Origin: an uncultured Oscillospiraceae bacterium
Lineage (GTDB): Bacteria; Bacillota; Clostridia; Oscillospirales; Oscillospiraceae
DNA: 64,000 nt
NCBI GenBank assembly: GCA_934667815.1
Contig: CAKUMO010000002.1
Coordinates: 56,413-120,412, forward strand
Reading direction: 5' to 3'
Shown here: in pieces, positions 1-64,000 of the stretch
Numbering within the stretch: position 1 is the first letter of the stretch
Layout of the letters: each line of letters starts with the position of its first letter
Program-made: the position numbers and the translations under genes
The notes under the pieces: model-generated
Database searches by the model: none
What the model was told of the DNA's origin: nothing
What the model saw: the letters and a program-made list of their open reading frames with translations, nothing else

Positions 1-716
1 TGTACCTTGACCTTGAAGGTGACTTCCTTACCGGCCAGCTCCTCAGAATGATAGTTCTCCGGGAAGGTGACGTTGATGTCCTTCTCCTCGTTGGCGCTCA
101 TGCCGACGACCTGCTCCTCAAAGCCGGGAATGAAGGAACCGGAGCCGAGCACCAGCTCGTACTTTTCGCCCTTGCCGCCCTTGAAGGGAACGCCGTTCAG
201 GAAGCCCTCGAAATCGATGACAGCGGTATCGCCATCCTGCGCTGCGCGCTCGACGGTGGTGATGCGGGCGACATTTTTGGCCATGCGGTCGATTTCTGCG
301 TCCACTTCGCTCTCACTGACTTCCGCATTGACCTTCTCAATCTCGAGACCCTTGTACTGGCCGAGGGAGACGACGGGATAGAGGTCGGTGACGATGGTCA
401 GGGTGACGGAATCATCGTCCGCGATGTTCATAGCGGAAACGCTGGGGCGGCCGACGGGCTTCATATCCTGCGTCAGAACAGCGTCCTTGTAGATCTGCGG
501 GAACATTTCTTCGATGGCATCCTCAAAAAAGACATGCTTGCCATAAGCAGCCTCGATGACCACGCGCGGTGCCTTACCCTTGCGGAAGCCGGGGATGGCG
601 ATGTCCTTGCGATACTTGAGATAAGCCTTGTTGATGGCAGGCTCAAGCTCGGCACGGGTCAGTTCGACGGTCACGGTTGCCTTGGAAGTCTCTTTTTCTA
701 CGCTTTTAACATTCAT
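1..716 (-). CDS. tig: Trigger factor, ribosome-associated chaperone (N-terminal part, cut by window edge)
   Basis: Peptidyl-prolyl isomerase and chaperone that binds nascent chains at the ribosome exit tunnel. About 238 residues are visible, starting MNVKSVEKETSKVTVTVELT. The ribosome-binding signature GFRKGKAPR lies near residue 46, and the PPIase (FKBP-like) domain begins near residue 150 (GDTAVIDFEGFLNG). The reading frame is open to position 1, so the C-terminal domain lies outside the window. The start is chosen because AGGAGG lies about 10 bases upstream of the ATG. A promoter lies just upstream, so tig is probably the first gene of its unit. Identification is near certain; only the 3' boundary is missing. 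Confidence 0.96.
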   Translation of the reverse strand, partial: MNVKSVEKETSKATVTVELTRAELEPAINKAYLKYRKDIAIPGFRKGKAPRVVIEAAYGKHVFFEDAIEEMFPQIYKDAVLTQDMKPVGRPSVSAMNIADDDSVTLTIVTDLYPVVSLGQYKGLEIEKVNAEVSESEVDAEIDRMAKNVARITTVERAAQDGDTAVIDFEGFLNGVPFKGGKGEKYELVLGSGSFIPGFEEQVVGMSANEEKDINVTFPENYHSEELAGKEVTFKVKV

Positions 717-776
717 TTGGGTAATCCTCCTATGTGTTGCGCCGGATGCGCACATATTTATTTCAGAATCCGTACT

Positions 777-805
777 ATATTATCAGAAAAAAACGAAAAT
801 TACAA
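777..805 (-). promoter_or_regulatory. Probable sigma-A promoter of tig
   Basis: On the minus strand TTGTAA (800-805) is followed after 17 bases by TAATAT (777-782). This leaves a leader of roughly 50 bases before tig. The match is moderate and was made by eye. Confidence 0.55.
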
Positions 806-814
806 GCATTATTT

Positions 815-1507
815 TCAAAGCAGTCGAATCGGTGTGAAATTGATATAATCCGCAGCCGCCAGACGGTACAAAACGCCCTCAAATTCACCCTCGAGCGCAA
901 GCCTGTGGCTGTCGCCGTGCAGGTGGCCGTAGCAGCAGAGCTTCACGCCGTACTTCTGAAAAAGGTCGAGAATTTCGCGGCACTGATAGCCGCGGTAGCG
1001 CGGCGGATAGTGCAGAAAACAGTAGATCTCCTTTGCCTCACCTGCTGCCTTCAAGGAGGTTTCCAAGCGGATCAGCTCTCGTTTGAAAATCTTGTCGTTA
1101 TGACTGCCAAGCGCGGCATCCTCCTCAAAAAACCAGCCGCGCGTGCCGGTGATGGCGACATTTTCATAATAATAGCAGTTGTTATTCAGAATAAACTGGT
1201 TGGAAAAACCGTTTTCTTCGCAGAATTTATAGAATTTCGCCGCCGTTGTCCACCAATAATCGTGATTGCCCTTCAGGAGGATCTTTCGTCCGGGAATCCG
1301 GTCGATAAACGCAAAATCCTGCACCGCCTCGTCGATCCCCAGCGCCCATGAGAGGTCGCCCAGCAAAACCGTCGTATCCTCAGGCCCGATCACGGACAGC
1401 CCTGCGCGCAGCTTCTCAACGTAGCCCTTCCATGCGCCGCCGAATACGTCCATGGGCTTGTCTGTTCCAAAGGACAGATGCAGATCTCCGATCGCGTACA
1501 GTGCCAT
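815..1507 (-). CDS. Calcineurin-like metallophosphoesterase
   Basis: A 230-residue cytoplasmic metallophosphoesterase with all the dinuclear-metal motifs of the calcineurin fold: GDLH near residues 7-10, GDLSW at 50-54, GNHD at 80-83 and a C-terminal GHLHGDS. The substrate cannot be told from sequence; members hydrolyse phosphomonoesters, cyclic nucleotides or other phosphodiesters. There is no signal peptide. A G-rich ribosome-binding site (AAGGGGG) precedes the start. It lies 12 bases after the M19 dipeptidase gene and is probably the last gene of the lepB-to-dipeptidase operon. No clear terminator separates it from the tig promoter. Confidence 0.9.
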   Translation of the reverse strand: MALYAIGDLHLSFGTDKPMDVFGGAWKGYVEKLRAGLSVIGPEDTTVLLGDLSWALGIDEAVQDFAFIDRIPGRKILLKGNHDYWWTTAAKFYKFCEENGFSNQFILNNNCYYYENVAITGTRGWFFEEDAALGSHNDKIFKRELIRLETSLKAAGEAKEIYCFLHYPPRYRGYQCREILDLFQKYGVKLCCYGHLHGDSHRLALEGEFEGVLYRLAAADYINFTPIRLL

Positions 1508-1519
1508 CCGTTCGCCCCC

Positions 1520-2425
1520 TTACAGCAAATTCAGGAGATTTTCAAAGAAAATTTTATCCAACAGCGCGGCATCATAGCCGTTTTTCAGCAAATATTCATA
1601 GAAATCAGTGTAGTCCCCAACATCTGCAAAGCCCGACGGCAGCTCGTCGCAGCCGTCGAGATCGCCGCCGAGCGCGACATGCGACTCGCCGCAGACCGTG
1701 AGCAAGTGCTCCAGATGTGCACGCATGGTGGAAAAATCCGCGTTATTGCCCAGAAACGGCACATAGAGATTCAGTCCCACTGTGCCACCGAGCTGCGCGA
1801 CAGCGCGAAGCTGATCGTCTGTCAGGTTGCGGCTGTGCGCACAGAGGGCGCGGCAGTTAGAATGGCTGGCCAAAATAGGTTTGTGCACAATTTCGCACAA
1901 ATCCCAGAACGCGCGGTCGGACAAATGACTGACATCGATCCGAATGCCGCATTCCTCAGCCGCGCTTACAAAGGCGCGGCCCCGATCGGTCAGCCCCTTA
2001 TCTCCCAGATGGCAGCCTGCAAGCGCATTGTCCGCATTCCACGTCAGCGTGGTCATCACAAAGCCCTCAAGTGAAAAAAGCCGCTCCGGGTCGCAGCCGA
2101 TGCACTCCGGCCCCTCGAGCGACAGCAGCGCGGCAGCCTTTTCCTGCCGCCACAAAGCACGGACCTCGGCTGCGTTCGCAGCAAACGCGATCTGCGCAGA
2201 ATTTTCCGAAAGCTCCCGCCGCAGCACCGCAAGCGGCAAATCGAGCGAATCCTGCGGTTGAGAAAACATGTCCGTGCCGGCGTAGCTGCAAAACGCAAAG
2301 ACCTGCGCGTAAGCATCCAGGCGCTTCGCTTTTTGCAGGTCGATATGGCAGGAATTGACGCACAGTCCCTCGTCGCGCTTCCACAGCTCAAAGGCCGTGT
2401 CGCAGTGTCCGTCAAATAGTTTCAT
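1520..2425 (-). CDS. Membrane dipeptidase family (peptidase M19)
   Basis: A 301-residue zinc dipeptidase of the renal dipeptidase family (M19). The family cleaves dipeptides, including some with a D-residue, and often acts in peptide or cell-wall turnover. The metal-binding HxD motif is at residues 7-9 (DGHCDT). The bridging glutamate is in the SLEGPE motif near residue 120, followed by SHLSD and an ASHSNCRALC segment with further metal-binding histidines. A GGDLDGCD motif lies near the C-terminus. It has no signal peptide, so it is probably cytoplasmic despite the family name. The start overlaps the yraN stop by 4 bases, indicating translational coupling. Confidence 0.93.
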   Translation of the reverse strand: MKLFDGHCDTAFELWKRDEGLCVNSCHIDLQKAKRLDAYAQVFAFCSYAGTDMFSQPQDSLDLPLAVLRRELSENSAQIAFAANAAEVRALWRQEKAAALLSLEGPECIGCDPERLFSLEGFVMTTLTWNADNALAGCHLGDKGLTDRGRAFVSAAEECGIRIDVSHLSDRAFWDLCEIVHKPILASHSNCRALCAHSRNLTDDQLRAVAQLGGTVGLNLYVPFLGNNADFSTMRAHLEHLLTVCGESHVALGGDLDGCDELPSGFADVGDYTDFYEYLLKNGYDAALLDKIFFENLLNLL

Positions 2426-2784
2426 TCAAAAGCATCCTCCCAATGGCGCACGGTGGGCTTGCGCGTCTGCGTTCCCTCCGGCGCATAGATCTCGATCACA
2501 TCAAAGCGCGGCTGCTTTTGTGTTTCATTCTGTGACAGATAGATTGCCGCCGTTTCTTTCAGGCGCTCCTGCTTACGCCGATCCACAAATTCCATCGCCT
2601 CGGCAAAGGCCGCACTTTTACGCAGCTTCACCTCAACGAACACCAGAAACTGTCGATTCTCCGCAATCAGGTCGATCTCTCCGAAGCGGCAGCGATAGTT
2701 CGCCGCGACAATCGTATAGCGCTTTTTGCGCAGATACTCCGCCGCGATGCCCTCGCCCCAGCGCCCCAAAAGGTCACTCGGCAT
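2422..2784 (-). CDS. yraN: YraN family endonuclease-like protein (UPF0102)
   Basis: A 120-residue member of the YraN/UPF0102 family, which has a restriction-endonuclease-like fold. The conserved core is visible: GRWGEGIAAEYL at the N-terminus, then CRFGEIDLIAE and FVEVKLR, which carry the acidic and lysine residues of a nuclease-type active site. The biological role is not firmly established. In many Firmicutes yraN follows rnhB, as here, where the two genes overlap by 11 bases. The length is typical of the family. Confidence 0.93.
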   Translation of the reverse strand: MPSDLLGRWGEGIAAEYLRKKRYTIVAANYRCRFGEIDLIAENRQFLVFVEVKLRKSAAFAEAMEFVDRRKQERLKETAAIYLSQNETQKQPRFDVIEIYAPEGTQTRKPTVRHWEDAFE

Positions 2785-3379
2785 AAAATTTCTTTAAAAA
2801 CGTCCGGCGGTGGATGGGACACGGGCCATACTTGCGCAGTGCTTCATAATGTGCTTTTGTGCCGTACCCCTTGTGAATATCGAAACCGTATTCCGGATAG
2901 AGCTTCGCCTGCTCTAGCATAAAATCGTCCCGCGTGACCTTGGCTAAAATCGACGCGGCTGCAATGTTCGCACTCAGGCTGTCGCCCTTGACAATCGTCC
3001 GCACCGGCAGACCAAAGTCCGTCTCGCGGTTCCCGTCGATCAGTGCGATGGACGGCTGTATGGAAAGCTGCGCAAGCGCACGCCGCATAGCAAGAAACGT
3101 CGCCTGCAAAATATTGATCTCGTCGATTTCCTGCTCGGTGGCAAAGGCGATACCGTAGGTTACGGCCTGCGCGATGATCTCGTCAAAGAGGGCGCGGCGG
3201 CGTTTATCCGAGAGCTTTTTCGAGTCGTTCAGGCCCTCGATCTCCAAATCGCGCGGCAAAACGACTGCAGCGGCGCACACAGGCCCCGCCAGAGGGCCGC
3301 GCCCCGCCTCGTCGATGCCGCAGACAATTTCAAAGCCTTCGTCATAACAGATATGTTCATAATTCCAAAGATCAGACAT
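2774..3379 (-). CDS. rnhB: Ribonuclease HII
   Basis: A 201-residue RNase HII, which removes ribonucleotides misincorporated into DNA and cleaves RNA in RNA/DNA hybrids. The signature GIDEAGRGPLAG (residues about 21-32) supplies the first acidic residues. The motifs NDSKKL and IDGNRE and a conserved Asp in AKVTRDDFM complete the active site. The ATG is preceded by GGGAG at good spacing. The gene sits between a 75-residue unknown protein and yraN in the lepB-rbgA-rnhB-yraN order common in Firmicutes. Confidence 0.97.
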   Translation of the reverse strand: MSDLWNYEHICYDEGFEIVCGIDEAGRGPLAGPVCAAAVVLPRDLEIEGLNDSKKLSDKRRRALFDEIIAQAVTYGIAFATEQEIDEINILQATFLAMRRALAQLSIQPSIALIDGNRETDFGLPVRTIVKGDSLSANIAAASILAKVTRDDFMLEQAKLYPEYGFDIHKGYGTKAHYEALRKYGPCPIHRRTFLKKFYAE

Positions 3380-3390
3380 ATGTTTCTCCC

Positions 3391-3618
3391 TTAATCCGGC
3401 GTAAAGCTCAGCCGCTGGCGCAGGCCGTCGGCCACAATGTCGTAAATGATCGCGCCATCGTCGCGGACGGTCTTTTCGACCGTAACCTCCGCGCCCTTGC
3501 AGTAGACGCGGGCGACGGCGTCGGTGTCATCCGTCTCGACCTCAGAGACAAAAACATCGCGCATCTGGTTATTGGCACAGAGATTAAAAATCTCGCGGAT
3601 CAGCTCATAGCTCTGCAT
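3391..3618 (-). CDS. Small conserved-context protein of unknown function (75 aa)
   Basis: I do not recognise this 75-residue acidic protein (starts MQSYELIREIFNLC, ends RQRLSFTPD). It has no signal peptide or membrane segment. Its middle looks like alternating beta-strands (DAVARVYCKGAEVTVEKTV). The start is placed at the internal ATG because upstream codons lie in rbgA in another frame. It overlaps the rbgA stop by 14 bases and ends 11 bases before rnhB. The tight packing suggests it is a real co-translated gene whose function cannot be named. Confidence 0.75.
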   Translation of the reverse strand: MQSYELIREIFNLCANNQMRDVFVSEVETDDTDAVARVYCKGAEVTVEKTVRDDGAIIYDIVADGLRQRLSFTPD

Positions 3619-4477
3619 CCTCGGGCACCTCCAGCGTAAAACGGCCGATCTTGCAGCTGCGGTATTCCTCAAGCAGCACGCGCGCCATGCGCTCGGTGTC
3701 GATCTCACCGCGCGAGAGCAAGAAACCGCGGCGGCGACCGGCCTCGGTCAGAAGATCATAGCCCGTTGCGTCCGCCTCCGGCTCGAGCTTGTAACGCGTG
3801 CGCAGCGCATCCGGATAGCGCCGCCAGAGCATGGCGATCAAATGGCAGGCAAGCGTCTCCACATCCAGGATATCGTCCTTGACCGCACCGGTATAGGCCA
3901 GTCTGCGGCCGACCTCCTCGTCGTCAAATTTCGGCCAGAGGATGCCCGGCGTATCCAGCAGGAGCAGTCCCCTGTCCACCGTGACCCACTGCTTGCCGCG
4001 CGTCACGCCGGGGCGGTTTTCCGCCTTGGCGCCCTTGCGCCCGGCGATTTGATTGATAAAGGTCGATTTGCCGACGTTCGGAATGCCGACAATCATCAGC
4101 TTGAGCGGACGTCCGGTCTGGCCTTTTTCCGCGTAGCGCTGCAATTTCTCCGCTAAAAGCGCCCGCACCGCCGGGACAAAGCGGTCGATGCCCTTGCGGC
4201 TCTTGCAGTCCGTGCAGACGACCGCTGCGCCCTGTGCACGGAAATAGTCGCTCCAAACCGCCGTCATTGCCGGGTCAGCGAGGTCGATACGGTTCAAAAT
4301 GACCATGCGCGGCTTGCTGCCGCAAAGCGCCGCAATGTCCGGGTTGCGGCTGGAATACGGAATGCGCGCATCCACCAGCTCGCACACCGCGTCCACCAGC
4401 TTGAGGTTGGCCTCCATCTGGCGGCGCGTTTTGGTCATGTGGCCGGGATACCACTGGATGCTCATGCGGTCATCCAT
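3605..4477 (-). CDS. rbgA: Ribosome biogenesis GTPase RbgA/YlqF
   Basis: A 290-residue circularly permuted GTPase needed for late 50S subunit assembly. The G-motifs occur in permuted order: NRIDLAD (G4) near residue 60, then GIPNVGKST (G1) near residue 130, a threonine G2 in RPGVTRG and DTPG (G3). A C-terminal helical RNA-binding extension follows. The N-terminal WYPGHMTK motif is typical of YlqF. A GTG lies 3 bases upstream, but the ATG at 4477 has the better GGAGG spacing and overlaps the lepB stop as TGATG. Confidence 0.96.
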   Translation of the reverse strand: MDDRMSIQWYPGHMTKTRRQMEANLKLVDAVCELVDARIPYSSRNPDIAALCGSKPRMVILNRIDLADPAMTAVWSDYFRAQGAAVVCTDCKSRKGIDRFVPAVRALLAEKLQRYAEKGQTGRPLKLMIVGIPNVGKSTFINQIAGRKGAKAENRPGVTRGKQWVTVDRGLLLLDTPGILWPKFDDEEVGRRLAYTGAVKDDILDVETLACHLIAMLWRRYPDALRTRYKLEPEADATGYDLLTEAGRRRGFLLSRGEIDTERMARVLLEEYRSCKIGRFTLEVPEDAEL

Positions 4478-5094
4478 CACGAAACGCCTCCGATGCGGCT
4501 GAAATCGCGGTGGCCGTCGTCGTCCTTTCCCGGGAAAAGCACGAACAGCACGCGCCCGAGCACCTGACTTTTCTCAATCTGCCCAATGCGCTCATAGCGG
4601 CTGTCAGCAGAATGGTTGCGGTTGTCGCCCATGACGAAAATGCAATTTTTCGAGACAGTAAACGGAAAACTCACCGTTGGATAGCTCGGCTGGAGCATTT
4701 CCTCATTGATGTAATCCTCTTGCAGCGGCACGCCGTCCACGTAGACTGTACCGCGGCCTGTATCGTCATATAAAACATCGACCGTCTGACCCTCCGTTGC
4801 GATCACACGCTTGACGATGGGCGCACCGTTGTCAAAGCTCTGTTTGCGTGCGACGATGATGTCGCCCTGCTCCAGATCTCCCATCAGAAAATTGCTGAGC
4901 AGAGCCACATAGTCGCCATCTTGCAGCGTCTGACGCATGGATGGCCCGGAAACGCCGACCAAACGGAGGACAAACACGAAAAACAGCGTGATCCCGGCAA
5001 GAATATAAACAAGATCGTGCAAAAGTGCGTATACATCGCGCAACGGCCCGCCCTTCTGTGCTTTCTTGCGGACGGGTTGCATATTTTTATCCAT
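4477..5094 (-). CDS. lepB: Signal peptidase I
   Basis: A 205-residue type I signal peptidase that removes signal peptides from exported proteins at the membrane. It has one N-terminal membrane segment (about residues 25-45). The catalytic serine is in SGPSMRQTL, and the lysine is in the VKRVIATEGQ segment. The C-terminal GDNRNHSADSR motif is standard for SPase I. The internal ATG at 5094 is used because AAAGGAG precedes it by the correct distance; an upstream in-frame extension lacks this. It is the first gene of the lepB-rbgA-rnhB-yraN operon. The many exported proteins in this window would be its substrates. Confidence 0.96.
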   Translation of the reverse strand: MDKNMQPVRKKAQKGGPLRDVYALLHDLVYILAGITLFFVFVLRLVGVSGPSMRQTLQDGDYVALLSNFLMGDLEQGDIIVARKQSFDNGAPIVKRVIATEGQTVDVLYDDTGRGTVYVDGVPLQEDYINEEMLQPSYPTVSFPFTVSKNCIFVMGDNRNHSADSRYERIGQIEKSQVLGRVLFVLFPGKDDDGHRDFSRIGGVS

Positions 5095-5178
5095 CGCCGT
5101 CTCCTTTCCGCCGCGCCTGCGGCATGATATCCCATTTTGCGTTATTATACACCACCGTGGCGCAGAAATAAAGAGCAA

Positions 5179-5211
5179 AAACCGCTGCGGGGAAAATTTC
5201 CGCAGCGGTTT
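5179..5211 (-). terminator. Rho-independent terminator of the sugar isomerase gene
   Basis: A 12-base perfect inverted repeat (5179-5190 with 5200-5211; arm AAACCGCTGCGG) has a 9-base loop. On the minus strand it runs into TTTTTGC. It lies 6 bases past the isomerase stop. Confidence 0.85.
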
Positions 5212-5216
5212 CAGAT

Positions 5217-6080
5217 TCAGCAGGCGTCAAACATTGCAGCGAGCTTACGCGCAGCCTTTGCCATGTCACGCAGTCCATCGGAAACGGTATCGGCATTGAA
5301 AGCGCACAGATACGAATCGGCCTCCAGCGTGAAATAACCCTGATAATCGATTTCTTTCAGCGCCTTGACCACGGCCTCAAAGTCGATCTGCATGGAAAAC
5401 GGGATCTGGTGAGAATCGTGCCAGCGATCGTTGTCATGCAGATGCAGAGCGGTAAGACGCTTGCCAAGCGCATGGATCATTTCGACCGCAGAGGTATTCA
5501 AGCCCTTCATTTCCGCATGACCGATGTCAAGGCAAGCGGTCAAATAGTCGTCGTTCACCGCGTCGAGATGCTCGTTGAAGCTCTCGGGCGTTGCACAGGC
5601 GGCAAAAATCGCGTGATCTTCTTTCCAATCCCAGCACCACATATTTTCTGCCGCGATCTTCACGCCGCAGGACTTTGCAAAGGGCAAAAGCTCGAAATAC
5701 ATCTCGGCGTTCTCCTGTGCGCCCACGTAATTGTCCGGATGGACAATACAGATCTCGCCGCCGGCCTCAGCCGTGCATTCGATGGCACGCTTAAAATGAT
5801 CCCGAATGTCCTTGACATCCGCCGGAAACGGTGCGTGCGACTGATTGCAGACGATACCGTTGTCAAGCCCGATTTTCTTCAGCTCGCGTGCAAATTTCAG
5901 GTAGTCGCCGGAGCGTAGCGGATGTCCGTTTTCCATGACCGTGTGATTGTCCCAATCATACTGTGCCATGGCGAACATGGAAAAATCCCATGCGTCAAAG
6001 CCAGCCTTGGCAATCAGCTCGACCGCCTTGTGTTCCCCAACGATGCGCGATGCAGAACCGATCTCCGTCGAGATTTTCAT
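5217..6080 (-). CDS. Sugar phosphate isomerase/epimerase (xylose isomerase-like TIM barrel)
   Basis: A 287-residue protein of the AP-endonuclease-2/xylose-isomerase TIM-barrel family. Conserved features are HPDNYVG near the middle, AENMW with a metal-binding Glu, CLDIGHAEM, LHLHDND and a C-terminal FTLEAD Glu, which together resemble the divalent metal site of this family. The exact sugar substrate cannot be inferred. The start at 6080 has a good ribosome-binding site (AAAGAGGA). The gene stands alone between its own promoter and terminator and is divergent in role from its neighbours. Confidence 0.88.
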   Translation of the reverse strand: MKISTEIGSASRIVGEHKAVELIAKAGFDAWDFSMFAMAQYDWDNHTVMENGHPLRSGDYLKFARELKKIGLDNGIVCNQSHAPFPADVKDIRDHFKRAIECTAEAGGEICIVHPDNYVGAQENAEMYFELLPFAKSCGVKIAAENMWCWDWKEDHAIFAACATPESFNEHLDAVNDDYLTACLDIGHAEMKGLNTSAVEMIHALGKRLTALHLHDNDRWHDSHQIPFSMQIDFEAVVKALKEIDYQGYFTLEADSYLCAFNADTVSDGLRDMAKAARKLAAMFDAC

Positions 6081-6107
6081 GGTTATGTCCTCTTTCGTTT
6101 TTACATG

Positions 6108-6136
6108 ATTATAGTTCTGCGCGGCTGCATTGTCAA
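6108..6136 (-). promoter_or_regulatory. Strong sigma-A promoter of the sugar isomerase gene
   Basis: Minus-strand TTGACA (6131-6136), a 17-base spacer and TATAAT (6108-6113) form a consensus promoter. Confidence 0.85.
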
Positions 6137-6142
6137 GCAAAT

Positions 6143-6173
6143 TCGGCGGCCGAAAGTTTCATTCGGCCGCCGA
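6143..6173 (-). terminator. Hairpin terminator downstream of the ubiquitin-domain surface protein
   Basis: A 12-base GC-rich inverted repeat (6143-6154 with 6162-6173; arm TCGGCGGCCGAA) starts 7 bases after the stop. The T tract is short (TTT), so efficiency is uncertain. Confidence 0.6.
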
Positions 6174-6179
6174 TGGGGC

Positions 6180-9100
6180 TTATTTCTTTCCTTTCCTGCG
6201 CAGCACGAGCAGCAACACGATTGCCGCTGCCAGCAGTGCGCCGCCGCTGATGCAGAGTACCGTGATCCAGGTTTCCATACTGCTTTCATCGCCGGTCGTG
6301 GGTGTCGCGGGCTTGAGCTTCGCAATCACGGTTTCCTCTTTCGTGATCTCCTGCGTCAGCTCTTTGTCGCGGAAATACTTACCGCAGGCTGCGCAGTACC
6401 AATATTCCATATTGCCTTCTGTCTTAACGGTCGCGTCCTTTGCATCGACATGACGTAGGTCGGCGTGATGGTTCGACGCCAACTCACCGTATTTTTCATG
6501 GCACACCTCACACTCGGCAGGAGAAACGCAGGTGGCTTCGCCTCCCTTGTGGCCCTCGGCGGGGATTTCCTGCCCCACTGCGAGCAGTGCATTGCAGCCC
6601 TTGCAATAGGTATCGCCGGTGTAGCCGTTTACGGTGCAGGTCGCAGGCTTTTCATCACGCAGCTCCGTGCCGCCGGTATGCTTTTCTGGTGCGAGCTGAC
6701 CGTATTCGCTGCCGCAGATTTCGCAGGCCGCAAGCGTATGGCAAGTGGCCTCGCCCCCGGTGTGCACGCATTCATAGCCGCACTCGGTGCAAATACCGTT
6801 CTCCCACTCGTGAGGCTCCTGTGCAATTGCAGCGGCCCCACAGCAGGGATATTTTTTCTCATGCGTCGTGGCGGTCGTTATCCAGACGGCTGTCTCTGTA
6901 TGGGCATCAGGTGCCAGCGCTCCATAGGGCTGCCCGCAGATTTCGCAAACGGCCTTGTCCGTGCAGGTAGCCTTGCCGCCCCTGTGCTCGCATCCGTAGC
7001 CGCATTCGGAGCACACGCCATTCGCCCATTCATGCGGCTCCTCTGCAACAACGACTGCGCCGCAGCAGAGATATTTCTTTTCGTGAGTCGTGGACGTGCG
7101 CGTCCAATCGCTGCCCTTGACATGGTTCTGCGGGTTCAGAACACCGTACTGCTCGCCGCAGCGCTCGCAGACCGCGCGTTCAAGACAGGTGGCCTCGCCG
7201 CCGGAGCAATTTGCCTTGTCAATGTGGGCTTTGTCGAGTGTGCAGACGCGGCTGTGCGTGCCGTCTCCATTGCCGGCCCATGCGCCCCACGGATGCTCGG
7301 CAAGCACGGTAACTTCAGTGGAAACATCTTTGAATATGAAGCCTTCCACCGTTTTTGCAGCGATCTCGATCGTGACACGGCCTTCCGTCTGGAAGTACGA
7401 ATACGGCAGGATAACACGATAACTGCCGTCCGGATTCCGGAGAATGTCCTCGGGATCGAGTTCACTGCCGCGCATTCCCGTGTCATAGCTCACGAACATG
7501 AGCGTGCAGCCCGCAGGGACGGTGAAGCTTACTGCCAGATCGGTCTGGGGGCAGATCTGCTCGGGCAGATTCACGATGCTGTGCGGGATGTCCTTTTTCT
7601 CGGTCTCAGCGGAGCAGACGGAGCAGACGCGCCAGTATTTGCCGTCAGCGGTCTGCCAATCGCCGTAGGTGTGACCGTTGTTGACCGTCACGGTGAATTT
7701 TGTGACGTTGCCGGAACGATCGGAGATTTCAAGCCGATAGGTGCTGCCCGTCGCGGCAAGCAGATAGCTGCCGTCGGCCTCGGGCGTAAGCACCGCGCCG
7801 CTTGCGAGGTCACGAACCTCCTGCACCGCATCATTATCCGTCACGGTAAAGGAAACGGTAGTGCAATAGGTCTTGCCGTCCACAAGACCGGTCACGACAG
7901 GCGGCTGTACATCCTTCCACGCAGTCTTCAGGTTAACGCTCGTCACGGTATCGAGATTTGTAAGCGCAGCGTAGGTCGTATTCGCCGCCACGCGCTGCGT
8001 GCCGTAATACCAGCCGTCGAATGCCCAACCTTCGCCCTTTGTGGGCGTGGGCGCACCGGTGAGGACGCGTTCGTCCCATGCGACCGTGGTCGTGCCGATG
8101 GTCTTGCCAGCCTCATCGCAGAAGATGACAGTGTAGCCCGTCTTGGCCTCCCAGACAGGATAGAGCGTCAGCGGAGCATTTTCCGTGTACACCGCACCGA
8201 GCGCATAGTCCTTTTCGCCGCCGTCGTACCGCGACCAGCCCGTCTGCGTGTAGCCGTTGCGGGTGAAGATTGCCTCGCGCAGCAGGAGATCGACGTTCTT
8301 TTCCTTCGGATCGACGACCGTCTGACCATTTCCATACACGCCGGGCAGATAGGTCACGTTATAAGTGGTGGAAATCAGTACAAGCTGCTTTTCCGCATTG
8401 TATCGGACGAGGTAGTCCGGATTGTCAGAGATAAAATAGCCGGAATAATCCGTGTCGCAGGCATTGCCGAACACGACAGGCGCAGTTATGCTCGGGACCT
8501 CCTGCGTGGTGACGCCGATTTTTGCACCGTCCGTCATCGCATCGACGGAGAGTTTTCTTCCGGTGGGCAGATAGACGTTGATCGCATCTCCCGAAGCGGT
8601 ATTGCTCTGCACAATGGGATTGCCGCTGATCTTCAACTGGCCATAGTTGCCGGAGTAGATGTAAATACCGCCGCCGCAGCCCGCCGTATTCTTTTCAATT
8701 TTGCCGCCGGAAAGATTACAGATTGAGCCGCTGCGGTAAATGTACACACCGCCGCCGTTGCCGGTGGCCGTATTTCCGGAAATCGTGCCGCCAGTCATAT
8801 TCAGCACCGACGGCTCGCGGTTCAGGTAAATTGCGCCGCCGTCCTTGGAGGAGTTGCCCGTGATGCTGCCGCCTGTGAGGTTGAAGGTCGAATTTTTGCC
8901 GTACACGTGCACCGCGCCGCCCTCGGAGGAGGCTTTGTTATTGCTGATTTCGCCGCCGGACATTGTAGCGGTCACGCCGTCATAGAGATAGATCGCGCCG
9001 CCGTAACGGCTGGAGGTGTTGCCCGTGAGCTTTGTGCCGGAAATGGTGATGGTGCCGCCGGCCATGTTGATTACGCCGCCGTCTCCGTTGGTCGCTTTGT

Positions 9101-11543
9101 TTCCGGAGATGGTGCCGCCCACGAAATTGACCGTGCCACCACAGGAAGAATAGATCACTCCGCCGTTTTGCGCCGTGTTGCCGGAGATTTCGCCGCCGTA
9201 CATATTCACGGTGCCGCCCGTATTATCCTTATTGTTCAGGAAGATCGCGCCGCCGCTCTTATTGCCGTTGTTGCCGGTGATGGCACCGCCGTAGATGTTC
9301 AGGACGCACTTGCTGTCGTCCAGTGCGATGGCTCCTCCTCCGCCATTGCCGGAAACCTTACCGCCGGTAATCTTACCGCCGAATAGGTCGAGCGTGCTCT
9401 TGTAAAGATAGATGCAGCTACCTCCCCAACCCTTGGTCGCGCCCTTGATCGTGCCGGTGCCTGCGCAGTCACACAGGACGAGCCGTCCGCCGTTCGTGAC
9501 CTGAATTTTATTCGTGCCGTTGCTGGCAAAGGTTCTTCCGCCGAGGCAGAGATAAAGCGTCTTGCCATCGATCACAAGGTTGCTGTTAAAAGTAACGTTT
9601 TGTGACAGATAGACATAGGCCGTATTGTTTGTATACGAAATGGCCTCCGTACCGTTCCACGGAATGAACAGCACGGCGCTGTGCGTAGTGTGGTCGCCCA
9701 CGCTGCTATCGCCGCCGCAGATGCAGTGCTCATGCCGCAGAGACCAATGCGCATAGAGCGTATGGTTCTCGCGGGTCGGCACGATGGTGGTCTCCTCCAC
9801 CTTGCTGCCGCCGTCCTTCTGGGTGAACCAGCCGTCGAAGCGGTAGTCCGTGCGTTTCGGCGTGGGCAGTGTACCATAGGCGCTGCCCTGCTGGACGGAC
9901 TTGGTCTCCTCACCGGCAGCCAGCGTACCGCCGTTGGGGTCAAGCGTGACTGTGGAGGCGGCAATGGTGTTGCAGAGCCAGCCTTCATAGCTGAGCTGAC
10001 TGCCGTTGACCGTAGTTGCTCTGACCTCCAGCCGGGCATAGTCCGGATTCTCGCAGACGATTTTTCCGATGCTTTCCGGGCTGATTATGTACATATCCTT
10101 GTAAGACTTTACAGAGGGGCCGCTGTCCGGAATTCCCACAAACCAGACGCCCAGCTTGGCTCCCTCGCCCAAGTCGGCGCTGTGGGCATCATAGCCGATG
10201 CCGCTGATGGCAAGGTACATATTCCGATTGGCCACATAGATGTTGGGCGCAGTGCCGCCGGTGGCGGTATTGCCATAGACATAGGGGGTGCCGGTTATGG
10301 TTGGGGTATAGTTATTGTTGGTGTTGATCCAGAAGCCGCCGCCCTCGACAGCCGTGTTGCCGGTAATGGTGACGCTTTGCAGCGTGAACTCCTGCTCCTT
10401 CAGATAGATGCCGCCGCCCTGATTGGCGGAGTTGCCGGTGATGGAACCGCCTAAGAAGGTGGCGCGGTTGGCGTCGTTGGAATAGAGTCCGCCGCCCTGC
10501 CCGGTGGCGACATTGTTCTTGATTTCGCCGCCGTACAGATACAGACAGTCGGTCTGCTGCTGAGCCATGCCGCCGCCGTTTTTGGCCTTGTTGCCGGAGA
10601 TGGCGCCGCCATGCATCTTGACGGTACCGAAGCCCTCCCACGGGATGTTGATGCCGCCGCCGTTGCCGGAGGCCTCATTGTTCTTGATCTCGCCGGCGTA
10701 CAGAGTGATCGTGGTGTCGGCTGACATATCATGGAAAACGCCCACGCCGCCGCCGTTTTCGGCGGAGTTACCGCTGATCTCGCCGCCATAGATGTTGAGC
10801 TTGCTGCAGTCCAGAGCTACGCCGCCGCCCTGCTTCAGGCCGGAGTTGCCGGTGAGCGCACCGCCGTAGAGATTGACGTCCGCCGACTCTGCCAGAATGC
10901 TGCCGCCCTTGTCGCCGCTCGTGCGTCCGCCGATCGTACCGCCGCCGGTGCAGTCACAGATGTCCAACACCGGGAAAGCCTCGCCCTTCGCTCCCTGAAG
11001 TGCGATCGCAGGCCGGGCCTTATCCGCGCAGGTGAAGCTGTAGCCGTTGAGGCACAGGGACAGATGCTGTCCGGACTTCAGCGTCAGGTTGGCTGAAACA
11101 TTCCCCGTCAGATAAACGTGTGCAACGCCGTCGGTATAGCTGATCTCGCCCGTGCCGTCCCACGACTGATAAGTAATATCCGTATGACTGGTATGGTCAC
11201 CGACGGCAATGTCGCCGCCGCAGACGCAATGCGAGTGTCCAAGCCGCAGGATCAGGTAGATCGTCGTACCATCTTGAATATGATAATACGCCAGCGTTTT
11301 GCCTTCCTCAAGCTGCTTGCCGTCCAAGGTCAGCCGCTGCTGCGCCGGGGGGATGCCCTCTCTTTCCTGAATTTTTACCTTCACCGAAAGGATGGTATCC
11401 GAAGGCTCTACATCAAGCGTGATCGTCTTTCCGGTAAGGGTTTTGACGAATAGCTGCATTCCGCCTGCCGCCGACGCAAGCGTCGGTACGACGGACATGA
11501 CGATGCAGAGAATGAGCAGAATGCTTAGAATGCGTTTTTTCAT
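6180..11543 (-). CDS. Giant surface protein with N-terminal ubiquitin domain, beta-helix repeats and wall/membrane anchor
   Basis: 1787 residues. A signal peptide ([12 protein letters not shown], cleavage near ASA at 23-25) is followed at residues 29-101 by a domain collinear with eukaryotic ubiquitin: [39 protein letters not shown]. It ends GHSH rather than with di-glycine. Two HCxCGGD modules then each introduce long runs of right-handed beta-helix-type repeats (GGxIxGN, NGGGV). InlB/Flg_new-like repeats follow (DPNGG ending LYAHW). The C-terminal third has several cysteine-rich modules (HEWxNGxCxECGY, EICGxxYG), a TPTTGD motif, one membrane helix and RRKGKK. A GAGAGGAG site precedes the start. 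The architecture suggests an adhesin or host-interaction protein; its ligand is unknown. Confidence 0.93.
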
Positions 11544-11624
11544 AAATAGCTCCTCTCAAACGGGCACAAACGTGCGGTCCGGTTCGTAGTAAAAACTAAT
11601 TCGTCTGCAATGATTGTTTTTACA

Positions 11625-11668
11625 TTGATACACATATCAATTATAGCACAACTGCGCGCGAAAAGCAA
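11625..11668 (-). promoter_or_regulatory. Promoter with overlapping palindrome for the ubiquitin-domain surface protein
   Basis: Minus-strand TTGCTT (11663-11668), a 17-base spacer and TATAAT (11640-11645) form the promoter. The palindrome TTGATA-CACA-TATCAA (11625-11640) touches the -10 box and covers the expected start site, so it may be a repressor site. The remaining leader to 11544 shows no recognisable riboswitch. Confidence 0.7.
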
Positions 11669-11690
11669 GCAGAATCCGTGCTGAAACAGC

Positions 11691-11721
11691 AACCCCGGCA
11701 GCCGGATTGGCTGCCGGGGTT
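11691..11721 (-). terminator. Hairpin downstream of valS, probable terminator
   Basis: A 13-base perfect inverted repeat (11691-11703 with 11709-11721; arm AACCCCGGCAGCC) starts 12 bases past the valS stop. The following T tract is weak (GCTGTTTC). Confidence 0.65.
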
Positions 11722-11732
11722 GACGGAACATG

Positions 11733-14369
11733 TCAAAGATTCTTCATGCGTTCTTCGCTCTCGGTGAGCTGCGCGAGCAGACCCTCAAGCTTTTCGAGCT
11801 TGGCCCGCTCGGCGTTTACAACCGCCTCGGGCGCCTTGGCGAGGAAGCCCTCGTTAGACAGCTTGCCGCGGATACCGGTGAGCTGCTTTTCCGTCCTTTC
11901 TTTCTCCTTGGCAAGACGCGCCAGCTCCTTCTCGATGTCGAGAAGCTGGTTCATCGGCAGATAAACCGTCGCATCATGCGTTACGCAGGAGATCATGGAC
12001 TCGTGCCCATCAGGCTCTGCATCGCACACAACCACCTGATCGGCATAGGCCAGACGCGTCATGAAGCCGCTGCCCTCCGTGAAAATCTCGGGCTTCTTCG
12101 TGACGATATAGAGCGTGCACTTCTTGGACGGCGGGACGTTCATCTCGGCGCGGCGGTTGCGCACGGCGCGGATGGCGCTCATAATGCTCTCCATGGCCGT
12201 TTCCTCAGCCTTGAAGCTCAGTTCCTCACGGTAGACCGGCCATGCGGCTACGATCAGCGCCTCGCCCTCGTGCGGGATGGCCTGCCAGATCTCCTCAGTG
12301 ATGAACGGCATAAACGGGTGCATCAGCCGCAGAATCTGATCGAGGACGTACAGAAGTACCTGCTGCGCCGTGCGCTTGCTCTCCTCGTCCTCGCCGTAGA
12401 GGCGGGACTTCGTCAGCTCGATATACCAGTCGCAGTAGCTGTCCCAGATGAAATCATAGACCTTCTGCACCGCGATGCCCAGCTCATACTTTTCAAGGTT
12501 CTCCGTAGCGTCGGCAATGAGCGTGTTGAGTTTGGACAGAATCCACTTGTCCGCCGTCTCCAGCTTGGAAATCGCGGGCAGCTCGTTTTTCTCGACGGAG
12601 AGGTTCATCATGACGTAGCGGCTGGCGTTCCAGAGCTTGTTTGCAAAATTGCGCATGGCCTCACAGCGCTCGACATAGAAGCGCATGTCGTTGCCGGGTG
12701 AGTTCGCGGTAATCATGTTCATGCGCAGGGCGTCGGAACCATAGCGGTCGATCATCTCGAGCGGGTCGATGCCGTTGCCGAGGGATTTGGACATTTTTCT
12801 GCCCTTGTCGTCGCGGACAAGGCCGTGGATAAGCACGGTGTGGAAGGGCGGCTTGCCCGTCTGCTTGCAGGACGAGAAGATCATGCGTGCGACCCAGAAG
12901 AAAATGATGTCGTATCCGGTCACGAGCACGTCCGTCGGGAAGAAATATTTGAAATCTTCGGTTTCGGTATCCGGCCAGCCCAGCGTCTCAAACGGCCACA
13001 GTGCGGACGAAAACCAGGTATCCAGCACGTCCTCGTCGCGGGTGATATTTTTACTGCCGCATGCCTCGCAGCAGGTCGCATCCTCGCGCGAAACGGTCAT
13101 ATGGCCGCAGTCGGCGCAGTACCATGCAGGGATCTGGTGACCCCACCAGAGCTGGCGGGAAATGCACCAGTCGCGGACGTTTTCCATCCAGTTGGTATAG
13201 ATTTTGGTGAAGCGCTCGGGGACGAACTTCGTCTCACCCTCGTTGACCACACGCAGTGCTTCCTCGGCCAGCGGCTTCATCTTCACGAACCACTGTGCAG
13301 AGATGATCGGCTCGACATCGCGATGGCAGCGATAGCAGGTGCCGACATTGTGGTTGTACGGCTCGACCTTGACAAGATAGCCCTGCTTCTCCAGATCGGC
13401 CACGATCTGCTTTCTGGCCTCATAGCGGTCAAGGCCCTGATATTTTCCGCCGAACTCATTGACCTTGCCGTTGTCGTCCAGCACGCGGATGACCTCGAGA
13501 TTGTGCCGCAGACCGACCTCAAAGTCGTTCGGATCGTGCGCAGGCGTCATCTTGACGCAGCCCGTGCCGAAGTCCATCTCGGCATAGTCGTCCGCAACGA
13601 CAGGGATTTCCTTATTGACCAGCGGCAGAATCACGTTCTTTCCGACGATATTCTTATAGCGCTCGTCGTTCGGGTTGACGCATACGCCGCTGTCGCCGAG
13701 CATGGTCTCCGGGCGTGTCGTAGCCACGATAACCTCGCCGCTGCCGTCAGCCAGCGGATAACGGATGTGCCAGAGGTTGCCGGGCTTATCGACATACTCA
13801 ACCTCAGCGTCGGACAGTGCAGTCACGCAGTGCGGGCACCAGTTGATGATGCGGCTTCCCTTGTAGATCAATCCCTGCTCATACAGGTTGACAAACACCT
13901 CGCGCACGGCCTTGGAGCAGCCCTCGTCCATCGTGAAGCGCGCGCGTTCCCAGTCGCAGGAAGCGCCGAGTTTCTTCTGCTGCTCGACGATGCGGTTGCC
14001 GTACTTGTGCTTCCAGTCCCAGACGCGTTCAAGGAACTTCTCGCGCCCGAGGTCGTAGCGGGTCAGCCCCTCTTTGCGCAGCTCCTCCTCCACGCGAATC
14101 TGCGTGGCAATGCCGGCATGGTCAACGCCCGGAACCCACAGCGCTGCATAGCCCTGCATTCTTTTATAACGCGTCAGAACATCCTGCATGGCCGCGTCCA
14201 TCGCATGGCCCATGTGGAGCTGGCCCGTGACGTTGGGGGGCGGCATGACGATGGTGAAGGGCTTCTTATCGGGGTCGCGCTTGGTGTGGAAGTAGCCGTT
14301 GTCCGACCAGAATTGATAAAGCCGGGCTTCCACGTCCTTCGGCTCATAGGTTTTCGGTAATTCTTTCAT
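11733..14369 (-). CDS. valS: Valyl-tRNA synthetase
   Basis: An 878-residue class I aminoacyl-tRNA synthetase that charges tRNA-Val. The HIGH-type motif is in [15 protein letters not shown] near residue 45, the KMSKS motif is [10 protein letters not shown] near residue 520, and an editing (CP1) domain lies between them. The C-terminal arm is a coiled coil ([20 protein letters not shown]) as usual for ValRS. The ATG at 14369 is chosen because AAGGAG lies just upstream; longer versions would run into the T-box terminator. Expression is controlled by a T-box leader with a valine specifier. Confidence 0.98.
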
Positions 14370-14387
14370 TTGCTTCTCCTTCATAAA

Positions 14388-14622
14388 AAATCGCCCTGAG
14401 CATTGGCTCAGGGCGAAAAACTCCGCGGTACCACCTGAATTCCTCACAGCGTGAGGCACTTCGCTCTCTGTAACGGGAGAACCCGTACCGACCTAAGCGA
14501 CCACTTCGGTCGGTGCGCTCGGGAGCGACCTTTCCTCCGGCCTTCGCAGGGACTTGCACCGTCCGTCCCCTCTCTGCATAAAAGACCGAAATACTTCTCT
14601 CCGTCAAAGCGTTTGGCAATAT
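14388..14622 (-). promoter_or_regulatory. T-box leader of valS (valine specifier GUC)
   Basis: The minus strand carries the T-box core GGTGGTACCGCGG (within 14417-14437), followed by a terminator hairpin (14392-14400 with 14406-14414) and six Ts. Upstream, the specifier region reads GUC followed by GCUCCCGAGC, which fits the usual pattern of a codon followed by a CUCC...GAGC tail. The triplet is at 14527-14529. Uncharged tRNA-Val should therefore switch on valS. The 5' end is set by the promoter and is approximate. Confidence 0.92.
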
Positions 14623-14628
14623 AGCGCT

Positions 14629-14657
14629 ATGATACAGGAATTATCAGGGTTTGTCAA
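14629..14657 (-). promoter_or_regulatory. Promoter of the valS T-box transcript
   Basis: Minus-strand TTGACA (14652-14657), a 17-base spacer and TATCAT (14629-14634). The -35 box overlaps the last codons of the upstream phosphoglucomutase gene. Confidence 0.8.
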
Positions 14658-16360
14658 GCATTTTGCGGCAAATACGTGCGCATGGCCTCATCGATCTTGG
14701 AAAGCAACGCCAGCGCGGCCTTCTTATCATGATCGACGGCGGTCAGATACAGCTTAATCTTCGGCTCCGTGCCGGACGGACGCAGGACAACACTGCCCTT
14801 TTCGCCCAGGGTAAGCACGATGACATTGGACTTCGGCAGCTCGACCGGCTGCTCTGTTCTGTCCGCAAGGCTGCGGTGGAAACGAAGCAGATAGTCCGTA
14901 TATTCCGTGACGGTCTGGCCCGCAAGCGACGCGGGGATTTCCGCGCGGAAGTCCGCCATGAACTTCGCGGCGATCTGCATGGCCTCCGGACCGGTCAGCT
15001 CAACGCTGATGACCTTGGCCTCGTGGTAGCCCAGCTCGGCATAGAGGGCATCGAGTCTCTGGGCGAGCGTCATGCCCTCGCGCTTGAGCTTCGCAGCCAG
15101 ATCGCACACCAGCATAGAGGCGACGACGGCATCCTTGTCGCGGGCATAGGTGCCCTTGAGATAGCCGCAGCTTTCCTCAAAGCCGAACACAAAGCGATGC
15201 TCCTCGCCCGCTTCCTCCAGCTTAAGGATCTCTCCGCCGATGTATTTGAAGCCGGTCAGAACCTTGCGCATCCGCACGCCGTACTTCGCGGCGATCTTAT
15301 CCGCCATCGGTGTGGAAACGATGCTGCGCACCGCGACCGGGTCGCACGGCAGGGCATTTTTTTCTGCGAGCGTGCCAAGAATGTAATCGAGCAGCAGACA
15401 GCCCAGCTCATTGCCGCTGAGCTTGCGGAAAGCACCGTTTTCCGGCACGGCCACGGCGCAGCGGTCGCAGTCGGGGTCTGTGCCGAGGACGAGATCGGGC
15501 TTTACCTGTGCAGCGAGCTTGTAGCTCTCCTGCATAGCAGCCTCCGTCTCGGGGTTTGGATACTCGCAGGTGGTAAAGTCGCCGTCCGGCAGCTCCTGCA
15601 CGGGAACGACTGTGACCTGCGCACCGATTCTTCCCAGCACCGTGCGCACCGGCACATTGCCCGTTCCGTGCAGCGGCGTGTAGACCACGCGCACTTCGGC
15701 CGGTTCGTCCGTCAGGCGCTCTGCAAGAACGGTCTTATAGTATTCCTGCCAGATCTCCTCGGAAATGTATTCCACACTTCCCTGTGCGATTGCTTCCTCG
15801 AAGGTCAGCTTCGGCAGGATGAAATACGGCGTTGCAGAAATGGCCTCAAACACGCGCGCGGCAGGCTCGTCCGTCATCTGGCAGCCATCCGGACCATAGC
15901 ACTTGATGCCGTTATACTGGCTGGCATTGTGGCTTGCGGAGACGACGATGCCAGTGCCGCAGGCGAGACGGCGCACAGCAAAGGAAACCATTGGGGTCGG
16001 CGCAAGGACTTCGTAGACGTAGACATGCACGCCCGCTTCGGCCAGCGCAACAGCGCAGATCTCAGCAAAGCGCCGGGAATTATGGCGCGAATCATAGCCG
16101 ATGGCGCAGCGAAGCGGCAGACCGGAACCGGTCAGCCATGTGGCCAGTCCCTGCGCAGTGCGGCGCACGGTAAAGGTGTTCATTCGGTTTGTGCCGATGC
16201 CCATAATGCCGCGGATGCCGCCGGTGCCAAATTGCAGCTCGTCGGCAAAACGGCTCTTGATGGCCTCCTCATCGTTGGAAAGCTCCTTGAGCTTTTTCAG
16301 GTCGCCTTCGCAGAGCGGCGCGGTTTTGCACCAGACTTGGTAACGTTCAATATAATTCAT
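14654..16360 (-). CDS. pgcA: Alpha-phosphoglucomutase / phosphomannomutase
   Basis: A 568-residue alpha-D-phosphohexomutase interconverting hexose 1- and 6-phosphates. Domain 1 holds the phosphoserine loop (SASHNASQYNG, near residues 138-148), domain 2 the metal loop (GTDPDCDR), domain 3 the sugar-binding GFEESCGY motif, and domain 4 the phosphate loop RPSGTEPK. The length fits the PgcA/PGM2-like subfamily, which supplies glucose-1-phosphate for glycogen and wall precursors. AGAGGAA precedes the start. It lies 34 bases after the coiled-coil gene and is probably the last gene of the uvrC unit. Substrate preference (glucose or mannose) is not resolved by sequence. Confidence 0.94.
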   Translation of the reverse strand: MNYIERYQVWCKTAPLCEGDLKKLKELSNDEEAIKSRFADELQFGTGGIRGIMGIGTNRMNTFTVRRTAQGLATWLTGSGLPLRCAIGYDSRHNSRRFAEICAVALAEAGVHVYVYEVLAPTPMVSFAVRRLACGTGIVVSASHNASQYNGIKCYGPDGCQMTDEPAARVFEAISATPYFILPKLTFEEAIAQGSVEYISEEIWQEYYKTVLAERLTDEPAEVRVVYTPLHGTGNVPVRTVLGRIGAQVTVVPVQELPDGDFTTCEYPNPETEAAMQESYKLAAQVKPDLVLGTDPDCDRCAVAVPENGAFRKLSGNELGCLLLDYILGTLAEKNALPCDPVAVRSIVSTPMADKIAAKYGVRMRKVLTGFKYIGGEILKLEEAGEEHRFVFGFEESCGYLKGTYARDKDAVVASMLVCDLAAKLKREGMTLAQRLDALYAELGYHEAKVISVELTGPEAMQIAAKFMADFRAEIPASLAGQTVTEYTDYLLRFHRSLADRTEQPVELPKSNVIVLTLGEKGSVVLRPSGTEPKIKLYLTAVDHDKKAALALLSKIDEAMRTYLPQNA

Positions 16361-16394
16361 GGATTCCTCTCACTTGACCCGTTATCGGATGAAA

Positions 16395-16898
16395 TCAGAC
16401 ATCTTCAATGATGGCAGAGTTGTTTCTCGCAGCCTGCGGATTGACCAGTGCGCGGAACTTGGAGCGGGAATCGCGGATCTCGGAAAGGGCTTCCGCGACG
16501 GCCTCCTCGGTGCGGCGCAGAGAGTCGTCCACATAGTCGTTCGTGACCTGCTTCAGCTCCTTGATCTTATCCTGCGCGGCGCGGACCATTTCATTGGCCT
16601 GCGTCTTGGCTTCATTGTAGATTGCTTCCTGGGAAACGAGCTGGCGCGCCTGCGCCTGCGCTGCCTTGAGAATGCTCTCTGCTTCACGCTTGGCGTTGGT
16701 AATCAGCTCGCCGCGCGAATCGACAATGGTCTTGGCCTGCTTCAGCTCGCCCGGGAGCTGATTGCTGATCTCGTCAAGCAGATCAAGTACGCGCTCGCGC
16801 TCAACGGCGCATTTATCGCTGCTGAACGGTACGCTTCTTGCGTCCTGTACCATCTCATACAGAGTACCGATCACTTCTTCAATGCTATGTTCGTTCAT
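16395..16898 (-). CDS. Coiled-coil protein, DivIVA/ATP-synthase-b-like, function unknown
   Basis: A 167-residue, mostly helical protein with long heptad stretches (residues about 50-150, rich in Ala, Glu, Lys and Gln). It shows superficial similarity to DivIVA-like proteins and to subunit b of ATP synthase. No signal peptide or membrane helix is seen. It overlaps coaD by 4 bases. Proteins of this type next to coaD recur in Clostridia, but I cannot assign a role. A scaffold function near the cell envelope or division site is only a guess. Confidence 0.8.
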   Translation of the reverse strand: MNEHSIEEVIGTLYEMVQDARSVPFSSDKCAVERERVLDLLDEISNQLPGELKQAKTIVDSRGELITNAKREAESILKAAQAQARQLVSQEAIYNEAKTQANEMVRAAQDKIKELKQVTNDYVDDSLRRTEEAVAEALSEIRDSRSKFRALVNPQAARNNSAIIEDV

Positions 16899-17401
16899 CG
16901 TGCTTCCTCCTTGTTGTATCTTCGTTGCTGTATTCTTTCCTGAAATTCCGGAATGATCTGCTCGGGCAGCAGCCCGTTCAGATCGGCGCCGTAATAGCCC
17001 ATTTCCTTGATGACGCTGGAACTGAGGTACATATACTGATGCTCCGCCGTCAGAAACAGGGAGTCCAGCTTCGGATTGAGTTTGCGATTGATCATCGCCA
17101 TCTGGAATTCTTTTTCAAAGTCCGAACCTGCGCGCAGGCCCTTGATGATCGTGCAGCAGCCATGCCGCGCGGCATACTCGGCTAGCAGGCCGTCATGCGC
17201 ATCAACGCGGACATTGTCCAGTCCGGCCGTGACGCGTTCGAGCTGTGCGCGGCGTTCTGCCAAGGTGAACATCGGGCGCTTTTCGCTGTTGACCATGACA
17301 CACACGATCACGCGGTCAAAGAGCTTGGATGCGCGTGTGATAATATTCAGATGCCCCATGGTCACGGGGTCAAAGCTGCCCGGATAAACGGCAATTTTCA
17401 T
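16895..17401 (-). CDS. coaD: Phosphopantetheine adenylyltransferase
   Basis: A 168-residue enzyme that transfers AMP from ATP to 4'-phosphopantetheine, the penultimate step of coenzyme A synthesis. The nucleotidyltransferase signature PGSFDPVTMGH (residues 7-17, TxGH motif) and the C-terminal YLSSSVIKE motif are both present, and the length is typical. It overlaps rsmD upstream and the coiled-coil gene downstream by 4 bases each, so translation is coupled. Confidence 0.97.
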   Translation of the reverse strand: MKIAVYPGSFDPVTMGHLNIITRASKLFDRVIVCVMVNSEKRPMFTLAERRAQLERVTAGLDNVRVDAHDGLLAEYAARHGCCTIIKGLRAGSDFEKEFQMAMINRKLNPKLDSLFLTAEHQYMYLSSSVIKEMGYYGADLNGLLPEQIIPEFQERIQQRRYNKEEAR

Positions 17402-17955
17402 AAAATATCCTCTCGCCGTTCCTTGCGGAGCAGCGTGATCGTTGTTTTTCCATAATCGTAGTCCCGCGAACGCGTCAGACCCGGAAAGTCCGCCTGCAAT
17501 TCCTTGCCGCGCGGCCGTTCTGTGATAATTATACCACCATCCGCCAAAATGTCAATTTCCGAGATGCGTTTTATCGCGATTTCTAAAGATTTTTCTGCAT
17601 AGGGCGGGTCCAAAAAGATCAAATCAAAGCGTTTTGTGCATCGGTCAAGGTAGGCAAGATAGTCCGAGCAGACGACCTCGGCGCGGTCGGTCAGATGCGT
17701 GCGGCGCAGATTCTCGCGCACGAGCGCCGCTGCGGCGGTCTGACGATCGACAAACACCGCGTGCTTTGCCCCGCGGCTGAGCGCCTCGATGCCGAGCTGA
17801 CCCGTTCCGGCAAACAGATCAAGCACCTCGCCGCGAATTTCGTATTGAATCACATTGAACAGCGCCTCCTTCACGCGGTCGGCGGTCGGACGCGTGAGCA
17901 TGCCGTCGGGCGTTTTGAGGTTCGTGCCGCGTGCGGTTCCGGTAATGACTCTCAT
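17398..17955 (-). CDS. rsmD: 16S rRNA (guanine-966-N2)-methyltransferase
   Basis: A 185-residue SAM-dependent methyltransferase acting on G966 (E. coli numbering) of 16S rRNA. It has the SAM-binding VLDLFAGTGQLGIEALSRGA motif and the catalytic DPPY tetrad (near residue 120). The rsmD-coaD pair is a widely conserved neighbourhood. It lies 3 bases after uvrC and overlaps coaD by 4 bases. Confidence 0.97.
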   Translation of the reverse strand: MRVITGTARGTNLKTPDGMLTRPTADRVKEALFNVIQYEIRGEVLDLFAGTGQLGIEALSRGAKHAVFVDRQTAAAALVRENLRRTHLTDRAEVVCSDYLAYLDRCTKRFDLIFLDPPYAEKSLEIAIKRISEIDILADGGIIITERPRGKELQADFPGLTRSRDYDYGKTTITLLRKERREDIL

Positions 17956-17958
17956 ATA

Positions 17959-19779
17959 TTATGACTCCTGTGGATGAAAATACGCATACACCGCCTGTGC
18001 CGCAGGACGCGGCAGGCATTCCTCCAGCGAAGCCATGTCGGCTTCGCGGATGGCAGCGACGGATTTGAATTGCTTCAAGAGCAGATTGCGCCGCTTTTCT
18101 CCGATTCCCTCGATGGCGTCGAGCGTCGAGCCGCGCACATGGCGGCTGCGGAGCTGCCGGTGATAGGTAATGGCGAAGCGGTGCGTCTCCTCTTGAATGC
18201 GGCCGATCAGCGAAAAGACGGCGGTGTTTCCCTGAATGCCGATTTCCTCGCCCTGCGGTGTGACAAGGGCACGCGTGCGGTGACGGTTGTCCTTGACCAT
18301 GCCGAAAATGGGCAGGACAATGCCCATCTGAGCCAGCGCCTCGCGCACGGTTTCGGCGTGCACCGCGCCGCCGTCGATCAAAAGAACGTCCGGCCGCTCG
18401 TCAAAGCCCTTGTCCCCGTCGAGAAAATGGCAGAAGCGGCGGCAGAGCACCTGCCGCATGGAGGCGTAGTCGTCCTGGTCGTCCATATTTTCCAGCTTGA
18501 ATCGTTTATAATCGGACTTTTTCGGCTTACCGTCCACGAACACCGTCATGGACGCGACGATGTCCGTTCCGGCGGTATTGGAGATGTCATAAGCCTCCAT
18601 GCGTGCAGGAACGGCAGGCAGGCCGAGCATGTTTTGCAGCAGTACGAGCGTGCCGTTCAGGCGTTCGGCGGCAGAGGTCGCTCGCTCTGCCTCCTCGCGT
18701 GCGTTCTTGACAGCCAGCTCCGACAGGCGCTTGCCGTCGCCGCGCTGCGGGACGAGAATCGCGACGTTCTTTTCAAGCTTTTCCTTCAGTAGCTGCGCAA
18801 ACGGCGCAGCATCCTCCATGGGCATGGGCAGCAGAATGCGCTTGGGCGCGGCCTGCCGCTGCAAATAATACTGCTTGACGAGCGACGATAGCGCTTCCGC
18901 CGGGTCGTCCGCAACTGGCAGAAGATCATAGTCCTTGTCCATCAGGCTGCCGCGAATGAAGTGCAGCACGGCAAAGCAGGCCTTGGCCTCGGTCTGATAC
19001 CAGCCGATGACGTCGGTGTCTGCCATTGTGCCCGCCGTAACCAGTTGGCGCTGCCCAAGGGACTCGATTGCCTGCATCCGGTCGCGCAGCTCGGCAGCGT
19101 GCTCAAATTCCAGCCGCTCCGCTGCGGCCTCCATCTGCGATTTCAGCTCGTCGGACAGCGTCTGGTACTTCCCTTCCAGCAGCCGCACGGCTTCCTCCAT
19201 ACGAGCGTGGTACTCCGCAGGCGTTTTGCATAGGCGGCACCAGCCGTCGCAGCGGTTCATCTGAAAGTTCAGGCAAGGTCGCTCTTTGCCCGCGTCGCGC
19301 GGAAATTTTTTGCTGCATCCGGGCAGACGGAAGGTCACGCGAATGGCGTCGATCACCTGCTGGGAACGCCCGCGGCTGCCGTAGGGGCCGAAATAGCGTG
19401 CACCGTCGTCCTTGACACGCGTGGCCAGCTCGATCACGGGATACTCCTGCCGCAGATCGACGCGCAGATAGGGATAGCCCTTGTCGTCCTTCAGGAGAAT
19501 ATTGTACTTGGGCATATAGTGCTTGATGAGTGAGCATTCGAGCACCAATGCCTCAAATTCCGACGCGGCGGCAATGGTCTCAAAGTGATCGACCTGTGAG
19601 ACCATGCGGCGGGTCTTTGGCGTGTGCGAGGCCGTATCCTGAAAGTACTGGGTCACGCGGTTCTTCAGTTTTTTCGCCTTGCCGACGTAGATGACCGTGT
19701 CAGATGCATCCTTCATCAGATAGACGCCCGGCTCATACGGCAGCGACAGCGCGGCCAGCTTCAGTTCTTCCTTCGTCAT
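17959..19779 (-). CDS. uvrC: Excinuclease ABC subunit C
   Basis: A 606-residue dual-incision nuclease of nucleotide excision repair. It carries, in order, the GIY-YIG domain (PGVYLMKD...YVGKAK, residues about 16-35), a cysteine-rich linker (CLNFQMNRCDGWCRLC), a UVR helix for UvrB (FEHAAELRDRM), an RNase H-like domain (EAYDISNTAGT) and a C-terminal helix-hairpin-helix (LDAIEGIGEKRRNLLL). Length and motifs are complete. It heads the uvrC-rsmD-coaD unit, separated from the HPr gene by a strong terminator. Confidence 0.98.
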   Translation of the reverse strand: MTKEELKLAALSLPYEPGVYLMKDASDTVIYVGKAKKLKNRVTQYFQDTASHTPKTRRMVSQVDHFETIAAASEFEALVLECSLIKHYMPKYNILLKDDKGYPYLRVDLRQEYPVIELATRVKDDGARYFGPYGSRGRSQQVIDAIRVTFRLPGCSKKFPRDAGKERPCLNFQMNRCDGWCRLCKTPAEYHARMEEAVRLLEGKYQTLSDELKSQMEAAAERLEFEHAAELRDRMQAIESLGQRQLVTAGTMADTDVIGWYQTEAKACFAVLHFIRGSLMDKDYDLLPVADDPAEALSSLVKQYYLQRQAAPKRILLPMPMEDAAPFAQLLKEKLEKNVAILVPQRGDGKRLSELAVKNAREEAERATSAAERLNGTLVLLQNMLGLPAVPARMEAYDISNTAGTDIVASMTVFVDGKPKKSDYKRFKLENMDDQDDYASMRQVLCRRFCHFLDGDKGFDERPDVLLIDGGAVHAETVREALAQMGIVLPIFGMVKDNRHRTRALVTPQGEEIGIQGNTAVFSLIGRIQEETHRFAITYHRQLRSRHVRGSTLDAIEGIGEKRRNLLLKQFKSVAAIREADMASLEECLPRPAAQAVYAYFHPQES

Positions 19780-19794
19780 GGCTTCTCTCCGGAG

Positions 19795-19839
19795 AAAAAA
19801 GCCGCCCCAGACGCCCGTTTCAGCGGCGTTTGGGGCAGC
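19795..19839 (-). terminator. Rho-independent terminator after the HPr-like gene
   Basis: A 15-base GC-rich stem (19801-19815 with 19825-19839, one mismatch) is followed on the minus strand by CTTTTTT. It ends the HPr transcript before uvrC. Confidence 0.88.
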
Positions 19840-19856
19840 CTACCTCAAAAATATCC

Positions 19857-20117
19857 TTAAAAAATATCCTTCACGAGCATGGCCGACAGAGCCTTGACGG
19901 CAGCTTCTTCGTCAGAGCCTTCGGCGATCAGCGTGATCTCGGTTCCGGTGGTGATCCCCATGGAAAGCACACCGAGAAGGCTTTTCGCATTGATCTTGCG
20001 GTCGTCCGCCTCGATCCAGATGCTGGAACGGAACTCGTTGGCCTTCTGAATGAAATAAGTTGCCTGCTTATTGTGAAGACCGGATTCGCACTTCACGACC
20101 GATTTTTCTGTGTACAT
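19857..20117 (-). CDS. HPr family phosphocarrier protein with atypical active-site loop
   Basis: An 86-residue HPr-fold protein. The PTS phosphoacceptor His15 is present in GLHNKQA, but the usual Ala-Arg-Pro after it is Asn-Lys-Gln. The regulatory Ser46 is kept (NAKSLLGVLSMG). The start at 20117 is preferred because AAGGAG lies 8 bases upstream; an in-frame GTG 9 bases earlier abuts the ribosome-binding site. It has its own promoter and terminator and no PTS enzyme gene beside it. It may be a true HPr of low PTS activity or a regulatory Crh-like relative. Confidence 0.9.
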   Translation of the reverse strand: MYTEKSVVKCESGLHNKQATYFIQKANEFRSSIWIEADDRKINAKSLLGVLSMGITTGTEITLIAEGSDEEAAVKALSAMLVKDIF

Positions 20118-20166
20118 TCGCGTCACTCCTTCAAATTACGATCGGCAGATCGCATGTCTACTCTTA

Positions 20167-20194
20167 ACTATATCAAATCCTGAAAATTTGTCAA
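20167..20194 (-). promoter_or_regulatory. Promoter of the HPr-like gene
   Basis: Minus-strand TTGACA (20189-20194), a 16-base spacer and TATAGT (20167-20172). The rest of the 170-base gap up to mutS2 shows nothing else. Confidence 0.75.
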
Positions 20195-20287
20195 CTGTTT
20201 TCCATAAAATTTCAGCCGTTTTTGGCCATACACGCGAAAAGTCATGCGTTAACAGACCTTTTTCCGGCCAGAATTCGGGTGAAATAC

Positions 20288-22660
20288 CTAAGCCAGCTCC
20301 GCAATCGTCACGCCATCCTCGCCCTCGCCGTAGACGCCGAGGCGGTAGCGCTTGACCGCACGGTTGTGCTTCAGCTCGTCCTGCACCGCCTTGCGCAGCA
20401 CGCCCGTGCCCTTGCCGTGGATGATGCGCACGGAGGACAAATTCGCCAGCATCGCATTGTCAAGAAACACCGCAAGCGTTGCGACGGCCTCGTCCGCCGT
20501 CATGCCGCGCAGATCAAGCTCTGTGGACGCACCCGCGCTGCGGAACTCGCGTTTCGTGCGCTCGATGATCTTCTTCGCCTGCTGTTTGGTCTCCTCGATG
20601 AGATACACCTCGTCCGGGCGGGCAGTGATCTTCATAATGCCCGCCTGCAGCTCATAAGAGCCGTCCTTCTGGATGGAAAGCACCTGCGCTTTCGTGCCGA
20701 AGCGCAGCAGCTCAACCGTGTCGCCTACCTTGATCGCACGCGTCGGCTCCGGCCGCATCTGCGGCTTCTGACGGTCGGTCAGCGCATCTTCAGCCTCATT
20801 GAGTTTGCGCCGCAGCTCAGCCTGTTTGGCATTACTGCCCTGCACGTCCGCGCCGTCCTTCATTTGCTTGCGAAGCTGCCTGAGTTCCTCAGCCACCTCA
20901 TTGGACGTTCTGCGCGCATCGTCAATGATGCGCTGTGCCTCGGCGCGTGCGCTGCGCACGGCCTTCTCGCGTTCGCGCTTGATCTCGTCGTAATACGCCT
21001 CGGATTTTTCCTTCATCTGTTCGGTTTCCAACCGCAGACGCTCGGCCTCGAGCTTTGCATTTTCCATCTGCTGGCGCTGCTGCTCGAGCTGGTTGAGGAC
21101 ATCCTCAAAATTGCGGTCGTTCTCGTTGACGAGACTGCGCGCCTTATCGATGATGATATCCGAAAGCCCCAAACGCTTAGAGATTGCAAAGGCGTTGGAC
21201 TTGCCCGGAATGCCGATGAGCAGGCGGTAGGTCGGGCGAAGCGTCTCAACATCAAATTCGCAGGAGGCGTTCATAACGCCGTCCGTGCGCATGGCATAGA
21301 GCTTCAACTCCGCGTAATGCGTCGTTGCCGCAACACGGCTGCCGCATTGGCGGCAAAACTCGATCAATGCCGTAGCCAGCGCCGCACCCTCGGCCGGGTC
21401 GGTGCCCGCACCCAGCTCGTCAAAGAGCACGAGCGTGGCGCCGTCGCATTCGGAGACGATCTGCACGATGTTCTTCATGTGTGCCGAGAAGGTGGACAGC
21501 GACTGCTCGATGGATTGCTCGTCGCCGATGTCGGCCAGTACACGCTCAAAGACGGACACCGCGCTTCCGTGATCGGCAGGAATGTGCAGGCCGCACTCGG
21601 CCATCAGTGTCAGAAGTCCCAGTGTTTTCAGTGTGACGGTTTTACCGCCGGTATTCGGGCCGGTGATGATAAGTGTGTCAAAATCCGTCCCAAGGCGCAC
21701 GGTCACGGGCACAACTGCCTTTTTGTCGATCAGGGGATGCCGCGCACGCACCAGCTCAATAGAAGCGTTCTCGCGGATCTCCGGCTCCATGCCGTCGATG
21801 CGCAGAGAATATTTTGCCTTGGCAAAAATCACATCCAGCGTGATGAGCATTTCATAGCTGTGGCAGATGCTCTCGCGGAAGGACGCGGCCTCGGCGGAAA
21901 GCTCAGCCAGAATGCGCTCGATCTCCTTTTTCTCACGGATAAGCAGCTCACGCAGCGCATTGTTGGCGTTGACTGCCGACATCGGCTCAATGAAAAACGT
22001 GCTGCCTGTGGAGGAAACATCGTGGATCAGGCCGGGAATTTCGGACTTGTACTCGCTTTTGACCGGCACGACATAGCGGTCGCCGCGCAGCGTGATGATG
22101 GGATCGCGCAGGTATTTGGCATACGAGGGCGAGGAAATGATTTTTTGCAGTGATTCCTTGACCTTCGCGCTCTGAATGCGCATATGGCGGCGAATGTCGG
22201 CAAGCTCGCTGCTGGCCGCGTCCGCAATCTCCTCCTCAGAGAGAATGGAATTGGTGATTTTGTCCTCGAGATAGCGATTGGGCGAAAGCTCCTGGAAATA
22301 GACATCCAAAACGCTTTGCGTACTGTCGCTGTTGAAATACGCCTTGACATTGCGGATGCAGCGCAGCACTCCCGCGATGCGCAGAAGCTCCGCCGGTGTC
22401 AGGCAGCCGCCGCGATCGGCACGTTCAAGAGAGGACGCGACCTCGCGCACATCCTGAAAGCCGGGTGCGCCCTTGAGCGTAATCATGGAGCAGGCCGCGG
22501 TGGTCTGCGCAAGCAGACGGCGAATGTCGTCCGCATCGGAAAGCGGCTGTAAGGCGCGGCAGCGCGTCTTGGCTTCCTCGCTTGTCGCACTGGCGGCCAG
22601 ACGCTCGAGGACGGCATCCAGCTCCAGTTTTTTCATAGACTTTTCATACAGTTCTGTCAT
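20288..22660 (-). CDS. mutS2: MutS2 ATPase/endonuclease
   Basis: A 790-residue MutS2 protein. It contains the MutS core, the P-loop (ITGPNTGGKTVTLKTLG, near residue 335), a Walker B region (LVLFDELGAGTDP), a long coiled coil (about 520-640) and a C-terminal Smr nuclease domain (LDLRGMTADEA...IIHGKGTG). It lacks the MutS mismatch-recognition domain, as expected. In Bacillus, MutS2 has been linked to splitting of collided ribosomes and to recombination control. The start overlaps the recO stop by 4 bases, so it is the last gene of the yqfC-to-recO operon. Confidence 0.97.
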   Translation of the reverse strand: MTELYEKSMKKLELDAVLERLAASATSEEAKTRCRALQPLSDADDIRRLLAQTTAACSMITLKGAPGFQDVREVASSLERADRGGCLTPAELLRIAGVLRCIRNVKAYFNSDSTQSVLDVYFQELSPNRYLEDKITNSILSEEEIADAASSELADIRRHMRIQSAKVKESLQKIISSPSYAKYLRDPIITLRGDRYVVPVKSEYKSEIPGLIHDVSSTGSTFFIEPMSAVNANNALRELLIREKKEIERILAELSAEAASFRESICHSYEMLITLDVIFAKAKYSLRIDGMEPEIRENASIELVRARHPLIDKKAVVPVTVRLGTDFDTLIITGPNTGGKTVTLKTLGLLTLMAECGLHIPADHGSAVSVFERVLADIGDEQSIEQSLSTFSAHMKNIVQIVSECDGATLVLFDELGAGTDPAEGAALATALIEFCRQCGSRVAATTHYAELKLYAMRTDGVMNASCEFDVETLRPTYRLLIGIPGKSNAFAISKRLGLSDIIIDKARSLVNENDRNFEDVLNQLEQQRQQMENAKLEAERLRLETEQMKEKSEAYYDEIKREREKAVRSARAEAQRIIDDARRTSNEVAEELRQLRKQMKDGADVQGSNAKQAELRRKLNEAEDALTDRQKPQMRPEPTRAIKVGDTVELLRFGTKAQVLSIQKDGSYELQAGIMKITARPDEVYLIEETKQQAKKIIERTKREFRSAGASTELDLRGMTADEAVATLAVFLDNAMLANLSSVRIIHGKGTGVLRKAVQDELKHNRAVKRYRLGVYGEGEDGVTIAELA

Positions 22661-23418
22661 TTGTAAAACTCCGTTTTTAAAAAGAGGGATTTATAAAAAT
22701 CCAGTGTGTAAAACCCGCGCTCGAGCTTGGTGCACAGATAGCTCTCCGTGATGCCGCTCAGCTCGGCGGCGCTGCGCTCCTCCAGCCGGAAGGAAAACAG
22801 GCGCTTGCCCGGCGCGGAAACAATGTAGCGCATAGCGGCCAGCGTTGCAGGCGAAAGCGGCATCCGCAGGCCGTCGGTGTTCTCGCCGCGGCAGCCCGCG
22901 CATTGCAGAACGCCCTGCGTCAGGTTGAAGCGGTCGGCATCCTCGCGTCCGCACACCACGCAGCCGGAAAGATCGGGCAGATAGCCCGCAAGGCACATGG
23001 CCTTCAGCTCAAAAACGGCCTTGATGAGCGTCTGCGGCGCGGCCTCGCGGTTTAAGACATACAGGCAGTTGAGCAGCAGCGACAGAAGCTCCGGATCCGG
23101 CGCATCCTCCTGCGAAATTGTCTCCGTGACCTGCGCAAAATAAGACGCCAGGGACAGCAGCTCCACATCCTCGCGCAGATGGGCAAACATCTCCTTCGGC
23201 ACGGACTCCGTGACCGTGTATTTGCCCTGATAATCCAGAAGCGTGAACTCCGAAAGCGTGAGAAGCTGGCAGCCTGCGCGCAGCTTGCTCGTCCGGCTTT
23301 TGACGCCGCGTGCCTTGGCCGTGAGCTGACCGTTCTCACGCGTGAGCAGAGTCAGAAGCTTGTCGTTGTCCTTGTATTCGGTCTCCCGCAGGACGATCCC
23401 GTCGGTTTTGAGATACAT
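22657..23418 (-). CDS. recO: DNA repair protein RecO
   Basis: A 253-residue RecFOR-pathway protein that helps load RecA on SSB-coated DNA. It has an N-terminal OB fold (TDGIVLRETEYKDNDKLLTLLT) and a C-terminal zinc-binding motif with two CxxC pairs (CVVC and CAGC). AGGAGA precedes the start. It lies downstream of yqzL and era, the order seen in Bacillus. Confidence 0.97.
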   Translation of the reverse strand: MYLKTDGIVLRETEYKDNDKLLTLLTRENGQLTAKARGVKSRTSKLRAGCQLLTLSEFTLLDYQGKYTVTESVPKEMFAHLREDVELLSLASYFAQVTETISQEDAPDPELLSLLLNCLYVLNREAAPQTLIKAVFELKAMCLAGYLPDLSGCVVCGREDADRFNLTQGVLQCAGCRGENTDGLRMPLSPATLAAMRYIVSAPGKRLFSFRLEERSAAELSGITESYLCTKLERGFYTLDFYKSLFLKTEFYK

Positions 23419-23442
23419 AATGTCTCCTATGTACGCCGCAGG

Positions 23443-23526
23443 TCAGTCCCTGCGGCTTTTATAGAGAAGGTACGCCTCCGGCGCGCCGGTCTCCAAAAAC
23501 AGTGTCCAGAAAAATGCTGCATCCAT
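23443..23526 (-). CDS. yqzL: YqzL family micropeptide (27 aa)
   Basis: A 27-codon reading frame between era and recO starts MDAAFFWTLF and contains TGAPEAYLLYK. In Bacillus the gene yqzL occupies the same place between era and recO and encodes a similar short peptide with an aromatic N-terminus, a TG turn and a YLLxK segment. AGGAGG lies 8 bases upstream of the ATG, a strong sign of translation. Function is unknown. It would be missed by a length cutoff. Confidence 0.85.
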   Translation of the reverse strand: MDAAFFWTLFLETGAPEAYLLYKSRRD

Positions 23527-23586
23527 CCTGCTGCCTCCTGTCTGACGATAGGATTTGCAGGAAGGCACGGCGCTATCACCGGAAAC

Positions 23587-24471
23587 TTATTCATATCCGA
23601 AATTACGGATCATGTGCTGACTGTCGCGCCAGTTCTCCTTGACCTTGACCCACGTCTGCAAAAAGACCTTCGTGCCCATGAAGCGCTCGCAGTCCTCGCG
23701 GGCGGCAGTGCTGATCTTTTTGAGCATCGCACCGTTTTTGCCGATAATAATGCCCTTGTGGCTGGGCTTTTCACAGTAGATTGTCGCATCGATGTCGATC
23801 ACGCCGCTGTCGCGCTCGGAGAACTTCGTGATCTCCACCGCCGTACCGTGCGGGATCTCGCGCTCCAGATTCCACAGAAGCTTTTCGCGGATGATCTCCG
23901 CCACGACCTGACGCTCCGGCTGGTCGGAAACGGCATCCTCCGGGAAGAAGAACGGGCTTTCGACTGCGTACTTTCCGCACTCGGCCAGCAGCTCGTCAAT
24001 GCCCTCCTTGAATTTTGCAGAAATGGGCAGGACGGCGTCAAAATTGAATTTTTGCGCATATGCCGCAATGACTGCGAGCAGGCTCTCCTTCTCGACGGTA
24101 TCGATCTTGTTGATGACCAGAATGGCAGGTGCGCCGGAGGCAGCGATCTGCGCAATGAGCGCCTCCTCCTGCGTGCCGACATTGGCAATGGGGTCGACGA
24201 GCAGCAGCACAACGTCCACGTCCGCAACGGACTCCTTGACGACATCGACCATATAGTCGCCCAGACGCGTGCGCGGCTTGTGGAAGCCCGGCGTGTCAAT
24301 GAACACAAGCTGGGTGTCGCCGTGCGTGACGATGCCGCAGATGCGGTTGCGCGTGGTCTGCGGTTTATTGGAGACGATGGCGATCTTCTCTCCCACCAGA
24401 CGGTTGATGAGCGTGGATTTTCCCACGTTCGGACGTCCGGCAATGGTAATCATGGCAGTTTTCGTTTTCAT
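23587..24471 (-). CDS. era: GTPase Era
   Basis: A 294-residue Ras-like GTPase with a C-terminal KH domain that binds the 3' end of 16S rRNA in 30S maturation. The G-motifs are GRPNVGKST (G1, residue 12 on), the PQTTR G2 loop, DTPGFHKP (G3) and NKID (G4). The KH segment carries GKNGAMLKKI. The length is standard. It overlaps the acetyltransferase gene by 4 bases upstream. Confidence 0.98.
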   Translation of the reverse strand: MKTKTAMITIAGRPNVGKSTLINRLVGEKIAIVSNKPQTTRNRICGIVTHGDTQLVFIDTPGFHKPRTRLGDYMVDVVKESVADVDVVLLLVDPIANVGTQEEALIAQIAASGAPAILVINKIDTVEKESLLAVIAAYAQKFNFDAVLPISAKFKEGIDELLAECGKYAVESPFFFPEDAVSDQPERQVVAEIIREKLLWNLEREIPHGTAVEITKFSERDSGVIDIDATIYCEKPSHKGIIIGKNGAMLKKISTAAREDCERFMGTKVFLQTWVKVKENWRDSQHMIRNFGYE

Positions 24472-24983
24472 GTTATTTCTCCTAAGTAAAACTCAAAATA
24501 GAGGATGTCCTCAGCCTTGTTTGCGTGGCCACCGCGGATTTCGCCCACAACGCCGCCCATTTTGCGGTAAAACGCCTGCGCCGGCGCATTGTGAAGGCTG
24601 CATCCGCAGAAGAATTTTCGAATATTTCGCGCACGGCACGCCGCTTCTAGCTGTGTAAATACGCGCCGCCCCAAGCCCATGCGCCGGTATTCCGGCAGAA
24701 AATAGAGAGAATTCAGGCAAAGCTCGAAATCCCGATAGCTCCCGTAGCCGCAGGGACCGTAATAAAAGTAGCCCACGCAGCACCCGCCGTCCCATGCGAG
24801 GAACACGTCGTTGCGCGCATCCGTGATGCGCAGCACGTCCCGCGCGGCGTGGCGGTCAAAGTCGTATTGGTCGATCATTTCGTCCGGATAAATGCCGCGA
24901 TAGGTCGTCGCCCAGACCTTCTGCCGCGTCTCGGTCAGCGTACGCACGTCGTTCATCGTCGCGCGGCGAAATTCCACGCTCAC
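24468..24983 (-). CDS. GNAT family N-acetyltransferase
   Basis: A 171-residue GNAT acyltransferase. The acetyl-CoA loop is in the segment YRRMGLGRRVF (motif A, R/Q-x-x-G-x-G/A), with an N-terminal beta-alpha start (EFRRATMNDVRTL). The substrate is unknown. It is inserted between ybeY and era with 4-base overlaps on both sides; in many Firmicutes other genes such as dgkA or cdd occupy this spot. Translational coupling implies constitutive co-expression with ribosome-maturation genes. Confidence 0.9.
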   Translation of the reverse strand: MSVEFRRATMNDVRTLTETRQKVWATTYRGIYPDEMIDQYDFDRHAARDVLRITDARNDVFLAWDGGCCVGYFYYGPCGYGSYRDFELCLNSLYFLPEYRRMGLGRRVFTQLEAACRARNIRKFFCGCSLHNAPAQAFYRKMGGVVGEIRGGHANKAEDILYFEFYLGEIT

Positions 24984-25474
24984 CGCTGCAAACCCAAGCT
25001 CGCCGCGATGATTTCCTCGCGCGTGCGCATCTGCCGCTTCTGATCGCCCTCATCCATATGGTCGTAGCCGAGCAGATGCAGCACCGAGTGGATTGTCAAA
25101 TACCCAACCTCGCGGCGCGTGGTATTGCCAAAGCGCGCCGCCTGATCCTTCGCCCGCTCGAGCGAGATGGCCATGTCGCCCAACGGCAGCAGCCCGGTCT
25201 GCGGGTCAAGATCCTCGCTGACATCCTGTGGGAATGCACCGGGCGTGAACTGGAACATCGGAAAAGACAGCACATCCGTCGCACGGTCAATATTGCGCAT
25301 GGCGCGATTGATGGCACGGATGCCCTCGTCGTCCGTGACCAGAACGTTGATTTCGCAGGGAACGTTCACGTTCTCGGCATCCAGCGCGGCCCTGATGCAG
25401 CGCGAAAGATGCAAGGTCAGCGCGGGATTTTTGTCCCGCCGGTTGGCGTAGCGTACAATGATCTGATGCTTCAT
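24980..25474 (-). CDS. ybeY: Endoribonuclease YbeY (rRNA maturation factor)
   Basis: A 164-residue metalloprotein with the H-x3-H-x5-H zinc motif in HSVLHLLGYDH (near residue 130). It acts in 16S rRNA 3'-end processing and ribosome quality control. It overlaps phoH by 4 bases, the usual phoH-ybeY pairing. Confidence 0.97.
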   Translation of the reverse strand: MKHQIIVRYANRRDKNPALTLHLSRCIRAALDAENVNVPCEINVLVTDDEGIRAINRAMRNIDRATDVLSFPMFQFTPGAFPQDVSEDLDPQTGLLPLGDMAISLERAKDQAARFGNTTRREVGYLTIHSVLHLLGYDHMDEGDQKRQMRTREEIIAASLGLQR

Positions 25475-26472
25475 TTCTCGTACTTCCTTCTGTATACCTT
25501 TTTCTGTGCAGGCAGCGGCTTCTTTTCGCCCGTTTCGTAAGCCGCGATGATGCGCTGCACCAGCGCATGGCGCACAACGTCGCTGGCCGTCAGGCGGCAG
25601 ATCGCAATATCCGGAATGTTCTCCAGAATGCGCACCGCGTCCTTCAGACCGCTGACCTTATCCGACGGCAGATCGATCTGCGTCACGTCGCCCGTAATGA
25701 CGATCTTCGAGCCGAAGCCCAGACGCGTCAGGAACATTTTCATCTGCTCGCGCGTGGTGTTCTGCGCTTCGTCAAGAATAATGAAGCTGTCGTCCAGCGT
25801 GCGGCCGCGCATGTAGGCCAGCGGCGCGACCTCAATATTCCCGCGCTCGAGATATTTCTGATACGTTTCTGCCCCGAGCATATCGTAAAGCGCATCGTAA
25901 AGCGGGCGCAGATAAGGATCGACCTTGTTCTGCAGGTCGCCCGGCAGGAAGCCCAGCCGCTCGCCGGCCTCGACCGCGGGACGCGTGAGAATAATGCGGT
26001 TGACGGCCTTTTCACGGAAGGCCGCGACCGCCGCCGCAACGGCCAAATAGGTCTTGCCCGTGCCGGCCGGGCCGACGCCGATGGTGATGGTGTTTTTGGC
26101 AATGGCCTTCATGTAGCGCTGCTGGCCGAGCGTCTTGGCCTTGACCGGCCGCCCCTTGGCGGTGATGCAGACCACGTCCTTGGCCATTTCGGAAATCTTG
26201 TCCTCGTTTCCGGAGGAGACAAGGTCGATCAGATAGCGCACCTTCTGCTCGTCGATCACCTCGCCCTTGGCCGCAAGCAGCAGCAGTCCCTCAAGGGCAC
26301 GGGCGGCACGGTCAACGGCCTCCTCGTCCTCGCCGGCGAGCTTCAGCTCCGTGCCGCGGTTGGTGATGCGCACGCCGTAGGTCTGCTCGACGCGCTTGAT
26401 ATTCTCGTCAAATGAACCGAACACATTGATGATCTGCTCGATGCGCTCGGCATTGATGCTTCTCTCGCTCAT
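25471..26472 (-). CDS. phoH: PhoH family ATPase (PhoH-like, YqfD-YbeY neighbourhood)
   Basis: A 333-residue P-loop protein with an N-terminal KH-like region and a RecA-type ATPase domain: Walker [12 protein letters not shown] (near residue 140) and Walker B with DEAQNTT. Family members are thought to act in RNA metabolism with YbeY. The ATG at 26472 has AAAGGAG upstream and overlaps the yqfD stop by 4 bases. A longer in-frame extension lies inside yqfD and is rejected. Confidence 0.95.
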
Positions 26473-27665
26473 TCGTTTTCTCCTTTGTAAAGTTCCTCTG
26501 CCGGAATGACGCGGGCAATCATTTCCGTGCAGGTGCTCACGGCGTTCAGAATATAATAGCCGTCGGCGCGCAGCATAGTCGCCTCGGTCTGCTCCACGGC
26601 ACCGGCAAGCAGGCTGTCCTTCGTCATGCGCATCCATGCACCGCGCAGAAGCGCACCCGCTTTCTCCGACTGCACCGCGCGCGGCGTCAGGCGGTACTCC
26701 CGGTAGGTCGCCGTTTCCAGAATTACATGAAAAGTCTCCCCGCCCGGAAGCGACAATTTTTTCTCGCTTATCATTTTATCACAATTCGGTAGTGAAATTC
26801 CACTGTTTCCCGATAAATTTATTCTTTTTCTTCCGAGGATCAGCGTGCGCTGCGTCCATTCGCGCCCGGTGTACTCCTTGACATACTCGATTTCCGGTGT
26901 TATGACCGTTCCCGAATGCCAAGTGCGGGCATAGATTTCAGCATTTGCGCACACCGCACGCACCATCAGACCGTAATCCTCATAGCCGGAGACGAGCAGT
27001 TGTCCCTCGCTCACGACCTGTCCCGGGGCACAGAGCTTCATTCCCTCAAGGACGGACACCTGCGTTAAAACGCCGTCACGCGCCGCGACGATATTCGCCA
27101 CGCGGTAGGGCGGCGTCTGCGCCTGCGGCGTCATGCGCTCGGTCACAAGGACGTGCAAAATGCCGCCGCTGCGGTTGACGGCCAGCCACGAGAGCTTCGG
27201 CAGGAGCGAGAGCATCCGGTGCTTCGTAAGCTGCTGATCGATACTCGGCCCCCATGTGCCGGGGCGAATGTCGAGCGTCTCAAGCGCACGGAGAATTTCC
27301 TCGTCGTGCAGCGTTTCCGCACCCTGCACGTCCATGATCCAAACAAATTCCTGCAAAACAAACGTCGCCACAAGCGCAAGCAGCAGCCCGAGCAGCAGCA
27401 CGGGACGCCGCTTCAAGCCGCCGTAGCGCTGCTTCAGGCTGTGTCGCTCGAGGACTTCGGCGCTTGCCATGCAGCGCAGTGCCTGACGGCGCAGCGCGGG
27501 CGCATCCTTTTCATAGGCATAGAACGTGTAATGCAGCGCGTCCTCGCGGCAAAGTCCCCAAAAGCGCAGCCCGCACTGCGTAAAGCGGTTGATGCAGCGC
27601 TCCGGCGCCGCGCCCGTAATGCGCAGCCGGATGGTACCGCGGAAAAATCGAATCAATCCGTACAT
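26469..27665 (-). CDS. yqfD: Sporulation protein YqfD
   Basis: A 398-residue protein of the YqfD family, sporulation-associated in Bacillus and Clostridia. An N-terminal cytoplasmic region (RFFRGTIRLRITG) precedes one membrane helix near residue 100 (LLLGLLLALVATFVL) and a large extracytoplasmic domain. It lies 4 bases after yqfC; the pair is under sigma-E in Bacillus. The precise molecular role is not established. The start at 27665 leaves no overlap with yqfC. Confidence 0.92.
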   Translation of the reverse strand: MYGLIRFFRGTIRLRITGAAPERCINRFTQCGLRFWGLCREDALHYTFYAYEKDAPALRRQALRCMASAEVLERHSLKQRYGGLKRRPVLLLGLLLALVATFVLQEFVWIMDVQGAETLHDEEILRALETLDIRPGTWGPSIDQQLTKHRMLSLLPKLSWLAVNRSGGILHVLVTERMTPQAQTPPYRVANIVAARDGVLTQVSVLEGMKLCAPGQVVSEGQLLVSGYEDYGLMVRAVCANAEIYARTWHSGTVITPEIEYVKEYTGREWTQRTLILGRKRINLSGNSGISLPNCDKMISEKKLSLPGGETFHVILETATYREYRLTPRAVQSEKAGALLRGAWMRMTKDSLLAGAVEQTEATMLRADGYYILNAVSTCTEMIARVIPAEELYKGENE

Positions 27666-27669
27666 CGCT

Positions 27670-27936
27670 TCACTCCAGCTCGAGTGCACAGAGGCTGCCG
27701 CGAATCTCCACATTCTGCCGCGTCATGCGCACGATGGCCAGCCCCGCGCCGCGCACCGTGACCGCCCCGCCGCGCACGGAGACCTTCACACAGGTGTCCG
27801 TATAGGCCAGAATGCCTTTGTGATTTTCGATGCTGACCGTCCGCTTGCCGCGAAGCACCGTCACGGGAAGCTCGGTCATCGTCTCCGGCGGGATGACCAG
27901 ACGCTCCCCGAGCTGCTGCCTGAATTGTCCCTTCAT
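27670..27936 (-). CDS. yqfC: Sporulation protein YqfC
   Basis: An 88-residue YqfC-family protein (starts MKGQFRQQLGERLVIP) with beta-strand-rich sequence and repeated GG(A)VTVRG-like turns. In Bacillus it lies in the mother-cell sporulation regulon and precedes yqfD. The ATG at 27936 has GGAAGG upstream; the longer frame to 28080 has no such site and overlaps the divergent ylbJ region. It is the first gene of the long yqfC-to-mutS2 operon. A CATAGAAT box upstream resembles a sigma-E -10 element, but I could not find a matching -35. Confidence 0.88.
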   Translation of the reverse strand: MKGQFRQQLGERLVIPPETMTELPVTVLRGKRTVSIENHKGILAYTDTCVKVSVRGGAVTVRGAGLAIVRMTRQNVEIRGSLCALELE

Positions 27937-28018
27937 GTTATCACCTTCCCGCAAACATTCTATGCCGCCGTGGTTCATTTTTTCCTGCAAACGCATATAT
28001 TCCAGTGAGGTGATGGGC

Positions 28019-29032
28019 GTGAAATTCAAAAAGTGGCTTTTCCCTGCGGGCGTGCTTCTTTTGACCATGGGATTAATCATCTTTCCCGCAGAGGCAGCAG
28101 CGGGTGCGCTGCGCGGCCTTCGTGTGTGCGGATCGGCGCTGATCCCGGCGCTGCTTCCCTACTTTGTACTGTCGCGGCTTCTGATCGCCTGCACCGATCT
28201 GCACGCCTTGAATACGCGGGCAGAAAAGCCCATGCGGTTTTTCTTTGGCGTAGAGGGCGGCTGCATCACCGCGCTGCTGACGAGCTTTTTGGGCGGCTAC
28301 CCGGCAGGCGCGGCGGCGGTCGTAAGCCTCTACGAGCGCGGAACGATCAGCAAGCAGAGCGCCGAGCGCGCGCTACGCTTCTGCAACAATTCCGGCCCGG
28401 GCTTTTTTCTCGGTGTTGCAGGCGGCATGGTGCTGGATTCCATTCCTGCCGGACTGGCGCTCTATGGGATTCATGTATTATCCGCGCTGTGCGCCGGCGT
28501 GCTGCTCGCCTCGCGCGATGTGCCGCGTGCTGCACTGAAAAAACTCCGGCCGCAGGAGCCGCCTGCGCTCTCCCGTGCTTTTTCCGAGGCCGTTTCCGGC
28601 TCCTGCGCGGCACTGCTGCAAATCAGCGCGCTGGTCATTTTCTTCACCGCGATGACCGCATTGCTGCAGCGGGCACTGCCCGCGCTGCCCGCACAGGGTC
28701 TGCTCACCGGCCTGTTGGAGCTGACCAGCGGCATCACACAGCTTAAGGGCGATTGGAACACGCGCTTTCTCTGCTGCGCGTTCTTACTTAGCTGGGGCGG
28801 CGTGTGCGTGCATTTTCAGGCCTCCGGCCTCTGGAGCGCTGCCGGGCTGCATCCGCGCGGGTATTGGACGGAAAAGCTCCTGCACGGGCTTTTCTCCCTG
28901 CTGTTCGCAGCCGCTTTTCTCTCCAAGCATCCTGCGGTGCTTGCTTTGGCCGGCGTAATTATCGGATTCTGCGCGATTTTCCCCTTTCTGCGGAAAAAGA
29001 GGGGTGGAAATCCGCGCTCCGTTGTAGTATAA
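28019..29032 (+). CDS. ylbJ: Sporulation integral membrane protein YlbJ
   Basis: A 337-residue polytopic membrane protein with about 8 hydrophobic segments. It has the nucleoside-transporter-gate-like fold of the YlbJ/SpoIIIAE-type family: FLGGYPAGAAAV and RFCNNSGPGF are the characteristic motifs. YlbJ is required for heat-resistant spores in Bacillus and belongs to the sigma-E regulon. A GTG start at 28019 is chosen because GAGGTGAT lies upstream at proper spacing; an ATG at 28013 overlaps that site. It is divergent from yqfC, with an 82-base gap. Confidence 0.9.
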   Translation: MKFKKWLFPAGVLLLTMGLIIFPAEAAAGALRGLRVCGSALIPALLPYFVLSRLLIACTDLHALNTRAEKPMRFFFGVEGGCITALLTSFLGGYPAGAAAVVSLYERGTISKQSAERALRFCNNSGPGFFLGVAGGMVLDSIPAGLALYGIHVLSALCAGVLLASRDVPRAALKKLRPQEPPALSRAFSEAVSGSCAALLQISALVIFFTAMTALLQRALPALPAQGLLTGLLELTSGITQLKGDWNTRFLCCAFLLSWGGVCVHFQASGLWSAAGLHPRGYWTEKLLHGLFSLLFAAAFLSKHPAVLALAGVIIGFCAIFPFLRKKRGGNPRSVVV

Positions 29033-29063
29033 TAAAAAAAACGAAACGAACGAGGGATCTGCC

Positions 29064-29273
29064 ATGCTGTTCCGGAAGAAAATCGAAAAAGCCTGCTCTT
29101 ACTGCGCACATTCCGCAAAAATCGACGAGGAAAGCTGTCTCTGTGTCAGAAAGGGCATCGTCGAGAGCTGCGCGCACTGCCGCAAATTTAAATACGAGCC
29201 GCTCAAGCGCATCCCCGCCCGCCGCAAGGCAACGGATTTTTCCGAGTTCGACAGCGCCGATTTTTCTCTTTAA
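29064..29273 (+). CDS. Small cysteine-rich protein (69 aa), possible zinc ribbon
   Basis: A 69-residue protein with CSYCAHS, CLC and CAHCRKFKYEPLKR motifs. Two CxxC pairs plus further cysteines suggest a zinc or metal-binding knuckle. The C-terminus is basic, then acidic (RIPARRKATDF, SEFDSADF). It follows ylbJ by 31 bases and ends in a terminator, so it is probably cotranscribed. I recognise it as a type common in Clostridia but cannot name a function. Confidence 0.75.
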   Translation: MLFRKKIEKACSYCAHSAKIDEESCLCVRKGIVESCAHCRKFKYEPLKRIPARRKATDFSEFDSADFSL

Positions 29274-29279
29274 TTCATA

Positions 29280-29305
29280 CGCCGGAAGTTACAGAACTTC
29301 CGGCG
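29280..29305 (+). terminator. Terminator after the ylbJ unit
   Basis: An 11-base perfect stem (CGCCGGAAGTT with its complement, loop ACAG) is followed by TTATCTGTTTT. Confidence 0.8.
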
Positions 29306-29394
29306 TTATCTGTTTTCCTTCACATTTCGCTTTTCCCGGCATACTATGTTGTGAAAGCACAATTCTGCTTTACTCTCTCACAGGAGGTTATTTT

Positions 29395-30216
29395 ATGGCT
29401 GAGAAAAGCACCGAACAGGCCGCCTGCGCCGCAGAATCTCCCCGTTCGGCCTGCATCCATACCAATCAGATCGTGGACTCCTGCCTTGACAAGGACTGCG
29501 TGGACGATCTGCGCGTCTATCTCACCACGGAGTCGCAGAGCGTCCTTGACCGCTCCACCGGCGCAAAAACGCGCTGCGCCGAGCTGCTGTTCGCGGACGT
29601 GGATGTCGAGGCGCTGCGTTACAAGCGCGGGCATTATTCCATTGACATTACATTTTATTACCGCGTGATCGCTGACGCAATTCTCGGCGGCACGCGGCCG
29701 ACGACCATTACGGGTCTTGCCATTTTCTCCAAGCGCGTCGTGCTCTATGGCGGCTGCGGCAAGGCCAAGAGCTTCCGCAGTACCGACGGCATCCCCAGCG
29801 CCGACGCCATGCTGCACAGCGAACGCCCGACGGCCATCGTCGAAGTGCTCGACCCGATGATCTTGGCCGGCAAGGTGCGCGAGGTCTGCGACTGCCGTCG
29901 CTGCGAGACCGAAGTCACGGACATTCCCGCCGCAATCAAGGAATGCTTCGGCGAGGATCTCGTACTCTCGGGCGAAAGCAAGCGGCTTTATGTCACGATC
30001 GGGCAGTTCTCCACCGTGCGGCTCGAGCGCGACACGCAGCTGAGCCTCCCGATTCTGGAATACTGCATGCCCAAGCGCGAGTGCTGCGACGAGGAATGCT
30101 GTGAGGAGGATCCCTGCGAGCTGTTCAGCCGCATCGACTTCCCTGTCCGCGCTTTCTTCCCCGACGGCCAGAGCTGCGACTGCCAGAACACCGGCGGCTG
30201 CTCCTGCGGAAGCTGA
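29395..30216 (+). CDS. Cysteine-rich protein of unknown function (273 aa)
   Basis: A 273-residue protein, start fixed by CAGGAGG 7 bases upstream. It has no signal peptide or membrane helix. The central part looks beta-rich (HYSIDITFYYRV, ITGLAIFSKRVVLYGG). Cysteines concentrate in CDCRRC and in the tail (ECCDEECCEEDPC, CDCQNTGGCSCGS). The tail resembles cysteine-rich tails of spore-coat or exosporium proteins, and its neighbour ylbJ is a sporulation gene. A spore-layer role is therefore plausible but unproven. I do not know a named family for it. Confidence 0.75.
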   Translation: MAEKSTEQAACAAESPRSACIHTNQIVDSCLDKDCVDDLRVYLTTESQSVLDRSTGAKTRCAELLFADVDVEALRYKRGHYSIDITFYYRVIADAILGGTRPTTITGLAIFSKRVVLYGGCGKAKSFRSTDGIPSADAMLHSERPTAIVEVLDPMILAGKVREVCDCRRCETEVTDIPAAIKECFGEDLVLSGESKRLYVTIGQFSTVRLERDTQLSLPILEYCMPKRECCDEECCEEDPCELFSRIDFPVRAFFPDGQSCDCQNTGGCSCGS

Positions 30217-30226
30217 TTTTACACGC

Positions 30227-30254
30227 AAAAAGGCAGCGCTCACGCGCTGCCTTT
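30227..30254. terminator. Bidirectional terminator between convergent genes
   Basis: The stem GGCAGCGC/GCGCTGCC (30232-30239 with 30244-30251) is flanked by A5 on the left and TTTGGTTTT on the right. It can end both the cysteine-rich gene (plus) and the NTPase gene (minus). Confidence 0.8.
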
Positions 30255-30258
30255 GGTT

Positions 30259-30768
30259 TTAAATTCTTAATTCATTTTTTGCTCTTTGGACAAACTCTGC
30301 GGTGTTGGCCTCCTGTGCGGTGACACACAGGCTTTTTTTGTGACCACGGATGGCATCGAGCAGCGGCGTTTCACGGTCGCGCACGGCGGCGATCACACGG
30401 TAATCGCCATCCAGAAGTTCAAAAACACGCGATGTAAAGCGCTTTGCCGCGTCCTCCATCACGCCGATCTCGTCCATAAGGACAAGACTGCCCTGCGGAA
30501 TGCCGCGCAGGAGTTCGACGCCGGTCGTGTCAAAAACCTCCGGATGCTTGCCTGCACAGCAGTTGGCGCAGGTGCCGATCTGATGATCCTCTGCAAAGCT
30601 GAGCTGCTCACAGCAGCCGTGGATGTACACAGGTGCGACACCCGTCTGTAAATCCTCTGCCAGTTTTTCCGTCCAAAAGCCGTAGATCGATTCCCGCGCC
30701 CCGGCAAGAACGCGCTTGATGGCCGTCGTTTTTCCGCTGCCTGAGCAGCCACAGATGATGATATTCAT
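30259..30768 (-). CDS. THEP1-like nucleoside triphosphatase (NTPase_1 family)
   Basis: A 169-residue P-loop NTPase with Walker A GCSGSGKTT at residues about 7-15 and Walker B LVLMDEIGVME. A cysteine cluster (CANCCAGKHPE) lies near residue 75. The NTPase_1/THEP1 family hydrolyses nucleoside triphosphates, with unknown physiological targets. The start at 30768 has GGAGG upstream and overlaps the methyltransferase gene by 4 bases. Its place after XdhC suggests a role in maturing molybdenum hydroxylases; this is inference. Confidence 0.85.
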   Translation of the reverse strand: MNIIICGCSGSGKTTAIKRVLAGARESIYGFWTEKLAEDLQTGVAPVYIHGCCEQLSFAEDHQIGTCANCCAGKHPEVFDTTGVELLRGIPQGSLVLMDEIGVMEDAAKRFTSRVFELLDGDYRVIAAVRDRETPLLDAIRGHKKSLCVTAQEANTAEFVQRAKNELRI

Positions 30769-31478
30769 GCAAATTCCTCCGGAATGGCTTTGGTCTCTAA
30801 GGCAATAATCGCCATATTTCTGGTCTCCGGCAGATAAAGCGGAAAATCGGCGCGGCCCGTCTCTTGCAGGCGTGACGCCACCCACGACTCGCCGATCTCT
30901 TTTCCCTCATTATAAAGGCTGAAAAAACGCACGGCGTCACCCATCGAGCGGAAGGGTTGCCCAAGCTCCAGTGCCAGGTGTGAAATCTCAAATGGAATTT
31001 TCAAACTGCGCAGCAGTTCCTCCGCGCTTGCGCGCACATCCCGATGTGTCCGCGTCTGCGAAACGGAAAAACGCCGCTCACTGCAATCGCGCTTGACCAT
31101 CACGGCCACGCCCGAACACTGCCGCTTCGCCGCGCACAAGATTTCCTCGGTGCGGCCAAAATAGCAAAAAGTCATTGCATCATAAAGCGGATCGGGATGC
31201 ATCGCAAAGACATCATCACAATAGAACCGCAAATTGCCGGGTAGATCTCTTGCAAGCGCAGCCGCGATTGCCGCCTCGGAGCGGTCGATCGCCGTCACGC
31301 ATCTGCAATGCGCGGCAAGCGCCTGCGCAAGATACCCAAGGCCGCAGCCCGCGTCGCAGACATGACCGTCGGCAGGAAGCCAGCGCATCAGATATTCCGA
31401 AAGGAGCGTGTAATGCGCACCGTATTCCGACGCATCGCGCATAAAACGCACGGCATCGGGCGTCCACCACTGCATCAT
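30765..31478 (-). CDS. Class I SAM-dependent methyltransferase
   Basis: A 237-residue methyltransferase with the SAM-binding motif VCDAGCGLGYLAQAL near residue 40 and an acidic motif II (VTAIDRSE). The target is unknown. It overlaps the XdhC gene by 4 bases (ATGA) and the NTPase gene by 4 bases, so the three proteins are translationally coupled. A cofactor-related substrate is possible from this context. No signal peptide is present. Confidence 0.85.
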   Translation of the reverse strand: MMQWWTPDAVRFMRDASEYGAHYTLLSEYLMRWLPADGHVCDAGCGLGYLAQALAAHCRCVTAIDRSEAAIAAALARDLPGNLRFYCDDVFAMHPDPLYDAMTFCYFGRTEEILCAAKRQCSGVAVMVKRDCSERRFSVSQTRTHRDVRASAEELLRSLKIPFEISHLALELGQPFRSMGDAVRFFSLYNEGKEIGESWVASRLQETGRADFPLYLPETRNMAIIALETKAIPEEFA

Positions 31479-32455
31479 TGCGCACCGGCACGGCAGGCAA
31501 TCATCTCCGCCGCGATGCTGATGGCGATCTCGGCGGGAGTCTCCGCACCAATGGCAAGGCCGATGGGCGAATGCACGCTGTGGATCATTTCCTCGGAAAT
31601 TCCGGCCTCGCGCAGAAGCTGCTGTGTCCGTGCGATCTTGTGTCGGCTCCCGATGCAGCCGACATAGCGCGTCTTAGAGCGAAGTACCTGCTCAAGCACC
31701 TCGTAATCAGCCTGATGGCCGGGCGTCATGATAACGACATAGTCGTCCGGCGTGAGCGTGACCTTGTCGTAGATATTGGAGAAATCCGTGAAAATGACCT
31801 TGTCAGCCTGCGGAAAGGCCTCTTTATTTGCAAGGGCTTCGCGGTTATCGAGCACTGTAACGCGAAAATCAATATTCGCAAGCACCGGCACGAGCGCCTG
31901 CCCGACGTGGCCGCCGCCAAAGAGATACACACGACCCGCGCGGACCAGCGGCTCTGTGTAGACCAGCGGCTCGCCTTTTTGATAAACGGCACGACGCGTG
32001 AACAGCTCCGGTTCGGCCGCAGCCTCCGCCGCGGAAACGATGCGAAAATCCTCCACGATCCCTGCTCGGATACGAAGATACATCCATGAATTTTCCGATG
32101 CGCAGAGCGCATCCTCCATGTGGTGCAGCACGGGTAGATCGTCCGCCGTCAGAAGCTGATAATAAATCGTAACATTACCGCCGCAGATCATGCCGATGCT
32201 CGACACCTGATCGGGCGCAAGGCAGAACGCGCGCACGCGTGTTTTACCGGTTTTCAGAACCTCGCGCGCCTCCTCGGCAGCCAGCAGCTCCACGCGGCCG
32301 CCGCCGACCGTGCCCAACGTGCTGCCGTCGGCAAAGACGGCCATTCTCGCGCCCGCGCCGCGCGGCGAGGAACCGGAGCTTGCAAGGATGGTGCACAAAA
32401 CGACGTTGTTCCCGTCCTCAATGGACTTGATCATTTTATGGGTCAGTTTTCTCAT
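31475..32455 (-). CDS. XdhC family molybdenum hydroxylase accessory protein
   Basis: A 326-residue XdhC/CoxI-type protein. The N-terminal XdhC_CoxI domain carries SSGSSPRGAGARM and GTVGGGRVE. The C-terminal Rossmann domain has a dinucleotide-type loop FGGGHVGQAL and DDYVVIMTPGHQADYE. XdhC binds and inserts (sulfurated) molybdenum cofactor into xanthine dehydrogenase-type enzymes. No molybdenum hydroxylase is in the window. A possible promoter (TTGAAA, 17 bases, TAGACT) lies directly upstream. Confidence 0.92.
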   Translation of the reverse strand: MRKLTHKMIKSIEDGNNVVLCTILASSGSSPRGAGARMAVFADGSTLGTVGGGRVELLAAEEAREVLKTGKTRVRAFCLAPDQVSSIGMICGGNVTIYYQLLTADDLPVLHHMEDALCASENSWMYLRIRAGIVEDFRIVSAAEAAAEPELFTRRAVYQKGEPLVYTEPLVRAGRVYLFGGGHVGQALVPVLANIDFRVTVLDNREALANKEAFPQADKVIFTDFSNIYDKVTLTPDDYVVIMTPGHQADYEVLEQVLRSKTRYVGCIGSRHKIARTQQLLREAGISEEMIHSVHSPIGLAIGAETPAEIAISIAAEMIACRAGAQ

Positions 32456-32540
32456 AATTTCCCCCGCCTTTGCATCTTTTCTTTAGTCTACACCAGAAAA
32501 CAGAAGTTTTCAACTCAGATTTACCATTGCCGAACAAAGC

Positions 32541-33008
32541 TCAAAGGATCAGCTCCATCTGCGTTTCCTTCGGCCTCATGCCGAGATTTTCATAAAAGCG
32601 TCGGGCGCTGTCGTTGCCCTCCCAGACGTTGAGCGTCAGCTCGTAGCATTGCAGACGCTTGGCTTCGCCGCGCAGATAATCAAAGAGCTTATGCCCGACG
32701 CCCTGCCCGCGTGCATCCTGATCGACACAGAGGTCGTCGATGAACAGGCTCTGAAACTGCACCATGTTATTGGAAAACGGCTGGCTGCGCAGGATGCAGA
32801 AGGCATAGCCGAGGATGCGTCCGTCCTCGGCGGCGACATAGATCGGCCGCGTATCGTCAAGCAGCATAGTGCAAAGCTCGTCTTCGGTGTATTTAGTCGT
32901 GCCGGACCGGAAAATATCCGGGCGGAGCTGCGCGTGCAGCTCGAGCACCTGATGAAGCAGCCGCAAAAGCTGCGGCACGTCTTGAACTTCGGCTCTGCGA
33001 ATTTGCAT
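32541..33008 (-). CDS. GNAT family N-acetyltransferase
   Basis: A 155-residue acetyltransferase with the acetyl-CoA loop in DQDARGQGVGHKLF (near residue 100) and a typical C-terminal NLGMRPKETQMEL strand. The substrate is unknown. The ATG at 33008 is preferred to one two codons upstream because AAGGAAG is better spaced. It sits alone between the XdhC operon and the tRNA-Thr gene. Confidence 0.9.
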   Translation of the reverse strand: MQIRRAEVQDVPQLLRLLHQVLELHAQLRPDIFRSGTTKYTEDELCTMLLDDTRPIYVAAEDGRILGYAFCILRSQPFSNNMVQFQSLFIDDLCVDQDARGQGVGHKLFDYLRGEAKRLQCYELTLNVWEGNDSARRFYENLGMRPKETQMELIL

Positions 33009-33084
33009 AAACACACTTCCTTTTTGTTGATTATACTACAAACCGGCTGGAAAGACAAGGTCAATCAATAACGGTCAAAATACA

Positions 33085-33115
33085 AAAAGCTCCAAGTCTC
33101 AGACTTGGAGCTTTT
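33085..33115 (-). terminator. Terminator of the tRNA-Thr transcript
   Basis: A 15-base perfect stem (33085-33099 with 33101-33115) is followed on the minus strand by TTTTTGTATTTTG. It begins immediately at the tRNA 3' end. Confidence 0.9.
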
Positions 33116-33190
33116 GGAGCTACTGGCCGGACTCGAACCGGCGACCTGCTGATTACGAATCAGCTGCTCTACCAACTGAGCCACAGTAGC
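33115..33190 (-). tRNA. tRNA-Thr (anticodon CGT)
   Basis: 76 bases including an encoded CCA. The acceptor stem is GCTACTG/CAGTAGC. The anticodon arm is GCTGA-TTCGTAA-TCAGC, giving anticodon CGT, which reads ACG. The T-arm GTTCGAGTC is normal. It has its own promoter and terminator. Confidence 0.97.
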
Positions 33191-33220
33191 AAAGGATCGC
33201 TGCGCGATTCAGCGTGGTCT

Positions 33221-33249
33221 ATTTTATTACACGCAGGCGCATTTGTCAA
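33221..33249 (-). promoter_or_regulatory. Promoter of tRNA-Thr
   Basis: Minus-strand TTGACA (33244-33249), a 17-base spacer and TAAAAT (33221-33226), about 30 bases before the mature 5' end. Confidence 0.8.
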
Positions 33250-33264
33250 TCCTTATTTTTGTTT

Positions 33265-33969
33265 TCAGATAAATTTCCTTAGATTCTCCAGCGCTTTTTT
33301 CTCGATACGCGAGATCTGCACCTGCGAAACACCGAGGATTTTGGCCGTTTTATCCTGCGTCAATCCGTGGAAAAACCGCAGCTTGATAACCATTTGCTCC
33401 CGCTCGGACAGGCTGGCGATCGCCTCGCGCAGTGCAATTCTCTCCACGATCTTTTCCTCCATTTCTCCCTCGGTAAGCACGTCCTCAAGGGCGAAGCCGT
33501 CCTCACCGGAACGCTTCTGGATGGACTCGGCCGTGCCGGTGGCCGTCTCCGCCGTGGCAATTTCTTCAGGCTGAAGGCCGGTCTCCACACTCAGCTCGGA
33601 AAGCGTCGGCTCACGGCCAAGGCGGTTTGTCAGCTTCTGCCGCGTGACGCGGATCATCATGGCGCGCTCTTTCAGGCTTCTGCTGACCTTGACCGTACCG
33701 TCGTCGCGCAGAAAGCGGCGGATTTCGCCCGCGATTTTCGGCACGGCATAGGTCGAAAACTGTGTTCCAAAATCCAGATCAAAGCCCTCGACCGCCTTGA
33801 GAAAGCCAAGGCAGCCAAGCTGGAACAGATCCTCGGGATCAACGCCGCGCCCGAAATACCGCCGCGCGATCGACCAGATCAGGCCGGAATTGCCAACCAC
33901 GAGCGCCTCACCCGCGTCGCGGTCGCCCGCTTTGGCGCGGCGCAGAAGCTCCTCCTGCTGCACGCTCAT
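33265..33969 (-). CDS. sigF: Sporulation sigma factor F
   Basis: A 234-residue sigma-70-family factor directing early forespore transcription. Region 2 includes DLFQLGCLGFLKAVEGFDLDFGT and FSTYAVPKIAGEI, region 3 is present, and region 4 ends in SQVQISRIEKKALENL. SigF and SigG are similar, but the position after spoIIAA and spoIIAB identifies SigF. It overlaps spoIIAB by 4 bases. The tRNA-Thr promoter begins right after its stop. Confidence 0.96.
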   Translation of the reverse strand: MSVQQEELLRRAKAGDRDAGEALVVGNSGLIWSIARRYFGRGVDPEDLFQLGCLGFLKAVEGFDLDFGTQFSTYAVPKIAGEIRRFLRDDGTVKVSRSLKERAMMIRVTRQKLTNRLGREPTLSELSVETGLQPEEIATAETATGTAESIQKRSGEDGFALEDVLTEGEMEEKIVERIALREAIASLSEREQMVIKLRFFHGLTQDKTAKILGVSQVQISRIEKKALENLRKFI

Positions 33970-34406
33970 TTTTTTCCACCGCGCTGGACGATTTTACGCT
34001 TCATATGTACGGTCGTCCCCTTGCCCGGCGTCGAGGTCAGCTTGAACTCCGTCATAAAGCTCTCCATAATGGTGATACCCATGCCGGAGCGTTCCTCGCC
34101 GCCGGTCGTAAACATCGGCCGGCACGCCTGCTCAACGTCGGCAATACCACATCCCTTGTCCTTCACGACAATGTCCAGCACGCGGTCGGGCAGAATGCGC
34201 GCCTTGAGCGTGACGGGGCCGATGGTGCTTGGGTAAGCGTGGACGATGCAGTTCGTCACGGCCTCGGAGACAGCGGTCTTGATGTCGCCCAACTCGTCGA
34301 GCGTCGGGTCGAGCTGCGCTGCGAAGCACGCAATGGCCGAGCGCGCAAAGGCTTCGTTGGACGAGCGGCTCGGAAATTGAAGATCCATGTAATTTTCGCC
34401 CTTCAT
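33966..34406 (-). CDS. spoIIAB: Anti-sigma F factor SpoIIAB
   Basis: A 146-residue GHKL-fold serine kinase and anti-sigma factor. It has an N box (SEAVTNCIVHAYP), a G1 box (VKDKGCGIAD) and a G2 region (GMGITIMESF). It holds SigF inactive in the mother cell and phosphorylates SpoIIAA. The ATG at 34406 overlaps the spoIIAA stop as ATGA and sits about 10 bases from GGAGG; an ATG 9 bases upstream abuts the ribosome-binding site. Confidence 0.96.
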   Translation of the reverse strand: MKGENYMDLQFPSRSSNEAFARSAIACFAAQLDPTLDELGDIKTAVSEAVTNCIVHAYPSTIGPVTLKARILPDRVLDIVVKDKGCGIADVEQACRPMFTTGGEERSGMGITIMESFMTEFKLTSTPGKGTTVHMKRKIVQRGGKK

Positions 34407-34723
34407 CTGGTACATTCCTCCCGAAATTCTATGATTTTTTCCACACCTGCCGCGCGAAGGACTTTGTAGGGCTGCGGCGGAATATTTTGCAGCAGCAGCT
34501 TTCCCTGCAAGGTTTTCATTCGGCGCAGTGTGCTGATGACCACCGCGATGCCGCTGGAATCCATGAATTTTACATCCCGAAAATCGAGAATGCAGTGCAG
34601 CGGAAGATACTGGTCGATCTTTTCCGCAATGACCGACATGATCTCCCGCGCACAGTGATGGTCGATCTCCCCCGTCAACGCAATGGTGAGCTGTCTGTCT
34701 TGCACATAGCTTGTCAGATTCAT
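34403..34723 (-). CDS. spoIIAA: Anti-sigma F factor antagonist SpoIIAA
   Basis: A 106-residue STAS-domain protein. The phosphorylatable serine is within MDSSG (residues 54-58; Ser57 aligns with the regulated serine of Bacillus). Dephosphorylated SpoIIAA binds SpoIIAB and frees SigF. The ATG at 34723 has AAAGGAG upstream. It is the first gene of the three-gene spoIIA operon. I could not pick out a convincing sigma-H promoter in the short gap that also contains the upstream terminator. Confidence 0.96.
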   Translation of the reverse strand: MNLTSYVQDRQLTIALTGEIDHHCAREIMSVIAEKIDQYLPLHCILDFRDVKFMDSSGIAVVISTLRRMKTLQGKLLLQNIPPQPYKVLRAAGVEKIIEFREECTR

Positions 34724-34745
34724 GCTATCGCTCCTTTGTATCGAT

Positions 34746-34778
34746 AAAAAAACTGAACGCACGTTTCCATGCGTTCAG
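34746..34778 (-). terminator. Terminator of the GerMN lipoprotein operon
   Basis: The stem CTGAACGCA/TGCGTTCAG (34753-34761 with 34770-34778) is followed on the minus strand by seven Ts. It lies about 50 bases past the lipoprotein stop and just upstream of spoIIAA. Confidence 0.85.
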
Positions 34779-34827
34779 TATAGGACAAATTCGGTGCGCG
34801 ATGTGTCGAAGCGCGTCGGGCGGAAAA

Positions 34828-36108
34828 TTATTCCGCGAACCACGACGCGGCGGGAACATGCGTGCTTTTCAAATCTACATTGCGAAATACCGGTTCGATT
34901 CCCTCAACCAGCAGCTCGACGGTATCGACCTCGCGGAGGGCAGAGAGCGTTGCAATAATTGAGCGTACCGCAAGACGCTCCTGCGCGGGATTGCGGCAGC
35001 CGTCAAGGAATTCGCGCGTCAGATCGACCGTGCAGGCGCCGTTTTCCAGCTTGATAGAAAGAAGCTTCGTGCCCGCGGGAACGTAACTGCGGATGCCGTT
35101 CGATTCCTCAAAGCCCAAAAGCGCCTCGAGCACGCGCTGCGCAACCGGCATCTCGTCCTCAAAGACAAGCATGCGCGCAATGGGCACAAGCAAGCCATCC
35201 AGCTCGGCCGCGGGATAGATCGTGACATCCAGAAAGCCGCTGGGATCCTGCGGTGCAATCAGGGACTCGTCGCGCCGCAGCTCCTTGGAAAGCTCCATCA
35301 GACCCAGCGTTTCCATCGGCGCGCCCGCAACCCAGAGATCGACCGATCGGATCTCCGGCAGCTCCGTCAGAGTGTTCACAATGGCATACACACCAAGACG
35401 TGCAGCCTGAAAATCATGCTCCAACCCGGTTGCAAATGCCGAAGATACATCCACCGTGCAGATGCCGTTCTCCACGGTCACGCCGAGCAAAGCGGTTGCT
35501 TGCGGGAAAGTCGAATTCTCTTGAGAAAAGAGCTGCTCGAGCACAAAACGCGGCTTTTCCGATGCATCCATGGCTTCTGTTGTGACGGTCTCGCGGCGCA
35601 GATAGCGGCCGTCTGCAAAATAGAGCGTCATTTCCTCCTGCTGCGGCTCCATGGAGGTGTCGGCAAAGAGAATATCTTTTTGGGTAAGCGTGACGGAATC
35701 CTCCTTGCCGCTGAGGGTGATACTCACCTTTTGCACCGCGTCGAGCTGCAAAAGCGTTCTGGCAATCGCCGCACGCGCCAGAGACACCTCAATGGCCGGG
35801 CGGGTGTAATAAGGATCGGAGAAGATCAAGACCGCCGTGTCCGCGTCGAGATAGGCGCTTTCGAGCGTCCATTCTGCGGGAACGACACTGCGAAGCTGCT
35901 TGTCGGTTGGGCCTCGCAGATAATCCGTCATCAACTCATACAGCGAAAGCGTGCCGGCGTCCAGCGTAACCGATTCCGGCATCAGGACTGCCGTCTCGTC
36001 CTTTGCGCTGCGATAGTAAAATTCAAAATCGCCGTTCGGCGCGGCAGCAGCGCCCGTACAGCCGGTGAGAAACACGGCAAGCAGGAGCATGGCAACAATT
36101 CGTTTCAT
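34828..36108 (-). CDS. Lipoprotein with GerMN-type domains
   Basis: A 426-residue protein with a lipoprotein signal (LLLAVFLTGC, modified Cys near residue 17). Repeated GerMN-like modules follow, each with the pattern V(P)xGTxLLxI/V..(NG)xCTVDLTxxF and a closing alpha helix (GLGVYAIVNTL-type). In Bacillus, GerM is needed for germination and sporulation, and LpqB-like lipoproteins are partnered with two-component systems. Here it overlaps the histidine kinase gene by 4 bases, which supports an accessory role to that sensor. Confidence 0.88.
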   Translation of the reverse strand: MKRIVAMLLLAVFLTGCTGAAAAPNGDFEFYYRSAKDETAVLMPESVTLDAGTLSLYELMTDYLRGPTDKQLRSVVPAEWTLESAYLDADTAVLIFSDPYYTRPAIEVSLARAAIARTLLQLDAVQKVSITLSGKEDSVTLTQKDILFADTSMEPQQEEMTLYFADGRYLRRETVTTEAMDASEKPRFVLEQLFSQENSTFPQATALLGVTVENGICTVDVSSAFATGLEHDFQAARLGVYAIVNTLTELPEIRSVDLWVAGAPMETLGLMELSKELRRDESLIAPQDPSGFLDVTIYPAAELDGLLVPIARMLVFEDEMPVAQRVLEALLGFEESNGIRSYVPAGTKLLSIKLENGACTVDLTREFLDGCRNPAQERLAVRSIIATLSALREVDTVELLVEGIEPVFRNVDLKSTHVPAASWFAE

Positions 36109-37547
36109 TCCGTTTCCTCCGTGTCAAAGCTCGGGAAGCTGACCTCAAAGCGCGTTCCGCCGCCCTCGCGCGCAAAGGCACCGAGAGTACCGTAGTTGCG
36201 CTGCACCATATCGTGTACGATGGAAAGCCCGAGTCCCGCGCCGCCCTTGGCGCGGGAGCGCGCCTTATCCACCCGGTAGAAGCGTTCAAAAATATGTGCG
36301 CGCGCCTCCTCCGGAATGCCCGGGCCTGTATCCTCAACGGACAGGAGCACATCGTCCTGCACGCGGCGCAGACGTACACCGATCCAGCCCTTGTCAGAAT
36401 TGTATTTTATGGCGTTTTCGACGAGATTAAATGCGATCTGATACAGATCATCCTCCACCGTCATGAGCATGCAGCGCTCGCCCAGCTCGGTCTCGATGGT
36501 AATGCCGCGCAGCTCGGCCAGCGGACGCAGCATCCGCACAACCTTTTGCACCACCGGAACTGCATCGAGAATTTCGCGTTCGTCCTCGACAGAGCTGTCG
36601 AGCTTCGTCAGGGTCAGGAGCTTCTGCGAAAGGCGGCCGAGGCGGTCGGCCTCGCGTCCGATGTCGCCAATGAATTCTCGTTCGGTCTCCTCGTCCATTT
36701 CGTTCTGTAAAATGGAATCTGAAAGCAGCTTGATCGAGGCAAGGGGCGTTTTCAGCTCATGCGAAGCGTCGGAGACGAACTGGCGGCGGCGCTCCTCGGA
36801 GCTGTTCAGCCGCTCGGCAAGGTTGTTGAATTCCCGCGCAAGCGTGTTGATCTCGTCATGGCCGCGCAGTTTGATCTTGTAGCTGTAATCGCCCTCGCGC
36901 ATATAGCGGACGGATTGCAGGATGCCGCGCAGACGGCGCGAAAACGCTGCCGAGAAAAAGAACGAGAACACCACGACCGCAATCTCCAGGCCGACGGAAA
37001 TGCGCAGAATGTTCGCTTGCAGCGCGGAAATGATCGCGGCACGCTCGGTGTCATACTCGACCAGATACACGCCCCCCAGAACTTTTCCGCCGGCCATGAG
37101 CGGCACTGCCGCCCGCGTCTCGATGGCTTCACCGTTGTAGCTGCCATGAAATACGTCGTTGCCCTCTAAGGCGCGTACTACCTCCGGATACATCAGGAAT
37201 TTACCGTCGGCGCTGCCCGTTTTTAACGAGTCGTAGACAACCGTGCCGCCCGCATCCGTCACGACCGTACGCGCGGTGCGCAGGTCGTCCAGCGAATTGA
37301 CCGCCTGCGCCGTCTTTGTCTGCGTCAGCTCGTCAAGCTGCAAAAGCGCCGTCGTCATGAGCTGCGCCTTTTCCTCAAGCGAGCGGTGCTGCGCACTGAA
37401 GATCAGGCTGCGCGTCGAGTTCGCCGCGTAAATATTCAGGAAAAACAAAATCACCGTTGTGATCGCGACATACGCTGCGGCGTAGCGAAGCTGAGAGCTT
37501 CCCGGCAACAGCGTCAGGCGTTTTTTAGGCTTTGAAATAGTACCCAA
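36105..37547 (-). CDS. Membrane sensor histidine kinase (WalK/ResE/LpqB-partner type)
   Basis: A 480-residue sensor kinase. The N-terminal membrane helix is near residues 20-40 (YAAAYVAITTVILFFLNIY), an extracytoplasmic sensor domain spans about 45-180, and a second helix follows. It then has HAMP (about 205-260), HisKA with the phosphoacceptor in SHELKTPL (near 270) and HATPase_c with N and G boxes (NLVENAIKYN, DTGPGIP, GLGLSIVHDM). The sensed signal is unknown. It overlaps the response regulator gene by 23 bases. Confidence 0.94.
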   Translation of the reverse strand: MGTISKPKKRLTLLPGSSQLRYAAAYVAITTVILFFLNIYAANSTRSLIFSAQHRSLEEKAQLMTTALLQLDELTQTKTAQAVNSLDDLRTARTVVTDAGGTVVYDSLKTGSADGKFLMYPEVVRALEGNDVFHGSYNGEAIETRAAVPLMAGGKVLGGVYLVEYDTERAAIISALQANILRISVGLEIAVVVFSFFFSAAFSRRLRGILQSVRYMREGDYSYKIKLRGHDEINTLAREFNNLAERLNSSEERRRQFVSDASHELKTPLASIKLLSDSILQNEMDEETEREFIGDIGREADRLGRLSQKLLTLTKLDSSVEDEREILDAVPVVQKVVRMLRPLAELRGITIETELGERCMLMTVEDDLYQIAFNLVENAIKYNSDKGWIGVRLRRVQDDVLLSVEDTGPGIPEEARAHIFERFYRVDKARSRAKGGAGLGLSIVHDMVQRNYGTLGAFAREGGGTRFEVSFPSFDTEETE

Positions 37548-38202
37548 CTCCCCATTTGGTCATAAAATACTTCGGTTCAGCGGGATTCGTCTCCAGCTTT
37601 TCACGGATGCGGCGGATATGAACGTCCACCGTGCGGATGTCGCTGCGGTATTCATCATATCCCCAGACAAGATCGAGCAGGTTTTCTCTGGAATAAACAC
37701 GGTTCGGGTTGCGGATAAGCAGCTCTACGACGTCAAATTCCCGTGCGGTCAGCTCGGCGAGATGACCGTCCTTGTAAACGTTGCGCTCCTGCGTATCCAC
37801 GGTCAATTCACCGACGGTGATGCGGTTTTTCTTATTTTCCAACGCACCGCTGCGGCGCAGCAGCGCCTTGATACGCGCTTTCAGCTCCAGAATATTGAAG
37901 GGCTTGGTCAGATAATCGTCCGCACCATGCTCAAAGCCCATGAGCTTGTCCATATCCAGCGTGCGCGCGGTGAGCATAATGACCGGCACGTCCGAAAACT
38001 CGCGGATGCGGCGGCAGGCCTCCATGCCGTCGATCTCCGGCATCATGACGTCCAGTACGATCAGCCGCACCTCCGGGTCGTGTGCCAGTTCAATGGCCTC
38101 GCGGCCGTTGCTGCCCGTGACGACCTGGTAGCCCTCGTTCTGCAAATTAAAGCGAATGCCCTTGACCAGCAATTCTTCGTCGTCAACGACAAGGATCTTC
38201 AT
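37525..38202 (-). CDS. OmpR/PhoB-family response regulator
   Basis: A 225-residue regulator with a receiver domain (DDEE at residues 7-10, phosphorylated Asp near 52 in VLDVMMP, conserved Thr in MLTART, Lys in YLTKPF) and a C-terminal winged helix (VHIRRIREKLE, KWGVGYYFKA). It pairs with the kinase downstream. It starts 4 bases after comEA. Confidence 0.96.
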   Translation of the reverse strand: MKILVVDDEELLVKGIRFNLQNEGYQVVTGSNGREAIELAHDPEVRLIVLDVMMPEIDGMEACRRIREFSDVPVIMLTARTLDMDKLMGFEHGADDYLTKPFNILELKARIKALLRRSGALENKKNRITVGELTVDTQERNVYKDGHLAELTAREFDVVELLIRNPNRVYSRENLLDLVWGYDEYRSDIRTVDVHIRRIREKLETNPAEPKYFMTKWGVGYYFKA

Positions 38203-38206
38203 AAAT

Positions 38207-38605
38207 TTACCTCACTGTGATGTATTCTAGGATTGCACTCAGGCGTTTTTCGCCGATTCCGGAAATATTGCGCAGCTCCTCCACACTGGAAAACCTGCCG
38301 TTCTGCTCGCGGTAGTCCACGATTCTCTGCGCAAGCGCAGGCCCGATGCCGGGCAGCGTAGTCAAATCCTCAACGCTTGCCAGATTGATGTCGAGAAGCC
38401 CGTCCACATACGCCGCGCCCTGCGTGGATTCCGGAGGCGATTCCGGCGCCGCCGTGCTTTCAGGAACCGCGGCGGTCGGCGTCTTGGTCGTATAGATCGT
38501 CACCGAGGCTGGCTCCCGCTGTTTCCCGATAAATAGCCCGACGCAAAAGCCTGCAAAGGTCAGCGTCAACATCAGCAAGACCAGTGCAATTTTTCTCTCT
38601 TTCAT
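38207..38605 (-). CDS. comEA: ComEA-like helix-hairpin-helix DNA-binding protein
   Basis: A 132-residue protein with an N-terminal membrane anchor (ALVLLMLTLTFAGFCVGLFIG), a Thr/Pro/Glu-rich linker and a C-terminal double HhH domain (INLASVEDLTTLPGIGPALAQRIVDYR and ISGIGEKRLSAIL). ComEA is the surface DNA receptor in natural transformation; in many Clostridia this is the only com gene seen nearby. It lies immediately before the two-component genes, an unusual partner. Confidence 0.9.
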   Translation of the reverse strand: MKERKIALVLLMLTLTFAGFCVGLFIGKQREPASVTIYTTKTPTAAVPESTAAPESPPESTQGAAYVDGLLDINLASVEDLTTLPGIGPALAQRIVDYREQNGRFSSVEELRNISGIGEKRLSAILEYITVR

Positions 38606-38626
38606 CGCTTTTCCCCTCGCTCTGCG

Positions 38627-38654
38627 TTGACATAACCCGCAAATTTGCTATAAT
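38627..38654 (+). promoter_or_regulatory. Promoter of the D,D-carboxypeptidase gene
   Basis: TTGACA (38627-38632), a 16-base spacer and TATAAT (38649-38654) lie on the plus strand, leaving a leader of roughly 80 bases. Confidence 0.85.
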
Positions 38655-38682
38655 AGGAAAGGAAACGGAACTGCACTTTTTT

Positions 38683-38712
38683 ATTATAGCACAAACCTAT
38701 CTGCCGCGGCAA
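38683..38712 (-). promoter_or_regulatory. Probable promoter of the comEA operon
   Basis: Minus-strand TTGCCG (38707-38712), an 18-base spacer and TATAAT (38683-38688). It faces the opposing carboxypeptidase promoter, so the two transcripts overlap by about 15-20 bases. Confidence 0.55.
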
Positions 38713-38742
38713 TGCTTCTCCGCCGCTTTTTGGAGGAATCTT

Positions 38743-40203
38743 ATGAAAAAAACACGGATTTTGTCTCTCGCGCTGCTTCTTGCGCTGCTTCTGAACTGCT
38801 TTTCGCTGACTGCACTGGCGGAACCGGACGACACGTCAAGCACAGTCTCCGAACCGACGGAGTCGGCGAGCCCAGCCGTGACCGGCGTCACCCCGCCGCC
38901 GGCGCTGCTGGACTACGCCGTAGACGATACCTATTACGTCCGCGCAAAAGCCTCCGCCCTCATCGATCTGGACGCGGGCGCCCTGCTCTACGGCGGCAAC
39001 ATCGATGCGCAGATCTATCCCGCCAGCCTGACCAAGATCATGACCTGCATGATCGCGCTTGAGCGCGGAAATCTGGACGACATTCTGACCGTCTCGGAAT
39101 CCTCACAGCAGGATCTTGTCATCGGCGGCAGCACGGCCAACCTCAAGGTTGGCGAACAGATCTCGCTTCGCGAGCTGCTGTACTGCGTGATGGTCTCCTC
39201 GGCCAATGAAGCGTGCAATGTTCTGGCGGAATACATATCCGGCAGCATCAGCGGCTTCGTCGCCCTGATGAATGAATATGCCGCGGCGCTGGGCATGACC
39301 TCGACGCATTATGCCAACACGCACGGTCTGCACTCGGACGAGCATTACACGACCGTCCGCGATCTGAGCACGCTCGTGCGCTGGGCATGGCAGCACGAGC
39401 TGTTCCGCGAATTTTCCACCGTCACAAAGCATGTCGTGCCCGCAACGAACCTCTCCGAGGAGCGTGAGCTGCATACGACGAACTATCTCACCAGCGGTCT
39501 CGTTGTCGGCAAGTATTACTACGAGAAAGCAGCGGGCATCAAGACGGGCTTTACCTCCAAGGCGGGCGGCTGCCTGATCTCTACTGCGCAGGACGGCGAT
39601 AAGCATCTTTTGAGCATCGTCGTCGGCTGCGACACCATTGAAAACGACGACGGCACGACCACGGATGAACGCTTCACGGAGACGAAGAAGCTGCTGGAAT
39701 ACGGCCTGAATCACTTTTCCCTCGTGCAGGTGCTCTCCGACACAACCATGGCCGGAATGCCTGAGGTGCTCTACGCCGAGGGACGCGGCAGCGTCGTTGT
39801 GCGTGCGAAGGACAACATCAGCGTGTTGCTGCCGGACGGCTTTGATGTATCTAAAATTGAAATGCAGGTCAGCTATACCTCCGGACCTCCACTCGAAGCG
39901 CCGCTTGAGGCCGGGCAGACCGTCGGCACCGTGACCGCCGTTTATGAGGGAAAGCCCATTGCCTCCTGTGACCTCGTCACGCTCACAGCCGTAGCCCGTT
40001 CTGTGCCGGAATATGTCGCCGACAAGGCCAATGAAGCAGTGGGCGGCTTCTTCGGCCGGATGATGCACTATTGGTATCTGACCGTTCCCCTGCTGTTGGT
40101 CGTGCTGGCCGTTGCGGTCATGTTTATTCTGCGCGCGGTCAACATCCGCAAGGCAAAAAAGCGCCGCGCCCGCCGTGATGCCCGGAGAGATCGCCATGAA
40201 TGA
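38743..40203 (+). CDS. D-alanyl-D-alanine carboxypeptidase (peptidase S11)
   Basis: A 486-residue penicillin-binding protein that trims the terminal D-Ala of peptidoglycan stem peptides. The signal peptide is MKKTRILSLALLLALLL, cleaved near residue 26. The active site is SxxK at Ser95-Lys98 (PASLTKIM), with SxN in SSANEA and KTG in IKTGFTS. A C-terminal membrane helix (LLLVVLAVAVMFIL) and basic tail replace the usual amphipathic helix. In spore-formers such enzymes include vegetative DacA and sporulation DacB/DacF; which one is unclear. The first gene of a plus-strand operon, with TGGAGGAA before its start. Confidence 0.94.
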   Translation: MKKTRILSLALLLALLLNCFSLTALAEPDDTSSTVSEPTESASPAVTGVTPPPALLDYAVDDTYYVRAKASALIDLDAGALLYGGNIDAQIYPASLTKIMTCMIALERGNLDDILTVSESSQQDLVIGGSTANLKVGEQISLRELLYCVMVSSANEACNVLAEYISGSISGFVALMNEYAAALGMTSTHYANTHGLHSDEHYTTVRDLSTLVRWAWQHELFREFSTVTKHVVPATNLSEERELHTTNYLTSGLVVGKYYYEKAAGIKTGFTSKAGGCLISTAQDGDKHLLSIVVGCDTIENDDGTTTDERFTETKKLLEYGLNHFSLVQVLSDTTMAGMPEVLYAEGRGSVVVRAKDNISVLLPDGFDVSKIEMQVSYTSGPPLEAPLEAGQTVGTVTAVYEGKPIASCDLVTLTAVARSVPEYVADKANEAVGGFFGRMMHYWYLTVPLLLVVLAVAVMFILRAVNIRKAKKRRARRDARRDRHE

Positions 40204-40753
40204 GATGGAAGTATTACGGCAGGAATGTGAACGCTGCACCGCTTGTCCGCTGAGCAAAACGCGGCACAACGTGGTCTTTGGCGTCGGCCCCTGCCCGTCG
40301 GACATCGTTTTTGTGGGCGAAGGTCCCGGTCAGCAGGAGGATCTGCAAGGCGAACCGTTCGTTGGTGCTGCCGGAAAGCTGCTGGACGATATGCTCTCCA
40401 TCATCGACCTTGGCCGCCACAACTGCTACATCTGCAACATCGTCAAATGTCGGCCGCCGCAGAATCGTGACCCGCTTCCGCAGGAGCAGGACGCGTGCAT
40501 CGGTTATTTGGAGCGCCAGCTTGCGCTTTTGAAGCCGAAGATCGTCGTCTGCCTCGGAAGAATTGCCGCGATGCGGCTCATCAAGCCTGATTTCCGCATT
40601 ACGCGCGAGCATGGACAGTGGTTCCAGAAGGACGGCGTGTCTTACATGGCAATCTATCATCCATCGGCGCTGCTGCGCGATGTCGCAAAGCGTCCGGAAA
40701 CCTTCACGGATCTGCTCTCGCTGCGTGAGCGGGCGAAAGGAGTCAACAAATGA
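40196..40753 (+). CDS. Uracil-DNA glycosylase, family 4/5-type [4Fe-4S]
   Basis: A 185-residue uracil-DNA glycosylase that excises uracil from DNA in base excision repair. Motif 1 is GEGPGQQED, near residue 40. Iron-sulfur cysteines are in CERCTACPL and CNIVKC. The C-terminal motif HPSALL matches family 4. The start overlaps the carboxypeptidase stop by 8 bases and is preceded by GGAGAG. The stop overlaps the start of xth by 4 bases, so the two repair enzymes are coupled. Confidence 0.94.
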   Translation: MNEMEVLRQECERCTACPLSKTRHNVVFGVGPCPSDIVFVGEGPGQQEDLQGEPFVGAAGKLLDDMLSIIDLGRHNCYICNIVKCRPPQNRDPLPQEQDACIGYLERQLALLKPKIVVCLGRIAAMRLIKPDFRITREHGQWFQKDGVSYMAIYHPSALLRDVAKRPETFTDLLSLRERAKGVNK

Positions 40754-41505
40754 AATTTGTATCTTGGAATGTCAACGGCATCCGCGCCTGCCTGCAAAAG
40801 GGCTTTGAGGACGTATTCCACGCGATGAACGCGGACATTTTCTGCCTGCAGGAGACCAAGGCACAGCCGCATCAGGTCGAGCTTGATCTGCCAGGCTATG
40901 AGCAATTCTGGTACTCTGCCGAGAAAAAAGGCTATTCCGGCACGGCGATCTTCGCCAAGCGCACGCCGCTGAACGTCACCTATGGGGTTGGAGTCGAGGA
41001 ACTCGATCATGAGGGGCGCGTCATCGCGCTGGAATACCCGGAATTTTACTTTCTCACCTGCTACACGCCCAACGCGCAGGACGGCCTGAAACGCATCGAC
41101 CACCGCATGGTCTGGGAGGATGCGTTCCGCGAGCATCTCTGCACGCTGGACGCAACAAAGCCGGTTGTCGTCTGCGGCGATCTGAACGTTGCACACAACG
41201 AGATCGACCTGAAAAATCCCGGCCCGAACCGCGGCAACGCCGGTTTTTCCGACGAGGAACGCGGCAAGTTCAACGAGCTGCTCGCCGCCGGTTTCACGGA
41301 TACGTTCCGCTACCACAACCCCGACCTTGCGGGGGCATATTCCTGGTGGAGCTACCGCAATCACGCGCGGCAGAACAACGCAGGCTGGCGCATTGACTAT
41401 TTTCTGGTCTCCGACCGTCTGCGCGACCGCATCGAGTCCACGCCCATCTATTCCGAGGTTCTCGGATCCGATCACTGCCCGGTGGGGCTGGAACTGAATA
41501 TCTAA
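40750..41505 (+). CDS. xth: Exodeoxyribonuclease III / AP endonuclease
   Basis: A 251-residue ExoIII-family apurinic endonuclease that acts after a glycosylase in base excision repair. Motifs are NVNGIRAC, LQETKAQ, GDLNVAHNEIDL, WWSYRNHARQNNAGWRIDYFLVS and the terminal SDHCPV. Its position directly after a uracil glycosylase fits sequential steps of the same pathway. Confidence 0.97.
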   Translation: MKFVSWNVNGIRACLQKGFEDVFHAMNADIFCLQETKAQPHQVELDLPGYEQFWYSAEKKGYSGTAIFAKRTPLNVTYGVGVEELDHEGRVIALEYPEFYFLTCYTPNAQDGLKRIDHRMVWEDAFREHLCTLDATKPVVVCGDLNVAHNEIDLKNPGPNRGNAGFSDEERGKFNELLAAGFTDTFRYHNPDLAGAYSWWSYRNHARQNNAGWRIDYFLVSDRLRDRIESTPIYSEVLGSDHCPVGLELNI

Positions 41506-41513
41506 TAACACGC

Positions 41514-41818
41514 AGAGCCGCTTCAAAAGAAGCGGCTCTCAGCGTGTCGAAAAACTCTTTTCGGCACGCTGCCAGACTGCGAAAAAGTTCGGAAGACAAG
41601 CAACTCACGCCCGTCGGCGTACATAGGTACGGTAGTGCGTGAGTTGCGCAGTAAGTCAAAATTCTTGCGTAGCAAGCTGGTTTTTAGGCTGAAAAGTTTG
41701 GAATTCCAGACTTTTGTAAATGAAATCCAAAGAGAAAAAATTCATTGAATTGTGAATCGATTTTGACGATTACGGACTTTTTTGACAGTCTGAGAGCCGC
41801 TTCAAAAGAAGCGGCTCT
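41514..41818. repeat. Intergenic element flanked by identical hairpins, with imperfect terminal inverted repeats (MITE-like)
   Basis: The gap between convergent xth and nadE has no gene. The 26-base self-complementary block AGAGCCGCTTC-AAAA-GAAGCGGCTCT occurs at 41514-41539 and again at 41793-41818. Inside, 18-base ends CAGCGTGTCGAAAAACTC (41540-41557) and the reverse complement of 41775-41792 (CAGACTGTCAAAAAAGTC) match at 14 of 18. The interior holds a hairpin at 41541-41570 and a longer one ending GCGTGAGTTGC near 41646. Each outer block may terminate one flanking gene. No transposase is present. Confidence 0.75.
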
Positions 41819-41824
41819 GATATT

Positions 41825-42568
41825 TTATTCTTCTACGCTGTAAGGGAATACGTCCATATAGCGCACCTTGAAGCGATTGATGGCATACAGGCGGTCAATG
41901 CGCTCCTTGGTCTGCGTTTCCGGCACGATGCCGTCGCGGATGTAGGCATCAAGCGTGTCATAGGTAAAGCCCAGCTTTTCCTCATCGGTCTGTCCGCACA
42001 GGCCGTCGATGGGCACCTTGTCCACCAGTACCGCAGGAAGGCCAAGCTCACGCCCGAGCGCGCGCACCTCGCGCACGCACAGCAGTGACAACGGGCTGAA
42101 ATCACCGGCATTGTCGCCATAGCGCGTGGAATAGCCCACCCAGTCCTCCGAAAGATTGCAGGTATTGGCTACGCGGCCGTTGCGGCTCTGCGCGACAGCG
42201 TAAAGCGTCGCCATGCGCAGACGCGGCGCAAGATTGATCGTCGTATCGCGGCTCACCTCGCCCAGCTCGGACTTGACGGAGGCCAGAAGTCCCTCATAGC
42301 CGTCGTGAATGTTGACGGTGTAATTCTCGATTCCCAAATGCTTGACCAGAAGCTGCGACATGTCAATGTCATGCTGACTGCCGTTGGGCATCAGCACGCC
42401 GATGACACGCTCACGACCGAGCGCCTCAACGCACAGCGCAGCCACAACCGAGCTGTCCTTGCCGCCGGAAATGCCGACGATAGCGTTGCAACCCTTGCCG
42501 TTGACCTCAAACCAGCCGCGGATCCAGCCGACGACATCCTCTTTCACTTTTTTCGCATTGAACTCCAT
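41825..42568 (-). CDS. nadE: NAD synthase, ammonia-type
   Basis: A 247-residue NAD+ synthetase making NAD from nicotinate adenine dinucleotide and ATP. The PP-loop motif is GISGGKDSS near residue 32, with a conserved NLSEDWVGYSTRYGD segment. There is no N-terminal glutamine amidohydrolase domain, so it should use ammonia. The ATG at 42568 has GGAGGAA upstream. It is divergent from pfkA. Confidence 0.95.
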   Translation of the reverse strand: MEFNAKKVKEDVVGWIRGWFEVNGKGCNAIVGISGGKDSSVVAALCVEALGRERVIGVLMPNGSQHDIDMSQLLVKHLGIENYTVNIHDGYEGLLASVKSELGEVSRDTTINLAPRLRMATLYAVAQSRNGRVANTCNLSEDWVGYSTRYGDNAGDFSPLSLLCVREVRALGRELGLPAVLVDKVPIDGLCGQTDEEKLGFTYDTLDAYIRDGIVPETQTKERIDRLYAINRFKVRYMDVFPYSVEE

Positions 42569-42600
42569 TTTAGTTTCCTCCAAGCGGTGGATTTTTTTAC

Positions 42601-42629
42601 AATATACCATATTTGTCCGGAGATTTCCA
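42601..42629 (-). promoter_or_regulatory. Probable promoter of nadE
   Basis: Minus-strand TGGAAA (42624-42629), a 17-base spacer and TATATT (42601-42606). It lies about 33 bases before the start codon. Confidence 0.5.
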
Positions 42630-42640
42630 CTGCTTTTCCC

Positions 42641-42669
42641 TTTACTTTTTTGAAAAAAATCGCTATAAT
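42641..42669 (+). promoter_or_regulatory. Promoter of pfkA
   Basis: TTTACT (42641-42646), a 17-base spacer and consensus TATAAT (42664-42669) on the plus strand. Confidence 0.75.
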
Positions 42670-42714
42670 ATGATTGAATTTTTTGCCGAATCCGGCAGGA
42701 TAGGTGGGATACAT

Positions 42715-43704
42715 ATGCATGAAATTAAAAAGAGCGCCGTCCGGCGCATCGGCGTGCTGACCAGCGGCGGTGACGCCCCCGGCATGAACGCGGCGGTTCG
42801 TTCCGTTGTCCGCGCGGCCATCAGCATGGATATCGACGTCGTGGGCATTCGCCGCGGCTGGAATGGCCTCATCAACGGCGACATCGTCCGTCTGGACGAA
42901 AAGAGCGTCGCACACATCATCAATCGCGGCGGCACGATGCTCTACACCGCGCGCAGCGAGGAATTTATGACCGAAGCCGGCCAGCAGAAGGCCGTCAACA
43001 CCTGCAAGCTGCTCGGTCTCGACGGCATCGTTGCCATTGGCGGCGACGGCACGTTCCGCGGTGCGCTGGCGCTTTCGAAGTATGGCATTTCCGTCGTCGG
43101 CATCCCCGGCACGATCGACAACGACATTGCCTGCACCGACTACTGCATCGGCTTTGATACCGCTGCCAACACCGCCATCGAGTGCATCGACAAGCTGCGC
43201 GACACGATGCAGTCACACGAGCGCTGCTCCGTGGTCGAGGTCATGGGACGCAATGCCGGTCATCTGGCGCTGTATGTCGGCCTTGCCGTCGGCGCGACCG
43301 CGCTGTTGATCCCCGAAAACAAGGGCAATTTCGACACAGAGATCATCGAAAAGATCCGCACCGCGCGTCTGAATGGCTTTACCCATTTCATGGTCGTCGT
43401 TGCGGAGGGCGCAGGCAGCGCCTTCGACGTCGCCAAACGCATCAAGGAGGAGATCGCCATCGACCCGCGTGTAACCGTGCTCGGCCATGTGCAGCGCGGC
43501 GGCACGCCCTCCGGTCGCGATCGCGTCAATGCCACACGCATGGGCTACCGCGCCGTTGAAATTCTCGCAGACGGCCAGACGAACCGCTTGATTGGCATCC
43601 GCAACGGCAAAATCTACGACGTGGACATTGAAGAAGGCCTGGCAGAGACCAAGGGCATCGACCTTGAAGAACTGACCGTCCTTGAAGCAATGACATGTAA
43701 ATAA
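42715..43704 (+). CDS. pfkA: 6-phosphofructokinase (ATP-dependent)
   Basis: A 329-residue PfkA-type kinase committing fructose-6-phosphate to glycolysis. Motifs include TSGGDAPGMNAAVR near the N-terminus, AIGGDGTFRGA with the ATP-site Gly pair, PGTIDNDIACTDY with the catalytic Asp, and EVMGRNAGHLAL. The Gly-Asp-Gly-Thr loop is typical of ATP-dependent enzymes; PPi enzymes often have Asp here. The start ATG is preceded by AGGTGGG. The gene stands alone with promoter and terminator. Confidence 0.97.
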   Translation: MHEIKKSAVRRIGVLTSGGDAPGMNAAVRSVVRAAISMDIDVVGIRRGWNGLINGDIVRLDEKSVAHIINRGGTMLYTARSEEFMTEAGQQKAVNTCKLLGLDGIVAIGGDGTFRGALALSKYGISVVGIPGTIDNDIACTDYCIGFDTAANTAIECIDKLRDTMQSHERCSVVEVMGRNAGHLALYVGLAVGATALLIPENKGNFDTEIIEKIRTARLNGFTHFMVVVAEGAGSAFDVAKRIKEEIAIDPRVTVLGHVQRGGTPSGRDRVNATRMGYRAVEILADGQTNRLIGIRNGKIYDVDIEEGLAETKGIDLEELTVLEAMTCK

Positions 43705-43710
43705 GCAGCA

Positions 43711-43748
43711 ATGCCAGCCGCTTACCACCAGCGGCTGGCATTATCATT
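43711..43748 (+). terminator. Terminator of pfkA
   Basis: A 12-base perfect stem (ATGCCAGCCGCT with its complement) and a 7-base loop are followed by TATCATTTTTC. It lies 6 bases after the stop. Confidence 0.85.
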
Positions 43749-43776
43749 TTTCGTTGCTCTCATAACGCACTCTCAA

Positions 43777-43810
43777 AAAATCGAGGCCGACGGCATATGC
43801 CGTCGGCCTC
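43777..43810 (-). terminator. Terminator of tyrS
   Basis: The inverted repeat GAGGCCGACGGCAT/ATGCCGTCGGCCTC (43783-43810, no loop bases beyond the palindrome) runs on the minus strand into CGATTTTTT. Confidence 0.85.
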
Positions 43811-43818
43811 GCGCTTAT

Positions 43819-45042
43819 TTATCCCAAAATTGCCTTGTGATAGACCTTCTTGCCCTTGCGAAGGCGGACGCCCTTGCGGAGCTGCTCAGCAGTGAAGCTG
43901 ACGTCGATGGATGCGACCTTCTCGTCGTCGGCAAACACGCCGCCCTGCTGAACGAGACGACGTGCTTCAGACTTGCTGGGCGCAAGCTTGCAGGCCAGCA
44001 GGAGATCGAGAATTGCGATCTTGCCGTCGGTGAGCTGTGCCTCGGTCAGCGTCGTCGTGGGCATATTTGTATCATCCGCACCGCCCGCAAAGAGCGCCTT
44101 GGCAGCAGCCTGTGCCTTTTCGGCTTCTTCCTCTCCGTGGACGAGCTTCGTCAGCTCGTAGGCAAGAATCTCTTTCGCACGGTTGATCTGGCTGCCCTCC
44201 CACTTTGCCATTTCGTCGATCTGTTCGAGCGGCAGGAAAGTCAGCATGCGGATGCACTTCATGACATCGCCGTCGCCGACATTGCGCCAGTACTGATAGA
44301 AATCGTAGGGACTGGTCTTGTTCGGGTCGAGCCAGACGGCGTTGCCCGCGGTCTTGCCCATCTTATGCCCCTGCGAATCGGTCAACAGCGTGATGGTCAT
44401 TGCGTGTGCGTCCTTACCGAGCTTGCGGCGGATCAGCTCCGTGCCACCGAGCATGTTGCTCCACTGGTCGTCGCCGCCAAACTGCATGTTGCAGTCATAA
44501 TGCTGGAACAGGTAGTAGAAGTCGTAGCTCTGCATAATCATGTAGTTGAACTCAAGGAAGCTCAGGCCCTTCTCCATGCGCTGCTTATAGCACTCGGCGC
44601 GAAGCATATTGTTCACGGAGAAGCAGGCGCCGACCTCGCGCAGCAGATCGACATAGTTCAGGTTCAGCAGCCAGTCGGCGTTGTTGACCATGATGGCCTT
44701 GTCCGGCCCAAACTCGATAAAGCGCTCCATCTGGCGCTTGAAGCACTCGGCGTTGTGCTCAATGTCCTCGCGCGTGAGCATTTTGCGCATGTCCGTGCGG
44801 CCGGAGGGGTCGCCGATCATGGTCGTGCCGCCGCCGATGAGCGCAACAGGCTGATTGCCTGCCATTTGCAGACGCTTCATGAGCGTCAGCGCCATAAAAT
44901 GACCGGCGGTCAGCGAATCGGCGGTGCAGTCAAAGCCGATGTAGAACTTGGCCTTACCGTTGTCGATCATCTCGCGGATCTCCGCTTCATTGGTCACCTG
45001 CGCGATCAGGCCGCGGGCGACGAGTTCATCATAAATTTTCAT
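43819..45042 (-). CDS. tyrS: Tyrosyl-tRNA synthetase
   Basis: A 407-residue class I synthetase. The HIGH-equivalent is TAGHFM near residue 45 (FDCTADSLTAGH), the tRNA-Tyr-specific NMQFGGDDQWSN is present, and the KMSKS equivalent is HKMGKTAGN. A C-terminal S4 domain starts near 340 (SKSEARRLVQQGGV). KMGKT is a known bacterial variant of the TyrZ-like subgroup. Start 45042 follows AAAGGAG. Control is by a T-box leader. Confidence 0.97.
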   Translation of the reverse strand: MKIYDELVARGLIAQVTNEAEIREMIDNGKAKFYIGFDCTADSLTAGHFMALTLMKRLQMAGNQPVALIGGGTTMIGDPSGRTDMRKMLTREDIEHNAECFKRQMERFIEFGPDKAIMVNNADWLLNLNYVDLLREVGACFSVNNMLRAECYKQRMEKGLSFLEFNYMIMQSYDFYYLFQHYDCNMQFGGDDQWSNMLGGTELIRRKLGKDAHAMTITLLTDSQGHKMGKTAGNAVWLDPNKTSPYDFYQYWRNVGDGDVMKCIRMLTFLPLEQIDEMAKWEGSQINRAKEILAYELTKLVHGEEEAEKAQAAAKALFAGGADDTNMPTTTLTEAQLTDGKIAILDLLLACKLAPSKSEARRLVQQGGVFADDEKVASIDVSFTAEQLRKGVRLRKGKKVYHKAILG

Positions 45043-45065
45043 GAAATTACTCCTTTTTTGAATAT

Positions 45066-45330
45066 AAAAAGTCCTCTGTCCATGCGGACAGAGGACGTAA
45101 AATACGCGGTACCACCTCTGGTTCGCCGCCATCTCGCGATGCGCGGCCTCGTGGAGTCAGTGACTCCGGCGCGTAACGTGCGCAGACCGTTCTCCCCTAC
45201 TGCCGCCACAACGCGGGGTTCGGACAGACCGCTCCGGGAGGTATTTCGCGCACACTCGCCTATCGCCTTGCACCCACCGGCGACTCTCTGAATGGCCGAA
45301 CTGCCGCTACTTTTCCCATCACAGCGTTTT
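45066..45330 (-). promoter_or_regulatory. T-box leader of tyrS (tyrosine specifier UAC)
   Basis: The minus strand shows the T-box core GGTGGTACCGCG (near 45105-45117), a terminator hairpin (45071-45081 with 45086-45096) and five Ts. The specifier triplet UAC (45241-45243) is followed by CUCCCGGAGC, matching the pattern seen at the valS leader. The 5' boundary is approximate. I found no good promoter between here and yajC, so read-through from tgt-yajC is possible. Confidence 0.9.
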
Positions 45331-45346
45331 ATATGTCAGAGCAGGT

Positions 45347-45724
45347 TCAGCGGCCTGCCTTCTTGTCAGCCTTCTGCTTTGCCTTTTCTTCCTTTTTCTT
45401 CTTTGCGCGTTCCTTGGCAGCAGCCTGCGCCTCGGCACGAGCCTTCTGCGCAGCTTCCTGCGCGGTGTTATTGGTCATGACAGACCACTTTGCCAGCTCC
45501 ATACGGACGCGGTCCATGCTGGTCTCGATGACGATGTTTTCTTCCTTGACGTCAACGACCTTGCCGACGATGCCGCCGATGGTGGTGATCTTATCGCCGA
45601 CCTTCAGAGAGCTGCGGAGCTTTTCTTCTTCTTTTTTCTTCTTTTTCTCGGGACGGATGATCATGAAATAGAAAACCGCGACCATGACCACGAGAATGAT
45701 AATCATGCTGTAATTGCCACCCAT
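45347..45724 (-). CDS. yajC: Sec translocon accessory protein YajC
   Basis: A 125-residue YajC with one N-terminal membrane helix (SMIIILVVMVAVFYFMI), the conserved RPEKKKKK junction and the KVGDKITTIGGIVGKV domain. It has a long Lys/Ala/Glu-rich tail. YajC binds SecDF and promotes export. The tgt-yajC order is conserved in many bacteria. Confidence 0.95.
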   Translation of the reverse strand: MGGNYSMIIILVVMVAVFYFMIIRPEKKKKKEEEKLRSSLKVGDKITTIGGIVGKVVDVKEENIVIETSMDRVRMELAKWSVMTNNTAQEAAQKARAEAQAAAKERAKKKKEEKAKQKADKKAGR

Positions 45725-45819
45725 TGTTGTTTCCTCCAGTGTTATAAATCATGAATATTATACAGGCTATTCTGCTGCAATGCAAGGAGAAAATTTGTAA
45801 ATTTTCTTCATATCGGAAT

Positions 45820-46956
45820 TTAATCCTCTGCACGCTGCGCAAGCCGCACGGAATACGTCCTACGGAAGGACTCGAAGCTGCCCTCGTCCAGCGCATCGCG
45901 GATGCGTTCGGCCAGCTTGTTGTAGAAATAGAGGTTGTGCATAACGGAAAGACGCATGGCCAGCATTTCCTCGGCCTTGAACAGGTGGCGCAGATACGCG
46001 CGGGAATAGCGGCGGCAGACCGGGCAGTCGCACTCGGCATCGATCGGACGCTCGTCGCGCTCATATTTTGCATTCTTCAGGTTGATCGTGCCCGACCATG
46101 TAAAGAGCTTGGCGTGCCGCGCATTGCGGGCAGGCATAACGCAGTCGAAGAAGTCCACGCCGCGCGCAACGCCCTCGATGATGTTCGACGGCGTGCCGAC
46201 ACCCATGAGATAGCGCGTCTTGTCGTGCGGCATGTAGGGGTCGAGGGCCTCGATGATGTCGTACATGACCTCGGTGCTCTCACCCACAGCAAGGCCGCCG
46301 ATGGCATAGCCCGGAAGATCCAGCTCCGCAATCTGCTGCATATGCCGGATACGCAGATCGGTGTAGGTGCCGCCCTGATTGATGCCCCAGAGCATCTGCT
46401 GCGGATTGACCGTATCCTCGAGCTGGTTCAGGCGGGCATTTTCGGCCTTGCAGCGCACGAGCCAGCGGTAAGTCCGGCCAATGGATTCCTCAACATATTT
46501 GTAAGGCGCGGGATTCTCAATACATTCGTCGAAGGCCATGCAGATATCCGAGCCGAGATTCGACTGGATCTGCATGCTTTCCTCCGGCCCCATGAAAATC
46601 TTATGGCCGTCGATGTGTGAAGCGAAATACACTCCCTCCTCCTTGATCTTCCGGAGGCTGGCCAGCGAAAAGACCTGGAAGCCGCCGGAATCGGTCAGAA
46701 TCGGTTTATTCCACGTCATGAATTTATGCAGACCGCCCATATCGTGGACAAGGCGATCGCCGGGACGCAGATGCAAATGGTAGGTATTCGACAGTTCGAC
46801 CTGACAGCCGATGTTCTCCAGATCCGCCGCACTCAGTGCGCCCTTGATCGCGCCCTGCGTGCCGACGTTCATAAAGACCGGTGTCTGCACCGTTCCGTGC
46901 GCACAGGTGAACACGCCGCGACGCGCGTGACCCTCGGTTTTCAATAATTCAAACAT
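45820..46956 (-). CDS. tgt: Queuine/preQ1 tRNA-ribosyltransferase
   Basis: A 378-residue TGT that swaps guanine-34 of certain tRNAs for preQ1, the first tRNA-level step of queuosine formation. It has the base-binding DSGGFQVFS motif, the nucleophile-region GGLAVGE segment and a C-terminal zinc site (CDCPVC...). The ATG at 46956 is chosen because GAGGAA precedes it; an in-frame GTG 12 bases upstream is less likely. queA, acting next in the pathway, is 8 kb away at 54.2 kb. Confidence 0.97.
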   Translation of the reverse strand: MFELLKTEGHARRGVFTCAHGTVQTPVFMNVGTQGAIKGALSAADLENIGCQVELSNTYHLHLRPGDRLVHDMGGLHKFMTWNKPILTDSGGFQVFSLASLRKIKEEGVYFASHIDGHKIFMGPEESMQIQSNLGSDICMAFDECIENPAPYKYVEESIGRTYRWLVRCKAENARLNQLEDTVNPQQMLWGINQGGTYTDLRIRHMQQIAELDLPGYAIGGLAVGESTEVMYDIIEALDPYMPHDKTRYLMGVGTPSNIIEGVARGVDFFDCVMPARNARHAKLFTWSGTINLKNAKYERDERPIDAECDCPVCRRYSRAYLRHLFKAEEMLAMRLSVMHNLYFYNKLAERIRDALDEGSFESFRRTYSVRLAQRAED

Positions 46957-47053
46957 AGCGTTCCTCACAAACAGAAATTCGCGGCTTAGACTGAATTTGA
47001 AAAAATATCAGAAATCCACCGATGCACCTGAGCCGTCAGAGCGATGCGGATTA

Positions 47054-47082
47054 TTTATATCATATTCTCCGACTTTCGTCAA
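47054..47082 (-). promoter_or_regulatory. Promoter of the tgt-yajC unit
   Basis: Minus-strand TTGACG (47077-47082), a 17-base spacer and TATAAA (47054-47059). The roughly 90-base leader was checked for a preQ1 riboswitch; none was recognised. Confidence 0.75.
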
Positions 47083-47096
47083 GAAGAACGTAAAAT

Positions 47097-47126
47097 AAGC
47101 CCTCGGCGGTCTCCCGCCGAGGGCTT
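47097..47126 (-). terminator. Terminator of the giant protease gene
   Basis: A 13-base perfect stem (AAGCCCTCGGCGG with its complement, loop TCTC) is followed on the minus strand by ATTTTACG. Confidence 0.75.
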
Positions 47127-47156
47127 GACTTCAGCGTTGACGCGATTGCGCCAGGC

Positions 47157-50100
47157 TTAGTTCATGTGTTTTTTGCGCGTCAGGACTGCAACCACGAAGG
47201 CAGCAGCGGCAGCGGACATGGTCAGAACTGCGATCCAGAGCGTGATATTCGCTTCGTCGCCGGTCTTAACGCTGTCGCGGACAGCGCCGCAGCGCGTGCA
47301 CTTACCGTTCTTGTAGTCATGACCAAGCGCCTTGATGACCTCGCCCTTCTTAACAACTTCCTTGCAGGTCTTGCAGACCTCGTCGCCGGTGTAGCCGTCT
47401 TCGGTGCAGGTAGCTTCCTTCGCGCCGACGATCTCGGTGTCGTGGCCATTGGCCGCGATTTCCTCGGTCTTTGCATCGGTATAGGTCTTGTCATCGAACA
47501 CCACGGTAGCGGTGTAGGTGCGTTCGCCCTTCTCGGTGCAAGTCGGCTTGGTGGTCACTTCGTTGGTGATTTCAGCGGTCTTGACTTCGACATGGTTCGC
47601 GTCGTTCGCGCAAGTGAAGGTCGCAGTCGCGCTCTCCAGTCCGGTCCAGCTCCAAACGGGCTCGCCATAGGCATGGCCGGTCGCGGCGATTTCCTCGGTC
47701 TTTGCATCGGTATAGGTCTTGTCGTCGAACACCACGGTAGCGGTGTAGGTGCGTTCGCCCTTCTCGGTGCAGGTCGGCTTGGTGGTCACTTCGTTGGTGA
47801 TTTCAGCGGTCTTGACTTCGACATGCGTTTCGTCGTTCGCGCAAGTGAAGGTCGCAGTCGCGCTCTCCAGTCCGGTCCACCTCCAAACGGGCTCGCCATA
47901 GGCATGGCCGGTCGCGGGGATCACGGTGCTGTCCTTGACTGCGTCGCAGTTCTTGCAGTGGATGGACTTGCTGCCGTCGGTGGTGCAGGTGGGTTCCTGA
48001 TCGACAGTAAAGTCATCCTCCCAAGCATGGCCGGTGGGATCCACATCCACCATCTCGGTGTGCTGGCAAACCTTGCAGGTACGAACCTTCATGCCCTTGT
48101 CCTGGCACTTCGGCGCAATGATGACCTGCCATTCGCCGTAGTCATGGCCGCTGGCGGGGATCGCCGTGACATCCTTCTTCGCATCGCACTTCTTGCAGTG
48201 GATGGACTTGCTGCCTTCAACGGTGCAGGTCGGAGCCTGATCGACAGTGAAGTCGTCGTCCCAATCGTGGCCGGTGGCGTCGATCTTGGCGATATCGGTA
48301 TGCTGGCAGACCTTGCAGGTGCGGCTCTTGACGCCCTGCTCCTCACACTTCGGCTCAACGACGGTGACCCATTCGCCATAGTCATGGCCGTTGGCGGGGA
48401 TCGCTGTGCCGGTGCCGACCTTCTTGCCGCAGACGGTGCAGTAGGAATCGCCGGTGTAGCCTTCGAGCGTGCAGGTCGCATCATGTGCGTTGCGGATCTC
48501 GGTGTCCTTATGGAATTCAGCGGTCAGCGTCTCGGTGAGATCAACCTGCTTGTCGTTCAGCTCTGTCTGATGGATGGTGATCACAGGAGCGGTCTCGACC
48601 TTGGTCGGGTCAACGCTGAAGGTCAGGGTCGCAATGACCGTACCGGCAGCGACGCCATCCAGATCGACATAGCCGAGGGTGACCTTGCCGGCCTCGTCCT
48701 TGTGAGAGGTGTAGTCGGCATACATGGCCACATCGGTCAGGGTGAGCAGGGTGGAGTCATATTCGACGGTAGCAAGGCCGTTGGTGGTCGCTTCGTCGCT
48801 CTTGGCGACGACGTTGACGGTAACGGTCTTTTCATCGGCGGAGACGGTCACGTTGGAGACCTTGGTCTCGTTGGCAACCGGAGCGTCGAGCGGGAGCAGC
48901 GTCTCAGACTTCGTCGACGGAGCGACGTTCAGAGAGCCGGTTGCGGGTGCATTCTTGGAAACAATCTTCACAGCCTGTGTCTTTTCAACGGAGATTGCGG
49001 AAACCTCAGCATTCTGTGTTGCAGACATTTCGTCAGCCTTCACAGAATCTCCATCCGCTGTCGTGCCGTTAACAGTGACCTGATGAATCGTCGCAGGCCA
49101 AATCTTGTCGCCGAAGTTGCCAATGTTGGAGGCGCGCCAGAAAAGGGTCGTACCACTTCTCATGAAGCTCATGCGATAAATCTGGTTGGTGTCACCGTCA
49201 AAGTAAGACAGATAGAGGTAGGAATAACCATCTTCCTCGGAATAGAGCAGTGAGCAGTTCATGTCGTCCTCATAGCCGGGGAAGCTCAGAGAGGACGGAA
49301 GAGTGGTCTGGAAATAATTCCACGGAACAAATTCGAGTTCGCCGTTCACGTAGCCCATTGCCAGCATCCAAACATAACCGGCGTTGTCAAGTGCCAGGAA
49401 CATTTCAGCCTGTTCCTTGACGCCGTCATCGTCGAGATCCAACTGCGATTCGCCCATCGTCGTAACGGCAACAAAGGCGCTGGCGCCGGTAAATCTTGCC
49501 AGTAAGGTGGAAGTGTTAAAGCCGTATGCGCTGAATTCATCTGCACCGTAGAGGCCGAAGATATACGAGCCATAGGTATACAGGAACACAGGCTTCTCAG
49601 CGGTGGAGAACGCCTCGCTGTAGGTAATGTCCCAGATGGGCAGATTCTCGGAGCCAAGGGAAATTCCGGGATAGGAGGCAATGTCCTCGCCGGTAACCGG
49701 GTCAATCTTATGGATATTATAGTTCGCAGCATCGATTGAGAAAACAACATTCTCGCGGGAATCCAGCGTAGTGGCAACAACAGACTTGCTGGCAAGCGCA
49801 ACGCCGCCCTTCCACGTTGCATCCGTATCGAGATTCCAGTCATAGAACATCGCTTTCCCGTCAGTATCCTGAAGCGCACCACGGAGCGTTGCTTCAATCG
49901 TAATAACATTCACGGTGCAGCTTGCGCTCTTGGTATCGTCCTTGACAGAGGTCGCGGTGATGACGGCCTCGCCCTTGCCGACAGCGGTAACGATACCGTT
50001 CTTGTTGACGGTCGCAACCTGCTCGTTGGAGGAGGACCACGTCACAGTGTCGGGCTGCACGCCGAACGGGCTGACCTCAGCCTGAAGCGTAGCGGTCTGA

Positions 50101-53100
50101 CCCTTGTAGAGCGTCAAAGCCTCGTCGCTGATCGTGACAGACACGTCTTCCTTCAGCTCATCCTTGTTCAGGTTGATCTTGAAAGTGCTGTAGTTGTCAG
50201 CGTAGTCATAGACACGGAGCATCAGATGCGTAACATCGTCGATGCCGTCTGCGTTCAGTGCAAGTGCAACCTTGTCGCCAAGCTTTGCATTCTCGGGAGA
50301 ACCGGCAATCTTGTCGATAATGTCACCGGTGTCATAGTCAAACAGAATGGCTGCCGCAACATAGCGGTTATCAATTGCTTCTGCGATGAGCTGCTTGGTG
50401 CCGTTCTTCAGGTCTTCCTTGAAGTAGACCTCGGAAAGCTCCGGAGCAGTCTTATCAACATAGGTCACATAGGACTGCGTTGCACCGTCGGCAAGCGCAC
50501 CCCAGTCGGTCACGGCGGAGGAACCGCTGTAGTCCACATAGTACTCCGGCGCCATGGTCAGGCTGATGGTGAGCTTCGTGCCTTCGGGAGCCTTGGGCGC
50601 GGCGTTTGTATTCAGGCTTGCATAGGTACCGGCCCAGCGCCCACCATTGCTATAGTAGTATGCGGAATCGACCGACTGATCAAGGACAAGATTCGTATAT
50701 TCCTTGCCGTCGTCGCCAACAATGGTGAAGCGGCCGTTAGCGGCATTACGGATCAGTGTGAATCTCATCTTCGAGATCGTGGTGGTATCCGGGTTGATTG
50801 CGTTGCGGTCCTCGTCATAGAAATCTTCTTCGATGTAGGGGTTGCCGCCAAAGTAGTAGCTGGAGGAATCGCCTTCGTACTGAATGATCAGCGTCTGGTA
50901 ATTCAGGGCGTTGTTGCCCGCAGCATTATACATGTAGGGAGGACGATCCTCAAGGCCGTTGGAATACTCGAGATAGCTGCCGATGTCGTACATGGACGGC
51001 TCGGACCAGCTGCCGTAGTAGCCGAGCACGGGAATGGAGTGCTGCGTGCCCTCGACGCCCTCATCGCTGGAAAGCTCGGTCGCGTAGACATAGCCCTCGA
51101 CATAGGTGCCGGTGCCGTCGCTGGCCGCGTCGTAAAGTGCCAGCGTTTCCTTGCTGAGCTGCGCGGTCACGGTGACATGGACTGAGCCATTTGCCGGAAC
51201 CAAAACGGCGCTCTTGCCAAGGCGCTTAAAGAACAGATACGCATCATAGGTGTCGATGTTGCCATCGGCATCAAAGTCGGCATGGTCCTTTTCGTTGATC
51301 TCGGTTCGCACGCCGGTCACATAGTCCAGCAGCGCCTGACCATCTTCGTTGTTGATCTTGCCGTCGCCGTTGAAGTCGCAATGCTCCAGACCGGAGGGAT
51401 CCTCGGTTTCGACGGTCTGACCATCGATGCTCCAAGTGACATTCGCAGGGATCAGCGCTGTCCGCGAATCTTCAAAGTAGATGACGGAGCCGTCAGAGAA
51501 GCGGTTACCGAAAATATCCTGCGTGAAGAAATCCGAATCAAGGGTGAACGCCGTATCGGAGTTCTCCATATTATAAATGGTAAAGCCAAAGGAATACAGG
51601 CCGTCGCGGTCGGGATCGTCACCAAGCTCCGCCTTGATCTTGCCGTCCTTGTAGGAATCGGTCGCGTTGGCATCCATCAACAGGTAGCTGCCGCTGGAAA
51701 CCGCAGCGCCAACGTTGGCAAGTCCGGCGCCCTGACGAAGCACGGGATAGTAACCGACGCCGTCTTTGCCATAATCCTCGATCATCGGCTCAGCAGTGGA
51801 CATGAGCAGGCTCTGTGCCAGCGCACGCACCGACAGGCCGGCCTTTTCAGACAGACCGTTTTCCTTGATGTACTGCGCGACGACTGCCGCCATGCCCGCG
51901 ATCTGCGGAGAAGCCATGGAGGTACCGGACATATTCTGGTACGCGCCGCCGTTCTTCAGGGAGTAGATGTTGCCGCCGGGGGCGGAAATTTCAGGCTTCA
52001 GCTCCAGAGAACCGGGAACGCCCCAGGAGGAGAAGTCGCTCATGGTATAGTAGTCATTCGGTGTGATGGCGGCTGCAACACCTTCAGCGATATTGAGCTT
52101 GCCGGTGTAGTACAGGATCTTTCCGCTCCCGTTCCTGACTGCGGTCGCCTTTTCCTTGATCGCGAGCGCGTCGGCCAGCGAGATGCTGACAGCAGGCTCC
52201 GTCTTGGTGTAGTCGGAGAAGTCCATGTTGATGCTGCCAGCCTGGTTGTTCGCAACGATGGTCGCGATTGCGCCGTTACTGACAGCGTTCTCCGCCTTTA
52301 CATAGAAGGAGATCTCACCGCGGTTGCAGATGGCGATCTTACCGTTCAGAACGTCCTTGACGGCCTCGAATTCTTCGGCAGTGCCGAGAGAATCGATGTA
52401 GACGAACTCGTGCTCACCAGCGAGGGTGAGGATGCTGACGTTCGAATACTTGTTGCCATCGCTGTCCTCGAGGGACTCGTTGTAGAAGATCTTCGTGCCG
52501 TCCATCTCAATGTAGTTGCCGGTCTTGCCGATATTATCGACAGAGGCAACGGCAAGGGAGTTCGTGAAAGAGCCGGGCTGACCGTCGGTCTGCCAGCTCA
52601 CGGACTCGGAGTACGGATAGCCAAACTTCGTATTCTCAAACCAGTTGCCGGAGTTACCCGCGGACATCGCAACGACCATGCCGCTGTCGGTGACCCGCTG
52701 GAGAATGGCTTCATAAGCAGCGTCGGCATTGTGCGAGTAGCCGGGGTTTCCGCCGCCGAGGGACAGGTTTGCCGCATCCGCGCCGAGCACCATGGCGTCC
52801 TCAATAGCTGCCATATAGTCGGAGTCGTAAGCGCCGCCGCCCTTGCCGAACACCTTCATGACCAGAAGCTGCGCATCCGGCGCAACACCCTGTGTCAGGA
52901 CGCTATCCAGAGCATTGGAATAGGTTCCGTCGCCGTTGGCCGTGTAGCGGTTTCCCGCCGCGATACCGGCGACATGGGAACCGTGATCGCCCTGGGTGTC
53001 ATTGTCGTGCGTAACATCCAGATCTTCATCAATATAGTTGAAGCCGTAAGGAATCTTGGCATTGACATAAAGCTCCTCGGCAGTCGTGCCCTTGCGGCTC

Positions 53101-53870
53101 TTGACCGCGTTGAGCTGCCCGAGAACCTTGGCCGTATCGACAGCAGTCATCGGAACAGTATCGGTGCCCTTTACCGCATAGCTGTATGCAGACGGATTGA
53201 GGGACGGATGATCTGTGTCCGCGCCGGTGTCGATGATGGCAATCTTGCTGCCTGCGCCGGTGTAGCCGGAAGCCCATGCAGTGATGGAGCCGATCATTTC
53301 ATCGGAGGTAGACATGTTCGGGTCGGTCGTCTCGTTGTCCTTGATGACGCACGGCTCATAGCGCGTCTCAATAAGAACCTTTTCAACGCCGGAAACCTTC
53401 TCGATCGCTTCGATCTGACCATACTCCACGTTTGCGGAAATGATGTTCGCAGCGAGAGTCAGATTCCACACGACGTCGAGTTTTTCGCCGTCCAGAGCTT
53501 TCTTGGAGATGGTCTTTTCCATCTTCTCCTGCTTGCTTTCCAGCCCCATACGGTACTTCACGGCGCGGGCATTCGCATCAGCGATCTGCTCGGCGGTAAA
53601 GCCCTTTTCCAGGGTGGAATCATCGGACAGCACGATGGAAACACGGACGACGTCCGTATCCGCGTACTGCGGTTCTTCCTCATCGGTTGCGACATGATCC
53701 TTCACAGGAAGGTCAATGTCCACCGAATCGTTGTCGACCTGCTCGAAAGAAACCTCGTGCTTTGTCGCTGCGTCCGCATCCACCGCGATGGACGGTGTGA
53801 TGAGGCTCACCGACAGAACGAGCACAAGCAGCACGGCAACGATCTGTTTCCAGAGGTTCGTGTGTTTCAT
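47157..53870 (-). CDS. Giant secreted subtilisin-like protease with dockerin-like, Big_2 and cohesin-like domains
   Basis: About 2237 residues. A signal peptide (AVLLVLVLSVSLITP) and a propeptide precede an S8 domain with Asp216 (IIDTGAD), His298 (HGSHVAG) and Ser653 (GTSMASP) counted from the ATG at 53876. A PA-like insert lies between His and Ser, as in lactocepin/Vpr proteases. Two EF-hand-like loops (DFNGDGKIN, DFDADGNID; about 51209-51390) form a dockerin-like pair. Big_2 (49912-50150) and a cohesin-like domain (48540-48880) follow. The tail has repeated CxxC modules and two near-identical 77-residue repeats, then VKTGDEAN, a membrane helix and RKKHMN. Either of two close ATGs could be the start. 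Likely a cell-surface protease or complex component. Confidence 0.93.
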   Translation of the reverse strand: MKHTNLWKQIVAVLLVLVLSVSLITPSIAVDADAATKHEVSFEQVDNDSVDIDLPVKDHVATDEEEPQYADTDVVRVSIVLSDDSTLEKGFTAEQIADANARAVKYRMGLESKQEKMEKTISKKALDGEKLDVVWNLTLAANIISANVEYGQIEAIEKVSGVEKVLIETRYEPCVIKDNETTDPNMSTSDEMIGSITAWASGYTGAGSKIAIIDTGADTDHPSLNPSAYSYAVKGTDTVPMTAVDTAKVLGQLNAVKSRKGTTAEELYVNAKIPYGFNYIDEDLDVTHDNDTQGDHGSHVAGIAAGNRYTANGDGTYSNALDSVLTQGVAPDAQLLVMKVFGKGGGAYDSDYMAAIEDAMVLGADAANLSLGGGNPGYSHNADAAYEAILQRVTDSGMVVAMSAGNSGNWFENTKFGYPYSESVSWQTDGQPGSFTNSLAVASVDNIGKTGNYIEMDGTKIFYNESLEDSDGNKYSNVSILTLAGEHEFVYIDSLGTAEEFEAVKDVLNGKIAICNRGEISFYVKAENAVSNGAIATIVANNQAGSINMDFSDYTKTEPAVSISLADALAIKEKATAVRNGSGKILYYTGKLNIAEGVAAAITPNDYYTMSDFSSWGVPGSLELKPEISAPGGNIYSLKNGGAYQNMSGTSMASPQIAGMAAVVAQYIKENGLSEKAGLSVRALAQSLLMSTAEPMIEDYGKDGVGYYPVLRQGAGLANVGAAVSSGSYLLMDANATDSYKDGKIKAELGDDPDRDGLYSFGFTIYNMENSDTAFTLDSDFFTQDIFGNRFSDGSVIYFEDSRTALIPANVTWSIDGQTVETEDPSGLEHCDFNGDGKINNEDGQALLDYVTGVRTEINEKDHADFDADGNIDTYDAYLFFKRLGKSAVLVPANGSVHVTVTAQLSKETLALYDAASDGTGTYVEGYVYATELSSDEGVEGTQHSIPVLGYYGSWSEPSMYDIGSYLEYSNGLEDRPPYMYNAAGNNALNYQTLIIQYEGDSSSYYFGGNPYIEEDFYDEDRNAINPDTTTISKMRFTLIRNAANGRFTIVGDDGKEYTNLVLDQSVDSAYYYSNGGRWAGTYASLNTNAAPKAPEGTKLTISLTMAPEYYVDYSGSSAVTDWGALADGATQSYVTYVDKTAPELSEVYFKEDLKNGTKQLIAEAIDNRYVAAAILFDYDTGDIIDKIAGSPENAKLGDKVALALNADGIDDVTHLMLRVYDYADNYSTFKINLNKDELKEDVSVTISDEALTLYKGQTATLQAEVSPFGVQPDTVTWSSSNEQVATVNKNGIVTAVGKGEAVITATSVKDDTKSASCTVNVITIEATLRGALQDTDGKAMFYDWNLDTDATWKGGVALASKSVVATTLDSRENVVFSIDAANYNIHKIDPVTGEDIASYPGISLGSENLPIWDITYSEAFSTAEKPVFLYTYGSYIFGLYGADEFSAYGFNTSTLLARFTGASAFVAVTTMGESQLDLDDDGVKEQAEMFLALDNAGYVWMLAMGYVNGELEFVPWNYFQTTLPSSLSFPGYEDDMNCSLLYSEEDGYSYLYLSYFDGDTNQIYRMSFMRSGTTLFWRASNIGNFGDKIWPATIHQVTVNGTTADGDSVKADEMSATQNAEVSAISVEKTQAVKIVSKNAPATGSLNVAPSTKSETLLPLDAPVANETKVSNVTVSADEKTVTVNVVAKSDEATTNGLATVEYDSTLLTLTDVAMYADYTSHKDEAGKVTLGYVDLDGVAAGTVIATLTFSVDPTKVETAPVITIHQTELNDKQVDLTETLTAEFHKDTEIRNAHDATCTLEGYTGDSYCTVCGKKVGTGTAIPANGHDYGEWVTVVEPKCEEQGVKSRTCKVCQHTDIAKIDATGHDWDDDFTVDQAPTCTVEGSKSIHCKKCDAKKDVTAIPASGHDYGEWQVIIAPKCQDKGMKVRTCKVCQHTEMVDVDPTGHAWEDDFTVDQEPTCTTDGSKSIHCKNCDAVKDSTVIPATGHAYGEPVWRWTGLESATATFTCANDETHVEVKTAEITNEVTTKPTCTEKGERTYTATVVFDDKTYTDAKTEEIAATGHAYGEPVWSWTGLESATATFTCANDANHVEVKTAEITNEVTTKPTCTEKGERTYTATVVFDDKTYTDAKTEEIAANGHDTEIVGAKEATCTEDGYTGDEVCKTCKEVVKKGEVIKALGHDYKNGKCTRCGAVRDSVKTGDEANITLWIAVLTMSAAAAAFVVAVLTRKKHMN
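47455..47916 (-). repeat. Two tandem 231-bp repeats in the protease tail
   Basis: Copies at 47455-47685 and 47686-47916 are nearly identical (few base changes, such as ATC/GTC and GAG/AGC-type swaps). Each encodes 77 residues (GEPVWxWTGLESATATF...). Near-perfect identity suggests recent duplication or an assembly-sensitive spot. Confidence 0.9.
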
Positions 53871-53949
53871 ATGCATTCTCTCACTTTCCCCGGCAATGCC
53901 GGAATTGTTGCAGCGGATGACTTGAAATCATCTACCTATAATGGTATTT

Positions 53950-53978
53950 ACTATACAGTTTTGTTCACAAAAATTCAA
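53950..53978 (-). promoter_or_regulatory. Promoter of the giant protease gene
   Basis: Minus-strand TTGAAT (53973-53978), a 17-base spacer and TATAGT (53950-53955), about 75 bases before the start. Confidence 0.75.
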
Positions 53979-54199
53979 TAATTATTCACAATTTTTCCAA
54001 GTGGAAGTATGTAGAAAATTTCAATTTAAATCGCTAAATTATTTGTGCAATCCGTCCAGTTTTTTCATTTCTCTTTCATTTCAGGTAATATAACGAAATA
54101 TATGCTAAAAGTTTTTTAGGAAAATTGCAAAAGTTTTTGTGTCAGCCTTCATAACACGATCGCTGAGAATTTTCCCGCTAATTTTAACATGCTAAAAAA
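53979..54199. other. AT-rich intergenic stretch with no visible gene
   Basis: Between the protease promoter and the queA terminator lie about 220 AT-rich bases. I see no reading frame with a ribosome-binding site, no RNA motif and no repeat. It may hold upstream activator sites. Confidence 0.6.
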
Positions 54200-54224
54200 G
54201 TTCCCGACCATCTTGGTCGGGAAC
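54200..54224 (-). terminator. Terminator of queA
   Basis: The stem GTTCCCGACCA/TGGTCGGGAAC (54200-54210 with 54214-54224) is followed on the minus strand by TTTTTTAGC. Confidence 0.88.
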
Positions 54225-54240
54225 GCTGATAAATATTCGG

Positions 54241-55278
54241 TCAGTTCATCCTGCGTCGAATGAACATTGCATCACCAAAGCTGAAAAAGCGGTATCTCTC
54301 CTCCACGGCTTCGCGGTAGGCACGCATAATAAAATCGTAGCCCGCAAAGGCCGACACCAGCATGATGAGCGTGCTTTCAGGCAGATGGAAATTGGTCACG
54401 AGCGCATCCATCGCGCGGAATTTATAGCCGGGATAAATAAAAATGTCCGTCCACGCCGAGCGTTCGGTAAACACGCCGTTTTCATCCGCCAGCGACTCGA
54501 GTGTCCGGCAGGATGTCGTTCCGACGCAGACAATGCGCTTACCCGCCTTACGCGTCTTGTTGAGAAGCTCTGCCGTTTCCGCAGAGATCATGCAGAATTC
54601 CGAGTGCATATGGTGCTGTGTCACGTCGTCAACCTTGACGGGACGGAAGGTGCCAAGGCCGACGTGAAGCGTGATATACGCAAGATTCACACCCTTGGCT
54701 GCGATGCGCTCAAGCAGCTCTTTGGTGAAATGCAGTCCGGCTGTCGGCGCGGCGGCCGAGCCTGTCACGCGGGAATAGACCGTCTGATAACGCTCGCCAT
54801 CCTCAAGCTCCTCTTTAATATAAGGAGGCAGCGGCATTTTGCCGAGCTGCTCGAGCAGCTCCAGAAAAATGCCCTCATATTCAAAGCGCACAAGGCGGTT
54901 GCCACTCTCAAGGACCTCCGAGACCTCGGCGATGAGCATTCCGTCGCCGAAGCTGATGCGCGCGCCCTCGTGCAGCTTGCGGCCGGGCTTGACGAGGCAT
55001 TCCCATGTTTTGTCCCCCTTGTCCGTCAGCAGCAGCACCTCAACGGCCCCGCCCGTGGGGATGCGCTTGCCCAGAAGGCGTGCCGGCAGCACGCGGGAAT
55101 CGTTCATCACAAGGCAGTCGCCCGGCTCCAGATAATCGATGAGATCAAAGAAATGCCGATGCTCTATCTCCTGCGTCTGCGGATCGAGCACCATCAGGCG
55201 TGAGGTATCGCGGCGCTCGAGCGGCGTCTGCGCGATCAGTTCCTGCGGAAGATCATAGTAAAAGTCACTTGTTTTCAA
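54241..55278 (-). CDS. queA: S-adenosylmethionine:tRNA ribosyltransferase-isomerase
   Basis: A 345-residue QueA that converts preQ1-tRNA to epoxyqueuosine-tRNA using the ribosyl group of SAM. Signature segments are [20 protein letters not shown] at the N-terminus, [25 protein letters not shown] and [12 protein letters not shown]. Its length fits the family. It has its own promoter and terminator. Confidence 0.97.
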
Positions 55279-55313
55279 GACTTTCTCTCGCTTTCCATTG
55301 TTTTTCTGCGCGT

Positions 55314-55342
55314 ATTATACCGCATCCGCCCGAATAATTCAA
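55314..55342 (-). promoter_or_regulatory. Promoter of queA
   Basis: Minus-strand TTGAAT (55337-55342), a 17-base spacer and TATAAT (55314-55319), about 35 bases before the start. Confidence 0.8.
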
Positions 55343-55395
55343 CCGCCCGCACAGCTTTGCGTGTAAAATCATAGAATACCTACAGAGGTGATTTT

Positions 55396-56277
55396 ATGAA
55401 AGAACCGGTATTCACCGGCGCGGCGACTGCCATCGTCACGCCGTTCCGAAATGGGGAAATCGATTTTCCCGCCTTCGAACACATTCTCGAGCAGCAGCTC
55501 GAAGCCGGCATTCGGGCTATCGTCGTCTGCGGAACGACAGGCGAAGCGTCTACGCTCACACCGGAGGAGCGGACACTTCTGATCTCCCATGCAGTCGCCT
55601 ACTGCGCCGGACGCTGCAAGATCATTGCAGGGGTTGGCACAAACAACACTGCGCAGTCCGTACGCTACGCCAAGCAGGCTGCGGAGGCGGGCGCAGACGC
55701 ACTTCTTGCGGTCACGCCATATTATAATAAGGCATCGCAGGAGGGTCTGGCTGTCCACTATTTCACAATCGCAAACGCGACTTCCCTGCCCCTCATTGCC
55801 TACAACGTTCCCTCGCGCACGGGCGTAAATCTGACCGCCGAGACCTGCGCACGCCTGAGCCGTCACCCCCGCATCAACGGCGTGAAGGAGGCAAGCGGGA
55901 ATCTCTCGCAGGTCGCGCACATTCGAGCACTTTGCGGAGAAGATTTTTACATTTGGTCTGGCAATGACGATCAGATCACCGCGACGATGTCCCTCGGCGG
56001 AAAGGGCGTGATCTCCGTGCTGTCCAACGTCCGGCCGCGCACCGCCGTGCACATTGCGGAATGCTGTCTGCGCGGCGATTTTGCGGAATCCGGCAGGCTG
56101 CAATGCGCCTGTCTGCCGCTGATCGACGCGCTGTTTTCCGACGTCAATCCCATCCCCGTCAAGGCGGCGCTCGAGGAGGTGGGCCTGTGCACGCAGGAGC
56201 TGCGGCTTCCGCTCACGCCGCTGTCGGAGGAAAAGCGCACCGCACTCCGCGCCGCCCTGCATCGCTGCCCGGAATGA
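55396..56277 (+). CDS. dapA: 4-hydroxy-tetrahydrodipicolinate synthase
   Basis: A 293-residue class I aldolase condensing pyruvate with aspartate semialdehyde, the first lysine/diaminopimelate step. It shows GTTGEASTLTPEE near residue 45, the Tyr of YNVPSRTG (near 135) and the Schiff-base Lys in GVKEASGN (near 162). The product line also yields dipicolinate for spores. AGAGGTGAT precedes the start. Other NAL-superfamily members (such as N-acetylneuraminate lyase) remain possible but less likely. Confidence 0.92.
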   Translation: MKEPVFTGAATAIVTPFRNGEIDFPAFEHILEQQLEAGIRAIVVCGTTGEASTLTPEERTLLISHAVAYCAGRCKIIAGVGTNNTAQSVRYAKQAAEAGADALLAVTPYYNKASQEGLAVHYFTIANATSLPLIAYNVPSRTGVNLTAETCARLSRHPRINGVKEASGNLSQVAHIRALCGEDFYIWSGNDDQITATMSLGGKGVISVLSNVRPRTAVHIAECCLRGDFAESGRLQCACLPLIDALFSDVNPIPVKAALEEVGLCTQELRLPLTPLSEEKRTALRAALHRCPE

Positions 56278-56282
56278 ACGCT

Positions 56283-56314
56283 GATCGCCCTTCGGCTTCT
56301 GCCGAAGGGCGATC
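56283..56314. terminator. Hairpin between convergent dapA and trxA
   Basis: A 14-base perfect stem (GATCGCCCTTCGGC with its complement, loop TTCT) starts 6 bases after dapA. Neither side has a strong T tract, so termination is probable, not certain. Confidence 0.65.
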
Positions 56315-56318
56315 TGGA

Positions 56319-56630
56319 TTATAATACCTGATTGACAAATTCTTCCAGCGCGGATTTCGGGCGCGTGCCGACCATGGTCGCGGCAACCTCGCCGTTTTTC
56401 ATCAGCACCAGCGTCGGGATGCTGCGCACGCCGAAGGAGAGTGCCAACTCACGCGCTTCGTCCACGTTCACCTTGCAGACCTTCACGCGACCTGTATATT
56501 CCTCGGCCAGTTCCGCGACCATCGGCGCAAGCTCCTGACAGGGCTGACACCAATCGGCATAAAAGTCCAGCAGCACGGGCAGCGCAGACTGTTTGACCTC
56601 GGACTCGAAATTCTCATTTGTAATAATCAC
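56319..56630 (-). CDS. trxA: Thioredoxin
   Basis: A 103-residue thioredoxin. The redox motif is WCQPC in FYADWCQPCQEL (the usual glycine is replaced by glutamine), followed by the cis-proline in RSIPTLVLM. A GTG start at 56630 is chosen because AAAGGAG lies about 8 bases upstream; the frame continues further upstream without a good site. It reduces cytoplasmic disulfides. The variant active site may tune its redox potential. Confidence 0.93.
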   Translation of the reverse strand: MIITNENFESEVKQSALPVLLDFYADWCQPCQELAPMVAELAEEYTGRVKVCKVNVDEARELALSFGVRSIPTLVLMKNGEVAATMVGTRPKSALEEFVNQVL

Positions 56631-56657
56631 AAGAATCACTCCTTTTCTTTTTTGCTT

Positions 56658-56663
56658 ATTATA
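56658..56663 (-). promoter_or_regulatory. Possible -10 box of trxA
   Basis: A minus-strand TATAAT lies about 28 bases before the start in a GCGGTATAAT context. No convincing -35 box at normal spacing was found. Confidence 0.4.
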
Positions 56664-56702
56664 CCGCAATTTGAAAAAGAATCTGGGAACAAACTGTAAA
56701 TT

Positions 56703-57695
56703 CTATTTCTCAAGCGCCGAGGTATCCGGGCAGCAACCCGTGCGCTCGGTCAGGAGCGACTTGACCTGCGCGAGCTTCGGCAGCGAGGGCATCGCACCCA
56801 TGCCGGAAACCGTAATGGCCGCAGTGTGGTTGGCAAAGCGCAGAAGCGTCTCCCAGTCCCAGCCGCAGCAATACCCCGCGCAGAACGCGCCGAGGAAGGA
56901 ATCGCCTGCCGCCGTCGGATCGACCGCCGTGATACCCTCGGCGCACGGGCTGTGGAAGATGCCGTTTTCGTTGCACAGTGCCGCACCCGCAGAGCCGAGC
57001 GTGATGAGTACGTTCTTCACGCCACGGTCGCGCAAGGACTTGGCCGCCAGCTCAACATCCTGCCAGTTGATGTTCTTGCCTTCGTGACGGATGTGAATGC
57101 CCGTCAGATCCTCGGCTTCGTGTTCATTGGGCGAAATGAAGGTCAGGCAGCGCAGCAGCTCGTCCGAAAGCGGTGCGGACGGCGCGGGGTTGAGCATCAC
57201 AGGCACACCCTTGGCGTGCGCAAAGCCCGCGACCAACTCGTTGATCTGCATGGGAATCTCAAGCTGGAGCATGACGAGGTCGTAATTTGCGACCTCCTCG
57301 CGCAGGAACTCGACATCCTGCGGCGTGATGGCCATGTTCGCGCCCGGAATCACAAGAATGCGGTTCTGGGTAGAGCCGTCGGGCTGGACTTCAAGTATGA
57401 TGACGCAGCAGCCGCTCGCGGTCTTGTCGTCTAACATAATGTACTCGGTGTGAACGCCAGAAGCACGGCTGGCGTTGAGCATTTCCTCGCCGTTCGCGTC
57501 TCGACCGAGCTTGCCGACCATCGTAACCTCTGCACCGAGACGCGCCGCCTGCACGGCCTGATTGGAGCCTTTGCCGCCGGGCGCTTTGTCGAAGCGCTCA
57601 CCGAGAACGGTCTGTCCCTGACGCGGGAACACGCGCGTCGTTGCAATCTGATCCATCACCAGACTGCCGACCACAAGAATTTTCGGTTTTCTCAT
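56703..57695 (-). CDS. rbsK: Ribokinase (PfkB family)
   Basis: A 330-residue PfkB-family sugar kinase. The N-terminal GSLVMDQIATTRVFPRQGQT and GGKGSNQAVQAARLG motifs and the C-terminal catalytic DPTAAGDSFLGAF match ribokinase, which makes ribose-5-phosphate. GAAAGAGG precedes the start at 57695. No ribose transporter is adjacent, so a related sugar or nucleoside substrate cannot be excluded. Confidence 0.9.
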   Translation of the reverse strand: MRKPKILVVGSLVMDQIATTRVFPRQGQTVLGERFDKAPGGKGSNQAVQAARLGAEVTMVGKLGRDANGEEMLNASRASGVHTEYIMLDDKTASGCCVIILEVQPDGSTQNRILVIPGANMAITPQDVEFLREEVANYDLVMLQLEIPMQINELVAGFAHAKGVPVMLNPAPSAPLSDELLRCLTFISPNEHEAEDLTGIHIRHEGKNINWQDVELAAKSLRDRGVKNVLITLGSAGAALCNENGIFHSPCAEGITAVDPTAAGDSFLGAFCAGYCCGWDWETLLRFANHTAAITVSGMGAMPSLPKLAQVKSLLTERTGCCPDTSALEK

Positions 57696-57724
57696 ATGTT
57701 TCCTCTTTCCCGGCATGCGCCGAA

Positions 57725-57767
57725 GGTTCTTGAGAACCATTATACACATTCCACCGGCATTTGTCAC
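57725..57767 (-). promoter_or_regulatory. Promoter and operator-like palindrome of rbsK
   Basis: Minus-strand GTGACA (57762-57767), a 17-base spacer and TATAAT (57739-57744). The perfect 14-base palindrome GGTTCTTGAGAACC (57725-57738) abuts the -10 box where transcription should start. This is a typical repressor position. The remaining gap to 57873 contains only a weak inverted repeat (GCAGGGC...GCCCTGC) past the DUF4430 lipoprotein. Confidence 0.7.
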
Positions 57768-57873
57768 CCGTTATTTACGGTGTTCGCAGCAATTCGGAAG
57801 GATTTGACATCGCTCGCTTTCGCTGCATCGGGCCAATGCAGGGCATGCGGCGGGTACGAACCAAGCCCTGCCC

Positions 57874-58596
57874 TCAGGTGGAGTAGCCGCCGCCGACGTC
57901 GTAGCCAAGGTCGCAGGTATAGTGCCATTCAACAACGTCGCCGTCTTTCAGCTCATAGCGCGAGCAGCCGTAATTCGGGAACCACCCGTTGACGCTGTAC
58001 ATCCAGCCGGACAGCGAACCGACATCGAATTCGTAGAGGTTGTTGATGCCCTCGATATAGGCGGTGTTATAGAGACCGGACCAAGTAAATTCCAAATGGA
58101 GCTTGTTCTCGCGGCAGATACGCTGCAGTACATCAAAGACGCTTTCCCCCTCCGTGAAGGTCACGGTGCTGCGTGGGAAGATCACGCCGTCGGACGGAAC
58201 AAGCGGCTTTTTCTCCTCGTCGCACTGATCCCAGTTATTCAGGATCGTGGCACAGGAGATGGAGAACGTGCAGGTGGCAGTGCTGCCCTCAGTCGCAGTG
58301 CCCGGCTCCACGGGCGCAGGCCGTCCCTCCGGAACAGGGTCGGTCTGATAGCGATCCTTGCCTGTGGCAGGATCAATCTCCTGCGTAGGAGCCTCGCTCT
58401 CTCTCGGTGCTTCCGTCTGCGCAGGTTTCTCGGTCGTAGGCGGCGCTTCCGTCTCTGTTGGCTCGGCCTCCGAGGAGGCTGACAGCTCCTGCGTGGGAAC
58501 AGCCGAAGCCTGCGGAACGGTCTTTCCCGCGCAGGCGGTGCAAAGCAGGAGCACTGCCAGCAGCAGCGCCGCCAGCCGGAGCGTTCGATTCTTCAT
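57874..58596 (-). CDS. DUF4430 lipoprotein, probable corrinoid-binding partner
   Basis: A 240-residue lipoprotein (signal ending LLLCTAC, lipid Cys near residue 22). A Pro/Thr/Glu-rich linker (about 25-100) is followed by a DUF4430 domain (about 105-240) with SCATILNN, GESVFDVLQRICREN, NNLYEFDVGSLSGWMYSVNGWFPNYGCSRYELKDGDVVEW. In animals this fold is the C-terminal beta domain of transcobalamin and intrinsic factor. It lies 68 bases after the riboswitch-controlled surface protein, so it probably shares that transcript. The suggested role is to receive cobalamin at the membrane; this is inference. Confidence 0.87.
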   Translation of the reverse strand: MKNRTLRLAALLLAVLLLCTACAGKTVPQASAVPTQELSASSEAEPTETEAPPTTEKPAQTEAPRESEAPTQEIDPATGKDRYQTDPVPEGRPAPVEPGTATEGSTATCTFSISCATILNNWDQCDEEKKPLVPSDGVIFPRSTVTFTEGESVFDVLQRICRENKLHLEFTWSGLYNTAYIEGINNLYEFDVGSLSGWMYSVNGWFPNYGCSRYELKDGDVVEWHYTCDLGYDVGGGYST

Positions 58597-58616
58597 ACGT
58601 TGCTTCCTCCTGAAAG

Positions 58617-58657
58617 AGCCGTGCGCAGAGGTGCGGAAAGCACCCCTGCGCCGGCTT
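58617..58657 (-). terminator. Strong hairpin between the B12 surface protein and the lipoprotein
   Basis: AGCCG...CGCAG(G)GGTGC pairs with GCACC..CTGCG...CGGCT around a TTTC loop, nearly 18 paired bases. The T tract is weak (CTCTTTC). It may partly terminate transcription or protect the mRNA, giving less lipoprotein than surface protein. Confidence 0.5.
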
Positions 58658-58664
58658 TAATTTC

Positions 58665-61600
58665 TTATTCCGCCTTGCGTTTTTTCCGGGTGAGCACAAA
58701 CGCCGCAGCCAGAGCAGAGACGGACAGCGCAAGGAACCATACCGTCACGCCGGAGTCACCGGTCGTGGGCGTGGTGGGCTTCGCCGGTTCGAGCGTGATG
58801 GTCACGTCGCGCATGTCGTACAGGCTCGACTGCTTGTTCATGAAGCGGTAGTACGCAGCCAGCGCATAGTAGCCCTGCTCGGTCGCCATGCCGTCCAGCT
58901 TGCCGTTGGCAAGATGGCGGAAGCCGCCGCCCTCGACATAGTAGCCTGCCAGCGCATCCAGCACAGTCTTGCCGTTCTTCACGAAGCGGCTGTCGGCAGT
59001 CGGGTCGATCCCCAGCGCCGTCAGAGCCACGAGCACCTGTGCATTGGACTCACAGGTTGCCTCGCCCCAGCTTGCAAAGCCGCCGTCCGTGAGCTGCAGG
59101 ACGGAGAGCACAGTCAGAGCCTTGTCTACGGCTGCCTTGACGGTTTCATTGCCTGCATAGTACGGCGCAAGCGCCTGAATTGCCATTGCGGTCATGTCGG
59201 TGTCCGCGGTGTCGCCATCCAGCGCCCAGCCACCGTTGGCCAGCGCAGCGTCCAGAATGGCCTGCACAAGCTTCTCTCTCGTCACGTCGCCGCTGACGGG
59301 GTAGACATGGCTGTCCAGCGCAATCAGTGCAAAGACGGAGCCGTTGATGCCCTGCTTCTGAATATAGGCCATGCTGTCCAGGCCCTTGAGTAGATTGTGA
59401 CCGCCGACGTTCGTAACATCCTTACCGATGGCCGTCAATGCCAGAATGATGCGGGAATTGTCGGTCGATCTGGAGCGGTGGAGCCGCTCGTTCTGGTCGG
59501 CGTGCGCCTTGACGTACTCGACAACCGCCTCATAGTAGCCATCCGGGACGGTACGGCCGGAACGTGCCAGACCAAGCGCCATCCAGTCGCCGCCGACGGA
59601 GCCGACAGACGGCGTACCGAGCGCGGTAAGGTAGTCGCCGGTGGTGGTGTAGATATGCTTCAGGAGTGCGGCACGCTTCAGCTCAGTCAGCTTCTGCTCG
59701 GCAGCGGTCAGGGTGGCATAGTTTTTCACGCGTGCCTTCTGTGCGTCGGACAGTGCGTCATAGGCTTCTCGGGCAGCAGTGATGGTCTTCTCGGAATCGA
59801 GGGTCACATCGCCGATGGCATCGATCTTGGCCTCAACGGCGTCGATCTCAGCCTGCTCGGCCTTTTTCAGCGCGGCCAGAGTGGCCTCCGCAGCGGTGAG
59901 CACCTTATAATTATTGACCAGCTTCTGCTGCTCCTCGGTCAGCGCATCATAGGCTGCACGGGCAGCGGCAATAGCCTCCTCGCTTTCGAGGGTCACATCA
60001 CCGATCGCGTCGATCAGGCGCTCTGTTTCCGCAACGGCGTAGCCCTCCAGCTTGATGACCAGCTCCGGAAGCTGCGACATCACACCGGCCGTGGCCGTGC
60101 CAAACTGACGGTCGATGCCCTTGGTGTAAGACACGCCGCGATGGGTTGGCAGGCCGCCGAAGCCGCCAATCTTGATCGAACCGTTGAGCACATAGGCCGT
60201 GCCCGTCGTATCCTCGGGGATAGTGAGCGTGAACTTCTGACGCTCGGGGTTTCCATTGAAGTCATAGAGGCCGAAGGGGCCGGGCAGAACGCCCTGATAG
60301 CTGTGGCCATTGTCGTCGTGATAATACACCAGGAAGTTCTGGTTGAACACGCCGGCCAGCTTCTCCTTCGGAGAAAGCAGGTTGTGGAACTGGACGGTCA
60401 CGGTATCGCCGGGCTTGAACTCGGTGTTCTCGGGCAGGACGTTGCCTTCCGCGTCGAGCAGGTCGTAGCGCGCCTGACGTGCGGTGATGACCTGATACGT
60501 TGCCACACCGTCCTTTTCAATCCGGACGATATGACGGCCCGTGGTCAGGCCAGTGAGGGTGACGGCGCCGGTCTCGGCATCGACGCTCACACCTTCGCTT
60601 GTAAAGCCGGAGAAGGTCATGGTCTTACCGACCGTGGAACGGGCAACCGTCACGGTGCAGCCGGATTCCGGTGTGAAGGTGTAGCTCGCGCCTGCGGTGC
60701 CGAGATAGAACAGAATGTCATGCTCAGCGTCCAGTGCAAGCTTTTCGTCGGTAAGCGTTCCGGCCGAGCCGGTGCGGTCGATCTGCATGTTGGTCGCAAT
60801 CGCGGAGCCGTCTGCACCGACACTGACAACAAACACGCCCGTGCTCTCCGGCCAGATGGCGGAAAGCACCTTACTGTCGGTGGTGCTCTGCGCCTGCTTG
60901 TGGGTCATGGCATCATAGGTCACAAGGACGATGGCCGTACCCTCACGGTTGGCGGTCACGGTGGCCAACGAGGAATTGCCGGCATCGGGCGTGACGGTCA
61001 GCAGATCGCTGGGCTGGCCATTCAGGTCGAGCACCTGATAGTGCACATCCGGCAGTGCGATCTTGGCATTCATAAAGCTCTCGATAGCCTGCCAGTTGCG
61101 GAACACATTCAGCTCGAAGTGTTCTCCGACGGACAGATTCTTGTAGCCCTGACGATTGATGTTCAGATACACGTCCGCGCGGTCGTAAACGTTGTTTTCA
61201 TAGCGGTACACTGTGGACGCGGAGATATCGTCGTCCATGTGCAGATCTTCGCGGGTAACGGTGATGTCCTGCGCAGCAGTCCACTTATCAAAGCTCCAAT
61301 AGGTCACCCCTGCAGGATTCTGCACCCGCAGGAAGTGGTTCAGGTTGGTCGTGGGCACACGGAAGGAGGCGGTCAGGGTGCCGTCGCCGTTGTCGGTCGT
61401 CTGCACGGGATCGATAAATGTATAGGAATAGTAGTTGCCGAAGGTGCCGGTCACGACGGTAGAGCCGGTTGGCGCGGTGATCTTCACGTCCAATCCCTGC
61501 GGGATGGAGGCGCTGATGCTCAGGGCGCCTTTGTCCACGGTCTCCGAACCGGTCTTGGTAACGGTGATGGGCAAATAGTCCTCCGTCTTGTCGCCGATAG

Positions 61601-63569
61601 GCTTCAGAGTGACTTTCAGGGTGTCGCCCTCAAGGAAAATTGCGGAGGTGTAGACCGTGCCGTAGTTGTTGGCGCTGCCGAGGGCGGTTTCGCGCAGAGT
61701 GCCGTCGGACGCGGTCTCGACATACTCGATAGTGTAGTCCGTGCCGACCTTCCAGCCGCTGTTGCTGGCATAGATCTGATTCGCACGCTGGAGCACGAAG
61801 GTGCAATCCTCTGCCCCGACCGTCACGACGATGCTGCCGTTGAAGTCGCCGTTTTCATCATAGCCCTCGACGAGGTAGTCGCCGGGCAGCATGGTGATGG
61901 CATACTTGAGCTTATAGCCGTCAGGCTCTGCGGTGAGGTCAGCCAACAGATCGGCAGTGCCCTTCCCGCCATTCTGGTAGGTATAGACCTTCAGGTCGGC
62001 AAGCTGGGCAGTGTGCAGCCCCTTGAATTCCACATTGACCTTGGAGAGCACGGCAATTCTTTCGCTGGGGTTCATAATGGCATAGACCTCGTCGTCGCTG
62101 TTGGACAGAGCCACGAGATAACCGCTTGCAGTCTTGTCAGCGGCAAAGGAAGCCGTACCGTTTTCATCTGTAACCGCGTTCTGAATGGCAGTCACTGCGC
62201 CGGTGGCAGGCTCCAGCCAGCCGAGCTGCACGCCCTCGAGCGTCTTTGCTGCGGCCTTCAGCGCAGCCCCGTCCTTATAGAGATACGCGCTGGCTGCGTA
62301 GAAGCCCTTAACGGTCACATTTACCTTCTCCCCCTCTGCGACGGCAGTGGGCGCATCGATCCAAGTGTAATAATCGGACCAGGCGTCTCCGTCCTGATAG
62401 AGGAAGAAGTCCACGGTGTCTCCGTCCTGTACGGCAGTGTTCGTAATGAAGGTGCCGTTATAGCCGCCGGTGGCAGAAGCCGTGCCGTCATTGGGGCAGC
62501 CCTCGTTAACGAAGAAGCCGAAGCTGTCGGTCAAGCCGAACGCAACCGAAACCCAGCCCGTGCTGCCCACACTCAGATAGGTCGAAGCGGTCTGCGGCGT
62601 AAAGTCCTCGCCAAAAACCAGTTCGTGTGCCTTGACCAATACGTCCAGCGCAGAAACGCCCTCGACGCTGTCGGTAAAACCGTAGCTTTCAGCCAGATTT
62701 CCGGCGACCTGCAAGGTTTCAATGCCATGCAGATAAGCGCCAGCCGCCTGCGAACGCACGGTCACATTGGCCTTTGGGATACGCGGACCGGCCTTCACAG
62801 TGACAATATAGGTCGTAGGAACGACCGCATCGTTGTATTCGGTCGCTTCCGCCGCATCGCCGCAGCGGAGCGTCAGCACCGTGCCATCCTCCATGGGGAT
62901 AGCCGCCGAGCGGCGATAACTCGTCTCGCCCACACTCAGATAAACCTGATTGCACTTGTTGGCTGCCGTGACTGCAACGCACACGTCGCCCGGCTCGGCC
63001 AGAGTCAGAGTGTATTCCAGAGTATCCTTATTAAAAGCGGGAGACAGCGTGCCGCTGCTGAAGGACAGCGCCGCCAACGCGGTATTGCTCTGCGTGCTCC
63101 AGTCGCCGCCGATGTCCGCGCCATAGCCGGTCTTGGTGTATAGAACGCGAATCTCGTCTCCGGCGGCCAGCGTGCCGTCCTTCGTGTTGAAGGCGGAGAA
63201 GGAGGCATTCGTGAACCAGTCGTTCAGCGTGCCCATCCAACCGGATTGTGCGCCGCCGTCCATTTCGGCAAGACCGTTCACCTCACCGAGGTATTCACCG
63301 CCATAGGTGCTGCTGGCCGTCTCGTAGGAATAGTGGTTCTTTTCCAACGCGTCCTTTACGCAGCTCATCATGGTGGAGTCATCCTTCAGGGTGACCCATT
63401 CGTCTACCAGCGTTCCTTCCCAAGGAGCGCCGTCGGCCTTGGCCCATGTGGTGTTTTCCACACGAACACGAACCTGGCCGTCGTGGCCGCCCACTGCAAG
63501 CGCGGTGACGGGCAGCAAAGACAGCACCATGACCAGCGCAAGCAGCAGCGATAACACTCGTTTTTTCAT
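58665..63569 (-). CDS. Riboswitch-controlled giant surface protein with DUF4430 domains and an alpha/alpha toroid
   Basis: 1634 residues. A signal peptide (RVLSLLLALVMVLSLLPVTALA) leads into a DUF4430 domain (about 33-140; SGWMGTLNDWFTN), a cadherin-like beta sandwich and a second DUF4430-like region (about 270-400; SALDVLVKAHELVFG, GFFVNEG). Several beta domains follow, then two 60-residue helical repeats (DAIGDVTLxSE...AAYDAL). Residues 1302-1589 form an alpha/alpha-toroid (squalene-cyclase/prenyltransferase-like): ANGGWALDGD, TDGGFASWGE, EGGGFRHL. The end is TPTTGD, a membrane helix and KKRKAE. The start is the ATG at 63569 (AGAGGAAG upstream). Animal intrinsic factor combines these same two folds, and the cobalamin riboswitch upstream supports B12 binding. 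Confidence 0.9.
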   Translation of the reverse strand: MKKRVLSLLLALVMVLSLLPVTALAVGGHDGQVRVRVENTTWAKADGAPWEGTLVDEWVTLKDDSTMMSCVKDALEKNHYSYETASSTYGGEYLGEVNGLAEMDGGAQSGWMGTLNDWFTNASFSAFNTKDGTLAAGDEIRVLYTKTGYGADIGGDWSTQSNTALAALSFSSGTLSPAFNKDTLEYTLTLAEPGDVCVAVTAANKCNQVYLSVGETSYRRSAAIPMEDGTVLTLRCGDAAEATEYNDAVVPTTYIVTVKAGPRIPKANVTVRSQAAGAYLHGIETLQVAGNLAESYGFTDSVEGVSALDVLVKAHELVFGEDFTPQTASTYLSVGSTGWVSVAFGLTDSFGFFVNEGCPNDGTASATGGYNGTFITNTAVQDGDTVDFFLYQDGDAWSDYYTWIDAPTAVAEGEKVNVTVKGFYAASAYLYKDGAALKAAAKTLEGVQLGWLEPATGAVTAIQNAVTDENGTASFAADKTASGYLVALSNSDDEVYAIMNPSERIAVLSKVNVEFKGLHTAQLADLKVYTYQNGGKGTADLLADLTAEPDGYKLKYAITMLPGDYLVEGYDENGDFNGSIVVTVGAEDCTFVLQRANQIYASNSGWKVGTDYTIEYVETASDGTLRETALGSANNYGTVYTSAIFLEGDTLKVTLKPIGDKTEDYLPITVTKTGSETVDKGALSISASIPQGLDVKITAPTGSTVVTGTFGNYYSYTFIDPVQTTDNGDGTLTASFRVPTTNLNHFLRVQNPAGVTYWSFDKWTAAQDITVTREDLHMDDDISASTVYRYENNVYDRADVYLNINRQGYKNLSVGEHFELNVFRNWQAIESFMNAKIALPDVHYQVLDLNGQPSDLLTVTPDAGNSSLATVTANREGTAIVLVTYDAMTHKQAQSTTDSKVLSAIWPESTGVFVVSVGADGSAIATNMQIDRTGSAGTLTDEKLALDAEHDILFYLGTAGASYTFTPESGCTVTVARSTVGKTMTFSGFTSEGVSVDAETGAVTLTGLTTGRHIVRIEKDGVATYQVITARQARYDLLDAEGNVLPENTEFKPGDTVTVQFHNLLSPKEKLAGVFNQNFLVYYHDDNGHSYQGVLPGPFGLYDFNGNPERQKFTLTIPEDTTGTAYVLNGSIKIGGFGGLPTHRGVSYTKGIDRQFGTATAGVMSQLPELVIKLEGYAVAETERLIDAIGDVTLESEEAIAAARAAYDALTEEQQKLVNNYKVLTAAEATLAALKKAEQAEIDAVEAKIDAIGDVTLDSEKTITAAREAYDALSDAQKARVKNYATLTAAEQKLTELKRAALLKHIYTTTGDYLTALGTPSVGSVGGDWMALGLARSGRTVPDGYYEAVVEYVKAHADQNERLHRSRSTDNSRIILALTAIGKDVTNVGGHNLLKGLDSMAYIQKQGINGSVFALIALDSHVYPVSGDVTREKLVQAILDAALANGGWALDGDTADTDMTAMAIQALAPYYAGNETVKAAVDKALTVLSVLQLTDGGFASWGEATCESNAQVLVALTALGIDPTADSRFVKNGKTVLDALAGYYVEGGGFRHLANGKLDGMATEQGYYALAAYYRFMNKQSSLYDMRDVTITLEPAKPTTPTTGDSGVTVWFLALSVSALAAAFVLTRKKRKAE

Positions 63570-63636
63570 GCTTGTGATCTTCCTCTCATTTGATGGTATT
63601 TGGCAACGCCTTGCGGCGGAGTTGCAGAAACGAAAA

Positions 63637-63663
63637 CGCCCGTCTGCCATTGGCAAACGGGCG
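63637..63663 (-). terminator. Expression-platform terminator of the cobalamin riboswitch
   Basis: The minus-strand stem CGCCCGTTTGCC/GGCAGACGGGCG (one wobble pair, 3-base loop) is followed by TTTTCGTTTC. A GTTGCAG/CTGCAAC pairing around it (63622-63628 with 63670-63678) could help switch states. Confidence 0.75.
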
Positions 63664-63734
63664 CACGGAACTGCAACGCAGATACCTCAAATATCGCATT
63701 GCTGAGCGTTCGACCCCGGTAATGGCAGCGGTCA

Positions 63735-63849
63735 GGGAACGGTGCCTTGCGTATCTGACTTATCCGGCACAAGCCGGCATCACAGTGACCCACTCGCGGG
63801 GCATCTCACCCCATTCCGCCGTCGGAGCTGCCTCCGACCGCACCGTCCC
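63735..63849 (-). promoter_or_regulatory. Cobalamin riboswitch aptamer
   Basis: The minus strand reads, in order, GGGACGGTGC (P1), an arm GTCGGAGGCAGCTCCGAC, GGAATGGGGTGAGATGCCCC (canonical GGTGAAA core), GTCACTGTGA (B12-box-like), a hairpin GCCGGC..GCCGG, AAGTCAGATACGC (canonical AAGTCAGGAnACC) and GCACCGTTCCC closing P1. These match the conserved cobalamin riboswitch order. With the terminator downstream it should switch off the gene when cobalamin is plentiful. Assignment of subclass and exact ligand is not possible by eye. Confidence 0.92.
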
Positions 63850-63863
63850 AATATTTTTTTGTT

Positions 63864-63892
63864 ATTATATCACCATGCGGAACTATTTTCAA
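63864..63892 (-). promoter_or_regulatory. Promoter of the riboswitch transcript
   Basis: Minus-strand TTGAAA (63887-63892), a 17-base spacer and TATAAT (63864-63869), directly upstream of the aptamer. Confidence 0.85.
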
Positions 63893-63908
63893 GCGAACTT
63901 GCGTATTT

Positions 63909-63937
63909 TTGCAAAAATACATGTGTAGAACTATAAT
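63909..63937 (+). promoter_or_regulatory. Divergent promoter pointing out of the window
   Basis: TTGCAA (63909-63914), a 17-base spacer and TATAAT (63932-63937) on the plus strand. A frame opening with ATG near 63962 runs to the edge without a clear ribosome-binding site, so no gene is called. Confidence 0.6.
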
Positions 63938-64000
63938 ACATCTTGGACAAACGAAAAAAAGGTATGAGGAATAGGGTCTCATGTGTTAAAGTTGAGTTAC

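Follow-up and report, generated by a model that had tools for sequence, protein, structure and literature searches.

The minus strand of the window, by which we mean the whole stretch of 64,000 nucleotides that was analysed, carries a leader followed by the genes of a 1634-residue surface protein and of a lipoprotein, and we put the probability at roughly 0.84 that this two-gene unit captures extracellular vitamin B12 or other corrinoids by an intrinsic-factor-like clamp and passes the catch to a CbrT-like ECF transporter encoded elsewhere. The sequence-only reading had proposed a corrinoid capture of this kind; it is well supported by the fold, by the riboswitch linkage and by the CbrT-like ECF neighbour in relatives. 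A second DUF4430 domain of the large protein found no support. In the proposed mechanism, the toroid and a DUF4430 domain would clamp one corrinoid, either inside the large protein or across both proteins. The wall-anchored large protein would catch the corrinoid outside the cell, the lipoprotein would hand it over at the membrane, and uptake would fall to an ECF transporter, likely encoded elsewhere, whose S component is CbrT-like. The leader would bind cobalamin and most likely turn off the operon whenever B12 is abundant.

A two-gene unit with a surface protein and a lipoprotein

Ahead of the leader lies a promoter-like site (63864..63892, minus strand), TTGAAA-17-TATAAT with an extended TG, which as a consensus match only reaches 11/12 and corresponds to the promoter claimed from the sequence. 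The claimed terminator also has its counterpart, an intrinsic-terminator-like hairpin of 13 pairs in the interval between the leader and the first gene (63636..63664, minus strand), and no terminator-like site was found between the large-protein gene and the lipoprotein gene. A ribokinase-like gene, read by eye, comes next in the window after the pair, and genes for EcfT, the ATPases and an S component adjoining the pair are absent in the window. A search of the plasmid collection gave no match.

The first gene was confirmed as an open frame running from its ATG at 63569 to 58665 (58665..63569, minus strand). The encoded protein comprises a signal peptide (recognized by eye), a DUF4430 domain, a weak cadherin-like match, a long middle part, the toroid and a C-terminal anchor. 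The DUF4430/SLBB domain at residues 44-158 (63096..63440, minus strand) scored 109.3 bits, and Pfam DUF4430 matched residues 65-145 with an E-value of 1.5e-5 and 25.8 bits (cut-off 23.8). This is the first of two DUF4430-like domains that had been read in the protein; the other, near residues 265-405, found no support, with 0.0 bits and an hhalign probability of 1.5. The alpha/alpha toroid was borne out at residues 1310-1592 (58794..59642, minus strand), with 376.3 bits against a profile of relatives in which the window copy is included; 49 sequences were aligned for the domain, and the toroid fold was seen in the predicted model of the relative L022. For the supposed wall or membrane anchor the outcome was borderline, the LPXTG-like segment at residues 1601-1632 (58674..58769, minus strand) being just over the NCBIfam LPXTG cut-off (16.1 against 15.9) and under that of Pfam (15.5 against 20).

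The second gene (57874..58596, minus strand) encodes, as had been read, a DUF4430 lipoprotein of 240 amino acids following the large protein, with a lipobox-like LLCTAC seen by eye and a match to Pfam DUF4430 (E 1.2e-19, 71 bits, cut-off 23.8). The predicted model shows a helix at 50-60 and then strands at 65-72 and 76-84, in a stretch that is partly of lower confidence. On the evidence of this model, the beta-grasp domain of the lipoprotein (57877..58287, minus strand) is transcobalamin-like in its predicted fold, and its closest matches by Z are the beta domains of B12 carriers.

Likeness to the animal B12 carriers

The animal intrinsic factor, transcobalamin and haptocorrin combine a toroid with a beta-grasp domain, and both domains are also present in the window pair; the C-terminal part of the animal carriers is a DUF4430 domain according to PMC4350170. 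The arrangement in the window differs from that of the animal carriers, in that more than 1100 residues separate its DUF4430 domain from the toroid that follows, and the separate lipoprotein bears another DUF4430 domain. Moreover, the window protein is apparently surface-anchored, whereas the animal carriers are freely secreted. In the relative L022 the toroid and the DUF4430 domain are fused, and this protein shares with the animal carriers both domains, their order and the single chain. The 15 best PDB matches of the L022 model were all animal B12 carriers; the combined toroid/DUF4430 alignment used for L022 was A8, with the L037 row left out. No B12 carrier occurs among the 50 rows of the VIA-align list for L022, which is not an exclusion. 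The identity to the animal carriers is about 11-19%, so ligand contacts are not transferable from them. A PDB sequence search with the toroid and DUF4430 profiles returned no intrinsic factor or transcobalamin chain, and a Pfam scan up to E 1 returned no animal cobalamin-binding family in the window proteins.

Taken alone, the toroid is closest to squalene cyclases, both by Z and by sequence, and this would suit general surface or adhesion proteins in which the toroid binds a glycan or a terpenoid, as seen in squalene cyclases, epimerases and glucuronyl hydrolases, the DUF4430 domain binds another ligand and B12 acts only in regulation. For DUF4430-type proteins of archaea, PMC1796856 considers that a different metabolite may be scavenged, and among the 120 matches listed the names that sources give to the relatives are in most cases either 'S-layer homology domain-containing protein' or 'prenyltransferase beta subunit', with none related to B12. 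Nevertheless, we consider a general surface or adhesion role improbable in view of the CbrT-like ECF transporter kept in the conserved operon, the cobalamin riboswitches upstream in relatives and the closeness of the DUF4430 fold to B12 carriers, and we prefer the capture of corrinoids by an intrinsic-factor-like clamp.

The leader RNA and the cobalamin riboswitches

Cobalamin riboswitches as a class sense B12 forms, and the leader of the two-gene unit, as judged from its sequence, resembles these known B12 sensors. Its MFE fold (63736..63849, minus strand; z -2.26) is aptamer-like, with an outer helix of 63849-63840 paired with 63745-63736, a hairpin at 63838-63821, a P4-like hairpin at 63812-63798 and a short hairpin that replaces P6, these helix names being given by analogy with cobalamin riboswitches. 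Within it, two models (R1 and R2) mark a putative compact core of cobalamin type (63751..63818, minus strand; GGGGUGAGAUGCCCC, GGUCACUGUGA, AAGUCAGAUAC).

The sequence-only reading had set an Rfam covariance search of the leader as a refuting test, and the result was below threshold: RF00174 had no match in the window leader at the gathering score, and the Rfam cobalamin family had none at E<=10 either in two permissive scans. The model R2 was made from 15 Rfam-confirmed riboswitch segments, with the window excluded, these being 15 of the 31 RF00174 sites that were left from 35 after four had been removed by hand. Its best site in the 64 kb lies at 63819-63780, with 19.6 bits and an E-value of 0.0041 against 8.9 bits for the runner-up, and by this model the window leader has the core, running from P4 to ACTGT, that is conserved among confirmed RF00174 members. 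The compact model R1, whose input was the window together with five relatives, gives the window 73.5 bits by construction, and it also matched 19 sites that were found independently by RF00174. Covariation was 0.626 compared to 0.136 for shuffled alignments, in an alignment fitted to the structure, the test covering only the P4-like helix plus a single closing pair. On account of the R2 ranking, the overlap of R1 with RF00174 and this covariation, we judged the Rfam miss to be a limit of the Rfam model on the compact form; what stands of the claimed cobalamin riboswitch is the likeness, at a score below the Rfam threshold.

Since no Rfam match appeared at any threshold tried, the leader might be a chance look-alike or a decayed riboswitch, with the pair expressed regardless of B12. 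We regard this as quite unlikely, because R2, made without the window, ranks the leader first in 64 kb, relatives show covariation, promoter-like and terminator-like sites lie on either side, and R1 reaches at least 50 bits ahead of genes of this kind in nine loci (L004, L009, L012, L019, L061, L062, L064, L076 and L050). Of these nine, five belong to the model, and one more, L061, has a score identical to that of the model member L019. The sequence-only reading had asked for the conservation of the gene pair behind riboswitches: a riboswitch match lies close upstream in 33 of the best 80 of 310 relatives, with 34 of the 80 loci outside the Rfam scan. A B12-sensing leader remains our preferred reading.

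The transporter in relatives and comparison with known systems

Relatives of the lipoprotein were confirmed in genome contigs in 310 cases, and the best 80 were analysed. Their usual operon consists of the toroid protein, the DUF4430 lipoprotein, EcfT, and the fused ECF ATPases and S component; the toroid protein gene is present in 68 of 74 loci, while EcfT, the ATPases and the S component lie beside the pair in 63/74, 57/65 and 53/60, respectively. The S component and the two ATPases form one polypeptide of about 890 amino acids, and for the S component of L001 the sole PDB sequence match below E 0.1 was a chain of 6fnp taken as CbrT (E 2.7e-9). No ECF ATPase was found downstream in eight relative loci with at least 3 kb of sequence there, six of which were followed (not L043 and L070). 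These six loci are without an S component, and all five genomes in which they lie encode one outside them. The earlier claim of a transporter encoded elsewhere fits these five genomes, and the window genome likely encodes a CbrT-like ECF transporter elsewhere.

CbiD was detected in 10 of 20 genomes, and on this count the idea that carriers are generally auxotrophic for B12 was rejected. The methionine synthase activation domain gave a mixed result, with 14 of 20 genomes at E<=0.001 and 12 of 20 above the cut-off. The genomes with CbiD may need precursors or remodelling only, CbrT takes cobinamide besides cobalamin (PMC5997447), and ligand contacts are unreadable at the low identity to the animal carriers; the ligand of the pair could thus be another corrinoid (cobinamide, pseudo-B12 or another cobamide) instead of B12, and the intrinsic-factor fold would stand. 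We hold this to be possible and rather unlikely, as no data favour any single corrinoid and the riboswitch class says little on the captured form.

In Ruminococcus, some versions come with dockerins or with a cohesin gene. For a broader reading we see the chances as evenly balanced: a complete B12-regulated Gram-positive intrinsic-factor system would comprise a split toroid/DUF4430 wall clamp, a lipoprotein relay, a CbrT-type pump and some compact riboswitches missed by Rfam, the Ruminococcus catcher would be dockerin-plugged into a membrane cohesin, in a vitamin-catching parallel to the cellulosome, and the intrinsic factor of animals would have descended from such proteins. Failure of intrinsic factor leads to pernicious anaemia, and the operon supplies bacterial relatives of this protein; if the reading is true, the same type of clamp holds B12 in bacteria and animals. 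The operon also offers defined proteins for a direct test of B12 capture, and it connects a prediction made in 2007 with a riboswitch and with a transporter component that has a relative of proven specificity.

That prediction, of B12 scavenging by this Gram-positive transcobalamin-like SLBB clade, is found in Burroughs et al., 2007 (PMC1796856), and in the open-licence literature we found no experimental test of it. The words riboswitch and lipoprotein occur nowhere in the main text of that paper, as far as it was available. Compared to the clade described there, we add the cobalamin riboswitch linkage, the compact riboswitch, the fusion of a CbrT-like S component with two ATPases and the dockerin/cohesin anchoring, all of which are new within the open-licence literature searched.

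ECF-CbrT is the proven B12 transporter of Lactobacillus delbrueckii (PMC5997447), and the likeness to it lies in the S component of L001, which matches CbrT, with EcfT and two ATPases alongside. The relatives differ from ECF-CbrT in fusing the S component with the ATPases and in adding extracellular toroid and DUF4430 proteins, and the window pair differs in having no adjoining ECF genes. BtuG is a surface B12-binding protein beside a transport system, and the folds of BtuG and BtuH differ from those of the window pair. In PMC8941943, BtuH of Bacteroidetes is likewise a surface B12-binding protein, and cobamide acquisition is described as less understood in Firmicutes than in Bacteroidetes. 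BtuG and BtuH serve here as functional analogues only, and they belong to an outer-membrane TonB system, whereas the window pair would rely on a wall anchor of Gram-positive type and an ECF transporter.

The locus and its leader

All parts of the putative B12-capture locus lie on the minus strand at the right end of the window. A promoter-like site at 63892-63864 is followed by a structured leader and, at 63664-63636, by a terminator-like hairpin. The first gene (63569-58665) encodes a protein of 1634 residues that begins like a signal peptide, and the second (58596-57874), 68 bases past it, a 240-residue lipoprotein. 3′ of this pair stands a gene with its own promoter-like site, named ribokinase-like by eye. 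Pfam matched DUF4430, the transcobalamin-like beta-grasp domain, in both proteins. Using profiles of relatives, the alpha/alpha toroid expected in the large protein was recovered at residues 1310-1592 (376 bits). Of the two DUF4430 domains claimed for that protein, the first was recovered at residues 44-158 (109 bits); the second scored 0.0 bits with the profile and a probability of 1.5 with hhalign. The solved structure PDB 3u7z (R. gnavus RUMGNA_00854, described as a 'putative metal binding protein') is almost as close to the DUF4430 domain of the window as the B12 carriers are, and a re-examination of its ligand may be worthwhile.

The sequence-only reading had placed a cobalamin riboswitch in the leader, where Rfam gave no match. 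The leader core (GGGGUGAGAUGCCCC, GGUCACUGUGA, AAGUCAGAUAC) recurs in front of the same genes in relatives, as found by a motif search and then by R1, a covariance model trained on six compact sequences, one of them from the window. In order to avoid circularity, a second model (R2) was built without the window or any compact leader, from 15 segments of riboswitches confirmed by the Rfam cobalamin family RF00174, namely the ones fitting the pattern among 31 RF00174 sites listed (the other 16 did not fit). The best R2 match in the 64-kb window falls in the leader, at 63819-63780 (19.6 bits, E 0.0041; runner-up 8.9 bits). Where canonical members have the larger P6 region, a short hairpin is all that the compact form shows, and we think that this is why Rfam misses it; P6 and the other helix names follow the usage for cobalamin riboswitches. 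In an alignment of the core with 27 distinct rows and five pairs, of which P4 contributes four while the fifth closes the hairpin after it, 133 of 133 cells pair, and covariation was 0.626 compared to 0.136 when shuffled and ≤0.100 when slid, the alignment having been fitted to this structure. The window also carries two T-box leaders above the Rfam cut-off, 14406-14616 and 45088-45331 (minus strand), the latter where a tyrosine-tRNA-ligase-like frame (43819-45132) begins.

Gene neighbourhoods in relatives

Loci were gathered with the lipoprotein alone as query, and the best 80 of 310 relatives were kept. A toroid gene was upstream of the lipoprotein gene in 68 of the 74 loci having at least 1.5 kb upstream, the exceptions being L010, L031, L038, L056, L069 and L072. 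Downstream, these best 80 loci encode EcfT in 63/74, ECF ATPases in 57/65 and an S component in 53/60; L060 was counted as missing because its EcfT sits between the toroid and lipoprotein genes. In L001, the sole operon annotated, the T component is CbiQ-type, two ABC ATPases score above the ECF ATPase equivalog cut-off, and the S component forms the C-terminus of the chain carrying both. In the PDB, this S component has a single match below E 0.1, namely 6fnp_A (E 2.7e-9); that chain of 182 residues belongs to the ECF-CbrT structure, and we take it to be CbrT, the S component. ECF-CbrT is reported to transport cobalamin and cobinamide (PMC5997447). An S component was found in 17/17 genomes searched, including five with six lipoprotein loci that, like the window, have none at the locus. 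In a 295-genome sample of one order, 58 genomes had a lipoprotein match at E ≤ 1e-30, and EcfT adjoined the lipoprotein in 9 of the 10 loci read, two of which belong to genomes already among the set of 80.

At E ≤ 0.001, R1 gave 30 matches across 81 sources, 29 of them within loci. Each of the 29 shares its strand with the focal lipoprotein gene, 24 have a toroid or DUF4430 gene no more than 1.2 kb downstream, and 19 coincide with independently found RF00174 matches. Five of the remaining ten lack RF00174 on the Rfam scan and five lie in loci outside it. The searched R. bromii genome has one RF00174 match at E ≤ 0.001 (27 bits, under the cut-off), located at the R1 site of locus L019. In the 46 loci scanned, 27 of 35 RF00174 matches were followed within 1.2 kb by a toroid or DUF4430 gene on the same strand, whereas such positions make up 8.1% of the sequence. 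A linked RF00174 or R1 match was present in 33 of the 80 loci; the Rfam scan covered 46 of the 80, and 18 of these had neither. At E ≤ 0.001, RF00174 matches number 15 in genome G013 (Candidatus Formimonas warabiya, locus L006) and 20 in G014 (Sporobacter termitidis, L015). In L022, a single chain (780-2399) combines toroid and DUF4430, arranged as in animal intrinsic factor, and its gene follows an Rfam cobalamin riboswitch.

Surface anchors

Among 11 toroid proteins examined with Pfam, eight carry a C-terminal dockerin (L009, L013, L016, L019, L052, L061, L062, L063), one has SLH domains (L006) and two have neither (L004, L022). Directly upstream of the lipoprotein, 12 of the best 80 loci encode an L013-like, cohesin-type protein (L013, L016, L018, L023, L027, L028, L031, L052, L056, L063, L075, L080), as do 2 of 10 further loci (L087, L089); the three tested (L013, L016, L063) are cohesins by Pfam. 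The dockerins and cohesins of these loci would bind each other, and it looks possible that a cellulosome plug is used for vitamin catching. Elsewhere in the window, a 2239-residue subtilase with a PA domain and a bacterial Ig-like domain (47157-53876, minus strand) shows a weak match to a dockerin in its interior (E 2.1e-5).

Proposed mechanism and earlier prediction

Under B12 scarcity, transcription would proceed past the leader. The wall-anchored protein would trap a corrinoid between its toroid and DUF4430; at the membrane, this corrinoid would be taken over or co-bound by the lipoprotein, which would offer it to the S component. The sense of regulation, the division of labour between the proteins and the ligand are all predicted here. 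We found no experimental test of such B12 capture in the open-licence papers searched.

Transcobalamin-like SLBB domains of bacteria, accompanied by toroids and wall anchors, by paired paralogues and by CbiO/CbiQ operons, were described by Burroughs et al. (2007; PMC1796856), who predicted B12 scavenging for these proteins; the words "riboswitch" and "lipoprotein" are absent from the main text of their paper. According to that paper, the carriers usually lack key B12 enzymes, whereas CbiD was present in 10 of 20 genomes here, so that this is not borne out as a rule. The same authors suggested low-GC Gram-positives as the source from which animals acquired the protein.
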